A DNA stretch of 53,179 nucleotides from Fidelibacterota bacterium (lineage in GTDB: Bacteria; Fidelibacterota; Marinisomatia; Marinisomatales; UBA1611), in contig JAOHKG010000005.1 in the NCBI GenBank assembly GCA_028101095.1, positions 1-53,179 on the forward strand, read 5' to 3'. Of the stretch, positions 1 through 53,179 are shown piece after piece. Every line of letters starts with the position of its first letter. Within the stretch, counting starts at the first letter, position 1. The notes under the pieces were generated by a model. That model did not search any database. It was given only the letters and a program-made list of their open reading frames with translations, and was not told the origin of the DNA. The translations under genes and the position numbers were made by a program.

Positions 1-1326
1 TAATCTAAATAGGTCTCTTTCATCTTTTCGATTAAACCATTCAACTAACACAAATAATAAAATAAAAATAACTCCACCACGATTTGTTGAAGGTATTCCA
101 ATTTCTAAAATCATTCTAAATAAATAATTAAACGCACTTTCTAGACTCTCACTTCTAAAAAACACCCAAGCTATCATTACTAAAAGAAATGTAACTCCCA
201 TTTGAAATAGTTCTTTCAAATTTGGTAACCATCTATCCTCTGCAACTGTAGATGTAGTGTATTTTCTATTTTTTTCTTGTAAAAATAATGGGATATAGAA
301 CACAGCATGTATCATGCCCCATGCAATGAAAGTCCAATTAGCACCATGCCAAAACCCACTTACAATAAATATTATAAATATATTTCTTATTGAAAACCAT
401 TTGCCTCTCTTTGAGCCGCCTAATGGAATGTAGAGATAATCTCTGAACCATGTAGATAACGAGATGTGCCATCTTCTCCAAAATTCTCCTATATCTCTTG
501 AAAAATATGGAAATTTAAAATTAGACATTAATTCAAATCCAAAAAGTTTGGATGTACCAATAGCAACATCAGAATACCCACTAAAATCACAATAGATTTG
601 AAATGAGAAATAAATGAGTCCTAATAAAAGAGTTCCACCATCTAAAGTCTGATAGTTATCAAAAACATAATCAACTCTCCAACCTAAAGAGTCAGCAATT
701 ACTACTTTTTTGAACATTCCCCAAAGAATAAGCCTTAGACCTTGGACTCCCTGTTCATATTTAAAGACTCTATTATTTAATATTTGAGGTAATAAGTTTG
801 AAGCTCTTTCAATTGGTCCTGCTACTAATTGAGGAAAGAAACTCACAAAAGAAGCGAATGAAATAAAATCTTTAGTAGGTTTTAGTTTTTTAAAATAAAT
901 ATCAAGAGAATAGGACATCGTTTGGAAAGTATAAAATGATATTCCAACAGGAAGGATAACTTTAAGCGTCCATGTGCTTTGATGTTGATATCCGAAAGCA
1001 CTAAGGAAATCAATCCACGAATCAATAAAGAAATTGAAATACTTAAAAAACCCTAATAGTCCAAGATTGAATAAAATACTTATCCATAGATAAGACTTCT
1101 TTGTTTTTTTATTACTGCTATCATATATCTTTAGCCCTACAAAATAATCGACTATAGTAGACAGAAAAATGAGAGATAAGAACCGCCAATCCCACCAACC
1201 ATAAAATACATAACTACTTATGAGTAATAATAAATTTTGGGCTCTAAGGTTTTTCTGAAATACAAACCAATAGAAACAAAATACGGTTGGGAGAAAGAAT
1301 AAAAATTCGATTGAATTAAAAAGCAT
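1..1326 (-). CDS. MBOAT family O-acyltransferase (AlgI-like), C-terminus outside window
   Basis: The frame from the ATG at 1326 stays open to base 1, giving 442 codons without a stop, so the C-terminus lies beyond the window. The family consists of polytopic inner-membrane acyltransferases that move acyl groups, usually acetyl, onto exported polysaccharides (AlgI, PatA) or other secreted polymers. The sequence shows many hydrophobic helices, the family block EFWRRWHISLSTWFRDYLY near residue 285, and the SGFWHGANWTFIAWG block near residue 325 that carries the conserved catalytic His. Partner genes such as AlgJ/AlgX-like proteins would lie past base 1 and cannot be seen. The leader contains three 11-bp direct repeats. 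The Shine-Dalgarno match is weak. Family assignment is secure; the polymer substrate is unknown. Confidence 0.93.
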   Translation of the reverse strand, partial: MLFNSIEFLFFLPTVFCFYWFVFQKNLRAQNLLLLISSYVFYGWWDWRFLSLIFLSTIVDYFVGLKIYDSSNKKTKKSYLWISILFNLGLLGFFKYFNFFIDSWIDFLSAFGYQHQSTWTLKVILPVGISFYTFQTMSYSLDIYFKKLKPTKDFISFASFVSFFPQLVAGPIERASNLLPQILNNRVFKYEQGVQGLRLILWGMFKKVVIADSLGWRVDYVFDNYQTLDGGTLLLGLIYFSFQIYCDFSGYSDVAIGTSKLFGFELMSNFKFPYFSRDIGEFWRRWHISLSTWFRDYLYIPLGGSKRGKWFSIRNIFIIFIVSGFWHGANWTFIAWGMIHAVFYIPLFLQEKNRKYTTSTVAEDRWLPNLKELFQMGVTFLLVMIAWVFFRSESLESAFNYLFRMILEIGIPSTNRGGVIFILLFVLVEWFNRKDERDLFRL

Positions 1327-1408
1327 ACTAAACTTACTTCAGGTTTCACATTAAAATCATAAACACATTTCTGAAAATCATAATTTCAAGTAATTTCGTC
1401 GGGAGTCA

Positions 1409-1441
1409 GAGTACCCCCTGAGTACTCCCTGAGTACCCCCG
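1409..1441. repeat. Three tandem 11-bp direct repeats upstream of the MBOAT gene
   Basis: Three head-to-tail copies read GAGTACCCCCT, GAGTACTCCCT and GAGTACCCCCG. They lie 83-115 bases upstream of the MBOAT start, in an otherwise AT-rich gap, and are unusually GC-rich. The 11-bp period is about one helical turn, which would place copies on the same face of the DNA. They could be an operator for the MBOAT gene, but no function is shown by the sequence alone. Confidence 0.75.
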
Positions 1442-1505
1442 AATAATATAGATTCTCGTAGAATATGATAGAATGTAGAAATCCATACAAGGGTCTATAA
1501 AAGCA

Positions 1506-1531
1506 AAAACCTTCTCGTGAAAGAAGGTTTT
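1506..1531 (-). terminator. Intrinsic terminator after tRNA-Ser(UGA)
   Basis: A perfect 10-bp stem (AAAACCTTCT paired with AGAAGGTTTT) closes a 6-base loop. Read on the minus strand it is followed by a T-rich tail (TTGCTTTT). It sits 18 bases past the 3' end of the tRNA gene and would end that transcript before the MBOAT promoter region. Confidence 0.8.
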
Positions 1532-1549
1532 ATGAGGGTATAAGTTTTG

Positions 1550-1638
1550 CGGAGGGGGAGGGATTCGAACCCCCGAAGGGTATAAACCCTTGCTAGTTTT
1601 CAAGACTAGTGCAATCAGCCAGGCTCTGCCACCCCTCC
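1550..1638 (-). tRNA. tRNA-Ser(UGA)
   Basis: On the minus strand the acceptor stem GGAGGGG pairs with CCCCTCC. The anticodon loop CTTGAAA carries anticodon TGA on stem CTAGT/ACTAG. A long variable arm (AAGGG...CCCTT) marks a class II serine tRNA. The T arm is GGGGG-TTCGAAT-CCCTC. The discriminator base is G, as expected for Ser, and the CCA end is not encoded. It decodes UCN codons, mainly UCA. Confidence 0.96.
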
Positions 1639-1809
1639 TAAAATATTTTATTTAAATAATAAAGTAAGAATTTAAGATTTTAAAATTAGATAAAGTGTTT
1701 ACTTACTAAGATAAAATCTTGCGTTATTTGCATAATAAATTACACTCTTTGAATAAAAATTATTATAAAATATTAAAAAAACAAAAAAATAATTTGATTA
1801 TTTATAAAA

Positions 1810-1841
1810 AACAAAACCCCTGTTTAACCAGGGGCTTTGTT
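1810..1841 (-). terminator. Intrinsic terminator of the cold-shock/unknown gene pair
   Basis: A 13-bp stem with one G-U pair on the minus strand has arms AACAAAGCCCCTG and CAGGGGTTTTGTT around a 6-base loop, followed by TTTTTATAAA. It lies 31 bases after the stop codon of the 104-residue gene and is the only strong hairpin in this gap. The G-U pair forms only in the minus-strand transcript, which fixes the direction. Confidence 0.88.
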
Positions 1842-1871
1842 AAAGTATTTCGGTAGAACTTAAAATCTTAA

Positions 1872-2186
1872 TTATTGTTTAACTAGACCTCTATTTTCTA
1901 ACTCTTTTAGACATTCGTCAAATACTTTTTTGCTCTCAGTAGGGTCAATCCCATCCAATGCATCATCAATTCTTTTTGAGCATCGAATTTTAACATCAAG
2001 CATTTCACCAGTTTCATCGTCAAGCATTTTATAATTTTTGAATCTACTTATTGTTGTATCTCCCTTTCCAAATTTTCCTTTGGAAACTTTTTTTTCAAGG
2101 GATAACATATCATAAATAAAAAAATCGTACTTGGCTCCGTTAGTGATGGTCTTTCTTTTTGTAATATTAATATCTTCGTAAAACAT
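1872..2186 (-). CDS. Conserved-looking hypothetical protein, 104 aa
   Basis: I do not recognise a family. The product is a soluble, mixed-charge protein with no signal peptide or membrane segment. It has a Lys-rich middle (KKVSKGKFGKGDTTISRFK) and an acidic, probably helical C-terminus. It lies 54 bases downstream of the cold-shock gene on the same strand and is followed by a good terminator, so it is probably the second gene of a two-gene transcript. The ATG at 2186 is the first in frame. The defined terminator and sensible residue composition support a real gene, but no role can be given. Confidence 0.7.
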   Translation of the reverse strand: MFYEDINITKRKTITNGAKYDFFIYDMLSLEKKVSKGKFGKGDTTISRFKNYKMLDDETGEMLDVKIRCSKRIDDALDGIDPTESKKVFDECLKELENRGLVKQ

Positions 2187-2240
2187 GTATTATATCCTTA
2201 AAACTCTTGAATAAAATATTTCTTACTTTTGATTAATATT

Positions 2241-2453
2241 CTACTGTGGGTTAACGTTGGTTGCACAAGGGCCTTTATCACTTTCACCCTCTTCATATTC
2301 AACTTCTTGTCCTTCCTTTAACGTCTTAAAACCTTCCATTTTTATTTCACTCATGTGAACAAAAAGGTCTTTACCACCTTCAGACGGCGTAAGAAATCCA
2401 TATCCTTTTGAATCATTGAACCACTTAACCGTTCCTTTTCTAGTATCACTCAT
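2241..2453 (-). CDS. Cold-shock protein (CspA family)
   Basis: This 70-residue single cold-shock domain binds single-stranded RNA or DNA and acts as an RNA chaperone or transcription antiterminator in the cytoplasm. The RNP1 region KGYGFL (residues 16-21) and RNP2 region LFVHM (30-34) are intact, as are W11 and F12 of the surface aromatic patch. Length is typical for the family. An AGGA element precedes the ATG at 2453. The long untranslated leader holds a stem-loop near a possible promoter, a layout common for csp genes. The downstream 104-residue gene probably shares the transcript. Confidence 0.96.
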
Positions 2454-2496
2454 TGAACTATATTCCTATTGTTGTTATTATTTGTTAATTCCATTA

Positions 2497-2524
2497 ATTA
2501 TAGATAAAAAATACTATCTACAAT
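2497..2524 (-). promoter_or_regulatory. Stem-loop in the cold-shock gene leader
   Basis: On the minus strand ATTGTAGATA can pair with TATCTATAAT, a 10-bp stem with one G-U pair and an 8-base loop. It lies 44-71 bases upstream of the csp start and would be at or near the 5' end of the transcript if the promoter at 2539-2566 is right. It may affect mRNA stability or cold response, which is inference. Confidence 0.4.
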
Positions 2525-2538
2525 CTTAAATGGGTCTG

Positions 2539-2566
2539 AATGTACAAAAACTATACCTTTTTGCAA
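2539..2566 (-). promoter_or_regulatory. Possible sigma70-type promoter of the cold-shock gene
   Basis: On the minus strand TTGCAA (-35) is followed after 16 bases by TACATT (-10). This would give a leader of about 80 bases before the csp ATG. The match is moderate, and AT-rich sequence gives many chance matches. Confidence 0.35.
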
Positions 2567-2593
2567 GAATTATATTTCAGCTTAATAAAACCT

Positions 2594-2613
2594 GAATAAT
2601 TAATTAATTATTC
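2594..2613 (-). terminator. Perfect AT palindrome after the lipoprotein genes
   Basis: The 20-base sequence GAATAATTAATTAATTATTC equals its own reverse complement. It lies 20 bases downstream of the last lipoprotein stop codon and upstream of the csp promoter. It may fold as a weak transcript end, or be a symmetric protein-binding site. There is no GC-rich stem, so terminator function is uncertain. Confidence 0.35.
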
Positions 2614-2633
2614 ATTAAAAATCAAAGAGGTAT

Positions 2634-3653
2634 TTATTCAGGTTCCATTGCTTGAATTATATTTTTAACAATAATCGCACCATCAAGTCCATTGATATCA
2701 CAAACGTACCAATACCTACCATCTCCAGTATCTGGTACAATTATTGTCTCGCCTTCACATTCAGGCGAATTATAAATATTTACGGTTGCATTAGAATTTG
2801 ATAATGTTTCATCTGAAGAATATTGGTAAATATAATAAGAATATATCCCTTCAAATGTCTGTGAGATAGTAAATGTCTCAGGACCAAAACCCGATGTATC
2901 ATCTATGTCTAACTTTACAAATGGAATCTGGTCAGAGCTACCTTTATTACTGTACAATATATGGTAAGATTGCCCTTCTATTTCTGGAGTTTTTATATGA
3001 GAATCAAGGTCACTTGGTTTCTCTCCCCAATTCAATACTAATCTAATTTCACCGTCTTGAGGGACAGGGCTAATTGAAAGGTTGTAAGTATATCTGTTTG
3101 AACTATAATTATCTGGAATTTTAAATGATCCCTCAAATGGGCAGAAAAGATCTTTTGAAGCAAATGAGCTGAATTGTTCTCCAGCTTCATATATCAAATA
3201 AACAGTATAGTTTCCTTCTGAATCTGTAATTGCATAACTATCACCAATATTTACATCAGCATTCGCAAGAGTTGTTCCATCAAGAGCATTCAAAACCTGT
3301 CCTTTTATAACTTTTCCTGCAATTCTTACAGTTACTGATTTAGCATCAGAAGATCCAACACCATCAGAAACTTTGCAGGTTATATTATAAAAACCACTTC
3401 GGTTAGGAGCTATCCATAAAGCAGTATCTTTATTAACCATAAAAGTTCCGCCAGAAGAAGCCCAACTATAAGAGATATCATCATCATCACCATCTTTTGC
3501 TTGACAATATAGTTTCAAGGTGTCACCTGATATTGCGACAGAGTCACTTATTCCCATAGATAAAATCTCTATAGGATTGTTTTTAATTTCACAAGACGTG
3601 AATATAAAAAATCCAAATATAAACACAAAAAAACATAAATTTAATTTCATCAT
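2634..3653 (-). CDS. Lipoprotein with Ig-like, carboxypeptidase-regulatory-like and YfaP-like domains
   Basis: This 339-residue predicted lipoprotein has a hydrophobic signal and lipobox FTSC (Cys near residue 21). Residues about 25-110 form a PKD/Ig-like beta domain (ISYSW...APN...YNITCKVSDG). Residues about 115-155 resemble a carboxypeptidase regulatory-like domain (IKGQVLNALDGTTL, then TDSEGNYTVYL). Residues about 200-290 contain LRLVLNWGEKPSDLDSH-type sequence (here IRLVLNWGEKPSDLDSHIK), as in YfaP/DUF2135-type secreted proteins. It probably sits on the outer membrane or cell surface. The Ig domain is 68% identical over 91 residues to that of the gene upstream, so the two are tandem duplicates. 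No enzymatic residues are recognised. Confidence 0.85.
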   Translation of the reverse strand: MMKLNLCFFVFIFGFFIFTSCEIKNNPIEILSMGISDSVAISGDTLKLYCQAKDGDDDDISYSWASSGGTFMVNKDTALWIAPNRSGFYNITCKVSDGVGSSDAKSVTVRIAGKVIKGQVLNALDGTTLANADVNIGDSYAITDSEGNYTVYLIYEAGEQFSSFASKDLFCPFEGSFKIPDNYSSNRYTYNLSISPVPQDGEIRLVLNWGEKPSDLDSHIKTPEIEGQSYHILYSNKGSSDQIPFVKLDIDDTSGFGPETFTISQTFEGIYSYYIYQYSSDETLSNSNATVNIYNSPECEGETIIVPDTGDGRYWYVCDINGLDGAIIVKNIIQAMEPE

Positions 3654-3732
3654 AATTTCTCTTTTTTCATCAGCAATTTAGACCTTGAATAAATCTATTT
3701 AAAAAGGTAGTATTACTGATATCTTTAATTTG

Positions 3733-4623
3733 TCAAGGTACTATAAGTTTTAAGTTAACTTCATAAAAAGCATCAAGATGATACAAACCATCATTCGTTG
3801 TAAAATCAATCACGAGGCTATGTGCGCCTGGGTTTAAAATCTGCGGTTCAGCTGGATTAACTGTCACAGAGTCTGAAGTACAGCCTAAGCCTCCACCTGG
3901 AGCTTCCCCACTTCCAATAATTACACCGTTCAAACTAAATTCAATCAAGTCGTATCCTGCCGATTGAGCTTCCCCAATCCCAGAGAACTGAATATCTAGC
4001 GTAATGGGTGTATCTCCATTTATTTGGATATTTGCAGTAGCTTTCCCCTTCTGTTCATTTGGATTGTTTCCTCCACAATTTGCACTATCTTCAACTTTAA
4101 AAAGTAAAGATTGTGAAACTTCTCCATTAGACTGATCTGGTAAAGAAATATTCCAACCAAAATCCGAGTTTTCAGTGAGTCCATCCCAGTAATCTGTTGT
4201 TCCATTTTTACTTTCATTTGATGAATTTGGACCACTCATAAGACCAGTATCATTTAAATTCCAATCTAAACCATTGACTGGCACCGGGGTAAGTGGGTGA
4301 ACTCTAATTGTTGTGTGCATTGCATCTGAGGAACCAACACCATCAGAAACTTTACATGAGATATTGTAGTAACCGCTTTGATTTGGTGCAGTCCAAAATG
4401 CAGTATCTTTTTTTACGGTAAAATCACCGCCTGAGGATCCCCAGCTATAAGAAATTTTATCACCATCTCCATCTTCTACATCCACGTATAGTTTTATAAT
4501 TTCATTAGAAAAGGCTACTGAATCACTTGAATCAATGGATAATATTTCGATGGGACTATTTTTAATTTCACAACCACAAATGAAAAGAAAAGTTAAAAAA
4601 ACTAATAAAATTGATTTTATCAC
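3733..4623 (-). CDS. Lipoprotein with Ig-like domain and unique beta-rich C-terminus
   Basis: This 296-residue predicted lipoprotein starts with GTG at 4623, which overlaps the TGA of the upstream gene (GTGA). The lipobox is FICGC. The first 90 residues after the Cys repeat the Ig-like domain of the next gene downstream at 68% identity. The remainder (about residues 120-296) is unlike it: Gly/Asn/Ser-rich and beta-predicted, with two Cys (NCGGNN and LGCTSD) and a closing segment that looks like a carbohydrate-binding or jelly-roll fold. That last point is an impression only. Surface location is inferred and the ligand is unknown. Confidence 0.82.
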   Translation of the reverse strand: MIKSILLVFLTFLFICGCEIKNSPIEILSIDSSDSVAFSNEIIKLYVDVEDGDGDKISYSWGSSGGDFTVKKDTAFWTAPNQSGYYNISCKVSDGVGSSDAMHTTIRVHPLTPVPVNGLDWNLNDTGLMSGPNSSNESKNGTTDYWDGLTENSDFGWNISLPDQSNGEVSQSLLFKVEDSANCGGNNPNEQKGKATANIQINGDTPITLDIQFSGIGEAQSAGYDLIEFSLNGVIIGSGEAPGGGLGCTSDSVTVNPAEPQILNPGAHSLVIDFTTNDGLYHLDAFYEVNLKLIVP

Positions 4624-4967
4624 TGAACTGTTACACTAATTGTTTCTATATCAGTTCCATTGTACTGATCTGTAACTTTACATGTTATAGAATAATAACC
4701 GGCTTCAGATGGTGCTGTCCAGATTGCTAATTCAGGGCTCTCTCCGTATTGAATTTCACCTATTGAAGCGAACCATTCATAAGAGATTTCTTCATCTTTC
4801 ATCGAGCTTGATGTGTCATCATCTTTTGCATTACATGTTAAATTGACAGTACCATTTAAATCAACAGGATTTGGATCAGCCTTGATAGAACTTATAACAG
4901 GTTCGTAATTGTGCGTGCATCCGATTAAAAAAAACAATAAATATATCACAATAAAATTAAGTTTCAT
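4620..4967 (-). CDS. Small lipoprotein with a single Ig-like domain
   Basis: This 115-residue product has a short hydrophobic signal and lipobox LIGC (Cys near residue 17), followed by one PKD/Ig-like domain that fills the protein (ISYEW, WTAPSEAGYYSITCKVTD). It is a diverged third member of the tandem set. It is first in the operon, and its TGA overlaps the GTG start of the next lipoprotein by four bases, indicating coupled translation. No other domain is attached, unlike its two neighbours. Confidence 0.8.
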   Translation of the reverse strand: MKLNFIVIYLLFFLIGCTHNYEPVISSIKADPNPVDLNGTVNLTCNAKDDDTSSSMKDEEISYEWFASIGEIQYGESPELAIWTAPSEAGYYSITCKVTDQYNGTDIETISVTVQ

Positions 4968-5062
4968 TTTTTTACCAACATGATTATTTAAAAAACAACT
5001 TACTAAATTAGTAATAAAGTAATAAAGAAGTCACATCAAGATGCGTGAATCTTAAATTCTTT

Positions 5063-5918
5063 TTATGATTTTTTAATCACAAAAAGAATAGCTATAAAAA
5101 TTAAAAGGGATCCGAGTATAAAATTAAATGAAATATTCTCATGAAAAATAAAAAGCCCACCCAGAGCTGCTAATGGAACTTGAATGTAGCTCATAGTTGC
5201 AGCCTTACCAGCTGGAAGAACCCTATATCCAAATGTTAAAAAAGTCTGTCCTAATTGGGTAAAAAGACCTATCATAAATAAATATATCCAATTAGTAAAT
5301 GTAGGTGTGGACCAACTTAAAAGTGTAAATGGAAGACTTAAAGGGACTGTAAATAAAGGAAAATAAATCATTATAACATATGGTGATTCTTTTAACTTTA
5401 AACAGAGGCGAACAAGGACATAGGCTAAAGCTGTAAAAAATAGCTCCCAATAAAGCAAAAAGAACATCTAAATATTGCAATGATTCATCATAAGACATAA
5501 ATGGATAGTTCAAAACAGAATATACACCCAAAAAACCAAAAGCAACTGCAATATAACTTTTAAATGAGGATCTTTCATTTAAGAAAATTGAAGCAAATAT
5601 TACAGTGAAAATAGGATATAGATATTGAATAACCGTAGCTTCTGACAATGAAAATCTTTGAATCGATTCATACACAAATAATAGTGCGAGAGTACCTACA
5701 ACACCTCTTAAAATCAGTACTTTTTTATTATAACCCCATAAATATTTTTTTTTCTTTTTAATAATTAAAAAGGTGATTAGAAGCGTAAAAAGACCTCTGA
5801 AGAAAATAATTTGGAAGGTTCCAATATTTTGGCCTGAAAGCTTAACAAATATTGTCATTAAACAGAATAAAACCGCACTTAACGATATATATAAATAACC
5901 TAAGATGCTAAAATCCAA
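5063..5918 (-). pseudogene. EamA/DMT family transporter, frameshifted
   Basis: Two frames together encode one drug/metabolite-superfamily permease. The first part starts with TTG at 5918 (FSILGYLYISLSAVLFCLM) and carries about five helices up to LLGAIF. The second part continues with TALAYVLVRLCLKLKESPY to the stop at 5063. They join at a T6 run (A6 at 5435-5440 on the plus strand). Removing one T gives 284 residues, the normal size for a 10-helix EamA protein. Both EamA repeats are otherwise well kept, with no stops inside. The break is therefore very recent or a sequence error. The transported metabolite cannot be told. Confidence 0.85.
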
Positions 5919-5999
5919 ATTAAAAACATATTCATATGGGATGCTGTTAGATAGGCTTAACGAACGGTCAAAAAGTGCATTTTAAAAAAGAAAATTCTG

Positions 6000-6087
6000 C
6001 GGAGAGAGTGGGATTCGAACCCACGTTACGCTACAAACGTAAACACGCTTTCCAAGCGTGCGCCTTCAGCCACTCGGCCACCTCTCC
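6000..6087 (-). tRNA. tRNA-Ser(GGA)
   Basis: On the minus strand the acceptor GGAGAGG pairs with TCTCTCC (one G-T). The anticodon loop TTGGAAA shows anticodon GGA on stem CACGC/GCGTG. A long variable arm (TTTACG...CGTAA) marks a serine tRNA. The T arm is GTGGG-TTCGAAT-CCCAC and the discriminator is G. CCA is not encoded. It reads UCC and UCU. The acceptor end differs little from the tRNA-Ser(UGA) at 1550. Confidence 0.96.
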
Positions 6088-6101
6088 AAAAGTAAATTTA
6101 G

Positions 6102-6437
6102 CTACTGGCTAGTTTTTTCTTCTTCTGTAGATTTTTCTTCTGATGCAGGTTTTTCTTCTGAAATGGATTTTTCTTCTGATACAGATTTTTCTTCTTTCGG
6201 AGCTTCAGAGCTTTCTGTGAACTGACTTAAGTCTATATCAACTAAATTGGCAACCTCATCCATTCTCTTTAAAGCCGTATCTAGCTGCTCACCTTTAGCA
6301 GTGCGAACTATTTGTTCATTAAATCTCCACTGACCACTTTTATCAGATTTCACACTCTTAACATACTTAACATATACTGCATCAGCATTTTTATTTCCAG
6401 AGGCTTTATCTGCAAAACTTTTTTGTTTTTTTGCCAT
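6102..6437 (-). CDS. DUF4295-like small basic protein with acidic Glu-Lys repeat tail
   Basis: This 111-residue product begins MAKKQKSFADKAS. Residues about 20-45 (YVKYVKSVKSDKSGQWRFNE) resemble the short DUF4295 proteins of Bacteroidetes, which are usually near 50 residues and encoded by ribosomal protein genes. Here a middle segment and a low-complexity tail of about five degenerate units of the form SEEKxx (residues about 80-111) are added. The protein may be ribosome-associated; that is inference from the family. It lies 14 bases from tRNA-Ser(GGA) and about 90 bases downstream of the CorC-like gene. Confidence 0.7.
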   Translation of the reverse strand: MAKKQKSFADKASGNKNADAVYVKYVKSVKSDKSGQWRFNEQIVRTAKGEQLDTALKRMDEVANLVDIDLSQFTESSEAPKEEKSVSEEKSISEEKPASEEKSTEEEKTSQ

Positions 6438-6524
6438 AATTTTTAATACTCCATAGGATTAGCCGGCAAATTTATTAATCAATTTCTGCAAACTCAATAC
6501 CTAAGAAAATAAAAGGTAAGGAAA

Positions 6525-7559
6525 TTATGCCTTATTTTTGAGTTTCATTTTTGCCTTAGCAAGTTTTCGCATATCTACAACATTATCATGTTCATCAACA
6601 ATTTCAACACCGAGCAAAGTTTCAATGGCATCTTCTAAGGTTATAAGACCTGTTGTTGTTCCAAACTCTTCTGTAACTATAAACATTTGCTGTCTTCTTT
6701 TCACAAAAAGGTCTAAAGCATCCGCAACAGAAGTTGTTTCATTAATAGAATGAATGGATTTCATCATTTGATTCATCTTAACATTAAAATCATCTTGTCC
6801 CTGTTTATCAACAAGTGTATATCTATTAACTATGCCAGTAATGTTATCTAAATCTTTATTAAAAACTGGAATACGAGAAAAAGCTATTGGTGAGTGTTCT
6901 TCGATAACACTTCCAACAGTCTCTTCTTCTTGAAGAGCAAACATAACGGATCTAGGTGTCATTATTTCCTCAACTTTCATATCATCCAGTTTCATCAAAT
7001 TTTCAATTATATCACCCTCTTGCTCATCAATAGAGCCTTCGACTTCACTTATTTCTGCCATTGCCAGTAATTCTTCGCGCGAAGCTTTCATGGTAGGGTT
7101 AGTTTTATCATTGTGAATATATTTTGAAATAGTTTCAGATATAATTACAAATGGCCAAGCAATAAACATTAAAACTTTAATTGAAACTGCAGCAAATGCA
7201 GCCAAAGACTTATTATAAACTGCACCAATTGTTTTTGGAATAATTTCAGAAAAAATAAGAATTGATAACGTTAATCCCCCAGAAGCTATTGCTACCCATT
7301 CATTTCCATAAATAAGTTGAGTTTTAGCTCCAACACCCACCGCTCCAATGGTATTTGCAATTGTATTAACTGTCAAAATCGCAGCTAAAGGTCTATTTAT
7401 ATTCTGTTTTAATTCTGCCATTATTAAACCAGAGTTAAGACCTTCTTTTTCCATAACGGATACTTGAGCGATCGAAAGACTTAGTAGCACTGCTTCTAAT
7501 AATGAACATAAGAATGAAATTAAAAGAGCGGTCAAAAAATATATGATAAGTCCTGTCAT
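6525..7559 (-). CDS. CNNM/CorC family membrane protein (DUF21 plus CBS pair)
   Basis: This 344-residue protein carries an N-terminal DUF21 (CNNM) transmembrane domain of three to four helices (residues 1-155) with FSEIIPKTIGAVY typical of the family. A Bateman module of two CBS domains follows (about 190-315; EIMTPRSVMFALQ and GTTTGLITLEDAIETLLG). Relatives are linked to Mg2+ or Co2+ homeostasis in the inner membrane. It ends in a short basic tail (KLAKAKMKLKNKA) and lacks the CorC_HlyC transporter-associated domain found at the C-terminus of longer members. Its ATG is at 7559; the gene before it is 40 bases away and may be cotranscribed. Confidence 0.92.
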   Translation of the reverse strand: MTGLIIYFLTALLISFLCSLLEAVLLSLSIAQVSVMEKEGLNSGLIMAELKQNINRPLAAILTVNTIANTIGAVGVGAKTQLIYGNEWVAIASGGLTLSILIFSEIIPKTIGAVYNKSLAAFAAVSIKVLMFIAWPFVIISETISKYIHNDKTNPTMKASREELLAMAEISEVEGSIDEQEGDIIENLMKLDDMKVEEIMTPRSVMFALQEEETVGSVIEEHSPIAFSRIPVFNKDLDNITGIVNRYTLVDKQGQDDFNVKMNQMMKSIHSINETTSVADALDLFVKRRQQMFIVTEEFGTTTGLITLEDAIETLLGVEIVDEHDNVVDMRKLAKAKMKLKNKA

Positions 7560-7599
7560 TTTTTATTTATTTTACAGAAAAAAATATTATTGCAAAATA

Positions 7600-8823
7600 T
7601 CATGACATGATCCACTTACGCACTTCATTAAATGTGATTTTTTTACCATACAGTAAAATCGCAGTCCTGAAAACTTTTCCTGAAGCTTTTAACATAAATA
7701 AACAAGAAAAAATCATTAGTACACTTGTGTAAAACACTTCCATTAAGCTAACAGAATCAGTACCAATTCGTATAATCATCATGAACGGTGTTAAAGGTGG
7801 GATATAAGAGATTCCAACTGTGAATGCAGATTCAGGGTTTGTAATAAAATAAGATGCAAATGCGATTGGCAAGACAGCAACAAGGCTTATCATGCCACTA
7901 GATTGCTGAGCTTCTTGTTCGGAAGTGAAAAATGTTCCCATTGCGGCGAAAATAGATGCATAAAAAAAATAGCCAGTTACAAAAAAAATAAGAAACAGAG
8001 GAATTTGCGAGAGTTCAATGACCGCCATACCCCTAAAATAAGTGACGGATAGAGCAATTAATAGATAAAAAAGCATTTGAGTTAGTCCTAGGGCTCCCAA
8101 ACCAAAAATTTTTCCTCGCATTAATTCATCGGGAGTGACAGATGATAATAAGATTTCGATAGTTCTACTTGTACGTTCTTCCATCACCGATCTAAGGAGT
8201 AGTTGACCACTCATAAAAATAGTCATGAATAAAATCATTAAAAATAAATAAGGTACTAAAAAACTTGATAAGGTATCAACTTTTGAAGCTTCTCCAAGTT
8301 CATCAAGTTCGAATATTTCAAAATTGATCCTTCGACTCAATTCCCCGACTAATGAAGCATCTATTTTTTGATCAATCATCCTCTGTTCGATCACAACCGT
8401 ATTTAGCAACCTTCTTAAACTTGTATATATTTTAATATTACTTAATGAATTACTGAAGTATTTCACTCTTGTGGTATCTAATACGCCGAGAGGAATATCT
8501 AGATAGCCTGTGATTTTTTTTTCTTCCACAGCACTTAAAGCAGATTGATCACTAGAAAACTTTAAAAAAGAAAATTCAGACAGACCATTTTTCAACTTAA
8601 GAGATTCTCTAGCCTGGTCTTGAAACCTTTTGACTAGCGCTTCGTTTACATCATTATACCTTAAGCCAATTATTTTATTTTCATCTGGCTCAAGGTCCAT
8701 TAGTAATGATGGTAAATACATTACTCCACCCATAAAAAAAGGAAGTATAAATGTTGTTAAAATAAAAAGCTTTGTTTTAACTCGATTTACAAATTCCCAT
8801 TTCATGATTTTCCAAATTTGCAT
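7600..8823 (-). CDS. ABC-2 type transporter permease (NatB-like)
   Basis: This 407-residue permease has one N-terminal helix (about 20-40), a large extracytoplasmic segment (about 40-190), and five more helices between about 190 and 385. The motif RSVMEERTSRTIEILLSSV before the second half is characteristic of the NatB/YhaP group. That group exports Na+ or other small solutes with an ATPase partner. Its ATG overlaps the stop of the ATPase gene (TAATG at 8821-8825), so the two are translated together. The substrate is not shown by the sequence. Confidence 0.93.
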   Translation of the reverse strand: MQIWKIMKWEFVNRVKTKLFILTTFILPFFMGGVMYLPSLLMDLEPDENKIIGLRYNDVNEALVKRFQDQARESLKLKNGLSEFSFLKFSSDQSALSAVEEKKITGYLDIPLGVLDTTRVKYFSNSLSNIKIYTSLRRLLNTVVIEQRMIDQKIDASLVGELSRRINFEIFELDELGEASKVDTLSSFLVPYLFLMILFMTIFMSGQLLLRSVMEERTSRTIEILLSSVTPDELMRGKIFGLGALGLTQMLFYLLIALSVTYFRGMAVIELSQIPLFLIFFVTGYFFYASIFAAMGTFFTSEQEAQQSSGMISLVAVLPIAFASYFITNPESAFTVGISYIPPLTPFMMIIRIGTDSVSLMEVFYTSVLMIFSCLFMLKASGKVFRTAILLYGKKITFNEVRKWIMS

Positions 8824-9710
8824 TACCGAGACTCCCTTACTTCATCAATAAATATTTGCTCAAGAGTTGGGATTTTAACTTGGAAGGATTCAACATCAAC
8901 AATTTTATTTATCCAATTAAGAAATGATCGATGATCTTTTTTTACAATACCAGAAACAAAATTTTCTTTCACTATAACATTTTCTAAATAATTTTCAACT
9001 TTTTCAATATCAACCTTCCCATCGAATACAACCTCTATAGCTTTTGTCTTTTTTGAATCTTTTACAGCTCTCAATTCCCCCTCTAAGATTATTTTTCCTT
9101 TATTTATAAGCGATATGTTAGAGCAAAGCCTTTCAACCTGTTCCATTTGGTGCGTTGAAAAGATAATTGTTTTACCTGCTTGAGCTTTTTCTTGAATAAT
9201 TTCCTTAAGAAGTAATTGATTTATCGGATCTAAGCCCGTAAATGGTTCATCAAGAATTAAAAGGTCTGGATCATTTAATAGGGCAATTATAAATTGAACT
9301 TTTTGCTGATTACCTTTAGAAAGTTCTTCAATCTTTCTATTCTCTTGATTTTCAAGGCTAAACCGATTTAGCCAAGTTTTTGTATTTTCGTGAGCTTCAA
9401 ATTTATTGAAGCCCTTAAGCATTCCAAAATAACAAATAGTTTCTAACAACCTTTGTTTCTGATAAAGCCCTCTATCTTCTGGTAGATAACCTATCCGGGT
9501 ACGATCTTTTGAATTGATATCTTTTCCATTCAATTTTATAAAACCGGTATCAGGTTTTATAATCCCCATTATCATTCTAATAGTGGTTGTTTTCCCTGCA
9601 CCATTTGGCCCTAGAAATCCATAGATATCACCTTCATCTATTTTAAGTGATATACCTGCTACAGCTTTAATATTTCCATATTGCTTTACAAGATTGTTAA
9701 GAATTAGCAT
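8823..9710 (-). CDS. ABC transporter ATP-binding protein (NatA-like)
   Basis: This is a 295-residue cytoplasmic ATPase, taking the ATG at 9710. A GTG at 9737 would add nine residues but overlap the upstream gene by 26 bases. Walker A is GPNGAGKTT, the signature is LSKGNQQK, Walker B is LLILDEP, the H-loop is FSTH, and the stretch GYLPEDRGLY is typical of NatA proteins. A C-terminal domain of about 80 residues follows. It lies one base after the PafA-like gene and overlaps the permease gene, so it energises that permease. All catalytic motifs are intact, in contrast to the ATPase at 31173. Confidence 0.95.
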   Translation of the reverse strand: MLILNNLVKQYGNIKAVAGISLKIDEGDIYGFLGPNGAGKTTTIRMIMGIIKPDTGFIKLNGKDINSKDRTRIGYLPEDRGLYQKQRLLETICYFGMLKGFNKFEAHENTKTWLNRFSLENQENRKIEELSKGNQQKVQFIIALLNDPDLLILDEPFTGLDPINQLLLKEIIQEKAQAGKTIIFSTHQMEQVERLCSNISLINKGKIILEGELRAVKDSKKTKAIEVVFDGKVDIEKVENYLENVIVKENFVSGIVKKDHRSFLNWINKIVDVESFQVKIPTLEQIFIDEVRESR

Positions 9711-9711
9711 T

Positions 9712-11325
9712 TTAAATGTCCAGAGCTTTTCCGTCACAATATTCAGGAATGCCTATACCTAAATATTTAGCTATTGTTGGTGCAATATCTACTGTTTCTA
9801 CTTTTTTATGATTTTTATGTTTTTCGTAATTTTTATGTGAGAATATTAAAGGAACGTGGGTGTCATAATCATAGGGAGACCCATGAGAAGTACCATAAGG
9901 AGACCTATAAAGAAAATTTTCTTTTTGAATAACAAAAATTTCTGGACTTTTTGTCTCATGCAACATATTTTTTATTCTTCGTGTTATCTTATCTTGTTTT
10001 TTACTTTCAAGAATTTGAGCTTTATCAATAACAGCACCGATACCTTTTACGTTTAAAAGATGCTTTTTGACAATTAAAAAAATCTCATTTGGTAAAACAT
10101 TTTCTCTTTTTAAATCGTTCATATGCAGATAAAAATTTGAACCATCTCTATAATAAAACTTACGACCGTATTTTTCAATACACTCTTCATCAACCCAACT
10201 CAAAGCTTCATTCAAATGAGCTTTATTTATACGACCAGCTTCCTTGCCTTTTTCAACTAAATATTCTGGCAACGGTAAACCACCATGATCAGCCGTTAAA
10301 ATAAAAAGAACATTATCTAACCCTATAACTTTCTCAACATTTTGGATAAACTCTCCAAGGTAAATATCTAACTTGATAAATGCATCCATAGCTTCTTGTG
10401 AGTATGGTCCGTAATCATGAATAATCCAATCCATGGCGGATAGCCCAACGAACAATAAGTCAGTTTTATCTTTTTGACCTAAGTTTTCTTGAATGATCGC
10501 TTTTAAACTAAGTTTTAGAACCTCTTTCTCAAACCAAGGTCGACCCATGATTACTGAATTAGGGTCAGTTAATAAGTCAATTCCTATTGGAAATACTGGA
10601 GAGTAAGTATCGCTATTATATTCATCACTTTCACCATAGTAAAAATCAGCCCTAGAGTATTCTGTGTAAATTTTTTCATCTAAAGATCTAATCCAAAGTG
10701 AATCTTTGTATGTGGTAAAATCTAATTGACTATTATATTCGCTAACCCATTCAGGAAGTTTATCTCTATAAAAACTTGAAGTGATAAAATGTCCAGCTTG
10801 GTTATAATATAGCGGCAAGGTAGGGTTCTTACCTCCTAAAATACATGCTGTTCTATCCTTACCCCCAATCGAAATTACCTTAGAACTTGGAGAACTTTCT
10901 TGCAGCCAATCTCCTAAACCATAAGCATTATATCGGGAAAAAGACCTAGCCTTTCCTTTGGAAGAACCAACTACAACAGAATTTGGATCTTCAACACAAT
11001 TTATTTTTTTCTTTAAATCTCTATCATAAAAACTATTTCCAAGGACTCCAATCTTTCCAGGGTACTGACCAAAACCAATAGCCGCGTGTCCAGGTCCCGT
11101 AGCTGTATAGCTGTGTTCATGATGAGTATTGGAGTACCAAGCGCCATTATCAATCAACCATTTAAATCCTCCATTATAAATTTTTTCGTACCTAGTCAAA
11201 AGATCAGGTCTCATTTGGTCAACTACAATAGTAATAATTAGTTTAGCAGGCTTTTGATTTCCGGAGTTACAGGAAATATTAAAAAAGTATAAAAAAAGTA
11301 AAAGGCCTATATTTTTAAGCTTCAA
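9712..11325 (-). CDS. PafA-like alkaline phosphatase lipoprotein
   Basis: This 537-residue member of the alkaline phosphatase superfamily is predicted to release phosphate from monoesters outside the cytoplasm. The signal ends in NISC (Cys19), suggesting a lipoprotein. Active-site features match PafA: D36 in VVDQMRPD, nucleophile T76 in TATGPGHA, N97 in GVLGNSFYDR, the Lys/Arg pair in GGKDRTA, HDYGP, TADHGG, and a late metal His in GTSHGSPYDYD. The Lys/Arg pair is characteristic of the monoesterase branch. It starts with TTG at 11325, overlapping the tyrS TGA as TTGA. It is cotranscribed with tyrS and the NatAB exporter. No Pho-box was looked for with confidence. Confidence 0.88.
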   Translation of the reverse strand: MKLKNIGLLLFLYFFNISCNSGNQKPAKLIITIVVDQMRPDLLTRYEKIYNGGFKWLIDNGAWYSNTHHEHSYTATGPGHAAIGFGQYPGKIGVLGNSFYDRDLKKKINCVEDPNSVVVGSSKGKARSFSRYNAYGLGDWLQESSPSSKVISIGGKDRTACILGGKNPTLPLYYNQAGHFITSSFYRDKLPEWVSEYNSQLDFTTYKDSLWIRSLDEKIYTEYSRADFYYGESDEYNSDTYSPVFPIGIDLLTDPNSVIMGRPWFEKEVLKLSLKAIIQENLGQKDKTDLLFVGLSAMDWIIHDYGPYSQEAMDAFIKLDIYLGEFIQNVEKVIGLDNVLFILTADHGGLPLPEYLVEKGKEAGRINKAHLNEALSWVDEECIEKYGRKFYYRDGSNFYLHMNDLKRENVLPNEIFLIVKKHLLNVKGIGAVIDKAQILESKKQDKITRRIKNMLHETKSPEIFVIQKENFLYRSPYGTSHGSPYDYDTHVPLIFSHKNYEKHKNHKKVETVDIAPTIAKYLGIGIPEYCDGKALDI

Positions 11326-12536
11326 ATAAGAACCTTCAAGAATCTACGTTTGCCAATTTTTAAGATAACTTCTCCTTTAATTTTGAATTTAATTTCAAAA
11401 TTGATATCAGACACTAGTTGACCGTCAAGCCTTACAGCTCCTTGCTTTATCATTCGTCTCGCTTCACCTTTACTTTTTAATAACCCTGAGTTAAACATAA
11501 CATTGACAATTAATTCATCACTTTTACAACGATATTCTTTAATATCTTTAGGAATACCTTTTCCAACAACAATGCTATTGAAATACTCTTCTGCTTTTAA
11601 AGCAGCTTTTTGATTGTAGAAAAGAGTAATAATTCTTCTTGCTAAATCTCTTTTAATCTCCATCGGATTATTAGATGGACTTTTTAATTGTTTTTTTGCT
11701 TTTTCTAAAACCTCATTATCTACATCTGCAGCAAGAACTAACCATTTTAAGATCATATCGTCAGAAATCGATAGCGTTTTACCGTACATATCTTCGGGCT
11801 TATCATGAAGACCTATATGGTTACCATAAGACTTAGACATTTTTTCTACACCATCTGTTCCTTCAAGCAACGGTGTGGTGATAATACATTGTGGAGCTTG
11901 ACCATTACTTTTTTGTAAATCTCGGCCTACTAGAAGATTAAATTTTTGATCTGTCCCTCCTAATTCAACATCTGATTGTAATTCTACAGAGTCTTTACCT
12001 TGCGCTAGTGGATATAAAAATTCATGGATTAGAATTGGAATTTCTTGTTGAAATCTTCTTGTAAAATCATCACGCTCTAACATCCTTGCTACAGTATATG
12101 AACTAGCTAGAGAGACGACATCATTAAAATTCATTTTATTCAACCAACTTGAATTATAAACTACTTTAAGAGTTTTAGTATCAAGTATTTTATTAGATTG
12201 TTTCACATAACTTTCGGCATTTAATCTAGCTTCATTTAAGCTTAGTTGTGGTCTTGTTTTATTTCGACCTGAGGGATCTCCGATCATAGCTGTAAAATCA
12301 CCAATGACAAGTATTGCCTGGTGCCCTAAATCTTGAAAATGCCTTAATTTTCTAAGAACCACTCCATGCCCAATATGTAAATCAGGCCTACTTGGATCAC
12401 AACCTAATTTTATTTTCAAAGGTTTATTCGTGGTAATAGATTTTTGTAATTTTTTTTCTAACTCATCTTCAGGTAGAATTTCTTCTACACCCCTTCTAAT
12501 TAGTTCCATCTGCTTTGATACTGGTAAAAAGTTCAT
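11322..12536 (-). CDS. tyrS: Tyrosyl-tRNA synthetase
   Basis: This 404-residue class I synthetase charges tRNA-Tyr in the cytoplasm. The HIGH motif is exact (DLHIGHGVVLRKL, near residue 57) and KMSKS is exact (EKMSKSYGNHIGL, near residue 233). The C-terminal 65 residues form an S4 RNA-binding domain (SKGEARRMIKQGAVRLDG). The length and sequence style fit the TyrRS group with the compact linker. The ATG overlaps the smpB stop as TAATG, and the tyrS stop overlaps the start of the phosphatase gene. It is a single intact copy in this window. Confidence 0.97.
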   Translation of the reverse strand: MNFLPVSKQMELIRRGVEEILPEDELEKKLQKSITTNKPLKIKLGCDPSRPDLHIGHGVVLRKLRHFQDLGHQAILVIGDFTAMIGDPSGRNKTRPQLSLNEARLNAESYVKQSNKILDTKTLKVVYNSSWLNKMNFNDVVSLASSYTVARMLERDDFTRRFQQEIPILIHEFLYPLAQGKDSVELQSDVELGGTDQKFNLLVGRDLQKSNGQAPQCIITTPLLEGTDGVEKMSKSYGNHIGLHDKPEDMYGKTLSISDDMILKWLVLAADVDNEVLEKAKKQLKSPSNNPMEIKRDLARRIITLFYNQKAALKAEEYFNSIVVGKGIPKDIKEYRCKSDELIVNVMFNSGLLKSKGEARRMIKQGAVRLDGQLVSDINFEIKFKIKGEVILKIGKRRFLKVLI

Positions 12537-12982
12537 TACGCTCTTAAAGCCCTCTGGATATCTCTTTCAACATCTCTTTTTTTCTTACTTTCACGTTTAT
12601 CATGGAGTTTCTTCCCTTTAGCTAGACCAAATTCAAGTTTGATTAAACCATTTTTTAAATAGAGTTTTGTGGGAACAGCTGTCAGTCCTTTTTCAGCTAA
12701 CTTAGAACTAATTTTTTGAATTTCTTTTTTGTGAAGAAGTAATTTTCTATTTCTGACGGCAGTATGACCTTCAAATCCTGTATGGCTATAGCTAGATATA
12801 TGTGCACCTCTAAGCCACGCCTCACCTTTTCTTACAAGTACATAGGATTCTTTCAAGCTTGCTTTACCTTCACGAATACTTTTAACCTCACTCCCTCTCA
12901 GCTGAACCCCAGCTTCATAGGTTTCAAGTATATGATATTCATGAAAAGCTTTCTTGTTATTGGCAACGACGGTATTTTTCAT
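12536..12982 (-). CDS. smpB: SsrA-binding protein SmpB
   Basis: This 148-residue RNA-binding protein of trans-translation binds tmRNA and brings it to stalled ribosomes. Family landmarks are NKKAFHEYHILETYEAGVQL, GSEVKSIREGKASLKESYV, and the basic tail that folds into the decoding centre (LHDKRESKKKRDVERDIQRA). Length is typical. It is first in the operon with tyrS, the phosphatase and NatAB, and it is divergent from the DUF3524 gene across a 133-base promoter gap. No ssrA gene is visible in the window. Confidence 0.97.
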   Translation of the reverse strand: MKNTVVANNKKAFHEYHILETYEAGVQLRGSEVKSIREGKASLKESYVLVRKGEAWLRGAHISSYSHTGFEGHTAVRNRKLLLHKKEIQKISSKLAEKGLTAVPTKLYLKNGLIKLEFGLAKGKKLHDKRESKKKRDVERDIQRALRA

Positions 12983-13115
12983 TTATTTTTAATAACAAAA
13001 AATACAAGAATGATAGTTGCGAAACCATGGTTTTTAAATACCTAAAAAAACTTTTATATGCATTTACAGAAAACCCTGACTAATAAATGAAAAAGTTTTA
13101 CAAAATCATATAATT

Positions 13116-14249
13116 ATGTTAAAAATTTTATTGATAGAACCATATTATACTGGATCGCATAAAAAATGGGCTAACGATTACAGAAGACTAAGCAATCATA
13201 ACGTTAAAATATTATCTCTTAAAGGTCAATTTTGGAAATGGAGAATGCATGGAGGCGCAGTTACACTAGCCGATAAATTTAATAAAATAAATTGGAAACC
13301 AAACTTAATTATAGCCACAGATATGTTGGACTTTACAACATTTTTATCGCTTACTAGAAAAAAGACCTATAACATACCAGCGATCATCTATTTTCATGAA
13401 AACCAAATTTCCTACCCTTGGTCACCAAATGATATTGATGTTAAAAAAAATCGCGACTCACATTATGGATTTATCAATTACTCTTCTGCTTTATCTTCAG
13501 ATCATATACTATTCAACTCTAACTATCATATGAATACATTTATGAATGAACTTAATCCCTTTTTAAAAAACTTTCCGGATCATAACGAACTTGATTCTAT
13601 AAATATAATTAAAAGAAAATCTAAAACTCTGCATTTGGGTTTAGATTTAAAAAGATTTGATTTAAAGAAAATTAAAAAAAAAGAAAAACCCTCAATTTTG
13701 TGGAATCATCGGTGGGAGTATGACAAAAACCCAGAACTCTTTTTTTCAATCTTAGAAAAAGTGAAAAATGAAGGGTATAAATTTAACCTCATTGTCATAG
13801 GTGAGAACTTTAGCCAATCTCCAAAGATATTTGATAGAGCTAAAAAAGATTTCAAAGATGAATTAATTCATTGGGGTTATGCTAAAACATTTGAATTATA
13901 TGCAGAATTACTATGGAGAGCAGATATATTACCTGTAACCTCAAACCAAGAGTTTTTTGGAATAAGTGTTATGGAAGCAATATACTGTGGGAATTGGCCC
14001 ATTTTACCAAACCGGCTTACCTATCCTGAACTTTTACCTGAGGTGAATCATAAAGAGAATATATATCAGGATGAAAAAGATCTGTATAAAAAAATTATTA
14101 ATGCTATTGTTAATATAGAAAATATTAGAAAAACTAAATTATCATCAATTGCATCTAAATTTAGTTGGGATATAATGGTACCAGTGTATGATAATTTTTT
14201 TTCCAATGTTTCCTTAGAATATCAAATAGAAACCAATGATAAAAAATAA
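13116..14249 (+). CDS. DUF3524 glycosyltransferase, tRNA-queuosine mannosyltransferase family
   Basis: This 377-residue glycosyltransferase with two Rossmann-like halves belongs to the GTDC1/QTMAN family. The animal member adds mannose to queuosine in tRNA-Asp. The N-terminal DUF3524 block is clear (ILLIEPYYTGSHKKWAND, WKWRMHGGA, IYFHENQISYPW). The C-terminal GT-B part has LWNHRWEYDKNPELFF and TSNQEFFGISVMEAIYCG with the nucleotide-sugar-binding E-x7-E pattern. It is the first gene of a plus-strand pair, 14 bases before the flavoprotein gene. The tRNA role is inferred from the family; no queuosine biosynthesis gene is in the window. Confidence 0.85.
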   Translation: MLKILLIEPYYTGSHKKWANDYRRLSNHNVKILSLKGQFWKWRMHGGAVTLADKFNKINWKPNLIIATDMLDFTTFLSLTRKKTYNIPAIIYFHENQISYPWSPNDIDVKKNRDSHYGFINYSSALSSDHILFNSNYHMNTFMNELNPFLKNFPDHNELDSINIIKRKSKTLHLGLDLKRFDLKKIKKKEKPSILWNHRWEYDKNPELFFSILEKVKNEGYKFNLIVIGENFSQSPKIFDRAKKDFKDELIHWGYAKTFELYAELLWRADILPVTSNQEFFGISVMEAIYCGNWPILPNRLTYPELLPEVNHKENIYQDEKDLYKKIINAIVNIENIRKTKLSSIASKFSWDIMVPVYDNFFSNVSLEYQIETNDKK

Positions 14250-14263
14250 ATTGGTAACCTAAT

Positions 14264-15448
14264 TTGAAAAATTTTGATGTAATTATTATTGGAGCTGGTG
14301 CCGCGGGCCTATTGTGCGCAAGCGAAGCTTTAAAACGTAATAAGAGTGTTCTAATCATTGAAAAAGCTAATAAAGCGGGGAAAAAAATTCTTATTTCAGG
14401 AGGCGGGAGGTGTAATTTCACAAACTTAAACATCAACCCTGAAGTATATATATCAAAAAATATTCATTTTTGTAAATCAGCTTTATCACGTTTCTCACAG
14501 TGGGATATTATTGAATTATTTGAGTCTTTCAATCTATCCTGGAATGAAAAAAAGCTTGGTCAATTATTCTGTGATCAAAAATCAGGAGCAATTTTAAGTG
14601 CATTGCTTAAGCTATGTCAGGATGCACATATCGAGCTAAATATTCAACACATTACAATTAGTAAAGAACAATCGTATATAGTAAAAACCAGCAAGCATGA
14701 ATATCAAACAAATTCATTAGTCATCGCCACAGGTGGTCCAAGTATTCCTAAAATGGGTGCTAGTGATTTTGGGCTTAAGATAGCGAAACAATTTGGACTA
14801 AAGTCAATTCCTTTCAAAGCAGGTTTAGTGCCTTTTACTTTTCATCAAAAAGATATAAATAAATATTTTAAAAATCTACCAGGAATATCACTAGAAGTCT
14901 TAGTGACATGCAAAGGAATCACTTTTAGAGAAGGAATGCTCATCACTCATAAAGGTTTGAGCGGTCCAGCAATTCTTCAAATATCATCTTATTGGGAGAA
15001 AGATCAATTTATTAGTATCAATCTTTTACCAGATTTAAAGCTGGATGATTCCTTGATTCAATTGCAACAGAAACAAGGAAGTTTAATACTTCGAAATATA
15101 TTGAATGATTTATTTCCCAGGCGATTAGCCGAACGTTTCATAGAGATATTTGGAATTAAAGAACTATCAGGTAAAGCACTTACTGAGATAAAGAAACAAA
15201 ATCTAAAAGATTTTGGCTTTAAAATAAACAATTGGATTCTTACCCCTATTGGGACAGAAGGTATGCGAACAGCAGAAGTATGTATCGGAGGTGTTTCAAC
15301 TGATGAGTTATCCTCAAAAACAATGGAATCAAAAAAACAACCTGGTTTATATTTTATCGGAGAAACAGTTGATGTTACGGGTTGGCTCGGAGGTTATAAT
15401 TTTCAATGGGCGTGGTCATCTGGATGGGCCGCTGGTCAGAAAGTATAA
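14264..15448 (+). CDS. BaiN/HI0933-family flavoprotein (NAD(P)/FAD-dependent oxidoreductase)
   Basis: This 394-residue FAD enzyme starts with TTG at 14264. The dinucleotide-binding motif GAGAAGLLCA lies at about residues 10-19, followed by IEKANKAGKKILISGGGRCN, the family hallmark. The C-terminus has GYNFQWAWSSGWAAG, where the FAD-binding fold closes. The cellular reaction is unknown for most members; BaiN acts on bile-acid intermediates but this clade is broad. It follows the DUF3524 gene by 14 bases, so the two share a transcript; a functional link is not shown. The first methionine internal to the frame would delete the FAD motif, so TTG is needed. Confidence 0.92.
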   Translation: MKNFDVIIIGAGAAGLLCASEALKRNKSVLIIEKANKAGKKILISGGGRCNFTNLNINPEVYISKNIHFCKSALSRFSQWDIIELFESFNLSWNEKKLGQLFCDQKSGAILSALLKLCQDAHIELNIQHITISKEQSYIVKTSKHEYQTNSLVIATGGPSIPKMGASDFGLKIAKQFGLKSIPFKAGLVPFTFHQKDINKYFKNLPGISLEVLVTCKGITFREGMLITHKGLSGPAILQISSYWEKDQFISINLLPDLKLDDSLIQLQQKQGSLILRNILNDLFPRRLAERFIEIFGIKELSGKALTEIKKQNLKDFGFKINNWILTPIGTEGMRTAEVCIGGVSTDELSSKTMESKKQPGLYFIGETVDVTGWLGGYNFQWAWSSGWAAGQKV

Positions 15449-15462
15449 TTTAAATTATACTT
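15441..15462. terminator. Perfect 22-base palindrome over the flavoprotein stop codon
   Basis: The arms AAGTATAATTT and AAATTATACTT are adjacent with no spacer, and the TAA stop at 15446-15448 lies inside. It opens the 160-base gap between convergent genes. It may help end transcription of the plus-strand pair, but it has no GC-rich stem or T-tract. The rest of the gap (15463-15608) shows no other clear structure. Confidence 0.3.
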
Positions 15463-15608
15463 ATGTAGATCTATCAAATTGTATTATTTGAGATAAAACT
15501 CAGATTTAAGCTATTTTAAGAAATAATACTTAGCACAATAAATTAAAAAAGGATAACCAAAGTTATGGTAATCACATAATTACAAATTTTTATTGTATTT
15601 TTAGAGTG

Positions 15609-17069
15609 TCAGATTTCAAGTAAATCCAGAACTAACCTTACTCCCCAACCAGTTGCACTATTTTTAGGATTAATACTATCTGGTTTAACACCCCATGCCG
15701 TTCCTGCAATATCAAAATGTACCCATGGTATTTCGTTGCCAACAAATTCCTTTAAAAAAGCTGCTCCAGCAATAGTTCCAGCTTGGCCTGCTGCACCTGT
15801 ATTTTTCACATCTGCAATATTACTTTCTACCTGTTTACAAAATTCAGGCCATAATGGTAACTCCCAAACTTTTTCTCCTGTAGATTTAGATGATTTTTTA
15901 ACTTCATTAATTAAATTATCATCTGTGCCCATTATTCCCGTGGCAATATGACCAAGTGCCGCAAGCACGGCTCCGGTCAGAGTTGCAAAGTCTAAAATAT
16001 ATTCAGGATCATAGTGTTTTGAGGCATAAGATAGTGCATCTGAAAGGATTACTCTCCCTTCAGCATCGGTATTTAGAATTTCGATTGTTTTTCCATTATA
16101 TGCTTTAAGAATATCACCCGGTTTATATGCTTTCCCACCTAATAAATTTTCCGTAGAAGGTATTATACCGACAATATTCATTTTAGGCTTCAGAGCTGCA
16201 ATTGCTTTAAAAACACCTAAAACAACAGTTGATCCACACATATCATATTTCATTTCATCCATTTTTCCAGCTGATTTTATAGATATCCCTCCAGCATCAA
16301 AAGTTAGACCTTTCCCAACAAGCACTTTAGGTTTTTCTTGTTCTCCCCCCATATACTCCATAATAATAAATTTTGGAGGCTCATCTGTTCCTTGAGAAAC
16401 TCCTGCAAGTCCGCCCATTCCCATCTCTGTAAATTCTTTTCTATCAAAAACAGTCAATTTCATACCACCTTCAGTTGCTATCTCTTTTGCTACTTCTGCT
16501 AATTTACTTGGAGTAGAAATATTACCTGGGTGGTTTCCTAGATCACGAGCAAGGCAAACAGATTTTCCTATTTCAAAACCTTTTTTGATAAGATCACTAT
16601 CACAGCCAACAATTGTAACCGATTTTAATTTAGAACTCTTTTGGTTTTTAGTTTTGTAGCCAAGAAACTCATAACTACCCAATACTAAACCTTCACCAAT
16701 AGACTGGCAATGCTTAACATTCCCGCTACATAGACACTCCATAGCAAAAGAGTTTTTACCTTTAGTAATAGCTAATCTTGAGGCATTTCCTGATACAATT
16801 CTTGCGACATTACCATCATAGTTTTTTTTACTTCCCAAGCCAATAAGTACTAATATTTTACTATCATAATAAAAGGTATGACTTGTTCCAACTTTACCAT
16901 TAACATCTCCTGATTCAATAGCTTTTGTGAAAATATGTTTGGTGGAAGAGTCAATGAGTTTAGCTTGTGGTGACAATGTTTTTTCTTCATATACACCTGT
17001 AACAATAAGATCTTCAGATGTTGTATTCCAATCACTATTAGACAAGTTGATATTTGTAATATGATTCAT
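15609..17069 (-). CDS. pepA: Leucyl aminopeptidase (M17 family, PepA-like)
   Basis: This 486-residue cytosolic di-metal aminopeptidase removes N-terminal residues from peptides. The metal and catalytic segments are intact: VGKGLTFDAGGISIKSA (metal Lys and Asp, with catalytic Lys in the second part), MKYDMCGS, and NTDAEGRVILSDAL (metal Asp/Glu and catalytic Arg). The N-terminal macro-like domain spans residues 1-160 and the C-terminal catalytic domain 165-486, a standard length. It is a single gene with its own promoter region (17070-17182), shared divergently with the next gene. Confidence 0.96.
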   Translation of the reverse strand: MNHITNINLSNSDWNTTSEDLIVTGVYEEKTLSPQAKLIDSSTKHIFTKAIESGDVNGKVGTSHTFYYDSKILVLIGLGSKKNYDGNVARIVSGNASRLAITKGKNSFAMECLCSGNVKHCQSIGEGLVLGSYEFLGYKTKNQKSSKLKSVTIVGCDSDLIKKGFEIGKSVCLARDLGNHPGNISTPSKLAEVAKEIATEGGMKLTVFDRKEFTEMGMGGLAGVSQGTDEPPKFIIMEYMGGEQEKPKVLVGKGLTFDAGGISIKSAGKMDEMKYDMCGSTVVLGVFKAIAALKPKMNIVGIIPSTENLLGGKAYKPGDILKAYNGKTIEILNTDAEGRVILSDALSYASKHYDPEYILDFATLTGAVLAALGHIATGIMGTDDNLINEVKKSSKSTGEKVWELPLWPEFCKQVESNIADVKNTGAAGQAGTIAGAAFLKEFVGNEIPWVHFDIAGTAWGVKPDSINPKNSATGWGVRLVLDLLEI

Positions 17070-17182
17070 ATTATTCCTTATGTATTTAAATTTTATATTT
17101 ATGGCAAATATTGTATAACTAAAGTTAAGATAATCTCAGAATTATTTGAACATTGTTCTAGTTTTGAAAATAATAATACATT

Positions 17183-20100
17183 ATGAATTTTATAAATATT
17201 AAATCAAAAGAAAGATTTCCGACATTAATACTATTTGTAATGTTTTTTAGTATTGTAGCAGCAAGTATTACGGGTTCTACTATAAAGGATTCTACTTTCC
17301 TTACTTACTTTGAAAAATCTTATCTTCCCATTATGTATGTTATTATTGCAATAACAATGACAGCTGTAATCTATTTTTATAAAAAGCTCTCTTTTCAAAA
17401 AGATCAAACTAATGTAATTCTATCTACTAGCTTAATATCCTTAGTATTGATTTCATTTTTCAAAGATAACCTAATGGGATGGTATATTCCTTTTTTTTAT
17501 GTTTTCATTGATATTATCTCAATTATATCGATTATGCAATTCTGGGTGCTTGCAGGTGAAATTTTCGATTCACGTCAAGCAAAAAGAATATTTACATTTA
17601 TTTTAGCTGGTGGATCATTTGCTGGTATAATCGCGGGTTATGGAATAAGGCCTTTTACAGCTTTTTATGGAACATCTAGTCTAATTAACCTAACTTTATT
17701 TTTTATTATTCTAACAATGCTAATGTCCATATTAATAAAACCATATAGAGGGACTGTTAATTTAGAAGAAGAGAAAATTCAAATTAAGGGTAATATAAAA
17801 ATAAATAGAATATCCTCATATACTAAACATATTGCCTTACTAATTGCTCTATCCTCATTTATTTCAAAGATAATTGATTATCAGTTTAAAATGACTGCAG
17901 CGAACACCTACCATTCAGAAGCTGAGCTGGTAAATTTTTTCGGTACTTATTATGCTTCAACAGGATTTTTCACATTAATAATGCAATTTTTTGCGACAGG
18001 ATTACTTCTCAATCGCTTTGGAATTCTAGCAGGCCTTCTTCTGTTACCGTTTGCAGTACTATTTGGATCAATGGGTTTTGTGTTAATCGGAACTTTAGGC
18101 GCAGTTTATATAACTAAATTTTCCGATCAAGTAATTAAGTTTTCAACAAATAGTACAACGCAAGAAATTTTATGGTTGCCACTATCTTCAAATTATAAAA
18201 AACAGATAAAACCAACTATTGATGGTTCTTTAAAATCAATTTTTGAAGGTTTAGCGGGAATACTTATCTTTACAATTATCTATTTTAATATTATACCAGA
18301 ATCAAAAATCCACTTGTTAAGTTTTATTACTATTTTTAGTGCAATAATATGGATATGGAATAGCTTTAAATTAAAAGAAGGTTACATCTCATCTCTTGTG
18401 AGATCAATTGAGAATAGACAGTTAAATTTAGATAAAACTGAGATTGATATTAAAGATGCTCATACTGTACAGACTATAGAAAACAGCCTTGAAACAGAAA
18501 ATGAGTTAAAACAATTATTTACCATAGATTTACTGTGGAGGATCCCTTTACATCCATGGCAAAGAACAATTCGTTCGCTGTTTATGAATTCTACTTTAGC
18601 TGTTAAACGTGGAATACTAGAACTAACCTGGATCAATAAAAAAATTATTCCTGACAATTATATAGTAAAACTTATTTCAGATAAAAATGAGTTAACGCCA
18701 AGTGCCATAAGATGTGCATACGAAAGAGATATTAAAAATTTAGAAGAAATTATTCAACCTCTACTTTATCATGCTTCAGCTTCTATTTCATCATCCGTAG
18801 CTGTTATAATGTTAAAGAAGAGCAATAAAAATAGAAAAAGTAGATCAATTCTCGATGATATTATATCAAAAGGAAATCAACAAGATCTTTTGAGTCTTTT
18901 ATTAAATATCCAAGACCATCCAATTTGCATTAAAAGTGATGATCTAATAAATATTTATATCAACGGAGATTATTTAATAAAAAATAATGTTTTAAAAATA
19001 TTAATTGAAAGACCTGATATTTTATTTTTTGAAATTATATTTGAAGCTTTATTAATTCCAGCGACTCGGAAGAATGCAAAAAGAGCGTTGACTGTTAGCA
19101 ATAACAACCCATATAAAAAACATCTTTTATCAATTTTAATGAATCCGACTGCAAATAAAAATTCAAAAATTCAAATACTTAGAATCATTGACCATTTAGA
19201 AACATCAATAATATTTATTGATAAAATTATTTCATTTTTAGAAAATATGGATTTAATAATGGTCGAAGAATCTTCTGATACCTTATTGAAGCTATCTAAA
19301 ATAACTGACTTTAATAAATCGACTTTTTTAAAAATTAATAAAAATATAGATACTTTAGCATTGAGGACTCTAAAGTTGTTGCACTTTAAAAAAATAATAG
19401 AAACTCAGAGTAATTCAGAACTACTAACCAATCATATAAATAGTGATATCCAAAATCTTATTGTAATTATGATAAAACTCGGCACTTTAAATAATCCAAA
19501 AGTGCCTGTCGAAAATTATATACGATATATTAAAACTAATGATAAAAAAATTTTACCATCAGTTCTTGAATTAGTTGAAAGTACATTTTCGAATGAAGCA
19601 AGAAGAGTACTTCTTCCATTGATAGACCCAGATTCAAATATCAATCTTTTTAGTCAAAAATTCATAGAAGGAATAGAGTTGAATGAGGAGAATTTTTTAA
19701 TTAATTGGATACAAAGTTCACATCAATGGAAAATAGTAATCTCATTAGAATACCTTTTGAAAGAGGAAAAAGTTTCAATTTTAAAAAATATAAAGTGGAA
19801 AAAGATTTATAATTTTGATTATACTTTTTTTAATTCTAATCAAATTAATTATTTGAAAAGAAACTTTACTTACAAAGAAATAGCCATAAATAGGAAAAAT
19901 AATATGTATTCAATTCTTGAAAAAACTTTGATATTAAAATCAGTTGAACTTTTCCAAGAGATCCCTGGTGAAGTACTTTCAAATATTGCTCAAATTTCTA
20001 AAGAGCTAAATTTAGAGGCAGGACAAAGTATCTTTATGGAGGGAGATCATGGGGATTCCTTATACATAATAATTGATGGCGGGGTAAGTATTATAAAAGA

Positions 20101-20338
20101 AAAAAAAGAAATTGCATTGCTTGGACATGGTAATTGTATTGGCGAGATGGCTCTTCTCGACCAAGAACCTAGGTCTGCAGATGCTATTTGTATCAAAGAT
20201 TCTATATTATTAGAAATCGATCAGTTAGGTTTCTACGAATTGATGGCAAGCAATGATGTGATAATGAAACAAATCATAAGAATACTTACAAAAAGACTAA
20301 GAGAAACAAATAAAAAGCTTACCGTAGGCTTGAAATAA
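17183..20338 (+). CDS. Fusion: ATP/ADP-translocase-like membrane domain, helical repeats, cNMP-binding domain
   Basis: This is a 1051-residue multidomain inner-membrane protein. Residues about 10-400 form 10-12 helices resembling the NTT/TLC nucleotide-transporter (MFS-like) family; QFWVLAGEIFDSRQAKRIF is typical. Residues about 430-880 are soluble and helix-rich, fitting HEAT-like repeats. Residues about 915-1040 form a cyclic-nucleotide-binding domain with the phosphate-binding cassette GEMALLDQEPRSADA (987-1001), including the conserved Arg. The layout suggests transport or sensing gated by cAMP or a related ligand. Similar fusions are known in some environmental bacteria, but substrate and ligand are unproven. 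The end overlaps the convergent acs gene by 20 bases. Confidence 0.88.
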   Translation: MNFINIKSKERFPTLILFVMFFSIVAASITGSTIKDSTFLTYFEKSYLPIMYVIIAITMTAVIYFYKKLSFQKDQTNVILSTSLISLVLISFFKDNLMGWYIPFFYVFIDIISIISIMQFWVLAGEIFDSRQAKRIFTFILAGGSFAGIIAGYGIRPFTAFYGTSSLINLTLFFIILTMLMSILIKPYRGTVNLEEEKIQIKGNIKINRISSYTKHIALLIALSSFISKIIDYQFKMTAANTYHSEAELVNFFGTYYASTGFFTLIMQFFATGLLLNRFGILAGLLLLPFAVLFGSMGFVLIGTLGAVYITKFSDQVIKFSTNSTTQEILWLPLSSNYKKQIKPTIDGSLKSIFEGLAGILIFTIIYFNIIPESKIHLLSFITIFSAIIWIWNSFKLKEGYISSLVRSIENRQLNLDKTEIDIKDAHTVQTIENSLETENELKQLFTIDLLWRIPLHPWQRTIRSLFMNSTLAVKRGILELTWINKKIIPDNYIVKLISDKNELTPSAIRCAYERDIKNLEEIIQPLLYHASASISSSVAVIMLKKSNKNRKSRSILDDIISKGNQQDLLSLLLNIQDHPICIKSDDLINIYINGDYLIKNNVLKILIERPDILFFEIIFEALLIPATRKNAKRALTVSNNNPYKKHLLSILMNPTANKNSKIQILRIIDHLETSIIFIDKIISFLENMDLIMVEESSDTLLKLSKITDFNKSTFLKINKNIDTLALRTLKLLHFKKIIETQSNSELLTNHINSDIQNLIVIMIKLGTLNNPKVPVENYIRYIKTNDKKILPSVLELVESTFSNEARRVLLPLIDPDSNINLFSQKFIEGIELNEENFLINWIQSSHQWKIVISLEYLLKEEKVSILKNIKWKKIYNFDYTFFNSNQINYLKRNFTYKEIAINRKNNMYSILEKTLILKSVELFQEIPGEVLSNIAQISKELNLEAGQSIFMEGDHGDSLYIIIDGGVSIIKEKKEIALLGHGNCIGEMALLDQEPRSADAICIKDSILLEIDQLGFYELMASNDVIMKQIIRILTKRLRETNKKLTVGLK

Positions 20339-22223
20339 TATCTTTAACTATTCCTGGGTCTGCCAAGGTTGTAATATCTCCAAGATTTTCAAAGTCACCT
20401 TCCGAAATTTTTCTTAATATTCTCCTCATGATTTTACCAGATCTTGTTTTGGGCAATGATGGAGTAAAGTGAATTTTATCTGGTTTCGCATGTGGGCCAA
20501 TCTCTTTTGTTACTGAATCTAAAATTTGATTATAAATCATGTCATCTGGCTCTAAACCAGTCATTAAGGTCACAAAAGCACATATAGCATGCCCCTTAAC
20601 ATCATGAGTATATCCAACAACTGCTGCTTCAGCTACACCATTAGCTTTGCCAATGGCTCCCTCTACTTCTGCAGTACCAATATTATGACCTGAAACACAT
20701 AATATATCATCAACTCTTCCAGTTATCCAATAGTATCCATCTCTGTCTCTTTTTGCACCATCTCCGGTAAAATAGTATCCAGGGAATTTTGAAAAGTACA
20801 CATCAATAAAACGTTTATGATCACCATATATTGTTCTCATTTGACCTGGCCACGAATTTTTGATTGCCAATAATCCTGAAACATTATTACCTAAAATCTC
20901 TTCACCTTCATCCGTTAACAATACTGGCTCAATTCCAAAAAATGGAAAGGTTGCAGACCCTGGTTTTGTTGGGGTGACGTTGGGTATTGGCGTTATCAAG
21001 ATTCCACCAGTTTCTGTTTGCCACCAAGTATCTACAATTGGACAATTATTTTTTCCTATTATTCTGCTATACCAATTCCATTCTGGTTCTTTTATGGGTT
21101 CGCCAACTGTACCCAATAATCTTAAAGATCTTAAATCTTTATTATTAACCCATTTATTCCCTTCTTTCATCAATGCTCTTAAAGCTGTTGGAGCAGTATA
21201 AAATTGATTTACTTTGTGTTTATCAACGATTTCCCAAAACCGACCATAATCTGGATAATTTGGAACTCCTTCAAACATTAACGTTGTGGCGCGGTTTGAT
21301 AATGGTCCGTAAACTATATAAGAGTGCCCTGTTATCCAACCAAGGTCAGCAGTACACCAATAAATATCACCTGGCTTGTAATCAAAAACAATTTCATGAG
21401 TATACGAAGCATATACTAAATAGCCTCCAGTTGTATGCATTACACCTTTTGGTTTTCCTGTTGATCCTGATGTATACAAGATGAATAAAGGATCCTCTGA
21501 ACTCATTTTTTCAGGTTTACATTTTGAAGAGACATTTGAAATCGCTTCATGCCACCAAATATCTTTTTTATTATCCATATGTACAGGTTCTCCCGTCCGG
21601 CGCACAACAATAACATGGTTAATTGAAGGAGTTTCTTTCACAGCATTATCTGCATTTTTTTTCATGAAAATATTCTGTTTTTCGCCTCTTACTCCTGTAT
21701 CTTGAGTTACTAATACTTTACATTTAGAATCATTTATTCGGTCTCTTAGTGAGTCACTAGAGAAAGCTCCAAAAACAACTGAATGAACCGCACCAATCCT
21801 AGCACAAGCTAAAACCGCTATTGCTAATTCAGGTATCATTTGCATGTAAAGACATACTCTATCACCTTTTTTAACATTTAAATCTTTTAGAGCATTCGCA
21901 AACTCAGAAACCTTTTTTAGAAGTTCATTATAAGTAAAGGATCTAGAGTGGTCAGGGTCATTCCCTTCCCAGATAATTGCAATTTCGTTACCAAAACCAT
22001 TTTCTATATGCCGATCTAAGCAATTATATGAAGCATTGATCTCACCGCCGATAAACCATTCTATTTCACCTTTAACAAAATCAGAACTCTTAGTTTTATT
22101 CCACTTCTTATACCAGTTTAAGCGTTCAGCTTTTTCATCCCAAAAATTTTCAGAGGATTGGATAGATTTTTTATAAGATATTTTATATTTTTCTAAACTA
22201 TCAATATTATCATTAATCTTCAT
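20319..22223 (-). CDS. acs: Acetyl-CoA synthetase (AMP-forming)
   Basis: This 634-residue enzyme makes acetyl-CoA from acetate, ATP and CoA through an acetyl-AMP intermediate. Adenylation motifs are intact: ILYTSGSTGKPKGVMHTTGG (A3), WWQTETGG (A5), YYFTGDGAKRDRDGYYWITG (A7-A8), and the catalytic Lys in PKTRSGKIMRR (A10), which is the usual site of regulatory acetylation. Length is typical of Acs. A TAGGAG site precedes the ATG at 22223. The thioesterase gene lies 18 bases upstream, so both acyl-CoA genes share a transcript. Confidence 0.97.
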   Translation of the reverse strand: MKINDNIDSLEKYKISYKKSIQSSENFWDEKAERLNWYKKWNKTKSSDFVKGEIEWFIGGEINASYNCLDRHIENGFGNEIAIIWEGNDPDHSRSFTYNELLKKVSEFANALKDLNVKKGDRVCLYMQMIPELAIAVLACARIGAVHSVVFGAFSSDSLRDRINDSKCKVLVTQDTGVRGEKQNIFMKKNADNAVKETPSINHVIVVRRTGEPVHMDNKKDIWWHEAISNVSSKCKPEKMSSEDPLFILYTSGSTGKPKGVMHTTGGYLVYASYTHEIVFDYKPGDIYWCTADLGWITGHSYIVYGPLSNRATTLMFEGVPNYPDYGRFWEIVDKHKVNQFYTAPTALRALMKEGNKWVNNKDLRSLRLLGTVGEPIKEPEWNWYSRIIGKNNCPIVDTWWQTETGGILITPIPNVTPTKPGSATFPFFGIEPVLLTDEGEEILGNNVSGLLAIKNSWPGQMRTIYGDHKRFIDVYFSKFPGYYFTGDGAKRDRDGYYWITGRVDDILCVSGHNIGTAEVEGAIGKANGVAEAAVVGYTHDVKGHAICAFVTLMTGLEPDDMIYNQILDSVTKEIGPHAKPDKIHFTPSLPKTRSGKIMRRILRKISEGDFENLGDITTLADPGIVKDIISSLR

Positions 22224-22241
22224 CTCTTAACTCCTAAATTT

Positions 22242-22634
22242 TTAAATTATTAATTTATTGTGACGAATTTTCTCAAAAGTTCCATCTTTTTTTTTCTTAA
22301 CTGAAACAAATGTAAATATCGCCGTGCAAGCTAAAATCTTATCTATTTTATGAGATTCTTTATATGCATTTATTTGAATAATAATTGATGAGCTTCCCGC
22401 TTTTGTTACTTTTGCTTCAAAGTTTACCCAATTCCCTACGTAAACAGGTTCTTTAAACTCTATGGCATCAATTGCTCTAGTGAGAGCAAGTTCTGCTTCT
22501 GTATCTTTTAAAAATCTATGAACAGATTTTGAGGCAGCAATATCCATCCAAGAGACCATTTGTCCACCAAATAACGTACCAACAACATTTGCATCTTGTG
22601 GCATTACGAGTTGAGAATATCTTGTTATTACCAT
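22242..22634 (-). CDS. Acyl-CoA thioesterase, hotdog fold (YciA/BACH type)
   Basis: This 130-residue single-hotdog thioesterase hydrolyses acyl-CoA in the cytoplasm. The signature NVVGTLFGGQMVSWMDIAAS (residues about 15-35) includes the conserved helix start and catalytic Asp. EFKEPVYVGNWVNFEAKV follows, typical of the cytosolic acyl-CoA hydrolase group. It is immediately upstream of acs, which suggests balancing of acetyl- or acyl-CoA pools. Chain-length preference cannot be read from the sequence. Confidence 0.93.
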   Translation of the reverse strand: MVITRYSQLVMPQDANVVGTLFGGQMVSWMDIAASKSVHRFLKDTEAELALTRAIDAIEFKEPVYVGNWVNFEAKVTKAGSSSIIIQINAYKESHKIDKILACTAIFTFVSVKKKKDGTFEKIRHNKLII

Positions 22635-22701
22635 TTAAATTCCTTTTTGAATCATATTGAAAATATAATTTTTTTTATTTTATATTTAAACTAGAAAAAA
22701 A

Positions 22702-23973
22702 TTAAGAAAAATCCATTGCATCTTTTTCTCCTTGGACAAAATCAACTTTATGCAAAAAAACTGCGCCAAGTAAGAATAATATTAATATTGATAATATTCC
22801 AAAACGTACATTTCCAGTCTGCAGTGTTACCCAACCCATTAATAATGGTCCAAAAATAGAAGCAAACTTACCTAGCATATTAAAAAAGCCAAAAAATTCT
22901 GTTTCTTTATTTTTAGGTATTAGTTTTGCATACATACTACGACTTAAAGCCTGTATGCCACCTTGAAATAACCCAATTATTGCAGCTAATAAGTAAAGAT
23001 GTAGCTTCGTCGTCATAAAATATGCTAAAAAAGTAACTATTGAGTATCCTGCTATTGCAACAAATATAGCATTTTTACCACCAATTTTATTTGCAAAAAA
23101 GTTATAAAGTATAGCAGCTGGAAAAGCAATAAACTGCACCATAAGTAATGCGATGATTAGATCTGATGTTTCAAAACCAAGTGATGAAGCCATTTTTACA
23201 GTCATTTTTATTATTGTATCTACTCCATCTATATAGAGCCAATATGCTAAGAGAAATGTTCCAACAACTTTCATTTTTTTAATTTGGTGAAAAGTAGAGA
23301 GTAATTGTTTATACCCTTCACGAAATGCTTTCCTTAGAGGGACTGAGTTTTCAATTATTGGTTCAGGAACAAAAAGTATTATTGGAATAGTGAAAACAAT
23401 CCACCATAAAGCAACGGTTATAAAAGAAATTCTAATTGCTGTTTCAGGATTAGGTATGCCAAATATTTGTGGATGTAAATACATCAGTACATTTATCGAA
23501 AATAAAAGTCCACCTCCCAAATATCCAAACGCATATCCTAAGGATGAAACATAGTTCCAGTCTTTTTTTGTAGATACATCAGTTAAAAGCGAATCATAAA
23601 ATATATTTCCTGACATAAATCCTATTGTAGCCAATACATAGATTATTGAAGCTAACTGCCAATCGCCCTGTTCAACCATGAATAAACCACTTGTCATTAT
23701 TGCTCCAAAAAATGCAAAAATGATAAGAAATTTTTTCTTTGCTGACCCTCTATCTGCTACTGCTCCCAAAAAAGGTGAAATACATGCCACTATAATTGAG
23801 GCCACTGAATTCGCTAAACCAAGATGGTACGTACTCTGCACAACATCAGATGGATTAGACCAATATTTTTCAAAAAAGATTGGGAAAAATCCAGCTGCAA
23901 CAGTTGTAGAGAATGTTGAATTTGCCCAATCATATAATGCCCAGCTCAAAACTTTCTTTTTTTTAATTAACAT
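22702..23973 (-). CDS. UMF1 family MFS transporter
   Basis: This 423-residue transporter has 12 predicted helices. The start WALYDWANSTFSTTVAAGFF (residues about 11-30) is the hallmark of the UMF1/Vps22-like branch of the major facilitator superfamily. The second hallmark, QALSRSMYAKLIP, is present near residue 345. Fungal relatives (Atg22) export amino acids from vacuoles; bacterial substrates are mostly unknown. The ATG at 23973 directly follows the stop of the barrel gene with no gap. The operon context with a NamZ-like muramidase suggests import of amino sugar or peptide fragments, an inference only. Confidence 0.92.
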   Translation of the reverse strand: MLIKKKKVLSWALYDWANSTFSTTVAAGFFPIFFEKYWSNPSDVVQSTYHLGLANSVASIIVACISPFLGAVADRGSAKKKFLIIFAFFGAIMTSGLFMVEQGDWQLASIIYVLATIGFMSGNIFYDSLLTDVSTKKDWNYVSSLGYAFGYLGGGLLFSINVLMYLHPQIFGIPNPETAIRISFITVALWWIVFTIPIILFVPEPIIENSVPLRKAFREGYKQLLSTFHQIKKMKVVGTFLLAYWLYIDGVDTIIKMTVKMASSLGFETSDLIIALLMVQFIAFPAAILYNFFANKIGGKNAIFVAIAGYSIVTFLAYFMTTKLHLYLLAAIIGLFQGGIQALSRSMYAKLIPKNKETEFFGFFNMLGKFASIFGPLLMGWVTLQTGNVRFGILSILILFLLGAVFLHKVDFVQGEKDAMDFS

Positions 23974-25564
23974 TTACCAACCTTGGAAATATGTTGTTAT
24001 TCCACTAAAAAGATTAAGATATTCATAGGTATTATTTGAAATTAAACTTTTATTAAATCCAATATATATATCAAAAGAGATTGGTCCAATTCTATTATTA
24101 GAAACTGAATTTAGTATCCAAAATTCTGAACCTACTTCTGAGAATTCTAATGCAGAGGTATAACTTTTATGTGACTCCATCCAATTATCCCAATCATTAC
24201 TTTTTGATAAATACCTGTCTTTACTTTTTGCTGTATAATTCAGATTATATTTCATCAAAAAACCGGTTTTTACCTAGTTCTATTTCACCACCTGTTTTTA
24301 CTATTAATTTTACTCCTTGATTATATTTATAAGTATTACCTACGTATTTTAGTATGGAGTCAGGGTTAGTATGACCACCTGAAAATAAATGTGCTGGTGT
24401 ATTTAATATAGCATCTGCTCCAAATTCAAATTCACTAAATAAAAAAAACCTAGAATCTTTTTTATATTTAAGTTTCCAATCTCCCATAAATCCTATAGAC
24501 CCTCTAAGAGTACCACTACCTATATTCAGTTCACTAAATTGTTTTGGTTTTTTTTCATTTATAAAAGGTGAAATTGTGGTTCCATAAGGAATAATTAATT
24601 TAAACATCCCATAAAAAGTATTTCCATTTTTTCTGGTTTTCCAAGCGGGTTCACCATTTAATAGAACAGTTGCTGTGATAGTGATATCGTCAATGCCAGA
24701 TGATATTTTTTCTTCAGGATAATAAAAAGCTACAAGCGAATCCAATGAGAGTGAATCAACTCCAGCTAACGCAGAAGGTTTAAATCCATCATCTACAATT
24801 AAATTATTTAATGGATCATCTTTAGAATGGAATACCCAATTGACAGAATAAGGACTACCATCACTGTAATAATAATCATATATCATCTTAATGGTTGAAC
24901 GGATATCTCTATGCAAATTATCAAAGTTATTAGAGCTTATAAAATTTTTGAATTCAGTTTTTGCGTAATTATGATATTCAATCAATGATTCTACATTGGA
25001 GGCCTTTCCAATACTGTAATTTGAGAAGTTCTGATTTATCAAATATTTATCATAAATTGAAGAAGAAAGTGAAATAGTGATTTCATCGGACATGCCATAA
25101 TCAATTTTAATTTTTTTACCAAAAAAAACCTTTTCTCTTCTTTCATTAAATAATCCCAATATAGATACAGTTTTATTAGTATCAAATCCTTCTTTTCCGA
25201 GGGTTGGTAAATTTTTACCATAATAAGTATTGAACTTTATAAGCCAGTCTTCTACAGAGTTAGCGGTATCTAAAATATCAGATCCTAAATAATTCAAATC
25301 GAATGTATTGGAAGTATCAATTTGAGTTGATCCAAGGTGATATAGGTCATAGTTCGAAAGAAAATCATTTTTTTCTCCATTTAATCCATTATTAAAATAT
25401 CTTTTACCAATTCCATTCATATTAAAATTTTGATTTTTAATATTCCAATTTCCCTCTGAATGGATTGTTCCGATTGATATTCTAAAAACATTTTTTGGTA
25501 CAGTTGGTAATATTTGAGATACCAACGGAATTAGTAAAAAAAAATATATTAGTAACGATATCAT
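23974..25564 (-). pseudogene. Predicted outer-membrane beta-barrel protein, frameshifted near its C-terminus
   Basis: Two frames encode one protein. The first runs from the ATG at 25564 (signal LLIYFFLLIPLVSQ) to a stop at 24245. The second covers 23974-24258. They join at a T6 run (A6 at 24257-24262 on the plus strand). With one T removed the reading continues GKNRFLMKYNLNYTAKS and gives 529 residues. The restored C-terminus has alternating strands and ends FQGW, with a terminal aromatic residue as in outer-membrane barrels. Amphipathic strands fill the C-terminal third. I know no exact family. The start overlaps the NamZ-like gene as ATGA and the end abuts the UMF1 gene. Confidence 0.72.
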
Positions 25565-26862
25565 TTATAGATTAAAAACTTTTGGCGAAACTCACTGAAC
25601 TTATATATATCTTGTGACCAAATTGCAGTAAGGTGCGAAGCTGGCTTTTTTTGCGCAGCCATTACTCTCAACTCATTTGTACCAAAAAGTTTGTCTATAT
25701 AATCATTTGCTTCCCATTGAAATTCTCTTGGATGTAATTGATTTATTAAGAAAAGAATAGATGTCGCAACTTTTAAAGGTTCAAAAGTATCTTTATTCTT
25801 TATGAAAATTTTTATTCCACTACAGGATTGACCATCATATTTAGGTACTCTTTTATGATAACTTGAACCATGTGGCCTGTAAGAAATCTCACTAAATTCA
25901 ACTCCTTCAAATAGTTTTGATCTTAGCTTTTCCAATAAAAAAGTAGTTGATAGCCAAGGGGCGCCTACAATTAGATAGGGAGTCTCTGTACCAAAACCAA
26001 TATTCATATTAGTACCTCTAAATATATCCATACCACTATAAGCTAATAATGTTTCTTCGTTTTGAATAGATGGTTTAGGGTTCTTCCAAACTAACGCTGT
26101 TTCAGAAAACCAATGATTACGATTCCAATTCGCCATAGGAACAACTGTTAAATCTACTTTTTTAGATTTATCAATCCATCCCATTTCATTAATCATTATA
26201 GAAATCTCTCCATATGTTAAACCATGTCTAATGGGTAAAAGATGATATGATTCATAGGATTGATATTCTGTTCTAGGTATAGGCCCTTCTAAAATATCTC
26301 CTCTAATAGGATTAGGTCTATCTAATAGAATAACGGGTACTTTATGATTTGATGCGGCTTCAAATACTTTTGACATTGTTGCTATATATGTTGCATACCT
26401 ACTGCCTGTATCTTGAAAATCAACAAGTAAAAAATCAACCTCATCCATTACCCAATGAGGAGGATAAACGTAAGTATCAAATAGATCTATTATAGGAGCT
26501 TCATGGAGAGGTTCTACACCTTCTCTGCCAATTAAAGTTGATCTTTTATCATCAACGCCCCACAAACCATTTTCAAATGTTAAGATAAATAAAACATTAG
26601 AATTATTAGCTTTATGAATTAGATCTAAAAGATGCTTCCCATTTCTGTTCACTGCTGTATGATTTGTTAAAATTGCAATTTTTTTATTTTCAAACGGCTC
26701 AAAATCCATCTGCTCAATTATATCTAATCCAGTATATGTGTTTTCAAAAAAAGAAAGATCTGGTATGGGAAGAATTATTGAATTTTCAAATTTTACTTTT
26801 GGAATATCAGATCCATATAATAATGATGACAGAATTATTATAAATATTTTTTTTGTAAACAT
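25561..26862 (-). CDS. DUF1343/NamZ-like exo-beta-N-acetylmuramidase, secreted
   Basis: This 433-residue protein (ATG at 26862; a TTG three codons earlier is possible) has a signal peptide of about 17 residues (IFIIILSSLLYG). Family blocks are clear: ILTNHTAV, LLVDFQDTGSRYATYI, LDRPNPIRG...EGPI, PIRHGLTYGEI, GMDIFRGTNMNIGFGTETP and IVGAPWL. NamZ removes MurNAc from the non-reducing end of peptidoglycan fragments. The conserved EHG of the family reads ENG here (TFENGLWG), keeping the acidic residue believed to be catalytic. It is first in the operon with the barrel protein and the UMF1 transporter. Confidence 0.88.
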   Translation of the reverse strand: MFTKKIFIIILSSLLYGSDIPKVKFENSIILPIPDLSFFENTYTGLDIIEQMDFEPFENKKIAILTNHTAVNRNGKHLLDLIHKANNSNVLFILTFENGLWGVDDKRSTLIGREGVEPLHEAPIIDLFDTYVYPPHWVMDEVDFLLVDFQDTGSRYATYIATMSKVFEAASNHKVPVILLDRPNPIRGDILEGPIPRTEYQSYESYHLLPIRHGLTYGEISIMINEMGWIDKSKKVDLTVVPMANWNRNHWFSETALVWKNPKPSIQNEETLLAYSGMDIFRGTNMNIGFGTETPYLIVGAPWLSTTFLLEKLRSKLFEGVEFSEISYRPHGSSYHKRVPKYDGQSCSGIKIFIKNKDTFEPLKVATSILFLINQLHPREFQWEANDYIDKLFGTNELRVMAAQKKPASHLTAIWSQDIYKFSEFRQKFLIYK

Positions 26863-26977
26863 TTTTTTCAATCAAATTTAATTAATAGAAAGCAAAACTA
26901 TTTTGTATTGTAAACTATATTTATTTTGATTCAAAAGGTTGATTTTAATTTTTTTATGTGGCAGATTTAGATTACAT

Positions 26978-28507
26978 ATGAGTAAAACAAACGATAATAA
27001 TAGTGGCGGATTCGCCAAAACAACTGATTTCAAATGGCTTGGAATTGGTGTAGCAGTATTTATTTTAATTGGTTTCATGATGCCTACGCCAGAATCGATG
27101 CTAGAAAAAGCAAGTTTTCTTTTTGGTGCAGACTCATCAATCGATGTAGCATTAAAAGCAAAACATATCCAACTTACCATTGCCCTACTTGCAACGTGCG
27201 TTGTATTCTTTGCTACTGAAGCTGTACCAATGCCAGCAGTAGCGCTGATAATAGGACTTGTTCAACTATTTTTTGGTATAACTGCACCTAAGGAAATCGC
27301 TCTCACTTATGCTCATGATGCAGTATGGTTTATTGGAGGGTCGCTTGCACTTGGTGCAACTTTAGTGAAATATGGTCTGGATAAGCGAGTAGGAATGTTG
27401 GTTGTAAACCTAGCTGGTACAAAAACTAGGTCAATTGTTATTGGGATTTTGCTTGGTACCGCAATTCCAACCGCCTTTGTAGGAGAACATGCTGTTGCTG
27501 CAATGTATGTGCCAATTGCACTAGCTTTATATACACTAACAAATAAATCCATCCCAGCTCCGAAACTTGGTACACTTTTAATGGTGACGATTGCAGTTGG
27601 ATGTATGATTGGTGGTCCAATGAGCCCGACGGGTGGAGCACGAAATGCGCTCATGATTGGTTTTCTTGGAAATATGAATATCGATGTTTCTTTCATGCAA
27701 TGGATATCGATGGGGATAATGTATACCATAATTATGTCAGTTGTTATGTCTTTCCTTTTACCTATGCTTTTTAAACCTGAGGTTGATGATCTAAGTGAGG
27801 CGGTTGGCCTCCTTAAAAAAGATCTTCAAAAACATGGTGCAATGACTACCCAACAAAAGCTAGTTGCCGGAATAATGGCTTTAGTTGTCTTATTATGGAT
27901 TACAGACAAATCTTTAGTTAAAGATGTCCTTGGTTTCTCATTAGGCCTTGGAGGAATTGCTGTATCAGGTGGAGTATTATACATGTTATTTGGTCTTACA
28001 TCATGGAAAGACTATGAAGATAAAATTAGTTGGGGCGTAATAGTCCTATATGCTGGTTGTATAAGTTTGGGTACAGTATTTAAAGTTACTGGAGCATCTA
28101 GTTGGTTTGCTGACCAGATCATGATGATAGTTGCACCATTGGGGTTAAATTCTGGTGTTGGATTAGTTATTTTAATGTGCTTCATTGGAGCTGTTCTTAC
28201 TAACCTTATGAGTGCAGGTGCGACAGTAGCTGTTATTGGACCCGTAGTCCTTGACATGGCACAAAGTTCTGGAACTAATCCTGTTTTAGTAGGTGTAGGA
28301 CTTGCTATTTCAACATCGATGGCATATTGGCTCGTGATAGGAACACCCGCTAGTTCTATCGTTTATGCAAGTGGTCAGCTCGAATCAAAAGATTTTATTC
28401 GTATGGCAACTCTTGGATGGCCTGCTGCCCTTATTGCACTTTCTGCGATAATAGTTCTATGGTGGGTTGGAGTTCTGGGTATAGACCCTAACGGAATTGG
28501 TTTCTAG
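26978..28507 (+). CDS. DASS/SLC13-type sodium-coupled anion transporter
   Basis: This is a 509-residue inner-membrane symporter, taking the ATG at 26978; a TTG at 26939 would add 13 residues with no better ribosome site. The two sodium-site hairpins are visible as GGPMSPTGGARNALMIG and TNLMSAGATVAVIGPVV, variants of the SNT motif repeated in the two inverted halves. Family members carry dicarboxylates, sulfate or related anions. About 11 helices are predicted. It is followed ten bases later by a small membrane protein with a strong ribosome site, so the two are cotranscribed. The substrate is not decided. Confidence 0.92.
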   Translation: MSKTNDNNSGGFAKTTDFKWLGIGVAVFILIGFMMPTPESMLEKASFLFGADSSIDVALKAKHIQLTIALLATCVVFFATEAVPMPAVALIIGLVQLFFGITAPKEIALTYAHDAVWFIGGSLALGATLVKYGLDKRVGMLVVNLAGTKTRSIVIGILLGTAIPTAFVGEHAVAAMYVPIALALYTLTNKSIPAPKLGTLLMVTIAVGCMIGGPMSPTGGARNALMIGFLGNMNIDVSFMQWISMGIMYTIIMSVVMSFLLPMLFKPEVDDLSEAVGLLKKDLQKHGAMTTQQKLVAGIMALVVLLWITDKSLVKDVLGFSLGLGGIAVSGGVLYMLFGLTSWKDYEDKISWGVIVLYAGCISLGTVFKVTGASSWFADQIMMIVAPLGLNSGVGLVILMCFIGAVLTNLMSAGATVAVIGPVVLDMAQSSGTNPVLVGVGLAISTSMAYWLVIGTPASSIVYASGQLESKDFIRMATLGWPAALIALSAIIVLWWVGVLGIDPNGIGF

Positions 28508-28517
28508 GGAGAAAAAA

Positions 28518-28844
28518 ATGGATATAAATACAATTGTTTTAGTTGTTATAATTTTGATTATAGTATATGCGATGTTTAATCATGGAAGTGGGAAAAAATC
28601 TTTGGTTGAAAAAGAAAGAGAAATAGCTCTCAATGAAAAAGATAAACTTTCAGATGAAGAGATCACTACTTATGGTCAGGTGCAAGAAAGAAAGAAACAA
28701 CTTTTTTCTGTTATAGATGATAATTTGAAAGATCACCCCGACGAATCAAATCAGCTTAAAGAAATAATAGAAGACTGGGCTAATTTAAAAATTGAAGCAT
28801 TCCAAAATAGACGTTCTTGGGTCAGAGCTACACCAGACAAATAA
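28518..28844 (+). CDS. Small single-pass membrane protein, 108 aa, partner of the DASS gene
   Basis: The start is the ATG at 28518, chosen because AGGGAG lies just upstream; a longer TTG form overlaps the transporter. Residues about 5-22 (IVLVVIILIIVYAMF) form one membrane helix. The remainder is a charged, helical cytoplasmic tail (KKSLVEKEREIALNEKDKL) that could form a coiled coil. I recognise no family. Its position ten bases after the transporter gene suggests an accessory subunit or a membrane tether, which is unproven. The rlmH gene follows after 38 bases. Confidence 0.82.
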   Translation: MDINTIVLVVIILIIVYAMFNHGSGKKSLVEKEREIALNEKDKLSDEEITTYGQVQERKKQLFSVIDDNLKDHPDESNQLKEIIEDWANLKIEAFQNRRSWVRATPDK

Positions 28845-28882
28845 CAGTTTAAAAACTTCCCCTTTCCCTTCTGAAATAGTAA

Positions 28883-29314
28883 TTGAAAATTAAAATATTA
28901 GTATCAGGGAAGATCAAAGAAACAAGGTATGCTTCTAAAGCCAAAGAATACCTGAAATGGATCTCAAGTCAAGTATCACTAGACCTAGTATTTTTGAAAG
29001 ATAATGATTTAAAAAAATTATCAGATAAACAAATTCACAGTTTAGATCCTACCTATTTTTCTATTAGTCTGTCTGAAGAAGGTAAAGGGTTTTCATCAAA
29101 AGAATTCTCAAATTTTATTTATAGCATCAATAAAGATTTAATATTTATACTAGGACCACCGGACGGATTAAGCGAAAAATTAAAAGAGTCAACTGACTTC
29201 ATTTTGTCGATGTCAAAATTTACTTTACCACATGAGTTAGCTTATTTAGTTCTGATAGAGCAAATCTATAGAGCTATGTCAATTCAGAATGGTAGTAAAT
29301 ATCACAGAGCTTAG
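28883..29314 (+). CDS. rlmH: 23S rRNA pseudouridine-1915 N3-methyltransferase RlmH
   Basis: This 143-residue SPOUT methyltransferase modifies pseudouridine 1915 in helix 69 of 23S rRNA using AdoMet. The knot is visible: LIFILGPPDGLSEKLKE, then LPHELAYLVLIEQIYRAMS and the ending NGSKYHRA, which matches the family's NxxxYH ending. It starts with TTG at 28883, with no ATG upstream that fits. It is slightly shorter than the 155-residue Escherichia coli enzyme because its N-terminal half is compact. The 3' end overlaps the convergent alr gene by four bases. Confidence 0.95.
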   Translation: MKIKILVSGKIKETRYASKAKEYLKWISSQVSLDLVFLKDNDLKKLSDKQIHSLDPTYFSISLSEEGKGFSSKEFSNFIYSINKDLIFILGPPDGLSEKLKESTDFILSMSKFTLPHELAYLVLIEQIYRAMSIQNGSKYHRA

Positions 29315-30414
29315 ATTTTAATCTTTTCTGTTCTCCCTTGAATGCCCACTAATAATACGTAAGTTGTTGATGAAATTTCTTTAGCAAGTTTTTCTATTGG
29401 AATAGTATCATTGTCTTTTTCCCCAAAAAATAAAACTTCCTCTCCAATTTTTGGATTTACGTCTTCAAAATCGATCATTAGCTGATCCATACATACTCTT
29501 CCCGCAATTTTGTAATAACTTCCCTTGTAGCTTATATAGCCATGTTTAAACCATTGCCTTGGAAAGCCATCAGCAAAACCAGTTTGAACTACCGCTATAT
29601 TAGTCCTTTTTGATGTTATATACTTACCGCCATAACTGACTGGTGTTCCAGCAGAAACTCTTCGAATGAAAATAATAGGACCACAGAAGCTCATTACTGG
29701 TTTATATTCTTTTTTAATTTGGACATCACTTGACGGAGACACTCCATACAATAGCATACCTACTCTCACTGTATTAAACCAAGAATTTGGGAGATTAATA
29801 ATTGCACCACTATTTGAACAATGAATATATTTGAAGTTGATTTTATTTTTTTTTCCAGATTCTATGACTTTATTAAATTTATTTAACTGATTTAAAGCAA
29901 ATGACAGATCACCTTCATCAGCTGTTGATAGGTGGGAATATATACCTTCGATTGGAATATGCTTATTTAACTTTAGAAGTTCAAAAAGAGGTTCTGCTTC
30001 ATTTAGATCAAATCCCAATCGAGTCATTCCAGTATCAAATTTTATATGGATTTTTGGACAAGCTTTATATTTCTCATAGAACTTTAGAACTTCATTTAAG
30101 TCTTTAAAACTTGTTAAATTTATCCAAAAATCTTTTTGATATGCAATTTTAAGCCATGATGGTTGCATTTTAGAAAATATAAGAACATTATTAGTTATAC
30201 CACCATCTCGTAGTTCTAAAGCCTCCTCTATAGTAAAAACACAAAATATAATCTTATTTTCATTTCTAAGAGCACGTGCGATAGTTAAAGCTCCATGACC
30301 ATATCCATCGGCCTTGACTACAACCATTAGACTTTTATCACCAATCTCTTTTTTTATATTTGATAAATTATTTTTTAATCTATCAATATGTATATACGCC
30401 TTAGGACCAATCAT
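29311..30414 (-). CDS. alr: Alanine racemase
   Basis: This 367-residue PLP enzyme interconverts L- and D-alanine for peptidoglycan. The PLP Lys is K34 in VVVKADGYGHGA. The catalytic Tyr of the partner subunit lies in GTPVSYGGKY, and the DGFPR and GRVCMDQLMIDF blocks are intact. TIM-barrel and C-terminal beta domains are in normal order and length. It lies 11 bases downstream of the frameshifted ABC permease gene on the same strand, so it may share that transcript. The end meets rlmH tail to tail. Confidence 0.97.
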   Translation of the reverse strand: MIGPKAYIHIDRLKNNLSNIKKEIGDKSLMVVVKADGYGHGALTIARALRNENKIIFCVFTIEEALELRDGGITNNVLIFSKMQPSWLKIAYQKDFWINLTSFKDLNEVLKFYEKYKACPKIHIKFDTGMTRLGFDLNEAEPLFELLKLNKHIPIEGIYSHLSTADEGDLSFALNQLNKFNKVIESGKKNKINFKYIHCSNSGAIINLPNSWFNTVRVGMLLYGVSPSSDVQIKKEYKPVMSFCGPIIFIRRVSAGTPVSYGGKYITSKRTNIAVVQTGFADGFPRQWFKHGYISYKGSYYKIAGRVCMDQLMIDFEDVNPKIGEEVLFFGEKDNDTIPIEKLAKEISSTTYVLLVGIQGRTEKIKI

Positions 30415-30425
30415 ATTTATATTAT

Positions 30426-31176
30426 TTACTGTAACATTTTTCTTTTTAACAGAAAACTATTGAGTAATACCCATAAATAAATAATTGGAAAAAGAGATAA
30501 AAGAATCTTGAGGTTTATTATTCCAATCGAATTAAATGTGCGATAAAGTTGGAAAGGCAACGATAACGGATGAAGGGTTAATAACTCACCTAACCCATTT
30601 GGAAAGAATGAAGTTTCGATAATAAAACCATTACCAAATATATTGATTAAGAAAATTATACTCATTGATAATAATACTGAACTCAAAGTATCTATTATTA
30701 GTAAAAAGGTGATGAAAAGATTTCCAATTAAAAATAAATATAAAATAAGAGTTGATAAAAAAAAAGAATGCGTTTAGAAAGCTAAACGATATTTCAATAA
30801 AGCTAGTGTATATAAAACCTGTTAGAATAGAGACTATTATAGTTTCTACAATTGCAACAACTAGGTTAGAAAAAACAATTTTAGTTTTACTATGAGGGGT
30901 AAGTGCAATATTAATTAAACTCTTCCCATGCATACGTAAGTCAAAAAACTCCCTGAATAAAGGTGGGAAAATGACAATTGAGCCTAGGATAAAAATTAAG
31001 CCAGGAAAAGCCCATACATCATAAGGAACACCTGAAATACTATATCTAATAATATTTTTGAGTGGTGAACCAATCATAGCAAAAATAATGAATGGTAGTA
31101 TTAAATATAAGAATACGCTGGGAATGAGTCTGTTTTTGAAAAGCCAAAATCTTCTTATCAATAGAGCTTTTATCAA
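30426..31176 (-). pseudogene. ABC-2 type permease, frameshifted
   Basis: Two frames encode one membrane protein. The first begins with TTG at 31176, overlapping the ATPase stop as TTGA, and carries about four helices to LNAFFF. The second continues LSTLILYLFLIGNLFITFLL and ends at 30426. They join at a T9 run (A9 at 30757-30765 on the plus strand). Removing one T gives a 249-residue, six-helix permease of normal ABC-2 size. The partner is the ATPase just upstream, which has lost switch residues. Decay of the whole system, a sequence error, or slippage on the T9 tract are all possible. Confidence 0.8.
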
Positions 31177-32099
31177 TTTAGCCCTTTCCCTGCAAACTCT
31201 GAGTCTAATAAATCTCTTAATCCTAAATTTTTAACTTCAAGGTTAATCATCATATTATCTGATGCTTCTCGGACAACATCAAAAAAAACACTTCTATTTC
31301 TTCCATAAAAATGAAAAGTATTATCTAACTTATTTGGTGAAACAACAGTGACAATTTTTTTCAATTTTTTGTATAAATCATCAGACAATTCGTCAAATTC
31401 AATTTGAAACTGATGATAATCCATTGTGCTTTCCAAGAGTTTATCTAGATGCCCATCCATTAGAATACGTCCTTCATTAAATACTAAAATACGATCATGA
31501 GCTTGCTCAATCTCGCTTAAAGAATTACTTACATAAATAATTGACTTATCACCTCTCAGTTCTTTTATTAAATCCCATGTGAGTCTAATAGACTCTGCAT
31601 CCATAAAAGCTGTTGGCTCATCCATAATTAATACATCCGGGTTGTGAATAAGAGCACGGATAAGCATTGTTTTTTTTTGCTCTCCGCCTGAGACTCTGTG
31701 AGAAAACTCGTTTAGACTTTTATTTAAATTTAGTAATGCAGAGTAATAGTGTATTTTTTCTGTTGATTTAACAGGATCAATCCCATATAAATGTGCATTG
31801 AAAAGGATATTTTGTTTTAATGTAAGCCAAGGATCTAGGTTACTCTCATATGGAACGTACCCAATCAGCTTTCGAGTCTCTTTTCTACGCTTTTCCATGT
31901 CTAAACCATGAATAAACACCTGTCCATAATTAGGATTTTCATATCCAGATAATAGTTTAAGGAGAATTGATTTTCCAGAATCATTTTCACCAACAATCGC
32001 AACAAGACTACCACGCTCTACACCAAAGGAAAGACCAGCTAAAACTGTTTTATCTCTTACTATTTTTCCTACTTTTTTTAAACTAATACTCGCTTCCAT
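31173..32099 (-). CDS. ABC transporter ATPase with altered Q-loop and H-loop
   Basis: This 308-residue protein (ATG at 32099; AAGGTGA upstream) has Walker A GENDSGKS, signature RVSGGEQKK, Walker B LIMDEP and a D-loop-like FMDAES. The usual Gln of the Q-loop is replaced (IGYVPYESNLDP, Tyr in the Gln position). The H-loop reads YVSNSLSE where STH is expected, so the switch His is Asn. A C-terminal domain of about 90 residues resembles CcmA/drug-exporter ATPases. It should pair with the frameshifted permease downstream. Nucleotide binding looks possible, but hydrolysis may be weak or absent. Confidence 0.85.
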   Translation of the reverse strand: MEASISLKKVGKIVRDKTVLAGLSFGVERGSLVAIVGENDSGKSILLKLLSGYENPNYGQVFIHGLDMEKRRKETRKLIGYVPYESNLDPWLTLKQNILFNAHLYGIDPVKSTEKIHYYSALLNLNKSLNEFSHRVSGGEQKKTMLIRALIHNPDVLIMDEPTAFMDAESIRLTWDLIKELRGDKSIIYVSNSLSEIEQAHDRILVFNEGRILMDGHLDKLLESTMDYHQFQIEFDELSDDLYKKLKKIVTVVSPNKLDNTFHFYGRNRSVFFDVVREASDNMMINLEVKNLGLRDLLDSEFAGKGLN

Positions 32100-32110
32100 C
32101 AAATCACCTT

Positions 32111-34825
32111 CTAGTGTGCCTTATACCAATTATTTCCAACACCATAATCGACTATCAGTGGAACTTGTAATTCCATTGCATTTTCCATTTTTGAAATAAC
32201 AATATTTATTAGTTCTTGTTCCTCTTCAATTGGATATTCAAATAGTAATTCATCATGGATTTGTAAAATCATTTTAGCCTTCATTTGATTCTTTTCTAAT
32301 TTACTATGTATTTGAATCATCGCGATTTTTATCATTTCGGCTGCAGTTCCTTGAATAGGCATATTAATAGCCATCCTTTCTGCTGCTTTTCTTCTTAAAC
32401 CATTATCAGAATCAGCATCCCAGACAGGTCTTTTTCTACCTTTAATAGTGGATACAAATTTTTGTTTTTTTGCCATCTCAATTGTTGAATCTATATAATC
32501 TTGAATACGAGGATATTCATTAAAATAAGAATCAATAAGAGCAACTGATTCTTTTCTTGGTATTCCAAGTTCTTGACTCAATCGAAAAGGTCCTGCACCA
32601 TACATAATTCCAAAATTAACAATTTTAGCAGTGCGGCGCATCTCAGGTATTACATCTTCTATAGAAACATTAAAAACTTTACTAGCTGTTCTTGTGTGAA
32701 TATCTTCCTTTTGGTTAAATGAAGAAATCAATTCAGCATCATTACTAAAATGAGCCATTATTCTTAACTCTATTTGAGAATAATCTGCCGATAAGATTTT
32801 CCATCCTTTTGTTTGTGTTGAAAAGGCTTTTCTTATTTCTTTCCCTTCTTCAGATCGGATTGGGATATTTTGAAAATTTGGATTAGTACTAGATAAGCGA
32901 CCAGTCGCCGCTATTGTCTGATTAAAAGTAGAGTGAATGCGACCAGTGTTCTTATTTATTAATTCAGGGAGCGAGTCAATATATGTATTTTTTAATTTAT
33001 TATATTTTCTATAAGCCAACACTAGTTGAGGTAACTCATGTTGGAGGCTTAAGTGATTAAGTACCTCTTCCGCGGTACTGCGCTTTTTAATTTGTGGCAA
33101 GTTGAGCTCATCAAATAAAAGGTTTGCCATTTGCTGGGTTGAATTGATATTAAAATTTTCTTTTGAAAAAGAATATATTTTTTTTGTCAAATCATCTAAA
33201 ATGATTTGAATCTTTTCAGACATTTGCTTTAAAAATTTAGAATCAACATAAGCACCATTATGCTCCATTTTTAAAAGTACATTGATAAGAGGTGTTTCAA
33301 TGGTTTCTAGATAATCGCTAAGACCTATTTCTACAAGCTTTCCTTGAAGTAACTTTTTTAGTTTAAAAATAGAATATGAATCATCACAAGCCTGTTGCAT
33401 GAGTTTTTGGACATCAACATCTTCAGTTTTAATTTTATTCCTTCCTCTTCCTAATAAATCATCCATTGATTCTAACTCAATATTTAGATACTCTAAACTT
33501 AAAGAATCAAGTGTATTTGATCTGGAAGAAGGGTTTATTAAGTGGGAGGCTATCATAGTGTCAAAACCTAAACCAGATACATTAATGCCTTTATTTTTTA
33601 AAACGGAAATATTGTACTTAATATTATGGCTATTTTTTAAAATTTTTGTACTCTCAAAAACAACTTTTAATTCATTTAATATGTATAATAAGTCATTATC
33701 AGAAAAACTATTTTTATCTTTGTGAAAAATAGGAATGTAAAAACTTTTATTTGAATCAAAGCAAAAACTAATACCAATTATTTCTGCATTCATTGGAGAT
33801 ATGTTATTAGTTATAAGTGAAAATGAAACTTCTTTTTTAGTTAATATCTCTTTAATTAATCGACTCAAATCTTCTTTGGTATTAACTATTAAATAATTTG
33901 TTTCGGTTTTTCTCTCTGCTGCAACCTTTACTGTATTTGAATTAATTTGTTTTACAAATGCATGAAATTCTAAACTCGTAAATTTCCTAACGGTTAAATC
34001 AACATCCATTTTTTTTATTTTTAAATCTTTTATCTCTAAACCAAGTTTAACATCTGTTAAAATTGTTGCTAATTCCTTACTCAGCTTAGCATTTTCAACA
34101 CCTTCTTTTAAACCATTATGAACTCTTTTATTCGTAATATTATCTGCATTTTCAAGTGCAGATTCAAGCGAACCATATTTCTTTAGCAGTTTAACAGCTG
34201 TTTTTTCACCTACACCAGCTACGCCAGGAATATTATCAGCTGAATCACCCATAAGACCTAGTAAATCAATAATTTTATTTGGAGGAATTCCCCACTTTTC
34301 TTCTACTTTCTCAGGAGTATAAATTATTGGGGTTGGTGATTTACGAGTTCCCGGTGAATACATAGATATATGATTATTTATCAATTGCATAAAATCTTTG
34401 TCACCACTAACAATAAATGTTTTTAGGCCTTGTTTATCAGCGTCTACCGCGATTGTTCCAATTATATCATCAGCTTCAACCCCAGGCTTTTTTAATACTG
34501 GAATATTCATAATTTCAAGAATTTCCCATAAGTGCGGTAACTGGGTTTGTAATTCTTCCGGCATAGGCGGACGATTAGCTTTATAATCATCATACATATC
34601 ATGACGAAATGTTTTTTCCTTTGAGTCAAAAGCACACACAAGGTATTCTGGTGACTCTGATTTAATTAGTTTTAATATTTGATTTATAAAACCATATAAA
34701 GCACTTGTGTGTAGCCCATAAGAAGTAACCAAGGGGTTTCTTATAAGGGCAAAGTGTGCCCGGTATAAAATTGCATACCCATCAACAATAAAAAGACGTT
34801 TTCTTTTAGAATCACTTATTTCCAT
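32111..34825 (-). CDS. polA: DNA polymerase I
   Basis: This 904-residue polymerase is intact over three domains. The 5' nuclease (residues 1-290) has DGYAILYRAHFA, GVEADDIIGT, SGDKDFMQL and GLMGDSADNIPG. The central 3'-5' exonuclease-like domain (about 305-490) has lost most metal ligands: the DxE of motif I is absent (VSFSLITNN) and the motif II Asp is Asn (HNIKYNISV). The polymerase domain (500-904) has motifs A (SADYSQIELR), B (RRTAKIVNFGIMYG) and C (QIHDELLFE). It therefore probably lacks proofreading, as in several other bacterial Pol I enzymes. It repairs DNA and removes RNA primers. It lies 8-10 bases before the ABC ATPase gene. Confidence 0.97.
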   Translation of the reverse strand: MEISDSKRKRLFIVDGYAILYRAHFALIRNPLVTSYGLHTSALYGFINQILKLIKSESPEYLVCAFDSKEKTFRHDMYDDYKANRPPMPEELQTQLPHLWEILEIMNIPVLKKPGVEADDIIGTIAVDADKQGLKTFIVSGDKDFMQLINNHISMYSPGTRKSPTPIIYTPEKVEEKWGIPPNKIIDLLGLMGDSADNIPGVAGVGEKTAVKLLKKYGSLESALENADNITNKRVHNGLKEGVENAKLSKELATILTDVKLGLEIKDLKIKKMDVDLTVRKFTSLEFHAFVKQINSNTVKVAAERKTETNYLIVNTKEDLSRLIKEILTKKEVSFSLITNNISPMNAEIIGISFCFDSNKSFYIPIFHKDKNSFSDNDLLYILNELKVVFESTKILKNSHNIKYNISVLKNKGINVSGLGFDTMIASHLINPSSRSNTLDSLSLEYLNIELESMDDLLGRGRNKIKTEDVDVQKLMQQACDDSYSIFKLKKLLQGKLVEIGLSDYLETIETPLINVLLKMEHNGAYVDSKFLKQMSEKIQIILDDLTKKIYSFSKENFNINSTQQMANLLFDELNLPQIKKRSTAEEVLNHLSLQHELPQLVLAYRKYNKLKNTYIDSLPELINKNTGRIHSTFNQTIAATGRLSSTNPNFQNIPIRSEEGKEIRKAFSTQTKGWKILSADYSQIELRIMAHFSNDAELISSFNQKEDIHTRTASKVFNVSIEDVIPEMRRTAKIVNFGIMYGAGPFRLSQELGIPRKESVALIDSYFNEYPRIQDYIDSTIEMAKKQKFVSTIKGRKRPVWDADSDNGLRRKAAERMAINMPIQGTAAEMIKIAMIQIHSKLEKNQMKAKMILQIHDELLFEYPIEEEQELINIVISKMENAMELQVPLIVDYGVGNNWYKAH

Positions 34826-34875
34826 ATGAAAAATTACAATAATGAAGACAAACCGACTAGATACATTTGAATAAA

Positions 34876-34903
34876 AAAAAGCCCCTGGAAATAGGGGCTT
34901 TTT
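34876..34903 (-). terminator. Intrinsic terminator after groESL
   Basis: An 11-bp stem (AAAAAGCCCCT with AGGGGCTTTTT) closes a 6-base loop. On the minus strand it is followed by TTTTAT, and on the plus strand by no gene in that direction, so it serves groEL, which ends 29 bases upstream. It also separates groESL from polA. Confidence 0.92.
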
Positions 34904-34931
34904 AAAACAATCAATTTGATCGTTTTGAGTT

Positions 34932-36873
<1,942 letters not shown>

Positions 36874-37068
36874 ATTATATAACTCCTTCTGTACATTAAT
36901 TATTAAATAAATTTTTAATAAATATTAAAATGATTGCTCTTAAAGAAATAAATTGTATTTCATAAAAACAATCACCTCACATTCAACAGATACAAAGGTT
37001 ATACCATTCTATTTTATATTTCATTTTGTATCATAATAAAATTAAATACGCCATCTTGGCAAGAAAAG

Positions 37069-37506
37069 CTAGTTTCCAGTTGAACCAAATCCGCCTTCAC
37101 CTCTTTCTGTTTCAGACAAATTGTCAACTAATGAAATCTCTATAGGACTTCCAACCATTGAGACTAATTGAAAAAGTCTTTGATGCTTTTTTATAAGATA
37201 GTTTTCTTTTTTAATATTATCTACAGATGCCATTATTTCGCCTCTATACCCCGCATCGATCAAGCCAATTGAGTTTGACATTCTTAATGGTGTTTTTGAG
37301 ATACTTGATCTAGGAATCAATAAATATGGATTAGAATCGAGGTTTTCACATGCTATGCCAAAATGTATCTTTTTTGTTTGGCCATGTTCTATTAATTGAT
37401 CTTCTAGTGTGTAGAGATCAATTCCAGCATCCCCAGAGTGAAAGTGTCCATGCTCTGAATAAATAGATTTTATTAATGGACTAAAAGGCTTAATCAGGAG
37501 TTTCAT
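37069..37506 (-). CDS. dut: Deoxyuridine 5'-triphosphate nucleotidohydrolase (dUTPase)
   Basis: This 145-residue subunit of a trimeric dUTPase turns dUTP into dUMP and pyrophosphate, keeping uracil out of DNA and feeding dTMP synthesis. All five motifs are present: DAGIDLY (1), PRSSISK (2), GLIDAGYRGEI (3, with catalytic Asp and the uracil-binding loop), LFQLV (4) and GEGGFGSTGN (5). It is the last gene of the smc operon, starting directly after the stop of the methyltransferase gene with no spacer. Confidence 0.96.
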   Translation of the reverse strand: MKLLIKPFSPLIKSIYSEHGHFHSGDAGIDLYTLEDQLIEHGQTKKIHFGIACENLDSNPYLLIPRSSISKTPLRMSNSIGLIDAGYRGEIMASVDNIKKENYLIKKHQRLFQLVSMVGSPIEISLVDNLSETERGEGGFGSTGN

Positions 37507-38364
37507 TTAAATTCCTTGTTTTAAAGTTTTTAATATTTTTGTATGCTGAGGAGATGATCCACAGCAGGTTCCTAAAATGGATAGTTTATAATCTAAAATA
37601 GAATCCATATATGTTTTAAATTTAAATTCATTTAATATCTCAGAGAAATTATTTTCGTATTCTTTCAACCCCAGGTTTGGATATGCTCCAATATTATAAT
37701 GTCTAAATTCAACTATTTCCTCTAATGCTTGGCCTGTTAAGTTCAAATTATTGCAATTCAATAGTAGCATATCTATATTGTTAGACTGAATCATATTCAT
37801 TACAGTTGGTATTGGTGTTCCATCTAATAATGAATCCTTATCTTTCATGATTAGACTTATCCAAATTAACTTTGTCGTATTACTTGACATCTCAATTGCT
37901 ATTTTTAATTCTTCGAAATTTCCCATTGTTTCAAAAAGAACTATGTTAACGTCAGTCTGAGAAATCCAATCCAATAATTGTCCATAATTATCTTCTGCTG
38001 CAGTTTTACCAGGGAAATTCTCAGGTAAATAACAGTCATCAACAGTAGTTACCGATGCCGCAATTTGAGTTGTAGTTGCCGCCGCTTTAAATGCGCAATC
38101 AATACCATAGAAGAAACTATCTTTTGATCTATTTAGAGCCTTTTTATTCGAAAAACCTGCTTTCCGATATGCCCAAGGAGTTGATCTAAACGTATTTGCT
38201 GTAATTATATCTGCTCCAGCTAAAATGTAAGCTTTATGAATTTTTATAACAACTTCTTGAAAATTTAAATTTGCATCTGCAGACCAGATAGGTAATACTA
38301 GTGGAACATTATAGGCCTCTAATTGAGTCCCAACTGCACCATCTAAAATTAAAAAGTCATCCAT
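37507..38364 (-). CDS. Homocysteine S-methyltransferase family protein (MmuM-like)
   Basis: This 285-residue zinc enzyme transfers a methyl group to homocysteine to form methionine. The N-terminus ILDGAVGTQLE matches the family. Zinc ligands are Cys in LLLNCNNL (near residue 200) and the paired Cys in GTCCGSSPQH (near residue 268), followed by the usual His. There is no cobalamin module. It overlaps the start region of its operon partner, an APC permease, by eight bases, a pairing like mmuP-mmuM for S-methylmethionine salvage. The methyl donor is inferred, not shown. Confidence 0.9.
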   Translation of the reverse strand: MDDFLILDGAVGTQLEAYNVPLVLPIWSADANLNFQEVVIKIHKAYILAGADIITANTFRSTPWAYRKAGFSNKKALNRSKDSFFYGIDCAFKAAATTTQIAASVTTVDDCYLPENFPGKTAAEDNYGQLLDWISQTDVNIVLFETMGNFEELKIAIEMSSNTTKLIWISLIMKDKDSLLDGTPIPTVMNMIQSNNIDMLLLNCNNLNLTGQALEEIVEFRHYNIGAYPNLGLKEYENNFSEILNEFKFKTYMDSILDYKLSILGTCCGSSPQHTKILKTLKQGI

Positions 38365-39667
38365 TATGCTCTACTTTTTTAAAGAAAAAATAAATAATTA
38401 TACTGAATAAAAATATACAAACACCTATGAATGATTCAAATCTGGAATGAATAAATGAATAAAAAAGTATCCAAAAATTTAGCATTAAATATATTAGTGG
38501 AGTCAAAGGATAGCCAAAAGCTTTGTATGGCCTAGATAAGTTTTTTTCTTTAAACCTTGAAAAAAATAAAGAGAAAACTGTTAGGCTTGAAATTATAATT
38601 AAACAGATACTAGTATAAATCAAAACTTGTTCAAAAGATGAAGTTAAAATAAATATTATTGATAGAAAAAATTGAAGAGCAAATGCGTTAACAGGTATTC
38701 CCTTTATATTTTTTTTATTAAAAAAATTTAACTCTTTATAATCCTCTCCCATAATAGCTAAAACTCTTGGTCCTATATAAATGTAACTAGAAATAGTAGA
38801 AAGCAATAATAAAGAAATACTAAGACTTATAACCTTACCCCCATTTACACCGAATATCTCAATACCCGATATTAATGCAACTTCCACCTCTCCCTGTAAA
38901 GTCATTAATGGCGTTGTAAATAAAAAAGTAAAATTTAAAAGTAGGTATAGAATCATAACTATACTTGTTGAAACCAACATTGATTTTGTAATATTTTGAA
39001 TTGGATTTTTAACTTCTCCCGCTACATAAATAACCGTATTCCAGCCAGTATAAGCATAAGAGACCCATACTAAGCTTACTGCAAATGGTGCACCAAATAT
39101 CACATCCATGTCACCCTCAACTGGTAATAATGTTAAACTTTGAGGATTTTCAATATTTAATCCAAAAGCTATAAAAACAAGAATGAATATAATCTTTATT
39201 AAAGTTGATATATTTTGAAAGGAAGTTCCCAACTTAATACTTTTCACATGAATTATATGAATAAGGGAGATTATTAATATTGCAAAAAGTGAAGGCTCAA
39301 TATTTTGAAAAAAAATTGATAAATAACTTCCCAACGCAATTGCTGCAAGTACTCCAGGTGCAGCAAATCCAATAGTTGCAGAGACTAAACCTGCGCCAAA
39401 TCCTAATGAGGGGTGTAATATTGTACTTAACAAAGAGTATTCACCACCCGATCGTGGATAAGTTGTAGCTAATTCACCATATGTCAGAGCACCGCAAAAA
39501 GCAATTATTCCCCCTATTAACCATAATAGTAGTAAAGGAAATATTGTATTAATCTCTAGAAGCTGATATCCTAAACTTGTAAAAACTCCTGTTCCAATCA
39601 TTGAGGCAACAATAAAAGATGCAGAAGTCCACATTGATAAATGCGGTTTAGGAACTTTTTTACTCAC
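38357..39667 (-). CDS. APC-superfamily amino acid permease
   Basis: This 436-residue permease has 12 predicted helices. The N-terminal SFIVASMIGTGVFTSLGYQL shows the unwound helix-1 G[S/T]G motif used for substrate backbone binding. GELATTYPRSGGEYSLL marks helix 3, and SYAYTGWNTVIYVAGEVKNP marks helix 6, both typical of APC transporters. The gene overlaps the methyltransferase gene by eight bases, so import of a methyl donor or methionine-related amino acid is a reasonable guess. The DUF423 gene precedes it by five bases. Confidence 0.94.
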   Translation of the reverse strand: MSKKVPKPHLSMWTSASFIVASMIGTGVFTSLGYQLLEINTIFPLLLLWLIGGIIAFCGALTYGELATTYPRSGGEYSLLSTILHPSLGFGAGLVSATIGFAAPGVLAAIALGSYLSIFFQNIEPSLFAILIISLIHIIHVKSIKLGTSFQNISTLIKIIFILVFIAFGLNIENPQSLTLLPVEGDMDVIFGAPFAVSLVWVSYAYTGWNTVIYVAGEVKNPIQNITKSMLVSTSIVMILYLLLNFTFLFTTPLMTLQGEVEVALISGIEIFGVNGGKVISLSISLLLLSTISSYIYIGPRVLAIMGEDYKELNFFNKKNIKGIPVNAFALQFFLSIIFILTSSFEQVLIYTSICLIIISSLTVFSLFFSRFKEKNLSRPYKAFGYPLTPLIYLMLNFWILFYSFIHSRFESFIGVCIFLFSIIIYFFFKKVEHNG

Positions 39668-39672
39668 TTATT

Positions 39673-40038
39673 CTATATTTTATAAATATTATATGCTAGA
39701 AGGAACCAACCAATAATATAGAAAAAACCACCTATTGGTGTAATCGCACCAAACCACCTTAAATTAGTCAAAACTAATAAATATAAACTTCCAGAAAATA
39801 CCAAAATCCCGATGACAAATGATATTCCAGAAATTTTAAGAGCTGTATGGGGATAATAAAAACCTAATATACCAATAATGATTAATCCAATAGAATGATA
39901 AAAATGATATTTAATACCTGTCTCGAAGATTGCTAAGTCTTCAATAGAAACCTTCGTTTTAATTGCGTGCGCACCAAAAGCACCGATTATTATTGCAACT
40001 CCAGTTAAAATAGAACCTAGAATTATAAAAAATTTCAT
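39673..40038 (-). CDS. DUF423 family small membrane protein
   Basis: The gene starts at the ATG at 40038, giving 121 residues; the frame is open further upstream but that part overlaps mscS and does not match the family. Four helices are predicted. Family marks are GAFGAHAIK (residues about 20-28), FETGIKYHFYHSIGLI and the ending TPIGGFFYIIGWFLLAYN. The function of DUF423 proteins (YgdD) is unknown; they sit in the inner membrane. It is ten bases after mscS and five before the permease gene. Confidence 0.93.
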   Translation of the reverse strand: MKFFIILGSILTGVAIIIGAFGAHAIKTKVSIEDLAIFETGIKYHFYHSIGLIIIGILGFYYPHTALKISGISFVIGILVFSGSLYLLVLTNLRWFGAITPIGGFFYIIGWFLLAYNIYKI

Positions 40039-40048
40039 ACAAACATTA

Positions 40049-41086
40049 TTATTTTTTAATGATGGTTCTAATTGGAAATGGTATCTGTATTTTTTCTTTT
40101 TTAAATCTTTTGTGAATGTTTTTAATAAATTGGTGAATAATTGGATTTTGATCTCCATACTTATTCCCTCTAAAATAAATTGCAAAATCAATACTAGATT
40201 CACCAAAACCTCTAAATTTAAAACTTGGTTGAGATAATTTATTTGTCTCTTCCATATCAGAATGAAGTTTATTTGCTTCTTCAAGAGCAACTCTTTCAAC
40301 CTGTTCTAAATCTGAATTATAATCAACACCCATAAAAACTTTAACGGAAAAACTTGGGTCACCACTATCATAATTTTTGACTATAGCTGATGAGAGCTTT
40401 GTATTTGGTATATGTAAAATATTATTAGTTCTTTCCAGCATTTTAGTATTTCGCCAGGTAATGTTTTGAATGTAACCCATTTCCCCTGAATCTAAGCTCA
40501 CAAAATCTCCTGGCTGAACTTTTTTACTTAGAAGAATATGTAAGCCTGCAAAAACATCAGACAAAGTATCTTTTAAAGCTAATGAAACTGCAAGGCCTCC
40601 TACCCCTAATGCCGTTAGCATAGGAGCAATTGAAATATTTACAGAATCTAAAATAATAAGTAGACCAATTACATAAATTGTAATTTTAACAATGTTTGTA
40701 AAAATAGTTGTTGAGGGGAACCCTCCTTCTTGCTTTTTAGACCATAATTCAAAAAGTCCTAAAATTAATTTAGCTAATGCGTGTGTAACGGACGCAATCA
40801 ATAGAATCTTTATAACTATTAGTATAAAAGTTGAGTACTCATCCTTGATAGGGATATCTCTAAAAACTAAAAATAATGAGAACAAAAAAGACCATAGCAC
40901 TACCTGAGATTCTAGAGAATTAAGTAATATATCATCACCTTCCCATTTTGACATTTTAGTAATTTTTTTTAGTTTTGAATGAAAAAATCTTTTAAAAAAA
41001 TAACCAAAAATAATTGCACATGTTACTATCAAAATTGGGGATAGCCAAAGTTCTAAAAATTGCTCTCTATTAAATAGTTGATTCAT
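40049..41086 (-). CDS. Mechanosensitive channel, MscS family
   Basis: This 345-residue channel (ATG at 41086; a TTG at 41104 is possible and overlaps smc) has four or five N-terminal helices. The pore helix is LTALGVGGLAVSLALKDTL (residues about 160-178), with the Gly/Ala packing pattern of TM3, and the MscS beta domain follows (FVSLDSGEMGYIQNITWRNT). The C-terminal alpha/beta domain runs to the end. It protects cells in osmotic downshift by releasing solutes. It lies ten bases after smc. Confidence 0.94.
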   Translation of the reverse strand: MNQLFNREQFLELWLSPILIVTCAIIFGYFFKRFFHSKLKKITKMSKWEGDDILLNSLESQVVLWSFLFSLFLVFRDIPIKDEYSTFILIVIKILLIASVTHALAKLILGLFELWSKKQEGGFPSTTIFTNIVKITIYVIGLLIILDSVNISIAPMLTALGVGGLAVSLALKDTLSDVFAGLHILLSKKVQPGDFVSLDSGEMGYIQNITWRNTKMLERTNNILHIPNTKLSSAIVKNYDSGDPSFSVKVFMGVDYNSDLEQVERVALEEANKLHSDMEETNKLSQPSFKFRGFGESSIDFAIYFRGNKYGDQNPIIHQFIKNIHKRFKKEKIQIPFPIRTIIKK

Positions 41087-41096
41087 ATAATATACT

Positions 41097-44000
41097 TTAA
41101 TCAAATTTTACTGATACTAATTTTGATATTCCTTTTCTTTCTTGAGTTACGCCGTACATATAATCGGCTTTTTCCATTGTCAATTTATTATGTGTAACAA
41201 TAATAAATTGAGTATCATCACAAAACTTACTTAAAACTTTAGTGAATTTACGTATGTTAATATCATCCAATGGAGCATCAACTTCGTCTAAGATACAATA
41301 AGGACTAGGCTTTACTTGATATATTGCAAAAAGAAGGGATATAGCTGTTAACGCTTTTTCTCCACTGGAGAGTAATCTGAGTGATGAATTTCTTTTACCC
41401 GGAGGTTGAGCATCAATACCAATATCTGCTTCTAATGGGTCTGGATCACCGACAAGCTTCAATGAAGCATTTCCTCCTTCAAAAAAAAGATTAAAGAGTT
41501 TTTCAAAATTAGATTTTATCAGATCAAAGGTTTTCTGAAATCGCTTTCTCGCAACCTTATCAATTTGACGAATTGTTTCTCTTAGATTTCCTTCGGCTTC
41601 TATTAAATCATCTCTTTGAATGGATAATTCCTTTAATCTATTATTCTCTTCATTATATTCATCTTGTACGGCCATATTAACAGGGCCAATATTTTCTAGA
41701 CTACGTTGTATCTTATTAATGAGTATCTCTAGTTGTTCTTCAGATTCATCTACAATAAGGTTGCTTGGGATTTTCACATTATATTTTTCAGATATTCTTT
41801 CTTTAACTGATAAAATTTGTTGTTCTGTTTTAGAAGACTCTATTTCTAGATTTTTCAATTCTTCTAAGATACCTTCTTTATTTTTTTGGTCGGAAGCAAT
41901 CTTTGTTTGTATTTGTTCTAACTCTTCATATGTTTCACGAAAAACCTCTTTTTTAAGATTTAGTAATGATTTTTGCTTTTGAATTTCTGCGTTTGAAAGG
42001 TTAAGGTCTTTTTCTATATTTTGTACATTATCAGTAATCTCATTTTTTTTATAATTAAGTTCGACAACCTCTCTATTTACTTTATCCTGTCTCGCTTCTA
42101 TTTCCTCTTTTGTTTCTTCGCCTGATTTTTTTTTGTATGTGATTTGATCTCTACGTGATTCTAACTCTATAAGCTGGATACGTATATCTTGTAAATTATT
42201 TTGAAGATTTTCTTTTTCAGACCTTTGCTTTATCATTTTTCCATCTGCTAAATCAATTTCTTCTTGAAATGAATCAATATCATCCTCGATTTTTTTAAGT
42301 TTAGGCTCTAAAATTTTTATTGAAGACATTAAACTTTTTAAATCTTTTTTTAAACTTTCATTCTCTGCTCTAGAAGATCTAAGAGATTTTTCTAATTGAT
42401 CGGAGATTAGGTCTTCCCGCAATAAATTTGTATTAATTTCTGTTATTTTATCTAAATAGTCTTTCTTTTTATCAAGAGTTTCTTTTAGCCTTATTTTGTT
42501 CTTATTTAATTTTGTATCATTCTTTTTATTTTCACTGATTAAATAATTATCTCTATTTTTCAAAACCTTTAAATCTGAAAGAATTTTTTTCAGTTTCGCT
42601 TCTCTTCCTATCAAATTTCCATATTCACTAAATTGCCTGCTTTTCAAGATTAAATCTTTCCCTGAATATGCTCCGCTTTTATCAACAAGACTCCATCCAT
42701 TCAACTCTTTTATTTTTATTGCTTCATTTAAGTTGTCAACAATCAAAAGTGTACCTAGTAGATATTCGGCTAAAGATCTAAGATTCTCTCCAGTTTTTAC
42801 AATATCAGATGCTCTTAATATTTTGATATTAAGATTTGGAATGCTTGATAAGTTAGTTTTTATAGTAGAAGATTCTTTTAAAGGGATAATGGTCAAATCA
42901 CCTATTTTTTTTTCTGAAGCAATTTTAATAGTTTTAAGAGCATTTTCTTTATTGTCTGAGATTAAACAGTGCGATAAGTCCCCTAAGCCAGATTCTAAAG
43001 CGTCTCTATATTCTTCTTCTATTTCAAACATGTCAGCAACTGTACCTAGAATCCCATCAAACATCTTTGAGTTCTCTAATACATAGCGAGTTCCTTCTGG
43101 AAAACCTTCTTTTGATTCAACTAAATCTTCATAGAAAATATGCTGTCCTTTTAATGAATCGACCAAGGCAGAAACAGAATATTTTTCTTTTGAAATCTTT
43201 TGCTTTTTTTCTACAAGCGATATTTCTTTTTTTTCAAATTCGTCGCAAACTAAAGTAATTTTCTCAAGATTTTTTTGTAATAAATAATGACTTTTTTTAA
43301 TTAGAGACATAGAGGACTTACGTGTTTTTATCTCCTGCAGTATTTTATTTATTGTACTTTCCATTTTCGAGCAACTGATCTTCTTTTCTTCAATACTCGC
43401 TGCAGTTCTATCAAAAAAAGACTTTTCATTTGCTAATTTACGTTGTAGCTCCCATCTATTATTTTGAAGACTATCTAGTTGATTAACTCTTTTTTGGAAT
43501 AATATTTCAACTTCATCAAAATGTATTTTATCAATTTTATATTTATTCAATAATTCATCAATCGATGGTTCAAGGTTAGTGATCTCATTATCAAACTCTA
43601 ACCTAAGCTGTTTTAGAATATCAACTTTTTTAGTATTTTCTAGTTTCTCTCTTTCTAACCTATCAATTGTCAATAAGGCACCTCTACCTTTTTCGGATAG
43701 CACCAGAATGCTATTTTTTTGTTCTTCCCTATTTTTACTTAAATCGTTCATTAAGCTTTGCATCTTGTTTAATTCATTTTCTTGGTTCTTATATGCAGTT
43801 CTCAAGTTTACCAACTTTTTTTCATATACCGAATTTTGAGTTGATTTTGATTCCCTTAGAGCTTTATATTTTTTTATCTTTTCTTTTAATGGATACATTA
43901 ATTCATTAAGCCTATAGATCTGTAAAAAAGCTAAATTTATATCGCTATTCTCTAGTTCTTCTGTTAAAGTCGAATGACGTTTAAAACGTTTAAGTTGAAG

Positions 44001-44618
44001 ACTCAAAGCATTAACTTTTTGTTCTATTTCTAGTATAATATCATTAATTCTTTCAAGATCTATTCTGGTTGCATCAAACTTTCGTATTGTAGATTTTCTC
44101 TGTGACCTATATTTGTGTATTCCAGCTGCCTCTTCAAACATATTTCTTCTATCTTCGGCTGTATCAGATAAAATTTGTTCTATCATTTTAAGTTCAATTA
44201 CTGAATAGGCATCAGCCCCCATTCCGGTGTCTAAAAATAAATCCATAATGTCTTTTAAACGACATTTGGTCTTATTTAAGAAATATTCTGACTCTCCATT
44301 TCTATAGACTCTTCTAGCAATTTCTACATCATTATATTCGATTGGAAGTTTGCCTGAATTGTTATGTACTGTCATTGAGACTTCACAAACACCTAACGGT
44401 TTAACGCCTTCAGCTCCATTAAAAATAACATCTTCCATTTTACCGCTTCGAAGAACACTATACTTCTGCTCCCCAAGCACCCACCTTATTGCGTCAACAA
44501 TATTTGTCTTTCCACAACCATTTGGTCCCACGACGGTAGTTATTCCTTGACCTAGTTTCATAACCTCTTTGTTAGCAAAAGATTTGAAACCATGCATCTT
44601 TATTTCTGATATATACAC
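41097..44618 (-). CDS. smc: Chromosome segregation protein SMC
   Basis: This 1173-residue condensin ATPase organises and separates the chromosome together with ScpA and ScpB. Walker A GPNGCGKTN lies at residues 31-39. Two long coiled coils (about 170-500 and 670-1010) flank the hinge domain (about 510-660; GILGTVADMFEIEEEYRDAL). The C-terminal head has the signature LLSSGEKALTAIS and Walker B CILDEVDAPLDD. Start is GTG at 44618, giving the conserved MYISEIKMHGFKSF. It is the first gene of a six-gene operon. The reading frame is intact through sense A-runs of up to nine bases. Confidence 0.98.
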   Translation of the reverse strand: MYISEIKMHGFKSFANKEVMKLGQGITTVVGPNGCGKTNIVDAIRWVLGEQKYSVLRSGKMEDVIFNGAEGVKPLGVCEVSMTVHNNSGKLPIEYNDVEIARRVYRNGESEYFLNKTKCRLKDIMDLFLDTGMGADAYSVIELKMIEQILSDTAEDRRNMFEEAAGIHKYRSQRKSTIRKFDATRIDLERINDIILEIEQKVNALSLQLKRFKRHSTLTEELENSDINLAFLQIYRLNELMYPLKEKIKKYKALRESKSTQNSVYEKKLVNLRTAYKNQENELNKMQSLMNDLSKNREEQKNSILVLSEKGRGALLTIDRLEREKLENTKKVDILKQLRLEFDNEITNLEPSIDELLNKYKIDKIHFDEVEILFQKRVNQLDSLQNNRWELQRKLANEKSFFDRTAASIEEKKISCSKMESTINKILQEIKTRKSSMSLIKKSHYLLQKNLEKITLVCDEFEKKEISLVEKKQKISKEKYSVSALVDSLKGQHIFYEDLVESKEGFPEGTRYVLENSKMFDGILGTVADMFEIEEEYRDALESGLGDLSHCLISDNKENALKTIKIASEKKIGDLTIIPLKESSTIKTNLSSIPNLNIKILRASDIVKTGENLRSLAEYLLGTLLIVDNLNEAIKIKELNGWSLVDKSGAYSGKDLILKSRQFSEYGNLIGREAKLKKILSDLKVLKNRDNYLISENKKNDTKLNKNKIRLKETLDKKKDYLDKITEINTNLLREDLISDQLEKSLRSSRAENESLKKDLKSLMSSIKILEPKLKKIEDDIDSFQEEIDLADGKMIKQRSEKENLQNNLQDIRIQLIELESRRDQITYKKKSGEETKEEIEARQDKVNREVVELNYKKNEITDNVQNIEKDLNLSNAEIQKQKSLLNLKKEVFRETYEELEQIQTKIASDQKNKEGILEELKNLEIESSKTEQQILSVKERISEKYNVKIPSNLIVDESEEQLEILINKIQRSLENIGPVNMAVQDEYNEENNRLKELSIQRDDLIEAEGNLRETIRQIDKVARKRFQKTFDLIKSNFEKLFNLFFEGGNASLKLVGDPDPLEADIGIDAQPPGKRNSSLRLLSSGEKALTAISLLFAIYQVKPSPYCILDEVDAPLDDINIRKFTKVLSKFCDDTQFIIVTHNKLTMEKADYMYGVTQERKGISKLVSVKFD

Positions 44619-44780
44619 AAAAGCCTTTTTGTTATAATTGAGTAATTTACTAGGTCTAGTATAAGATATCCACTCTTGATTTTTACTTGATCACCAAAAC
44701 TTAAAGAAAATATTTTTACTTAAATATTTAATTCTATTTCTATAATAAAATAAAGAAAAAATATAATATTTATATTCTAA

Positions 44781-45092
44781 TTATTTTTTAGGGTAGCAAT
44801 CCTCATTAAAGCACTCCTCATAAAAAATAAATGAATCTTCTTTTTGATAATTCCTATACGAAGTCTTAGAAATAAGTTTATTATTCTTACCATAATTTTT
44901 AGAAAAAGTCGTGCTACCTTTAAAATCATACATATATTCAATTTTACAATTCTCGACTTCTTTAAAGTCACGATAGAATTCCGATGAAGGTTTATTTTTT
45001 TGATTTTTTAGAGTTTTTGGAGTACTTGAAAAGCATAATGAAAATATTACTAAAGTGAGTGGGAAAAAATTGTTTTTAATAATTTTAAACAT
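44781..45092 (-). CDS. Small secreted hypothetical protein, 103 aa
   Basis: I do not recognise it. Residues about 1-25 look like a signal peptide (NFFPLTLVIFSLCFSSTP), possibly with the Cys at 20 not in a proper lipobox. The mature part is polar, rich in Lys, Asn and aromatic residues, and ends with two Cys (EECFNEDCYPKK) that could form a disulfide. Repeated pattern Y-x-F/Y with K/N suggests a MORN-like or antitoxin-type beta protein, but this is weak. It stands alone between AT-rich gaps (44619-44780 and 45093-45206), in which I see no structure. Confidence 0.6.
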   Translation of the reverse strand: MFKIIKNNFFPLTLVIFSLCFSSTPKTLKNQKNKPSSEFYRDFKEVENCKIEYMYDFKGSTTFSKNYGKNNKLISKTSYRNYQKEDSFIFYEECFNEDCYPKK

Positions 45093-45206
45093 ACGGGTTT
45101 AAGTTTTTATGATTAAAGAAAGAATCTAGTTTTAAAAAGCTGATATCTTTATTTTAAAAATTTTTTAGAATTAAAAATTAATAAAATTTCGAGGAATAAT
45201 TAATAG

Positions 45207-46193
45207 TTATTTCTCATTAATGAATCTCAAACCGACAATTTGTCTAATATGGTCCATAATCTTCATAACTTCGAGACTTTCAGCATATGAATTCAGAGAA
45301 CTTTCTTTTAGTCCTAATCTTACACACTTTGCAAACTCTTTAGCCTGCTCTCTAAGTCCATGTCCTTGATATTGATGAAGATAGTCTTTACTTTTCCCAT
45401 CATTTGACACAACAGTAAATGAAGAAGGGGTATAAAATGTTGGGTTTATTTCAAGCCTACCTTTATCTCCTGAAATAATTGCTCTGCATGGTGTTGAATT
45501 AATCATTGTTGTGTTTAATATTGCTTGTGCACCATGTTTGTATTTAAAAATAGCAGATGTTTGTAAATCAATCTTATTTTGATTAAATGTAGAATGAGCT
45601 ATTATTTTCCAAGGCGTCCCCAAAATAAGATGAGCAAAAGAGACAACATATACCCCAAGATCAAGAAGAGCACCGCCTCCATATTTTAGGTTCCATAATC
45701 TGGGATTTTTAATACCTGTTAAATCTTGACCATGATCCGCTATTACAGTATTAATTTTTCCTAAATCTCCATTGTCAACAATATTTTTAATCGCTTTAAT
45801 ATGCGGTAAAAAACGAGTCCACATAGCTTCAACAAGTAAAACATTATTTTCTTTTGCTGTATCAATCATTACTTTCACTTCATTCTCATTTAAAGCAAAA
45901 GGTTTTTCACATAGCACAGGCTTACTTGCATTTAAGGCTACTAAAGTATGCTCTAAGTGCAAATTGTTTGGAGTAGCTACATAGACCCCATCTATTGTTG
46001 AATCATGGACAAATTGATCATAATTATGATAAGCTTTACAATCATTAAAATTAGAAGAAAATTTTATTGCATTTTTTTTTGTTCTTGAAACAACAGCTTT
46101 AACATTATGATTATCTAAATATTTAAGATCATTTGCGAAGGCATTTGCAATACCGCCTGTTCCAATAATCCCCCAATTAAAATTTGATTCCAT
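45207..46193 (-). CDS. Gfo/Idh/MocA family oxidoreductase
   Basis: This 328-residue NAD(P)-dependent sugar or polyol dehydrogenase has an N-terminal Rossmann fold with IIGTGGIANAFANDL (residues about 9-23). The catalytic-site block VLCEKPFALNENEV (near residue 95) includes the conserved EKP Lys. The C-terminal domain has GGGALLDLGVYVVSFAHL, and the sequence resembles trans-1,2-dihydrobenzene-1,2-diol dehydrogenase-like members. The substrate is unknown. It is the last gene of the chain that starts at the M1 peptidase and follows the HIT gene by ten bases. Confidence 0.94.
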   Translation of the reverse strand: MESNFNWGIIGTGGIANAFANDLKYLDNHNVKAVVSRTKKNAIKFSSNFNDCKAYHNYDQFVHDSTIDGVYVATPNNLHLEHTLVALNASKPVLCEKPFALNENEVKVMIDTAKENNVLLVEAMWTRFLPHIKAIKNIVDNGDLGKINTVIADHGQDLTGIKNPRLWNLKYGGGALLDLGVYVVSFAHLILGTPWKIIAHSTFNQNKIDLQTSAIFKYKHGAQAILNTTMINSTPCRAIISGDKGRLEINPTFYTPSSFTVVSNDGKSKDYLHQYQGHGLREQAKEFAKCVRLGLKESSLNSYAESLEVMKIMDHIRQIVGLRFINEK

Positions 46194-46203
46194 ACTTTTA
46201 ATT

Positions 46204-46551
46204 CTATCCTGGAGGCCAATTAAGTTTTCGACCAGCTAATAAATGTAAATGGATATGAAAGACCGTTTGACCGGCATCTTTGTTACAATTAAAAACTGTC
46301 CTATAACCATCATGGTGTACTCCAATTTTTTTTGCTAATAAAGAAGAAGCTTCGACCAACTCTCCTATTAATTGATTGTGAGACTTATTTATATCATTTA
46401 AAGTTGAAATATGAATTTTTGGTATAATTAAAATATGAGTTGGAGCTTGAGGATTGATATCGTTAAAAGCCATAACGTATTTATTTTCATAAATTATTTT
46501 AGAAGAAACTTCTTTTAATACAATTTTACAAAATAAGCAATCTTGCTTCAT
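46204..46551 (-). CDS. HIT family protein (HinT-like purine nucleoside phosphoramidase)
   Basis: This 115-residue histidine-triad hydrolase acts on nucleotide phosphoramidates such as AMP-lysine or AMP-morpholidate. The triad HIHLHLLAG (residues about 99-107) is intact, and the start CLFCKIVLKEVSSKIIYE with FNDINPQAPTHILIIPK is typical of HinT. It ends with WPPG, as HinT proteins do. It lies one base after rsmE and ten before the Gfo/Idh/MocA gene. Confidence 0.95.
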   Translation of the reverse strand: MKQDCLFCKIVLKEVSSKIIYENKYVMAFNDINPQAPTHILIIPKIHISTLNDINKSHNQLIGELVEASSLLAKKIGVHHDGYRTVFNCNKDAGQTVFHIHLHLLAGRKLNWPPG

Positions 46552-46552
46552 A

Positions 46553-47260
46553 TTACTCCATATATGAGTTTAAAATTGATAAAGAAGCTAAGCTCGCTGT
46601 TTCAGACCTTAATCTTCTTTGCCCTAAGTTAAAAGATTGAACTTTGTTTTTGTTTAGGAGTTCGTATTCTTTTTTACTAAAGTCACCCTCAGGACCAATA
46701 ATAAGTTCAACATCTCGCATGGCATTAGTCATAAACTTGTTTAAAGTATTTGCTGAGTTTTGTATTCCTACTAAACAGTTCTTTTTCTTATACTTTAGAA
46801 AAGTTTCTAAGTTTACAGGCTCCTTTATAACTGGAAAAAAACTACGTCTGCATTGCTTAGCTGATGAGATAATAATCTTTTTACAACGATCTATATTTAT
46901 TGTTTTTTTCTGACAATGATCTAAAGCTAATGGCTGTATTTCACAAACGCCTAATTCAACAGCTTTTTCAATCAAATTTTCAAACCTATCTCTCTTTATT
47001 ATTGCTGGAGCAAGATTTATGCGTGATTTATTTTCACCATATTGATTATACTGCTTTTCTATTCTACCATGAACTTCATATTTAGATAAATAACCTATTA
47101 CTGACACGTAACCATTTCCAATCCCATCTAAAAGAAATATTTTATCACCAATATTTAATCTCAGAACATTAGCTAAATGGTTTGACTCAATGGGGTCTAA
47201 AGAAAAGTTTTTATCATTTATTTTTTGAGGATTAACATAAAATGACTTATCCGGTATCAT
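46553..47260 (-). CDS. rsmE: 16S rRNA (uracil-1498-N3)-methyltransferase RsmE
   Basis: This 235-residue SPOUT methyltransferase methylates U1498 of 16S rRNA in the 30S subunit. The N-terminal PUA-like part (residues 1-75) has SNHLANVLRLNIGDKIFLLDG. The knotted AdoMet site shows ELIIGPEGDFSKKEYELL and NLGQRRLRSETASLASLSIL, both family hallmarks. ERFENLIEKAVELGV is also standard (here DRFENLIEKAVELGVCEI). Its ATG overlaps the upstream stop as ATGA. Confidence 0.96.
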   Translation of the reverse strand: MIPDKSFYVNPQKINDKNFSLDPIESNHLANVLRLNIGDKIFLLDGIGNGYVSVIGYLSKYEVHGRIEKQYNQYGENKSRINLAPAIIKRDRFENLIEKAVELGVCEIQPLALDHCQKKTINIDRCKKIIISSAKQCRRSFFPVIKEPVNLETFLKYKKKNCLVGIQNSANTLNKFMTNAMRDVELIIGPEGDFSKKEYELLNKNKVQSFNLGQRRLRSETASLASLSILNSYME

Positions 47261-47853
47261 TTTAAACGTCTATTAAATGATATATGTATTAAAAAACCAG
47301 AATAATCTTTAACAGAATCTGCTTTTTCATTTAATTTTATAATTTCTATTCCAAACATTGTAGAGACTGATGTTTGTCCTACCATTTTAAAGTCGATGCC
47401 AGTACCAATAAAACCGCCTGGTGAAAACTGTGTATTTGCTTCTGTCCATCTATTTTTAAAGGTGCCAGATTCCTTGCCATCGATTGTAAATACTATTCCA
47501 CCTCTCGTAGTAATAAAAGGAGAGAAATTATTCTCAATTTTCCCAACAAATGGATAAAAATTCACACCAAAAAAGAGAGGAAACATCACGAGGCTGATAC
47601 CACCTGCATTTCGTGTTTGTCCCGAATAATAGTCATAGACAAGTGTCTCATCTGGCGCTTTAATATCATAAAACCTAAACTCACCATTCAACGACATCTT
47701 TTCAGAACTATGTAAAGATGAGAAAGTAACAAACAAGCCTGATCCACTTGAACCGATATCTAAGCCAAACCCCCTATATCTATCGTTAAATTGACCTTTT
47801 AACAATATTGGAACAAAACAAACTATAAGTATGATTGTATTTTTATATTTCAT
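47257..47853 (-). CDS. Predicted outer-membrane beta-barrel protein, 198 aa
   Basis: The N-terminal signal is NTIILIVCFVPILLKGQF, with likely cleavage after LLKG. The mature part shows alternating strands with Gly and aromatic residues (GFLIHISFNRRLK at the end, YRGFGLDIGSSGSGLFVTF near the start), as in small eight-stranded outer-membrane barrels. I recognise no specific family. The start overlaps the DoxX gene by 11 bases and the end overlaps rsmE by four, so it is translated with housekeeping genes. Confidence 0.75.
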   Translation of the reverse strand: MKYKNTIILIVCFVPILLKGQFNDRYRGFGLDIGSSGSGLFVTFSSLHSSEKMSLNGEFRFYDIKAPDETLVYDYYSGQTRNAGGISLVMFPLFFGVNFYPFVGKIENNFSPFITTRGGIVFTIDGKESGTFKNRWTEANTQFSPGGFIGTGIDFKMVGQTSVSTMFGIEIIKLNEKADSVKDYSGFLIHISFNRRLK

Positions 47854-48313
47854 TTTTGTTGAATAAAAAAGAGTCTAAACTATATTTACCGGGACCCAGT
47901 AAAAAAAGAGTTAAATATATTGTGGCATAAATGTATGCTTCTTCACCACTCTCACCACCTACAGCATGATAAGAACCAGCCATAAACATAGTGAAAAAAA
48001 TAAAAGAAGATGCTATTCGAGTGCAGAAACCAACTATTACAAATAAAGCAAAAATGCTTTCACTAAGTGCCGCTAAAAATCCAAATATAACAAACCCAAA
48101 ATTGATTCCAACGATAGGCATTGCTGCTTCTCCAAGCCACGCCCAAGATTCAACTCCTTTGTTTAGCTTTCCTAATCCATGATTGTAGAACAGGAAAAAA
48201 GAAGGGAAAATACGAAGAAAAAAAAGACCTAAATCAACACTTCCTTTGAAAAGATTAGATGAGAATAATATCTTATTAAAAAAAGAACTAAGCATCCTCT
48301 TCAAACTCCGCAT
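47843..48313 (-). CDS. DoxX family membrane protein
   Basis: This product of about 156 residues has four predicted helices and matches DoxX/DoxD-like quinol-linked or redox-associated proteins (LFFLRIFPSFFLFYNHGLGK, and FLAALSESIFALFVIVGFCTRIAS). The start is uncertain: ATG at 48313, a TTG one codon earlier, or ATG at 48295, which overlaps the stop of the 58-codon gene more neatly. Function in bacteria is not well defined. It lies between the small membrane gene and the barrel gene and overlaps both. Confidence 0.88.
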   Translation of the reverse strand: MRSLKRMLSSFFNKILFSSNLFKGSVDLGLFFLRIFPSFFLFYNHGLGKLNKGVESWAWLGEAAMPIVGINFGFVIFGFLAALSESIFALFVIVGFCTRIASSFIFFTMFMAGSYHAVGGESGEEAYIYATIYLTLFLLGPGKYSLDSFLFNKNEI

Positions 48314-48464
48314 CAAGTATATCCATTTTATTAATTTTGGTACGTACTTTCCTTTTAGTTTCCTGATCCTTCATTTTTTTATTTATTTTTAAAATTGGTA
48401 GAAGAACAGCTATGACTTTCTGAGAAACATAAAATAACAAAATTATAAAAATCCATTTTATCAT
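48288..48464 (-). CDS. Small single-pass membrane protein, 58 aa
   Basis: The frame starts with the ATG at 48464, which overlaps the TGA of the deoxynucleoside kinase gene as ATGA, and ends TAG at 48288 inside the DoxX start. Residues about 3-24 form one membrane helix (WIFIILLFYVSQKVIAVLL). A strongly basic linker follows (KINKKMKDQETKRKVRTK) and then an acidic end (DILDAEFEEDA). The layout recalls short DUF4834-type proteins of Bacteroidetes, but this is tentative. Coupling to both neighbours supports a real gene. Confidence 0.7.
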   Translation of the reverse strand: MIKWIFIILLFYVSQKVIAVLLPILKINKKMKDQETKRKVRTKINKMDILDAEFEEDA

Positions 48465-49106
48465 TTTAAGCCTGAAACTGGATTGAAAAATTTTGTTCCC
48501 GACACAGGCTGCCTGATATACTTAATAACCTCTTCTAAATCATTTTCATTATTTACAAAATCAATATTATTTGTATTTATAATAACAAGTGGTGTCTCCT
48601 GGTATCTGAAAAAATATTCCGTATAAACCTGGCTCAATGCATCAATATATTCATATGTAATATTAGTTTCCATTTCTCTGCCACGTTTAAAAATATTTTT
48701 CATCAGCGTATCTGTATCAGCTTGTAAATAAATAACTAAATCAGGTTTAATCACATTACGTTCTAAAAGGTTTGCAACCGTATCATATAATTGCATTTCT
48801 TTTTCATTTAGGTTTAGAGAGGCAAAAAGACGGTCTTTTACAAACATATAATCCGTCATTAATAATTTTTGAAACATGTCAACTTGACGCAACTCTTGCT
48901 GTTGCCGGTACCTTTGAAGTAGAAAAAATAATTGAGTCTGAAAAGAATATCTTTCTGGGTCTTTGTAAAAATCAGGTAAAAAAAGGGTTTTCCTCAAATT
49001 CTTCAAGAACTAATCTGGCTCCTAATCGTTTCGCCATTAGTTTTGAAAGACTTGTTTTACCAACCCCAATTGGTCCCTCTATCGCAATATAATATAAGTT
49101 TTTCAA
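48461..49106 (-). pseudogene. Deoxynucleoside kinase, frameshifted after the P-loop
   Basis: The N-terminal piece starts with TTG at 49106 (TTGA overlap with folK) and reads NLYYIAIEGPIGVGKTSLSK, the P-loop of dGK/dAK-type kinases, then EEFEENPF. A T7 run follows (A7 at 48978-48984 on the plus strand). With one T removed the frame continues LPDFYKDPERYSFQTQLFFL and gives 214 residues, the normal size. A stop (ACC TGA) ends the unshifted frame. Later motifs are sound: DYMFVKDRLFA (DRS-like region), PDLVIYLQAD and KRGREME (lid). It salvages deoxynucleosides with ATP. A truncated TTG form from 49006 would lack the P-loop. Confidence 0.88.
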
Positions 49107-49612
49107 GCTTGTGTATCCATATGATGTAAAAAGACTTTTGTTTTATCAGGACAATGATTAATTAAATCTTTTATTTTTATTTTAGAATGAGGTATTTCAA
49201 AGTTTGGTGCTAATTCATCAAAAGGTACCAGTACAAATTTTCTCATTGTCAACATTGGATGCGGAATACTTAACTCTTCAGTCTCGATTACAGCATCACC
49301 ATGAAAAAGGATGTCAATATCAATAATTCTCGGAGAATTTTTCTCTCTTCTATCTTTGCGTCCAAGCATTCTTTCAACTTTTTTTATCACATCCAGTACC
49401 TCAAAAGGTTTTAAAGATGTTTTACATTTAACAACTGAATTTAAAAAATGAGGTTGATCTATGTTGTATAGTGGCTCTGAATCATAATAAGAAGAGCTTT
49501 GAATATCCGATATTTCAAAATTTATAGATAAAGCCATCGTTGCCTGAGCAATATTTGATTCACGATCTCCTAAATTTGAACCTAGACTTAGATAAAGATC
49601 AACTGTATTCAT
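49103..49612 (-). CDS. folK: 6-hydroxymethyl-7,8-dihydropterin pyrophosphokinase
   Basis: This 169-residue enzyme moves pyrophosphate from ATP to 6-hydroxymethyldihydropterin in folate synthesis. LSLGSNLGDRESNI starts the protein, NSVVKCKTSLKPFEVL is in the middle, and the signature RIIDIDILFHGDAV with SIPHPMLTMRKFVLVPFDELAP carries the Mg- and ATP-site Asp pair. It follows folB with no gap and overlaps the kinase gene by four bases. A folK next to a deoxynucleoside kinase is common in Bacteroidetes, as I recall. Confidence 0.96.
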   Translation of the reverse strand: MNTVDLYLSLGSNLGDRESNIAQATMALSINFEISDIQSSSYYDSEPLYNIDQPHFLNSVVKCKTSLKPFEVLDVIKKVERMLGRKDRREKNSPRIIDIDILFHGDAVIETEELSIPHPMLTMRKFVLVPFDELAPNFEIPHSKIKIKDLINHCPDKTKVFLHHMDTQA

Positions 49613-49972
49613 TTATAATTTTTCTCTTTCCAATTCTACTTCAACAGTATCAAGGTTTGCCATAATTGGAGCATGCGGTTTCCTAATTTTTATTTTTACT
49701 TTTGTTATTGGGTAATATTTTAACAATTTTGTACAAATTTTATCGCCAACCGATTCTATTAAATTATAAGATTTTTCTGTGAAAATTGCCACAATGATTG
49801 AAACAGCTTCATCATAATTTACTGTATCTTCTAAATTATCCGTATCTGCAGGTTTTTTTAAATCTAAAAACATTTCAATATCTAACTCAAAAAGACCTTC
49901 CTTCTCTTTTTCAAATTCATATGCGCCGTGGCGAGCAGGAATTTTCAAGTTTTTAATTCGTACTATGTCCAT
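49613..49972 (-). CDS. folB: Dihydroneopterin aldolase
   Basis: This 119-residue aldolase cleaves 7,8-dihydroneopterin to 6-hydroxymethyldihydropterin and glycolaldehyde, the step before FolK. The conserved patches are ARHGAYEFEKEKEGLFELDI (residues about 13-32), DTVNYDEAVSII with the active-site Tyr, LIESVGDKI with the catalytic Glu, and KIRKPHAPI with the catalytic Lys. Its ATG follows the M1 peptidase stop directly. FolB and FolK are adjacent, so the two consecutive folate steps are coexpressed. Confidence 0.95.
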   Translation of the reverse strand: MDIVRIKNLKIPARHGAYEFEKEKEGLFELDIEMFLDLKKPADTDNLEDTVNYDEAVSIIVAIFTEKSYNLIESVGDKICTKLLKYYPITKVKIKIRKPHAPIMANLDTVEVELEREKL

Positions 49973-51916
49973 TTATTTAATTAATTGTATTTTTTGGGTG
50001 TAAGATTTACTTTTAGCTTTCACTCTTAAAAAATAAACCCCTGAAGCTTGTCCACTAGCATCCCATGAAATTTTATTTAATCCAGGGTAAGATTGTATTG
50101 GATCTAATTCTTTAACTAATGCACCATTTAAATTATAAATAAATATTCTTGATTGGAACTGTCCTACCACCTCAGGTATAAAATAGTTTACATTAACAAC
50201 AGGATTGAAAGGATTTGGAAAAGCTGGATACATAATTAAATCACTATTTACAGGAATTTGATTATCCGTAGTTAAATATTGAACTTCTTTAAGAATCCAA
50301 TTTTCAGGGTCTAACTCTACCCTTTGAACAACTCCATTTACAGAGTTAATGAAATAATCTTGAGATAAGCCATAATTATCTACTTTCAATCGAAAAGTAT
50401 CCAAATCAGTAAAGACAGCTATTTCGATGGGCATGTCAAAAAATTGCCAATTTTGAATTTGAGATATATTGATCTGCAATTGGTTTTCGTTGTTGGTATT
50501 CCATGCAAGAGAATATTTTGGATAAAATTCACCATATATCCACTGTTCAAAAAATGAATCTAATTCTAAACCTGAAACATCCTCACAAACCACCTTAAAG
50601 TTCTCAGTGGTTGCTGCATCATATGCAAGTGAATCATTATATGCATATGATTGTAAGGCTTCAAAAAATAAAGAGTCACCTAGAATACCTCTTAACATAT
50701 GTACTACCCAACCAGCTTTATTATAAGTAAGGTTACCATTAAAGATCTGACTTGTAGTCGATGGGTCTTCAACATAAATCGTTCCGGAACCATAATATGT
50801 ATGATTACTCCAATAATTTTTATATGCGTCAGGACCATTTGAAGCTTCTATCCAAATAGCCTCAGAAAAGCGTGCAAAACCTTCATTTAACCAGATATGA
50901 TGAAAATCAGAGCATGTGATTAAGTCCCCCCACCATTGATGTCCTAGCTCATGTGCGATTAACCATTCTGAATAACCACCCATACTTGAAATTGTTTGAT
51001 GTTCCATACCACCACCTCGACCAAATTCAGCGTGCCCATATTTTTCATTCATAAAAGGATATTCACCAAACTTTTCCGCAAATACTTTCATCATATCTTT
51101 TGTCAATAAATAATTATCCCGAACCATTTCGTAGTGGTCAGGGTATACATAAAAATCTAGGGGCAGCGTATCACCATTTAAACCTATATACTCGTCATGC
51201 CATACTGTGTAAGGATAAGAAGTAATGGAAACAAGATAAGTTGAGATAGGATAACTTTCAAACCAAGTATATTTTTTTAGGTTATTCCCTACTGATACCT
51301 CTTGAATTAACAATCCATTTGAAACAACAATTTGGTCCTCTTGTAAAGTAATAGAAATTTCTACAGAGTCTGCTTTATCTGAAGGGTCATCTTTACAGGG
51401 CCACCAGTCTCTCGCTCCATAAGGCTCTGAAAGTGTCCATAAATGTGGAATTCCATTGTATGTATCAAAATTAAAAGAACCGAAACCTGTAGATGTGGGT
51501 TGTCCATGATAAAAAATTTGAACATTAAAATCATACCCCTCAGGAGATGTTGATTCAGGGGATGGAATTTTTATTTTATTATCGTTGTGCATGAATACTG
51601 ATAAAATATTATCAACAAAAATAGAATCAACTATCATTGAATTAGAAAGGTTCAGCTCAATAGAGTCTGGCTGATCTAACCCTACAGATCCACTTAAAAG
51701 AACATTCCCTGAAATTTGTTCTAATTCAATATCAATTGATATATCAATATTATAATAAAAAATATCTATTTTTTCTTGCATTTCTGATAGTGTAGAGACC
51801 CCTATCGTTTGATTTTGATAAGATAATGATTTCCCACATGTATTTATGAGTTTTTCATTTTGTTGCGAAAAAATAATACTTAGTGAAATAAAGATAGTTA
51901 TTATAATTTTATACAT
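49973..51916 (-). CDS. M1 family metallopeptidase with type IX secretion sorting domain
   Basis: This 647-residue secreted aminopeptidase starts with a signal peptide (IIITIFISLSIIFS). An N-terminal beta domain (residues 30-220) is followed by the catalytic domain. The zinc motif HELGHQWWGD begins near residue 322, with the third ligand Glu in LNEGFARFSE. The exopeptidase motif reads GGMEHQT where most M1 enzymes have GAMEN. The C-terminal 85 residues (from AFPNPFNPVVNVNYF to YTQKIQLIK) match the type A sorting domain of type IX secretion, so it is exported to the surface or medium. It is the first gene of a long chain with folB and folK. Confidence 0.94.
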   Translation of the reverse strand: MYKIIITIFISLSIIFSQQNEKLINTCGKSLSYQNQTIGVSTLSEMQEKIDIFYYNIDISIDIELEQISGNVLLSGSVGLDQPDSIELNLSNSMIVDSIFVDNILSVFMHNDNKIKIPSPESTSPEGYDFNVQIFYHGQPTSTGFGSFNFDTYNGIPHLWTLSEPYGARDWWPCKDDPSDKADSVEISITLQEDQIVVSNGLLIQEVSVGNNLKKYTWFESYPISTYLVSITSYPYTVWHDEYIGLNGDTLPLDFYVYPDHYEMVRDNYLLTKDMMKVFAEKFGEYPFMNEKYGHAEFGRGGGMEHQTISSMGGYSEWLIAHELGHQWWGDLITCSDFHHIWLNEGFARFSEAIWIEASNGPDAYKNYWSNHTYYGSGTIYVEDPSTTSQIFNGNLTYNKAGWVVHMLRGILGDSLFFEALQSYAYNDSLAYDAATTENFKVVCEDVSGLELDSFFEQWIYGEFYPKYSLAWNTNNENQLQINISQIQNWQFFDMPIEIAVFTDLDTFRLKVDNYGLSQDYFINSVNGVVQRVELDPENWILKEVQYLTTDNQIPVNSDLIMYPAFPNPFNPVVNVNYFIPEVVGQFQSRIFIYNLNGALVKELDPIQSYPGLNKISWDASGQASGVYFLRVKAKSKSYTQKIQLIK

Positions 51917-52073
51917 TAAAGGTAAGAAATTCTGCTTGAAGGTTATTTACGGTTTTTTTTCTAAACTCGATAAGACTATTACAAATGGTTCTTTCAGAAT
52001 TTTTCTCTACAACTTTTGACAATCTTTGCTTAGTTAATGATACATTTGATTTGAAAAATAGTTTCCAAGAAAA

Positions 52074-52508
52074 TCAATCTTTTCCTGGTTGTATTTTATC
52101 AAACCTTAAATTTTCATATTTTTCCCACATGTTAGAGCCTGAAGCCTCTGCAAAACGATATGAAAACTCAAGGGCTTCATAGAAAGGCTTATTAGCGTAC
52201 TCCCCATGAGAATAAAATTCATCTATCCATTGTACCATATTGGATATTCTAACTTTCTCTAATTGGTCAAAAATTCCATATACCATTTCAGCTCTATTTT
52301 CATAGTACCATTCAGTAATCCCACCATAACCAACTGAACTTTTTAGTTCAGTATGTGTTTCATAAACTTGAGTGATGTAAGAAAACAGAAATGTTTCTTT
52401 TTCTTCCTGAGTGAGGGTCTTCCAATATGTTACAACTGGAGATAGAGAGCCAGAATCGGTTTGAGCTGTTAAAAAGGAGAATAAGAATAGTAATATAATT
52501 TTTTTCAT
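52074..52508 (-). CDS. Secreted hypothetical protein, 144 aa
   Basis: The signal peptide is IILLFLFSFLTAQT (residues about 3-16). The mature part is acidic and helical, with many aromatic residues (VVTYWKTLTQEEKETFLFSYI, shortened here to its first half). I recognise no family. It has its own promoter gap (52509-52591) and a 157-base gap (51917-52073) before the M1 peptidase gene. In that gap the same frame stays open for about 54 codons after the TGA; no RNA gene or terminator is seen there. Confidence 0.7.
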   Translation of the reverse strand: MKKIILLFLFSFLTAQTDSGSLSPVVTYWKTLTQEEKETFLFSYITQVYETHTELKSSVGYGGITEWYYENRAEMVYGIFDQLEKVRISNMVQWIDEFYSHGEYANKPFYEALEFSYRFAEASGSNMWEKYENLRFDKIQPGKD

Positions 52509-52591
52509 AATGTTCTCTCTCGAATAATCTAAGTATATATTATTATCCTAAAGATACAATGATACAACACAACTGAACAATGCTAAAAATT

Positions 52592-53179
52592 CTATGGTTC
52601 AACCCAATCACTATTGTCTTTGATTAATTTTATTAGAGCATTAACAGCTTTATCAGAATCAATATGTTTTTTAACTACCTCTTGCCCTTTATAAAGAGAA
52701 ATTTTACCGGTGCCAGTACCAACATATCCATAATCAGCATCAGCCATCTCCCCCGGTCCATTAACAATACAACCCATGATACCAATCTTAAGACCTTTTA
52801 AATGAGAGGTTTTTGATCGGATTTTGGCTGTAGTTTCTTGCAGATCAAATAGAGTTCGACCACAAGAAGGACAAGATATGTATTCAGTTTTAGATATTCT
52901 AGTTCTGCTGGCTTGCAAAATACCAAAAGCAGTTTCATTTGTGAAATTAAGATTATTCAATCGTTCAAACCAAATTCCATCTCCAAATCCATCAATTTGC
53001 AGCCCACCAATATCCGTTGCAGATTTGAGAAGAAATTTATTATTTCCCATACTACCATAATTTCTGCGAATAATTATTGGGTTCTCTATTTTTAATTTCA
53101 TACAGTTAATAAAAACCTTTCTTTGTTGAGCAAGGTTTTGTTCTGATGAGGAGCTTAAAACTACAATACAATTAGGCAA
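52592..53179 (-). CDS. ispG: 4-hydroxy-3-methylbut-2-enyl diphosphate synthase, C-terminal part
   Basis: The frame is open to the right edge, so only the last 195 residues are present; the apparent first codon is internal. IspG reduces MEcPP in the MEP isoprenoid pathway using a 4Fe-4S cluster. Cluster-ligand segments are EYISCPSCGRTLFDL and IGIMGCIVNGPGEMADADYG. The preceding part (VVLSSSSEQNLAQQRKVFIN, FGDGIWFERL) belongs to the long IspG type with the inserted domain found in plants, Chlamydia and Bacteroidetes. The stop is at 52592. Confidence 0.95.
   Translation of the reverse strand: MPNCIVVLSSSSEQNLAQQRKVFINCMKLKIENPIIIRRNYGSMGNNKFLLKSATDIGGLQIDGFGDGIWFERLNNLNFTNETAFGILQASRTRISKTEYISCPSCGRTLFDLQETTAKIRSKTSHLKGLKIGIMGCIVNGPGEMADADYGYVGTGTGKISLYKGQEVVKKHIDSDKAVNALIKLIKDNSDWVEP

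Follow-up and report, generated by a model that had tools for sequence, protein, structure and literature searches.

The ABC transporter genes in the stretch of DNA analysed here (the window, 53,179 nucleotides) probably belong to an ABC system of type V-like architecture that is spread through the phylum and has noncanonical nucleotide sites; the permease gene of this one genome carries a private frameshift, be it real or an error of the consensus. Comparison across the family shows the unusual substitutions of the ATPase to be old and conserved, and the permease break does not look like the outcome of long decay; it has the appearance of damage that is recent and confined to this genome, or of a sequence error. 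On the minus strand the locus reads polA, ABC ATPase, permease and alr (alanine racemase), with alr starting 11 bases past the permease stop. The window has a GC content of 31%, and its source genome measures 1.22 Mb and is 60% complete in a fragmented assembly. Table 1 presents the features of the locus.

Table 1. Features of the polA-alr locus and of NatA in the window
Feature	Position	Strand	Basis or remark
polA	32111..34825	-	conserved upstream neighbour of the ATPase
ABC ATPase, nucleotide-binding domain and C-terminal domain, 308 aa	31176..32099	-	PF00005, E 2.5e-29
Walker A GENDSGKS, intact	31968..31991	-	sequence
Q-loop position, Tyr84 (Gln usual)	31848..31850	-	codon
Catalytic Glu161 of Walker B, intact	31617..31619	-	sequence
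H-loop position, Asn192 (His usual)	31524..31526	-	codon
Permease, both pieces	31176-30426	-	permease family profile
Permease first part, 137 codons, original frame	30766..31176	-	permease profile positions 1-148
T9 run (A9 on the plus strand), frame change	30757..30765	-	sequence
Permease second part, other frame, ending ...LLKRKMLQ and stop	30426..30756	-	profile positions 138-249
alr (alanine racemase)	29311..30414	-	conserved downstream neighbour
NatA	8823-9737		H-loop His; Q-loop position Glu

The histidine of the H-loop is commonly taken as the mark of a working ABC ATPase. The window ATPase has neither this residue nor the Q-loop glutamine of canonical ABC ATPases, their places being taken by Asn192 and Tyr84, respectively. 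The Walker A lysine (in GENDSGKS) and the catalytic Glu161 are both present, exactly as the original prediction had described; the signature reads RVSGGEQKK and the Walker B/D-loop region MDEPTAFMDA. The protein scores 103.1 bits against the Pfam family ABC_tran (PF00005), above the cut-off of 25, and stays under the cut-offs of two NCBIfam equivalogs, GldA (145.9 against 402.6) and DrrA (138.8 against 312.45). From these features the ATPase had been called switch-defective, a label that the sequence does not imply. According to a review (PMC7756269), mutation of the H-loop histidine at NBS2 of MRP1 nearly abolishes transport, and the Gln and Asn mutants at this position behave like the wild type and keep transport, so that a switch defect cannot be derived from the presence of either residue.

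The NatAB system of the window (7600-9737) had been put forward as an internal control with all motifs. Like the polA-alr system, it is of the ABC-2 type with a separate ATPase, but it differs from the window ATPase in that NatA retains the H-loop histidine and has a glutamate at the Q-loop position (GYLPEDR); its signature reads LSKGNQQK. On account of this glutamate NatAB was dropped as a control, and its place was taken by 32 other ABC ATPase genes, which come from the window genome, a congeneric genome and several further ones. All 32 (34 of 34 rows) carry the H-loop histidine, a count that concerns the H-loop only, since some of these genes are themselves without the Q-loop glutamine. Two rows belonging to the polA-alr family and one fragment without the H-loop region were excluded from the control.

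Relatives of the locus are numerous. A scan of contigs gave 27 loci, of which 22 are close orthologues with 54-79% identity; 18 of these come from records that bear the name (Neo)marinimicrobiota or Marinimicrobia, the phylum to which the window genome is accordingly assigned, three come from records with broader names, and one (L024) comes from a record named Gammaproteobacteria. The contig of this last locus is filed under uncultured Gammaproteobacteria, carries a Marinimicrobia locus 77% identical, and is probably misbinned. In 20 of the 22 close orthologues the permease gene is uninterrupted, in one open frame; in the other two the contig ends before the gene does. A profile search with the ATPase matched 115 of 245 genomes of the phylum at E up to 1e-60; these loci probably overlap the 22 orthologues and are not taken as independent of them. 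Their permease is open, with a length of 241-253 aa, in 107 of the 108 readable, ungapped loci, the sole exception being the window, and three of the 107 (L066, L113 and L120) contain more than five ambiguous letters. Elsewhere among the 115, the permease is cut by the end of the sequence in L054, L086, L102 and L123, and no permease DNA is present at the locus in L064 and L162. L074, which is interrupted by scaffold N, was considered as a second broken permease and ruled out, its gap being a run of X.

The order that recurs among these loci is polA, ATPase, permease, YLSGAM and alr, sometimes with a neighbour unseen in the available sequence, and each locus encodes one family ATPase, a count made at the level of the locus only. 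YLSGAM, named here after its motif (AYLSGAME...), is a conserved gene of about 154 aa that lies between permease and alr (for example at L023:6676-7137); it has no Pfam match at E 0.01, and was not found at the window locus. With a permease profile, 188 of the 245 genomes were matched at E up to 1e-6, and among 30 further stretches of sequence, 27 have polA, YLSGAM or alr, or more than one of them. The three others, L188, L193 and L195, are canonical ABC systems without any of these genes and were ruled out as family members. A broader ATPase search covered 392 genomes, most of which are Neomarinimicrobiota, and matched 159. The sole match outside the phylum (L206, in genome G341) is canonical (PQ, TTH), has no polA, alr or YLSGAM match in the available sequence and was ruled out as a member of the family.

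The age of the ATPase substitutions was read from a tree of 139 family ATPases and eight canonical outgroup controls. The 139 comprise 114 of the 115 profile-matched ATPases (the truncated L162 being excluded) along with 25 that are more distant and have polA, YLSGAM or alr beside them; as a group they stand apart from the eight outgroup ATPases with a support of 99 (FastTree; long branches flagged). Their H-loop position is occupied by Gln in 77, Asn in 43, Ser in 10, His in four, Arg in two, and Tyr, Lys and Asp in one each. The Q-loop position is more varied, with His (52), Gln (42), Asp (14), Phe (8), Leu (8), Tyr (7), Glu (3) and five other residues found once each. The catalytic position is Glu in 116, Asp in 17, His in three, and Gln, Asn and Lys in one each, and the Walker A lysine is kept by 136 of the 139, with Leu (two) or Ile (one) in the remainder; the signature is degenerate in many family ATPases. 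With the controls included, the fewest changes on the tree are five for the H-loop, six for the Q-loop, seven for the catalytic Glu and one for the Walker A Lys. The simplest history would be a single loss of the histidine near the base of the family, followed by a few returns. An apparent covariation between the Q-loop and the first cytoplasmic loop of the permease (LRxH in 58 of 78 loci without the glutamine and in 0 of 34 with it) was set aside, since the Gln losses in this set belong to a single crown clade and the association thus amounts to about one event.

The original prediction had considered a decay of the system in both parts, ATPase and permease. The family speaks against it: the H-loop histidine is absent from 135 of the 139 ATPases, the permease is open at all readable, ungapped loci but one, and orthologues combining the same kind of substitutions with an intact permease are found in large numbers, a finding that the original prediction itself had named as refuting it. 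Joint decay is thus rejected: the ATPase changes occur across the phylum, and the permease break in the window only. The two changes therefore arose separately and at very different times.

As for the break itself, the predicted change of frame at the T9 run was borne out: the two pieces match consecutive parts of the permease family profile with a short overlap, and therefore correspond to the two halves of one gene with a single break between them. The count of lesions is one frameshift in the window permease and zero in the window ATPase, with no further frame break or stop beyond the T9 run in either gene. The permease being open in all other readable, ungapped loci, the frameshift is either recent and private or an error of the consensus. 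That it is a consensus or assembly error, the organism itself having an intact permease, is a serious possibility. Apart from the 107 open permeases, it has in its favour that the second half runs on through 109 codons without a stop once the frame is shifted, that this half departs at 0 of 4 columns otherwise invariant in group f1 (the first half at 0 of 13), and that the assembly is fragmented and incomplete. A further point in its favour is that another gene of the window is split between frames: an EamA-type transporter (5063-5918, minus strand), noticed among the window ORFs scanned with Pfam, falls into two overlapping frames with one EamA domain each, its break not lying at a run of eight or more. 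Against an error, A/T homopolymer runs inside the window ORFs number 27 of length 8 and 11 of length 9 (the T9 run included), with none of 10 or more in the 53 kb and no run of nine outside the listed ORFs, and a frame break was seen at only one of them, some of the ORFs having been compared with relatives. Moreover, the second half of the permease resembles its relatives less than the first half does in 11 of 12 comparisons; in the baseline, L050 against 11 relatives, the second half is the less similar one in only 4 of 11. This is a weak sign of relaxed constraint.

This weaker match of the second half is also what would be expected if the frameshift were real and the system had recently started to be lost in the window lineage, a reading that can be held tentatively. 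The window ATPase has a long terminal branch (0.20, exceeded within f1 only by L090; FastTree) and differs at 4 of the 124 columns that are constant among the other f1 members compared, the third highest value of 28. Its genome is small, 1.2 Mb at 60% completeness, and the related small-genome group f9 (about 0.4-1.0 Mb) has no member among the 115 or the 159 genomes found to carry a family ATPase; the permease profile matches 11 f9 genomes weakly (E 1e-8 to 1e-11). Loss fits poorly, however, with an ATPase that is open, full length and still equipped with Walker A and the catalytic Glu, as well as with the Asn that marks the H-loop of its clade, and with two genes that show no other frame break or stop. 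The dN/dS ratio is uninformative for the window's own branch, because synonymous sites are saturated in seven of the eight comparisons between the window ATPase and its nearest relatives.

It is improbable that the frameshift is real and that a full-length permease is still made through RNA polymerase slippage on the run of nine. Bacterial slippage on such runs is known, and nine-A/T runs are described as slippage-prone in many bacterial genomes (PMC1088944); the low GC of the window would agree with this. But no readable relative has the same break, so nothing suggests a programmed slippage site, and slippage is a minor rival for the window permease.

The class of the transporter was assigned from structural models. 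The permease model was made from an intact relative (L023) rather than from the window, with a pLDDT of 93.0, and has a six-helix fold with an amphipathic entry helix, as in type V / ABC-2 permeases. It matches ABCH-9C with a Z of 19.2 (rmsd 3.5, 240 aligned), TarGH with 17.7, and WzmWzt, NosDFY and KpsMT with 16.5, and Z ranges over 15-19 across the best 50 structural matches listed; Foldseek alone gave no match for this model at E up to 0.001. By sequence, the permeases of 17 of 17 relatives match ABC2_membrane when E values up to 1 are allowed, the best being 5.3e-7; the one relative with a score given reaches 19.2 bits against the Pfam cut-off (PF01061) of 26.9. The window permease pieces have no ABC2_membrane match, and a PDB sequence search with the permease profile returned one chance-level match only. 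Like WzmWzt, KpsMT, TarGH, NosFY and the type V exporters of the ABCG/ABCH kind, the system pairs an ATPase with a six-helix permease, and the fold match is nearly full length for the L023 model, but the sequence similarity of the family permease to these systems is only remote. As far as is known, the solved members of the type V exporters have a canonical H-loop. The window ATPase model (pLDDT 87.1) has its best match in TM_1403 (4yer) at Z 31.1, with 273 aligned and an rmsd of 3.1; chains of MacB and CbiO come within 1 Z unit of it. TM_1403, NosF and ABCA-type ATPases are among its nearest folds, C-terminal part included, but TM_1403 shares only 22-25% identity with it, and ABCA3 has PQHD and TTH where the window ATPase has PYES and VSN.

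Taken as a working transporter, the ATPase and permease would form one vertically inherited ABC system of Neomarinimicrobiota, situated between polA and alr. Two ATPases and two permeases would assemble into an export-type complex of type V (ABC-2/ABCG-like), ATP would be held at the dimer interface by Walker A, signature and Walker B, all of them intact, and the H-loop Gln or Asn would assume the hydrogen bond to the gamma-phosphate; the exchange at the Q-loop would be tolerated in an order-level crown group. A lipid-linked or amphipathic molecule, exported by the complex, may be guessed as the cargo from the modelled fold. We infer that in most of the family the ABC system works and another residue serves as the switch, because 120 of the 139 members carry Gln or Asn, the two residues reported as competent in MRP1 (PMC7756269). 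Several points count against this reading: the MRP1 data describe one site of an asymmetric human transporter, whereas the homodimer expected here would be altered at both, the signature is degenerate in many members, some lineages have lost the catalytic Glu or the Walker A Lys, the window ATPase deviates at constant f1 columns, its own dN/dS is uninformative, and Foldseek alone left the permease without a match. Pdr5, ABCG5/G8, MRP1 and CFTR have likewise lost the catalytic Glu, the Walker A Lys or the H-loop His and are functional, according to the same review. They are, however, asymmetric and keep one canonical site, whereas a locus of the present family encodes a single ATPase, with the change then expected at either site of a homodimer. 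Among the open-licence papers listed, no report was recognised on this polA-alr ABC family or on a natural bacterial family of ABC ATPases with a His-to-Gln/Asn exchange.

Selection on the ATPase was estimated from the 40 closest pairs, out of 218 within the same families that share at least 80% identity. The dN/dS ratio lies between 0.009 and 0.25 in 38 of the 40, the other two being saturated, which shows strong purifying selection in the sampled close pairs. Low ratios are also found in pairs with Asp for the catalytic Glu: 0.013 (L104/L108), 0.015 (L102/L117), 0.016 (L101/L106), 0.023 (L075/L081), 0.036 (L096/L106) and 0.062 (L084/L086), with L075/L107 and L096/L101 saturated. The departure from the canonical motifs goes furthest in group f8 (L136, L138, L140 and L162). 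Its three full-length rows have the P-loop GDN[DE]DSG[LI]T, in which the Walker A Lys is lost and one residue gained; DHPTAFMN stands in place of DEPT..D, and the H-loop residue is Ser where readable. The f8 permease is nevertheless open in the three loci with enough DNA, and the closest pair (L136/L138) has a dN of 0.054 and a dS of 0.71 in the ATPase and of 0.073 and 0.53, respectively, in the permease; two other f8 pairs are saturated. The ATPase-permease pair of f8 is thus constrained despite the loss of the catalytic Glu and the Walker A Lys. Upstream of f8, polA was not found in the two loci with upstream DNA (L136 and L140).

These lineages bear on the other reading that the original prediction had offered, a non-transporting sensor or regulator. 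For the window it does not stand as shown, its H-loop Asn being, with Gln, one of the residues reported to leave MRP1 competent for transport (PMC7756269); lineages without the catalytic Glu or the Walker A Lys may be such proteins. Since 23 of the 139 members are without the catalytic Glu and f8 is without the Walker A Lys, ATP hydrolysis can hardly be essential to the role of the family everywhere. To extend this to the family as a whole, as an ATP-binding gate, sensor or scaffold that is no longer a transporter and for which hydrolysis is dispensable, seems unlikely. The replacement of the catalytic Glu by Asp, His, Gln, Asn or Lys, with at least seven changes on the tree, the constrained f8 pair and the low ratios of the six Glu-to-Asp pairs point in that direction, but the great majority of members retain the catalytic Glu (116) and the Walker A Lys (136), and 120 have Gln or Asn at the H-loop, with which MRP1 is reported to be active. 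Similarly doubtful is a stepwise departure from ATP hydrolysis, in which the histidine would have been lost near the base, the Q-loop Gln in several lines, the catalytic Glu several times and the Walker A Lys in f8, all under purifying selection with the permease; its outcome would be a non-hydrolytic membrane device, such as a gate, a scaffold or a passive lipid path, with f8 as a complete pseudo-ATPase. The lineages without the catalytic Glu, and f8 above all, fit a standard pump poorly and are the main novelty of the family.

The working, noncanonical ABC system preferred here is of interest beyond the window, as an old and well-sampled natural family in which nearly every member is without the H-loop histidine and in which the losses are graded, up to that of the Walker A Lys. 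With its ready natural variants one could ask which residues are needed for transport and whether an ABC complex can serve a purpose when it does not hydrolyse ATP. The family also calls for caution, since the loss of a motif in one genome is a poor ground for calling an ABC ATPase dead or decaying. A last variant within the family is seen in group f10 (L134, L135, L137 and L139), where the Walker B Asp is replaced by Glu (EEPT) and the catalytic Glu is kept.
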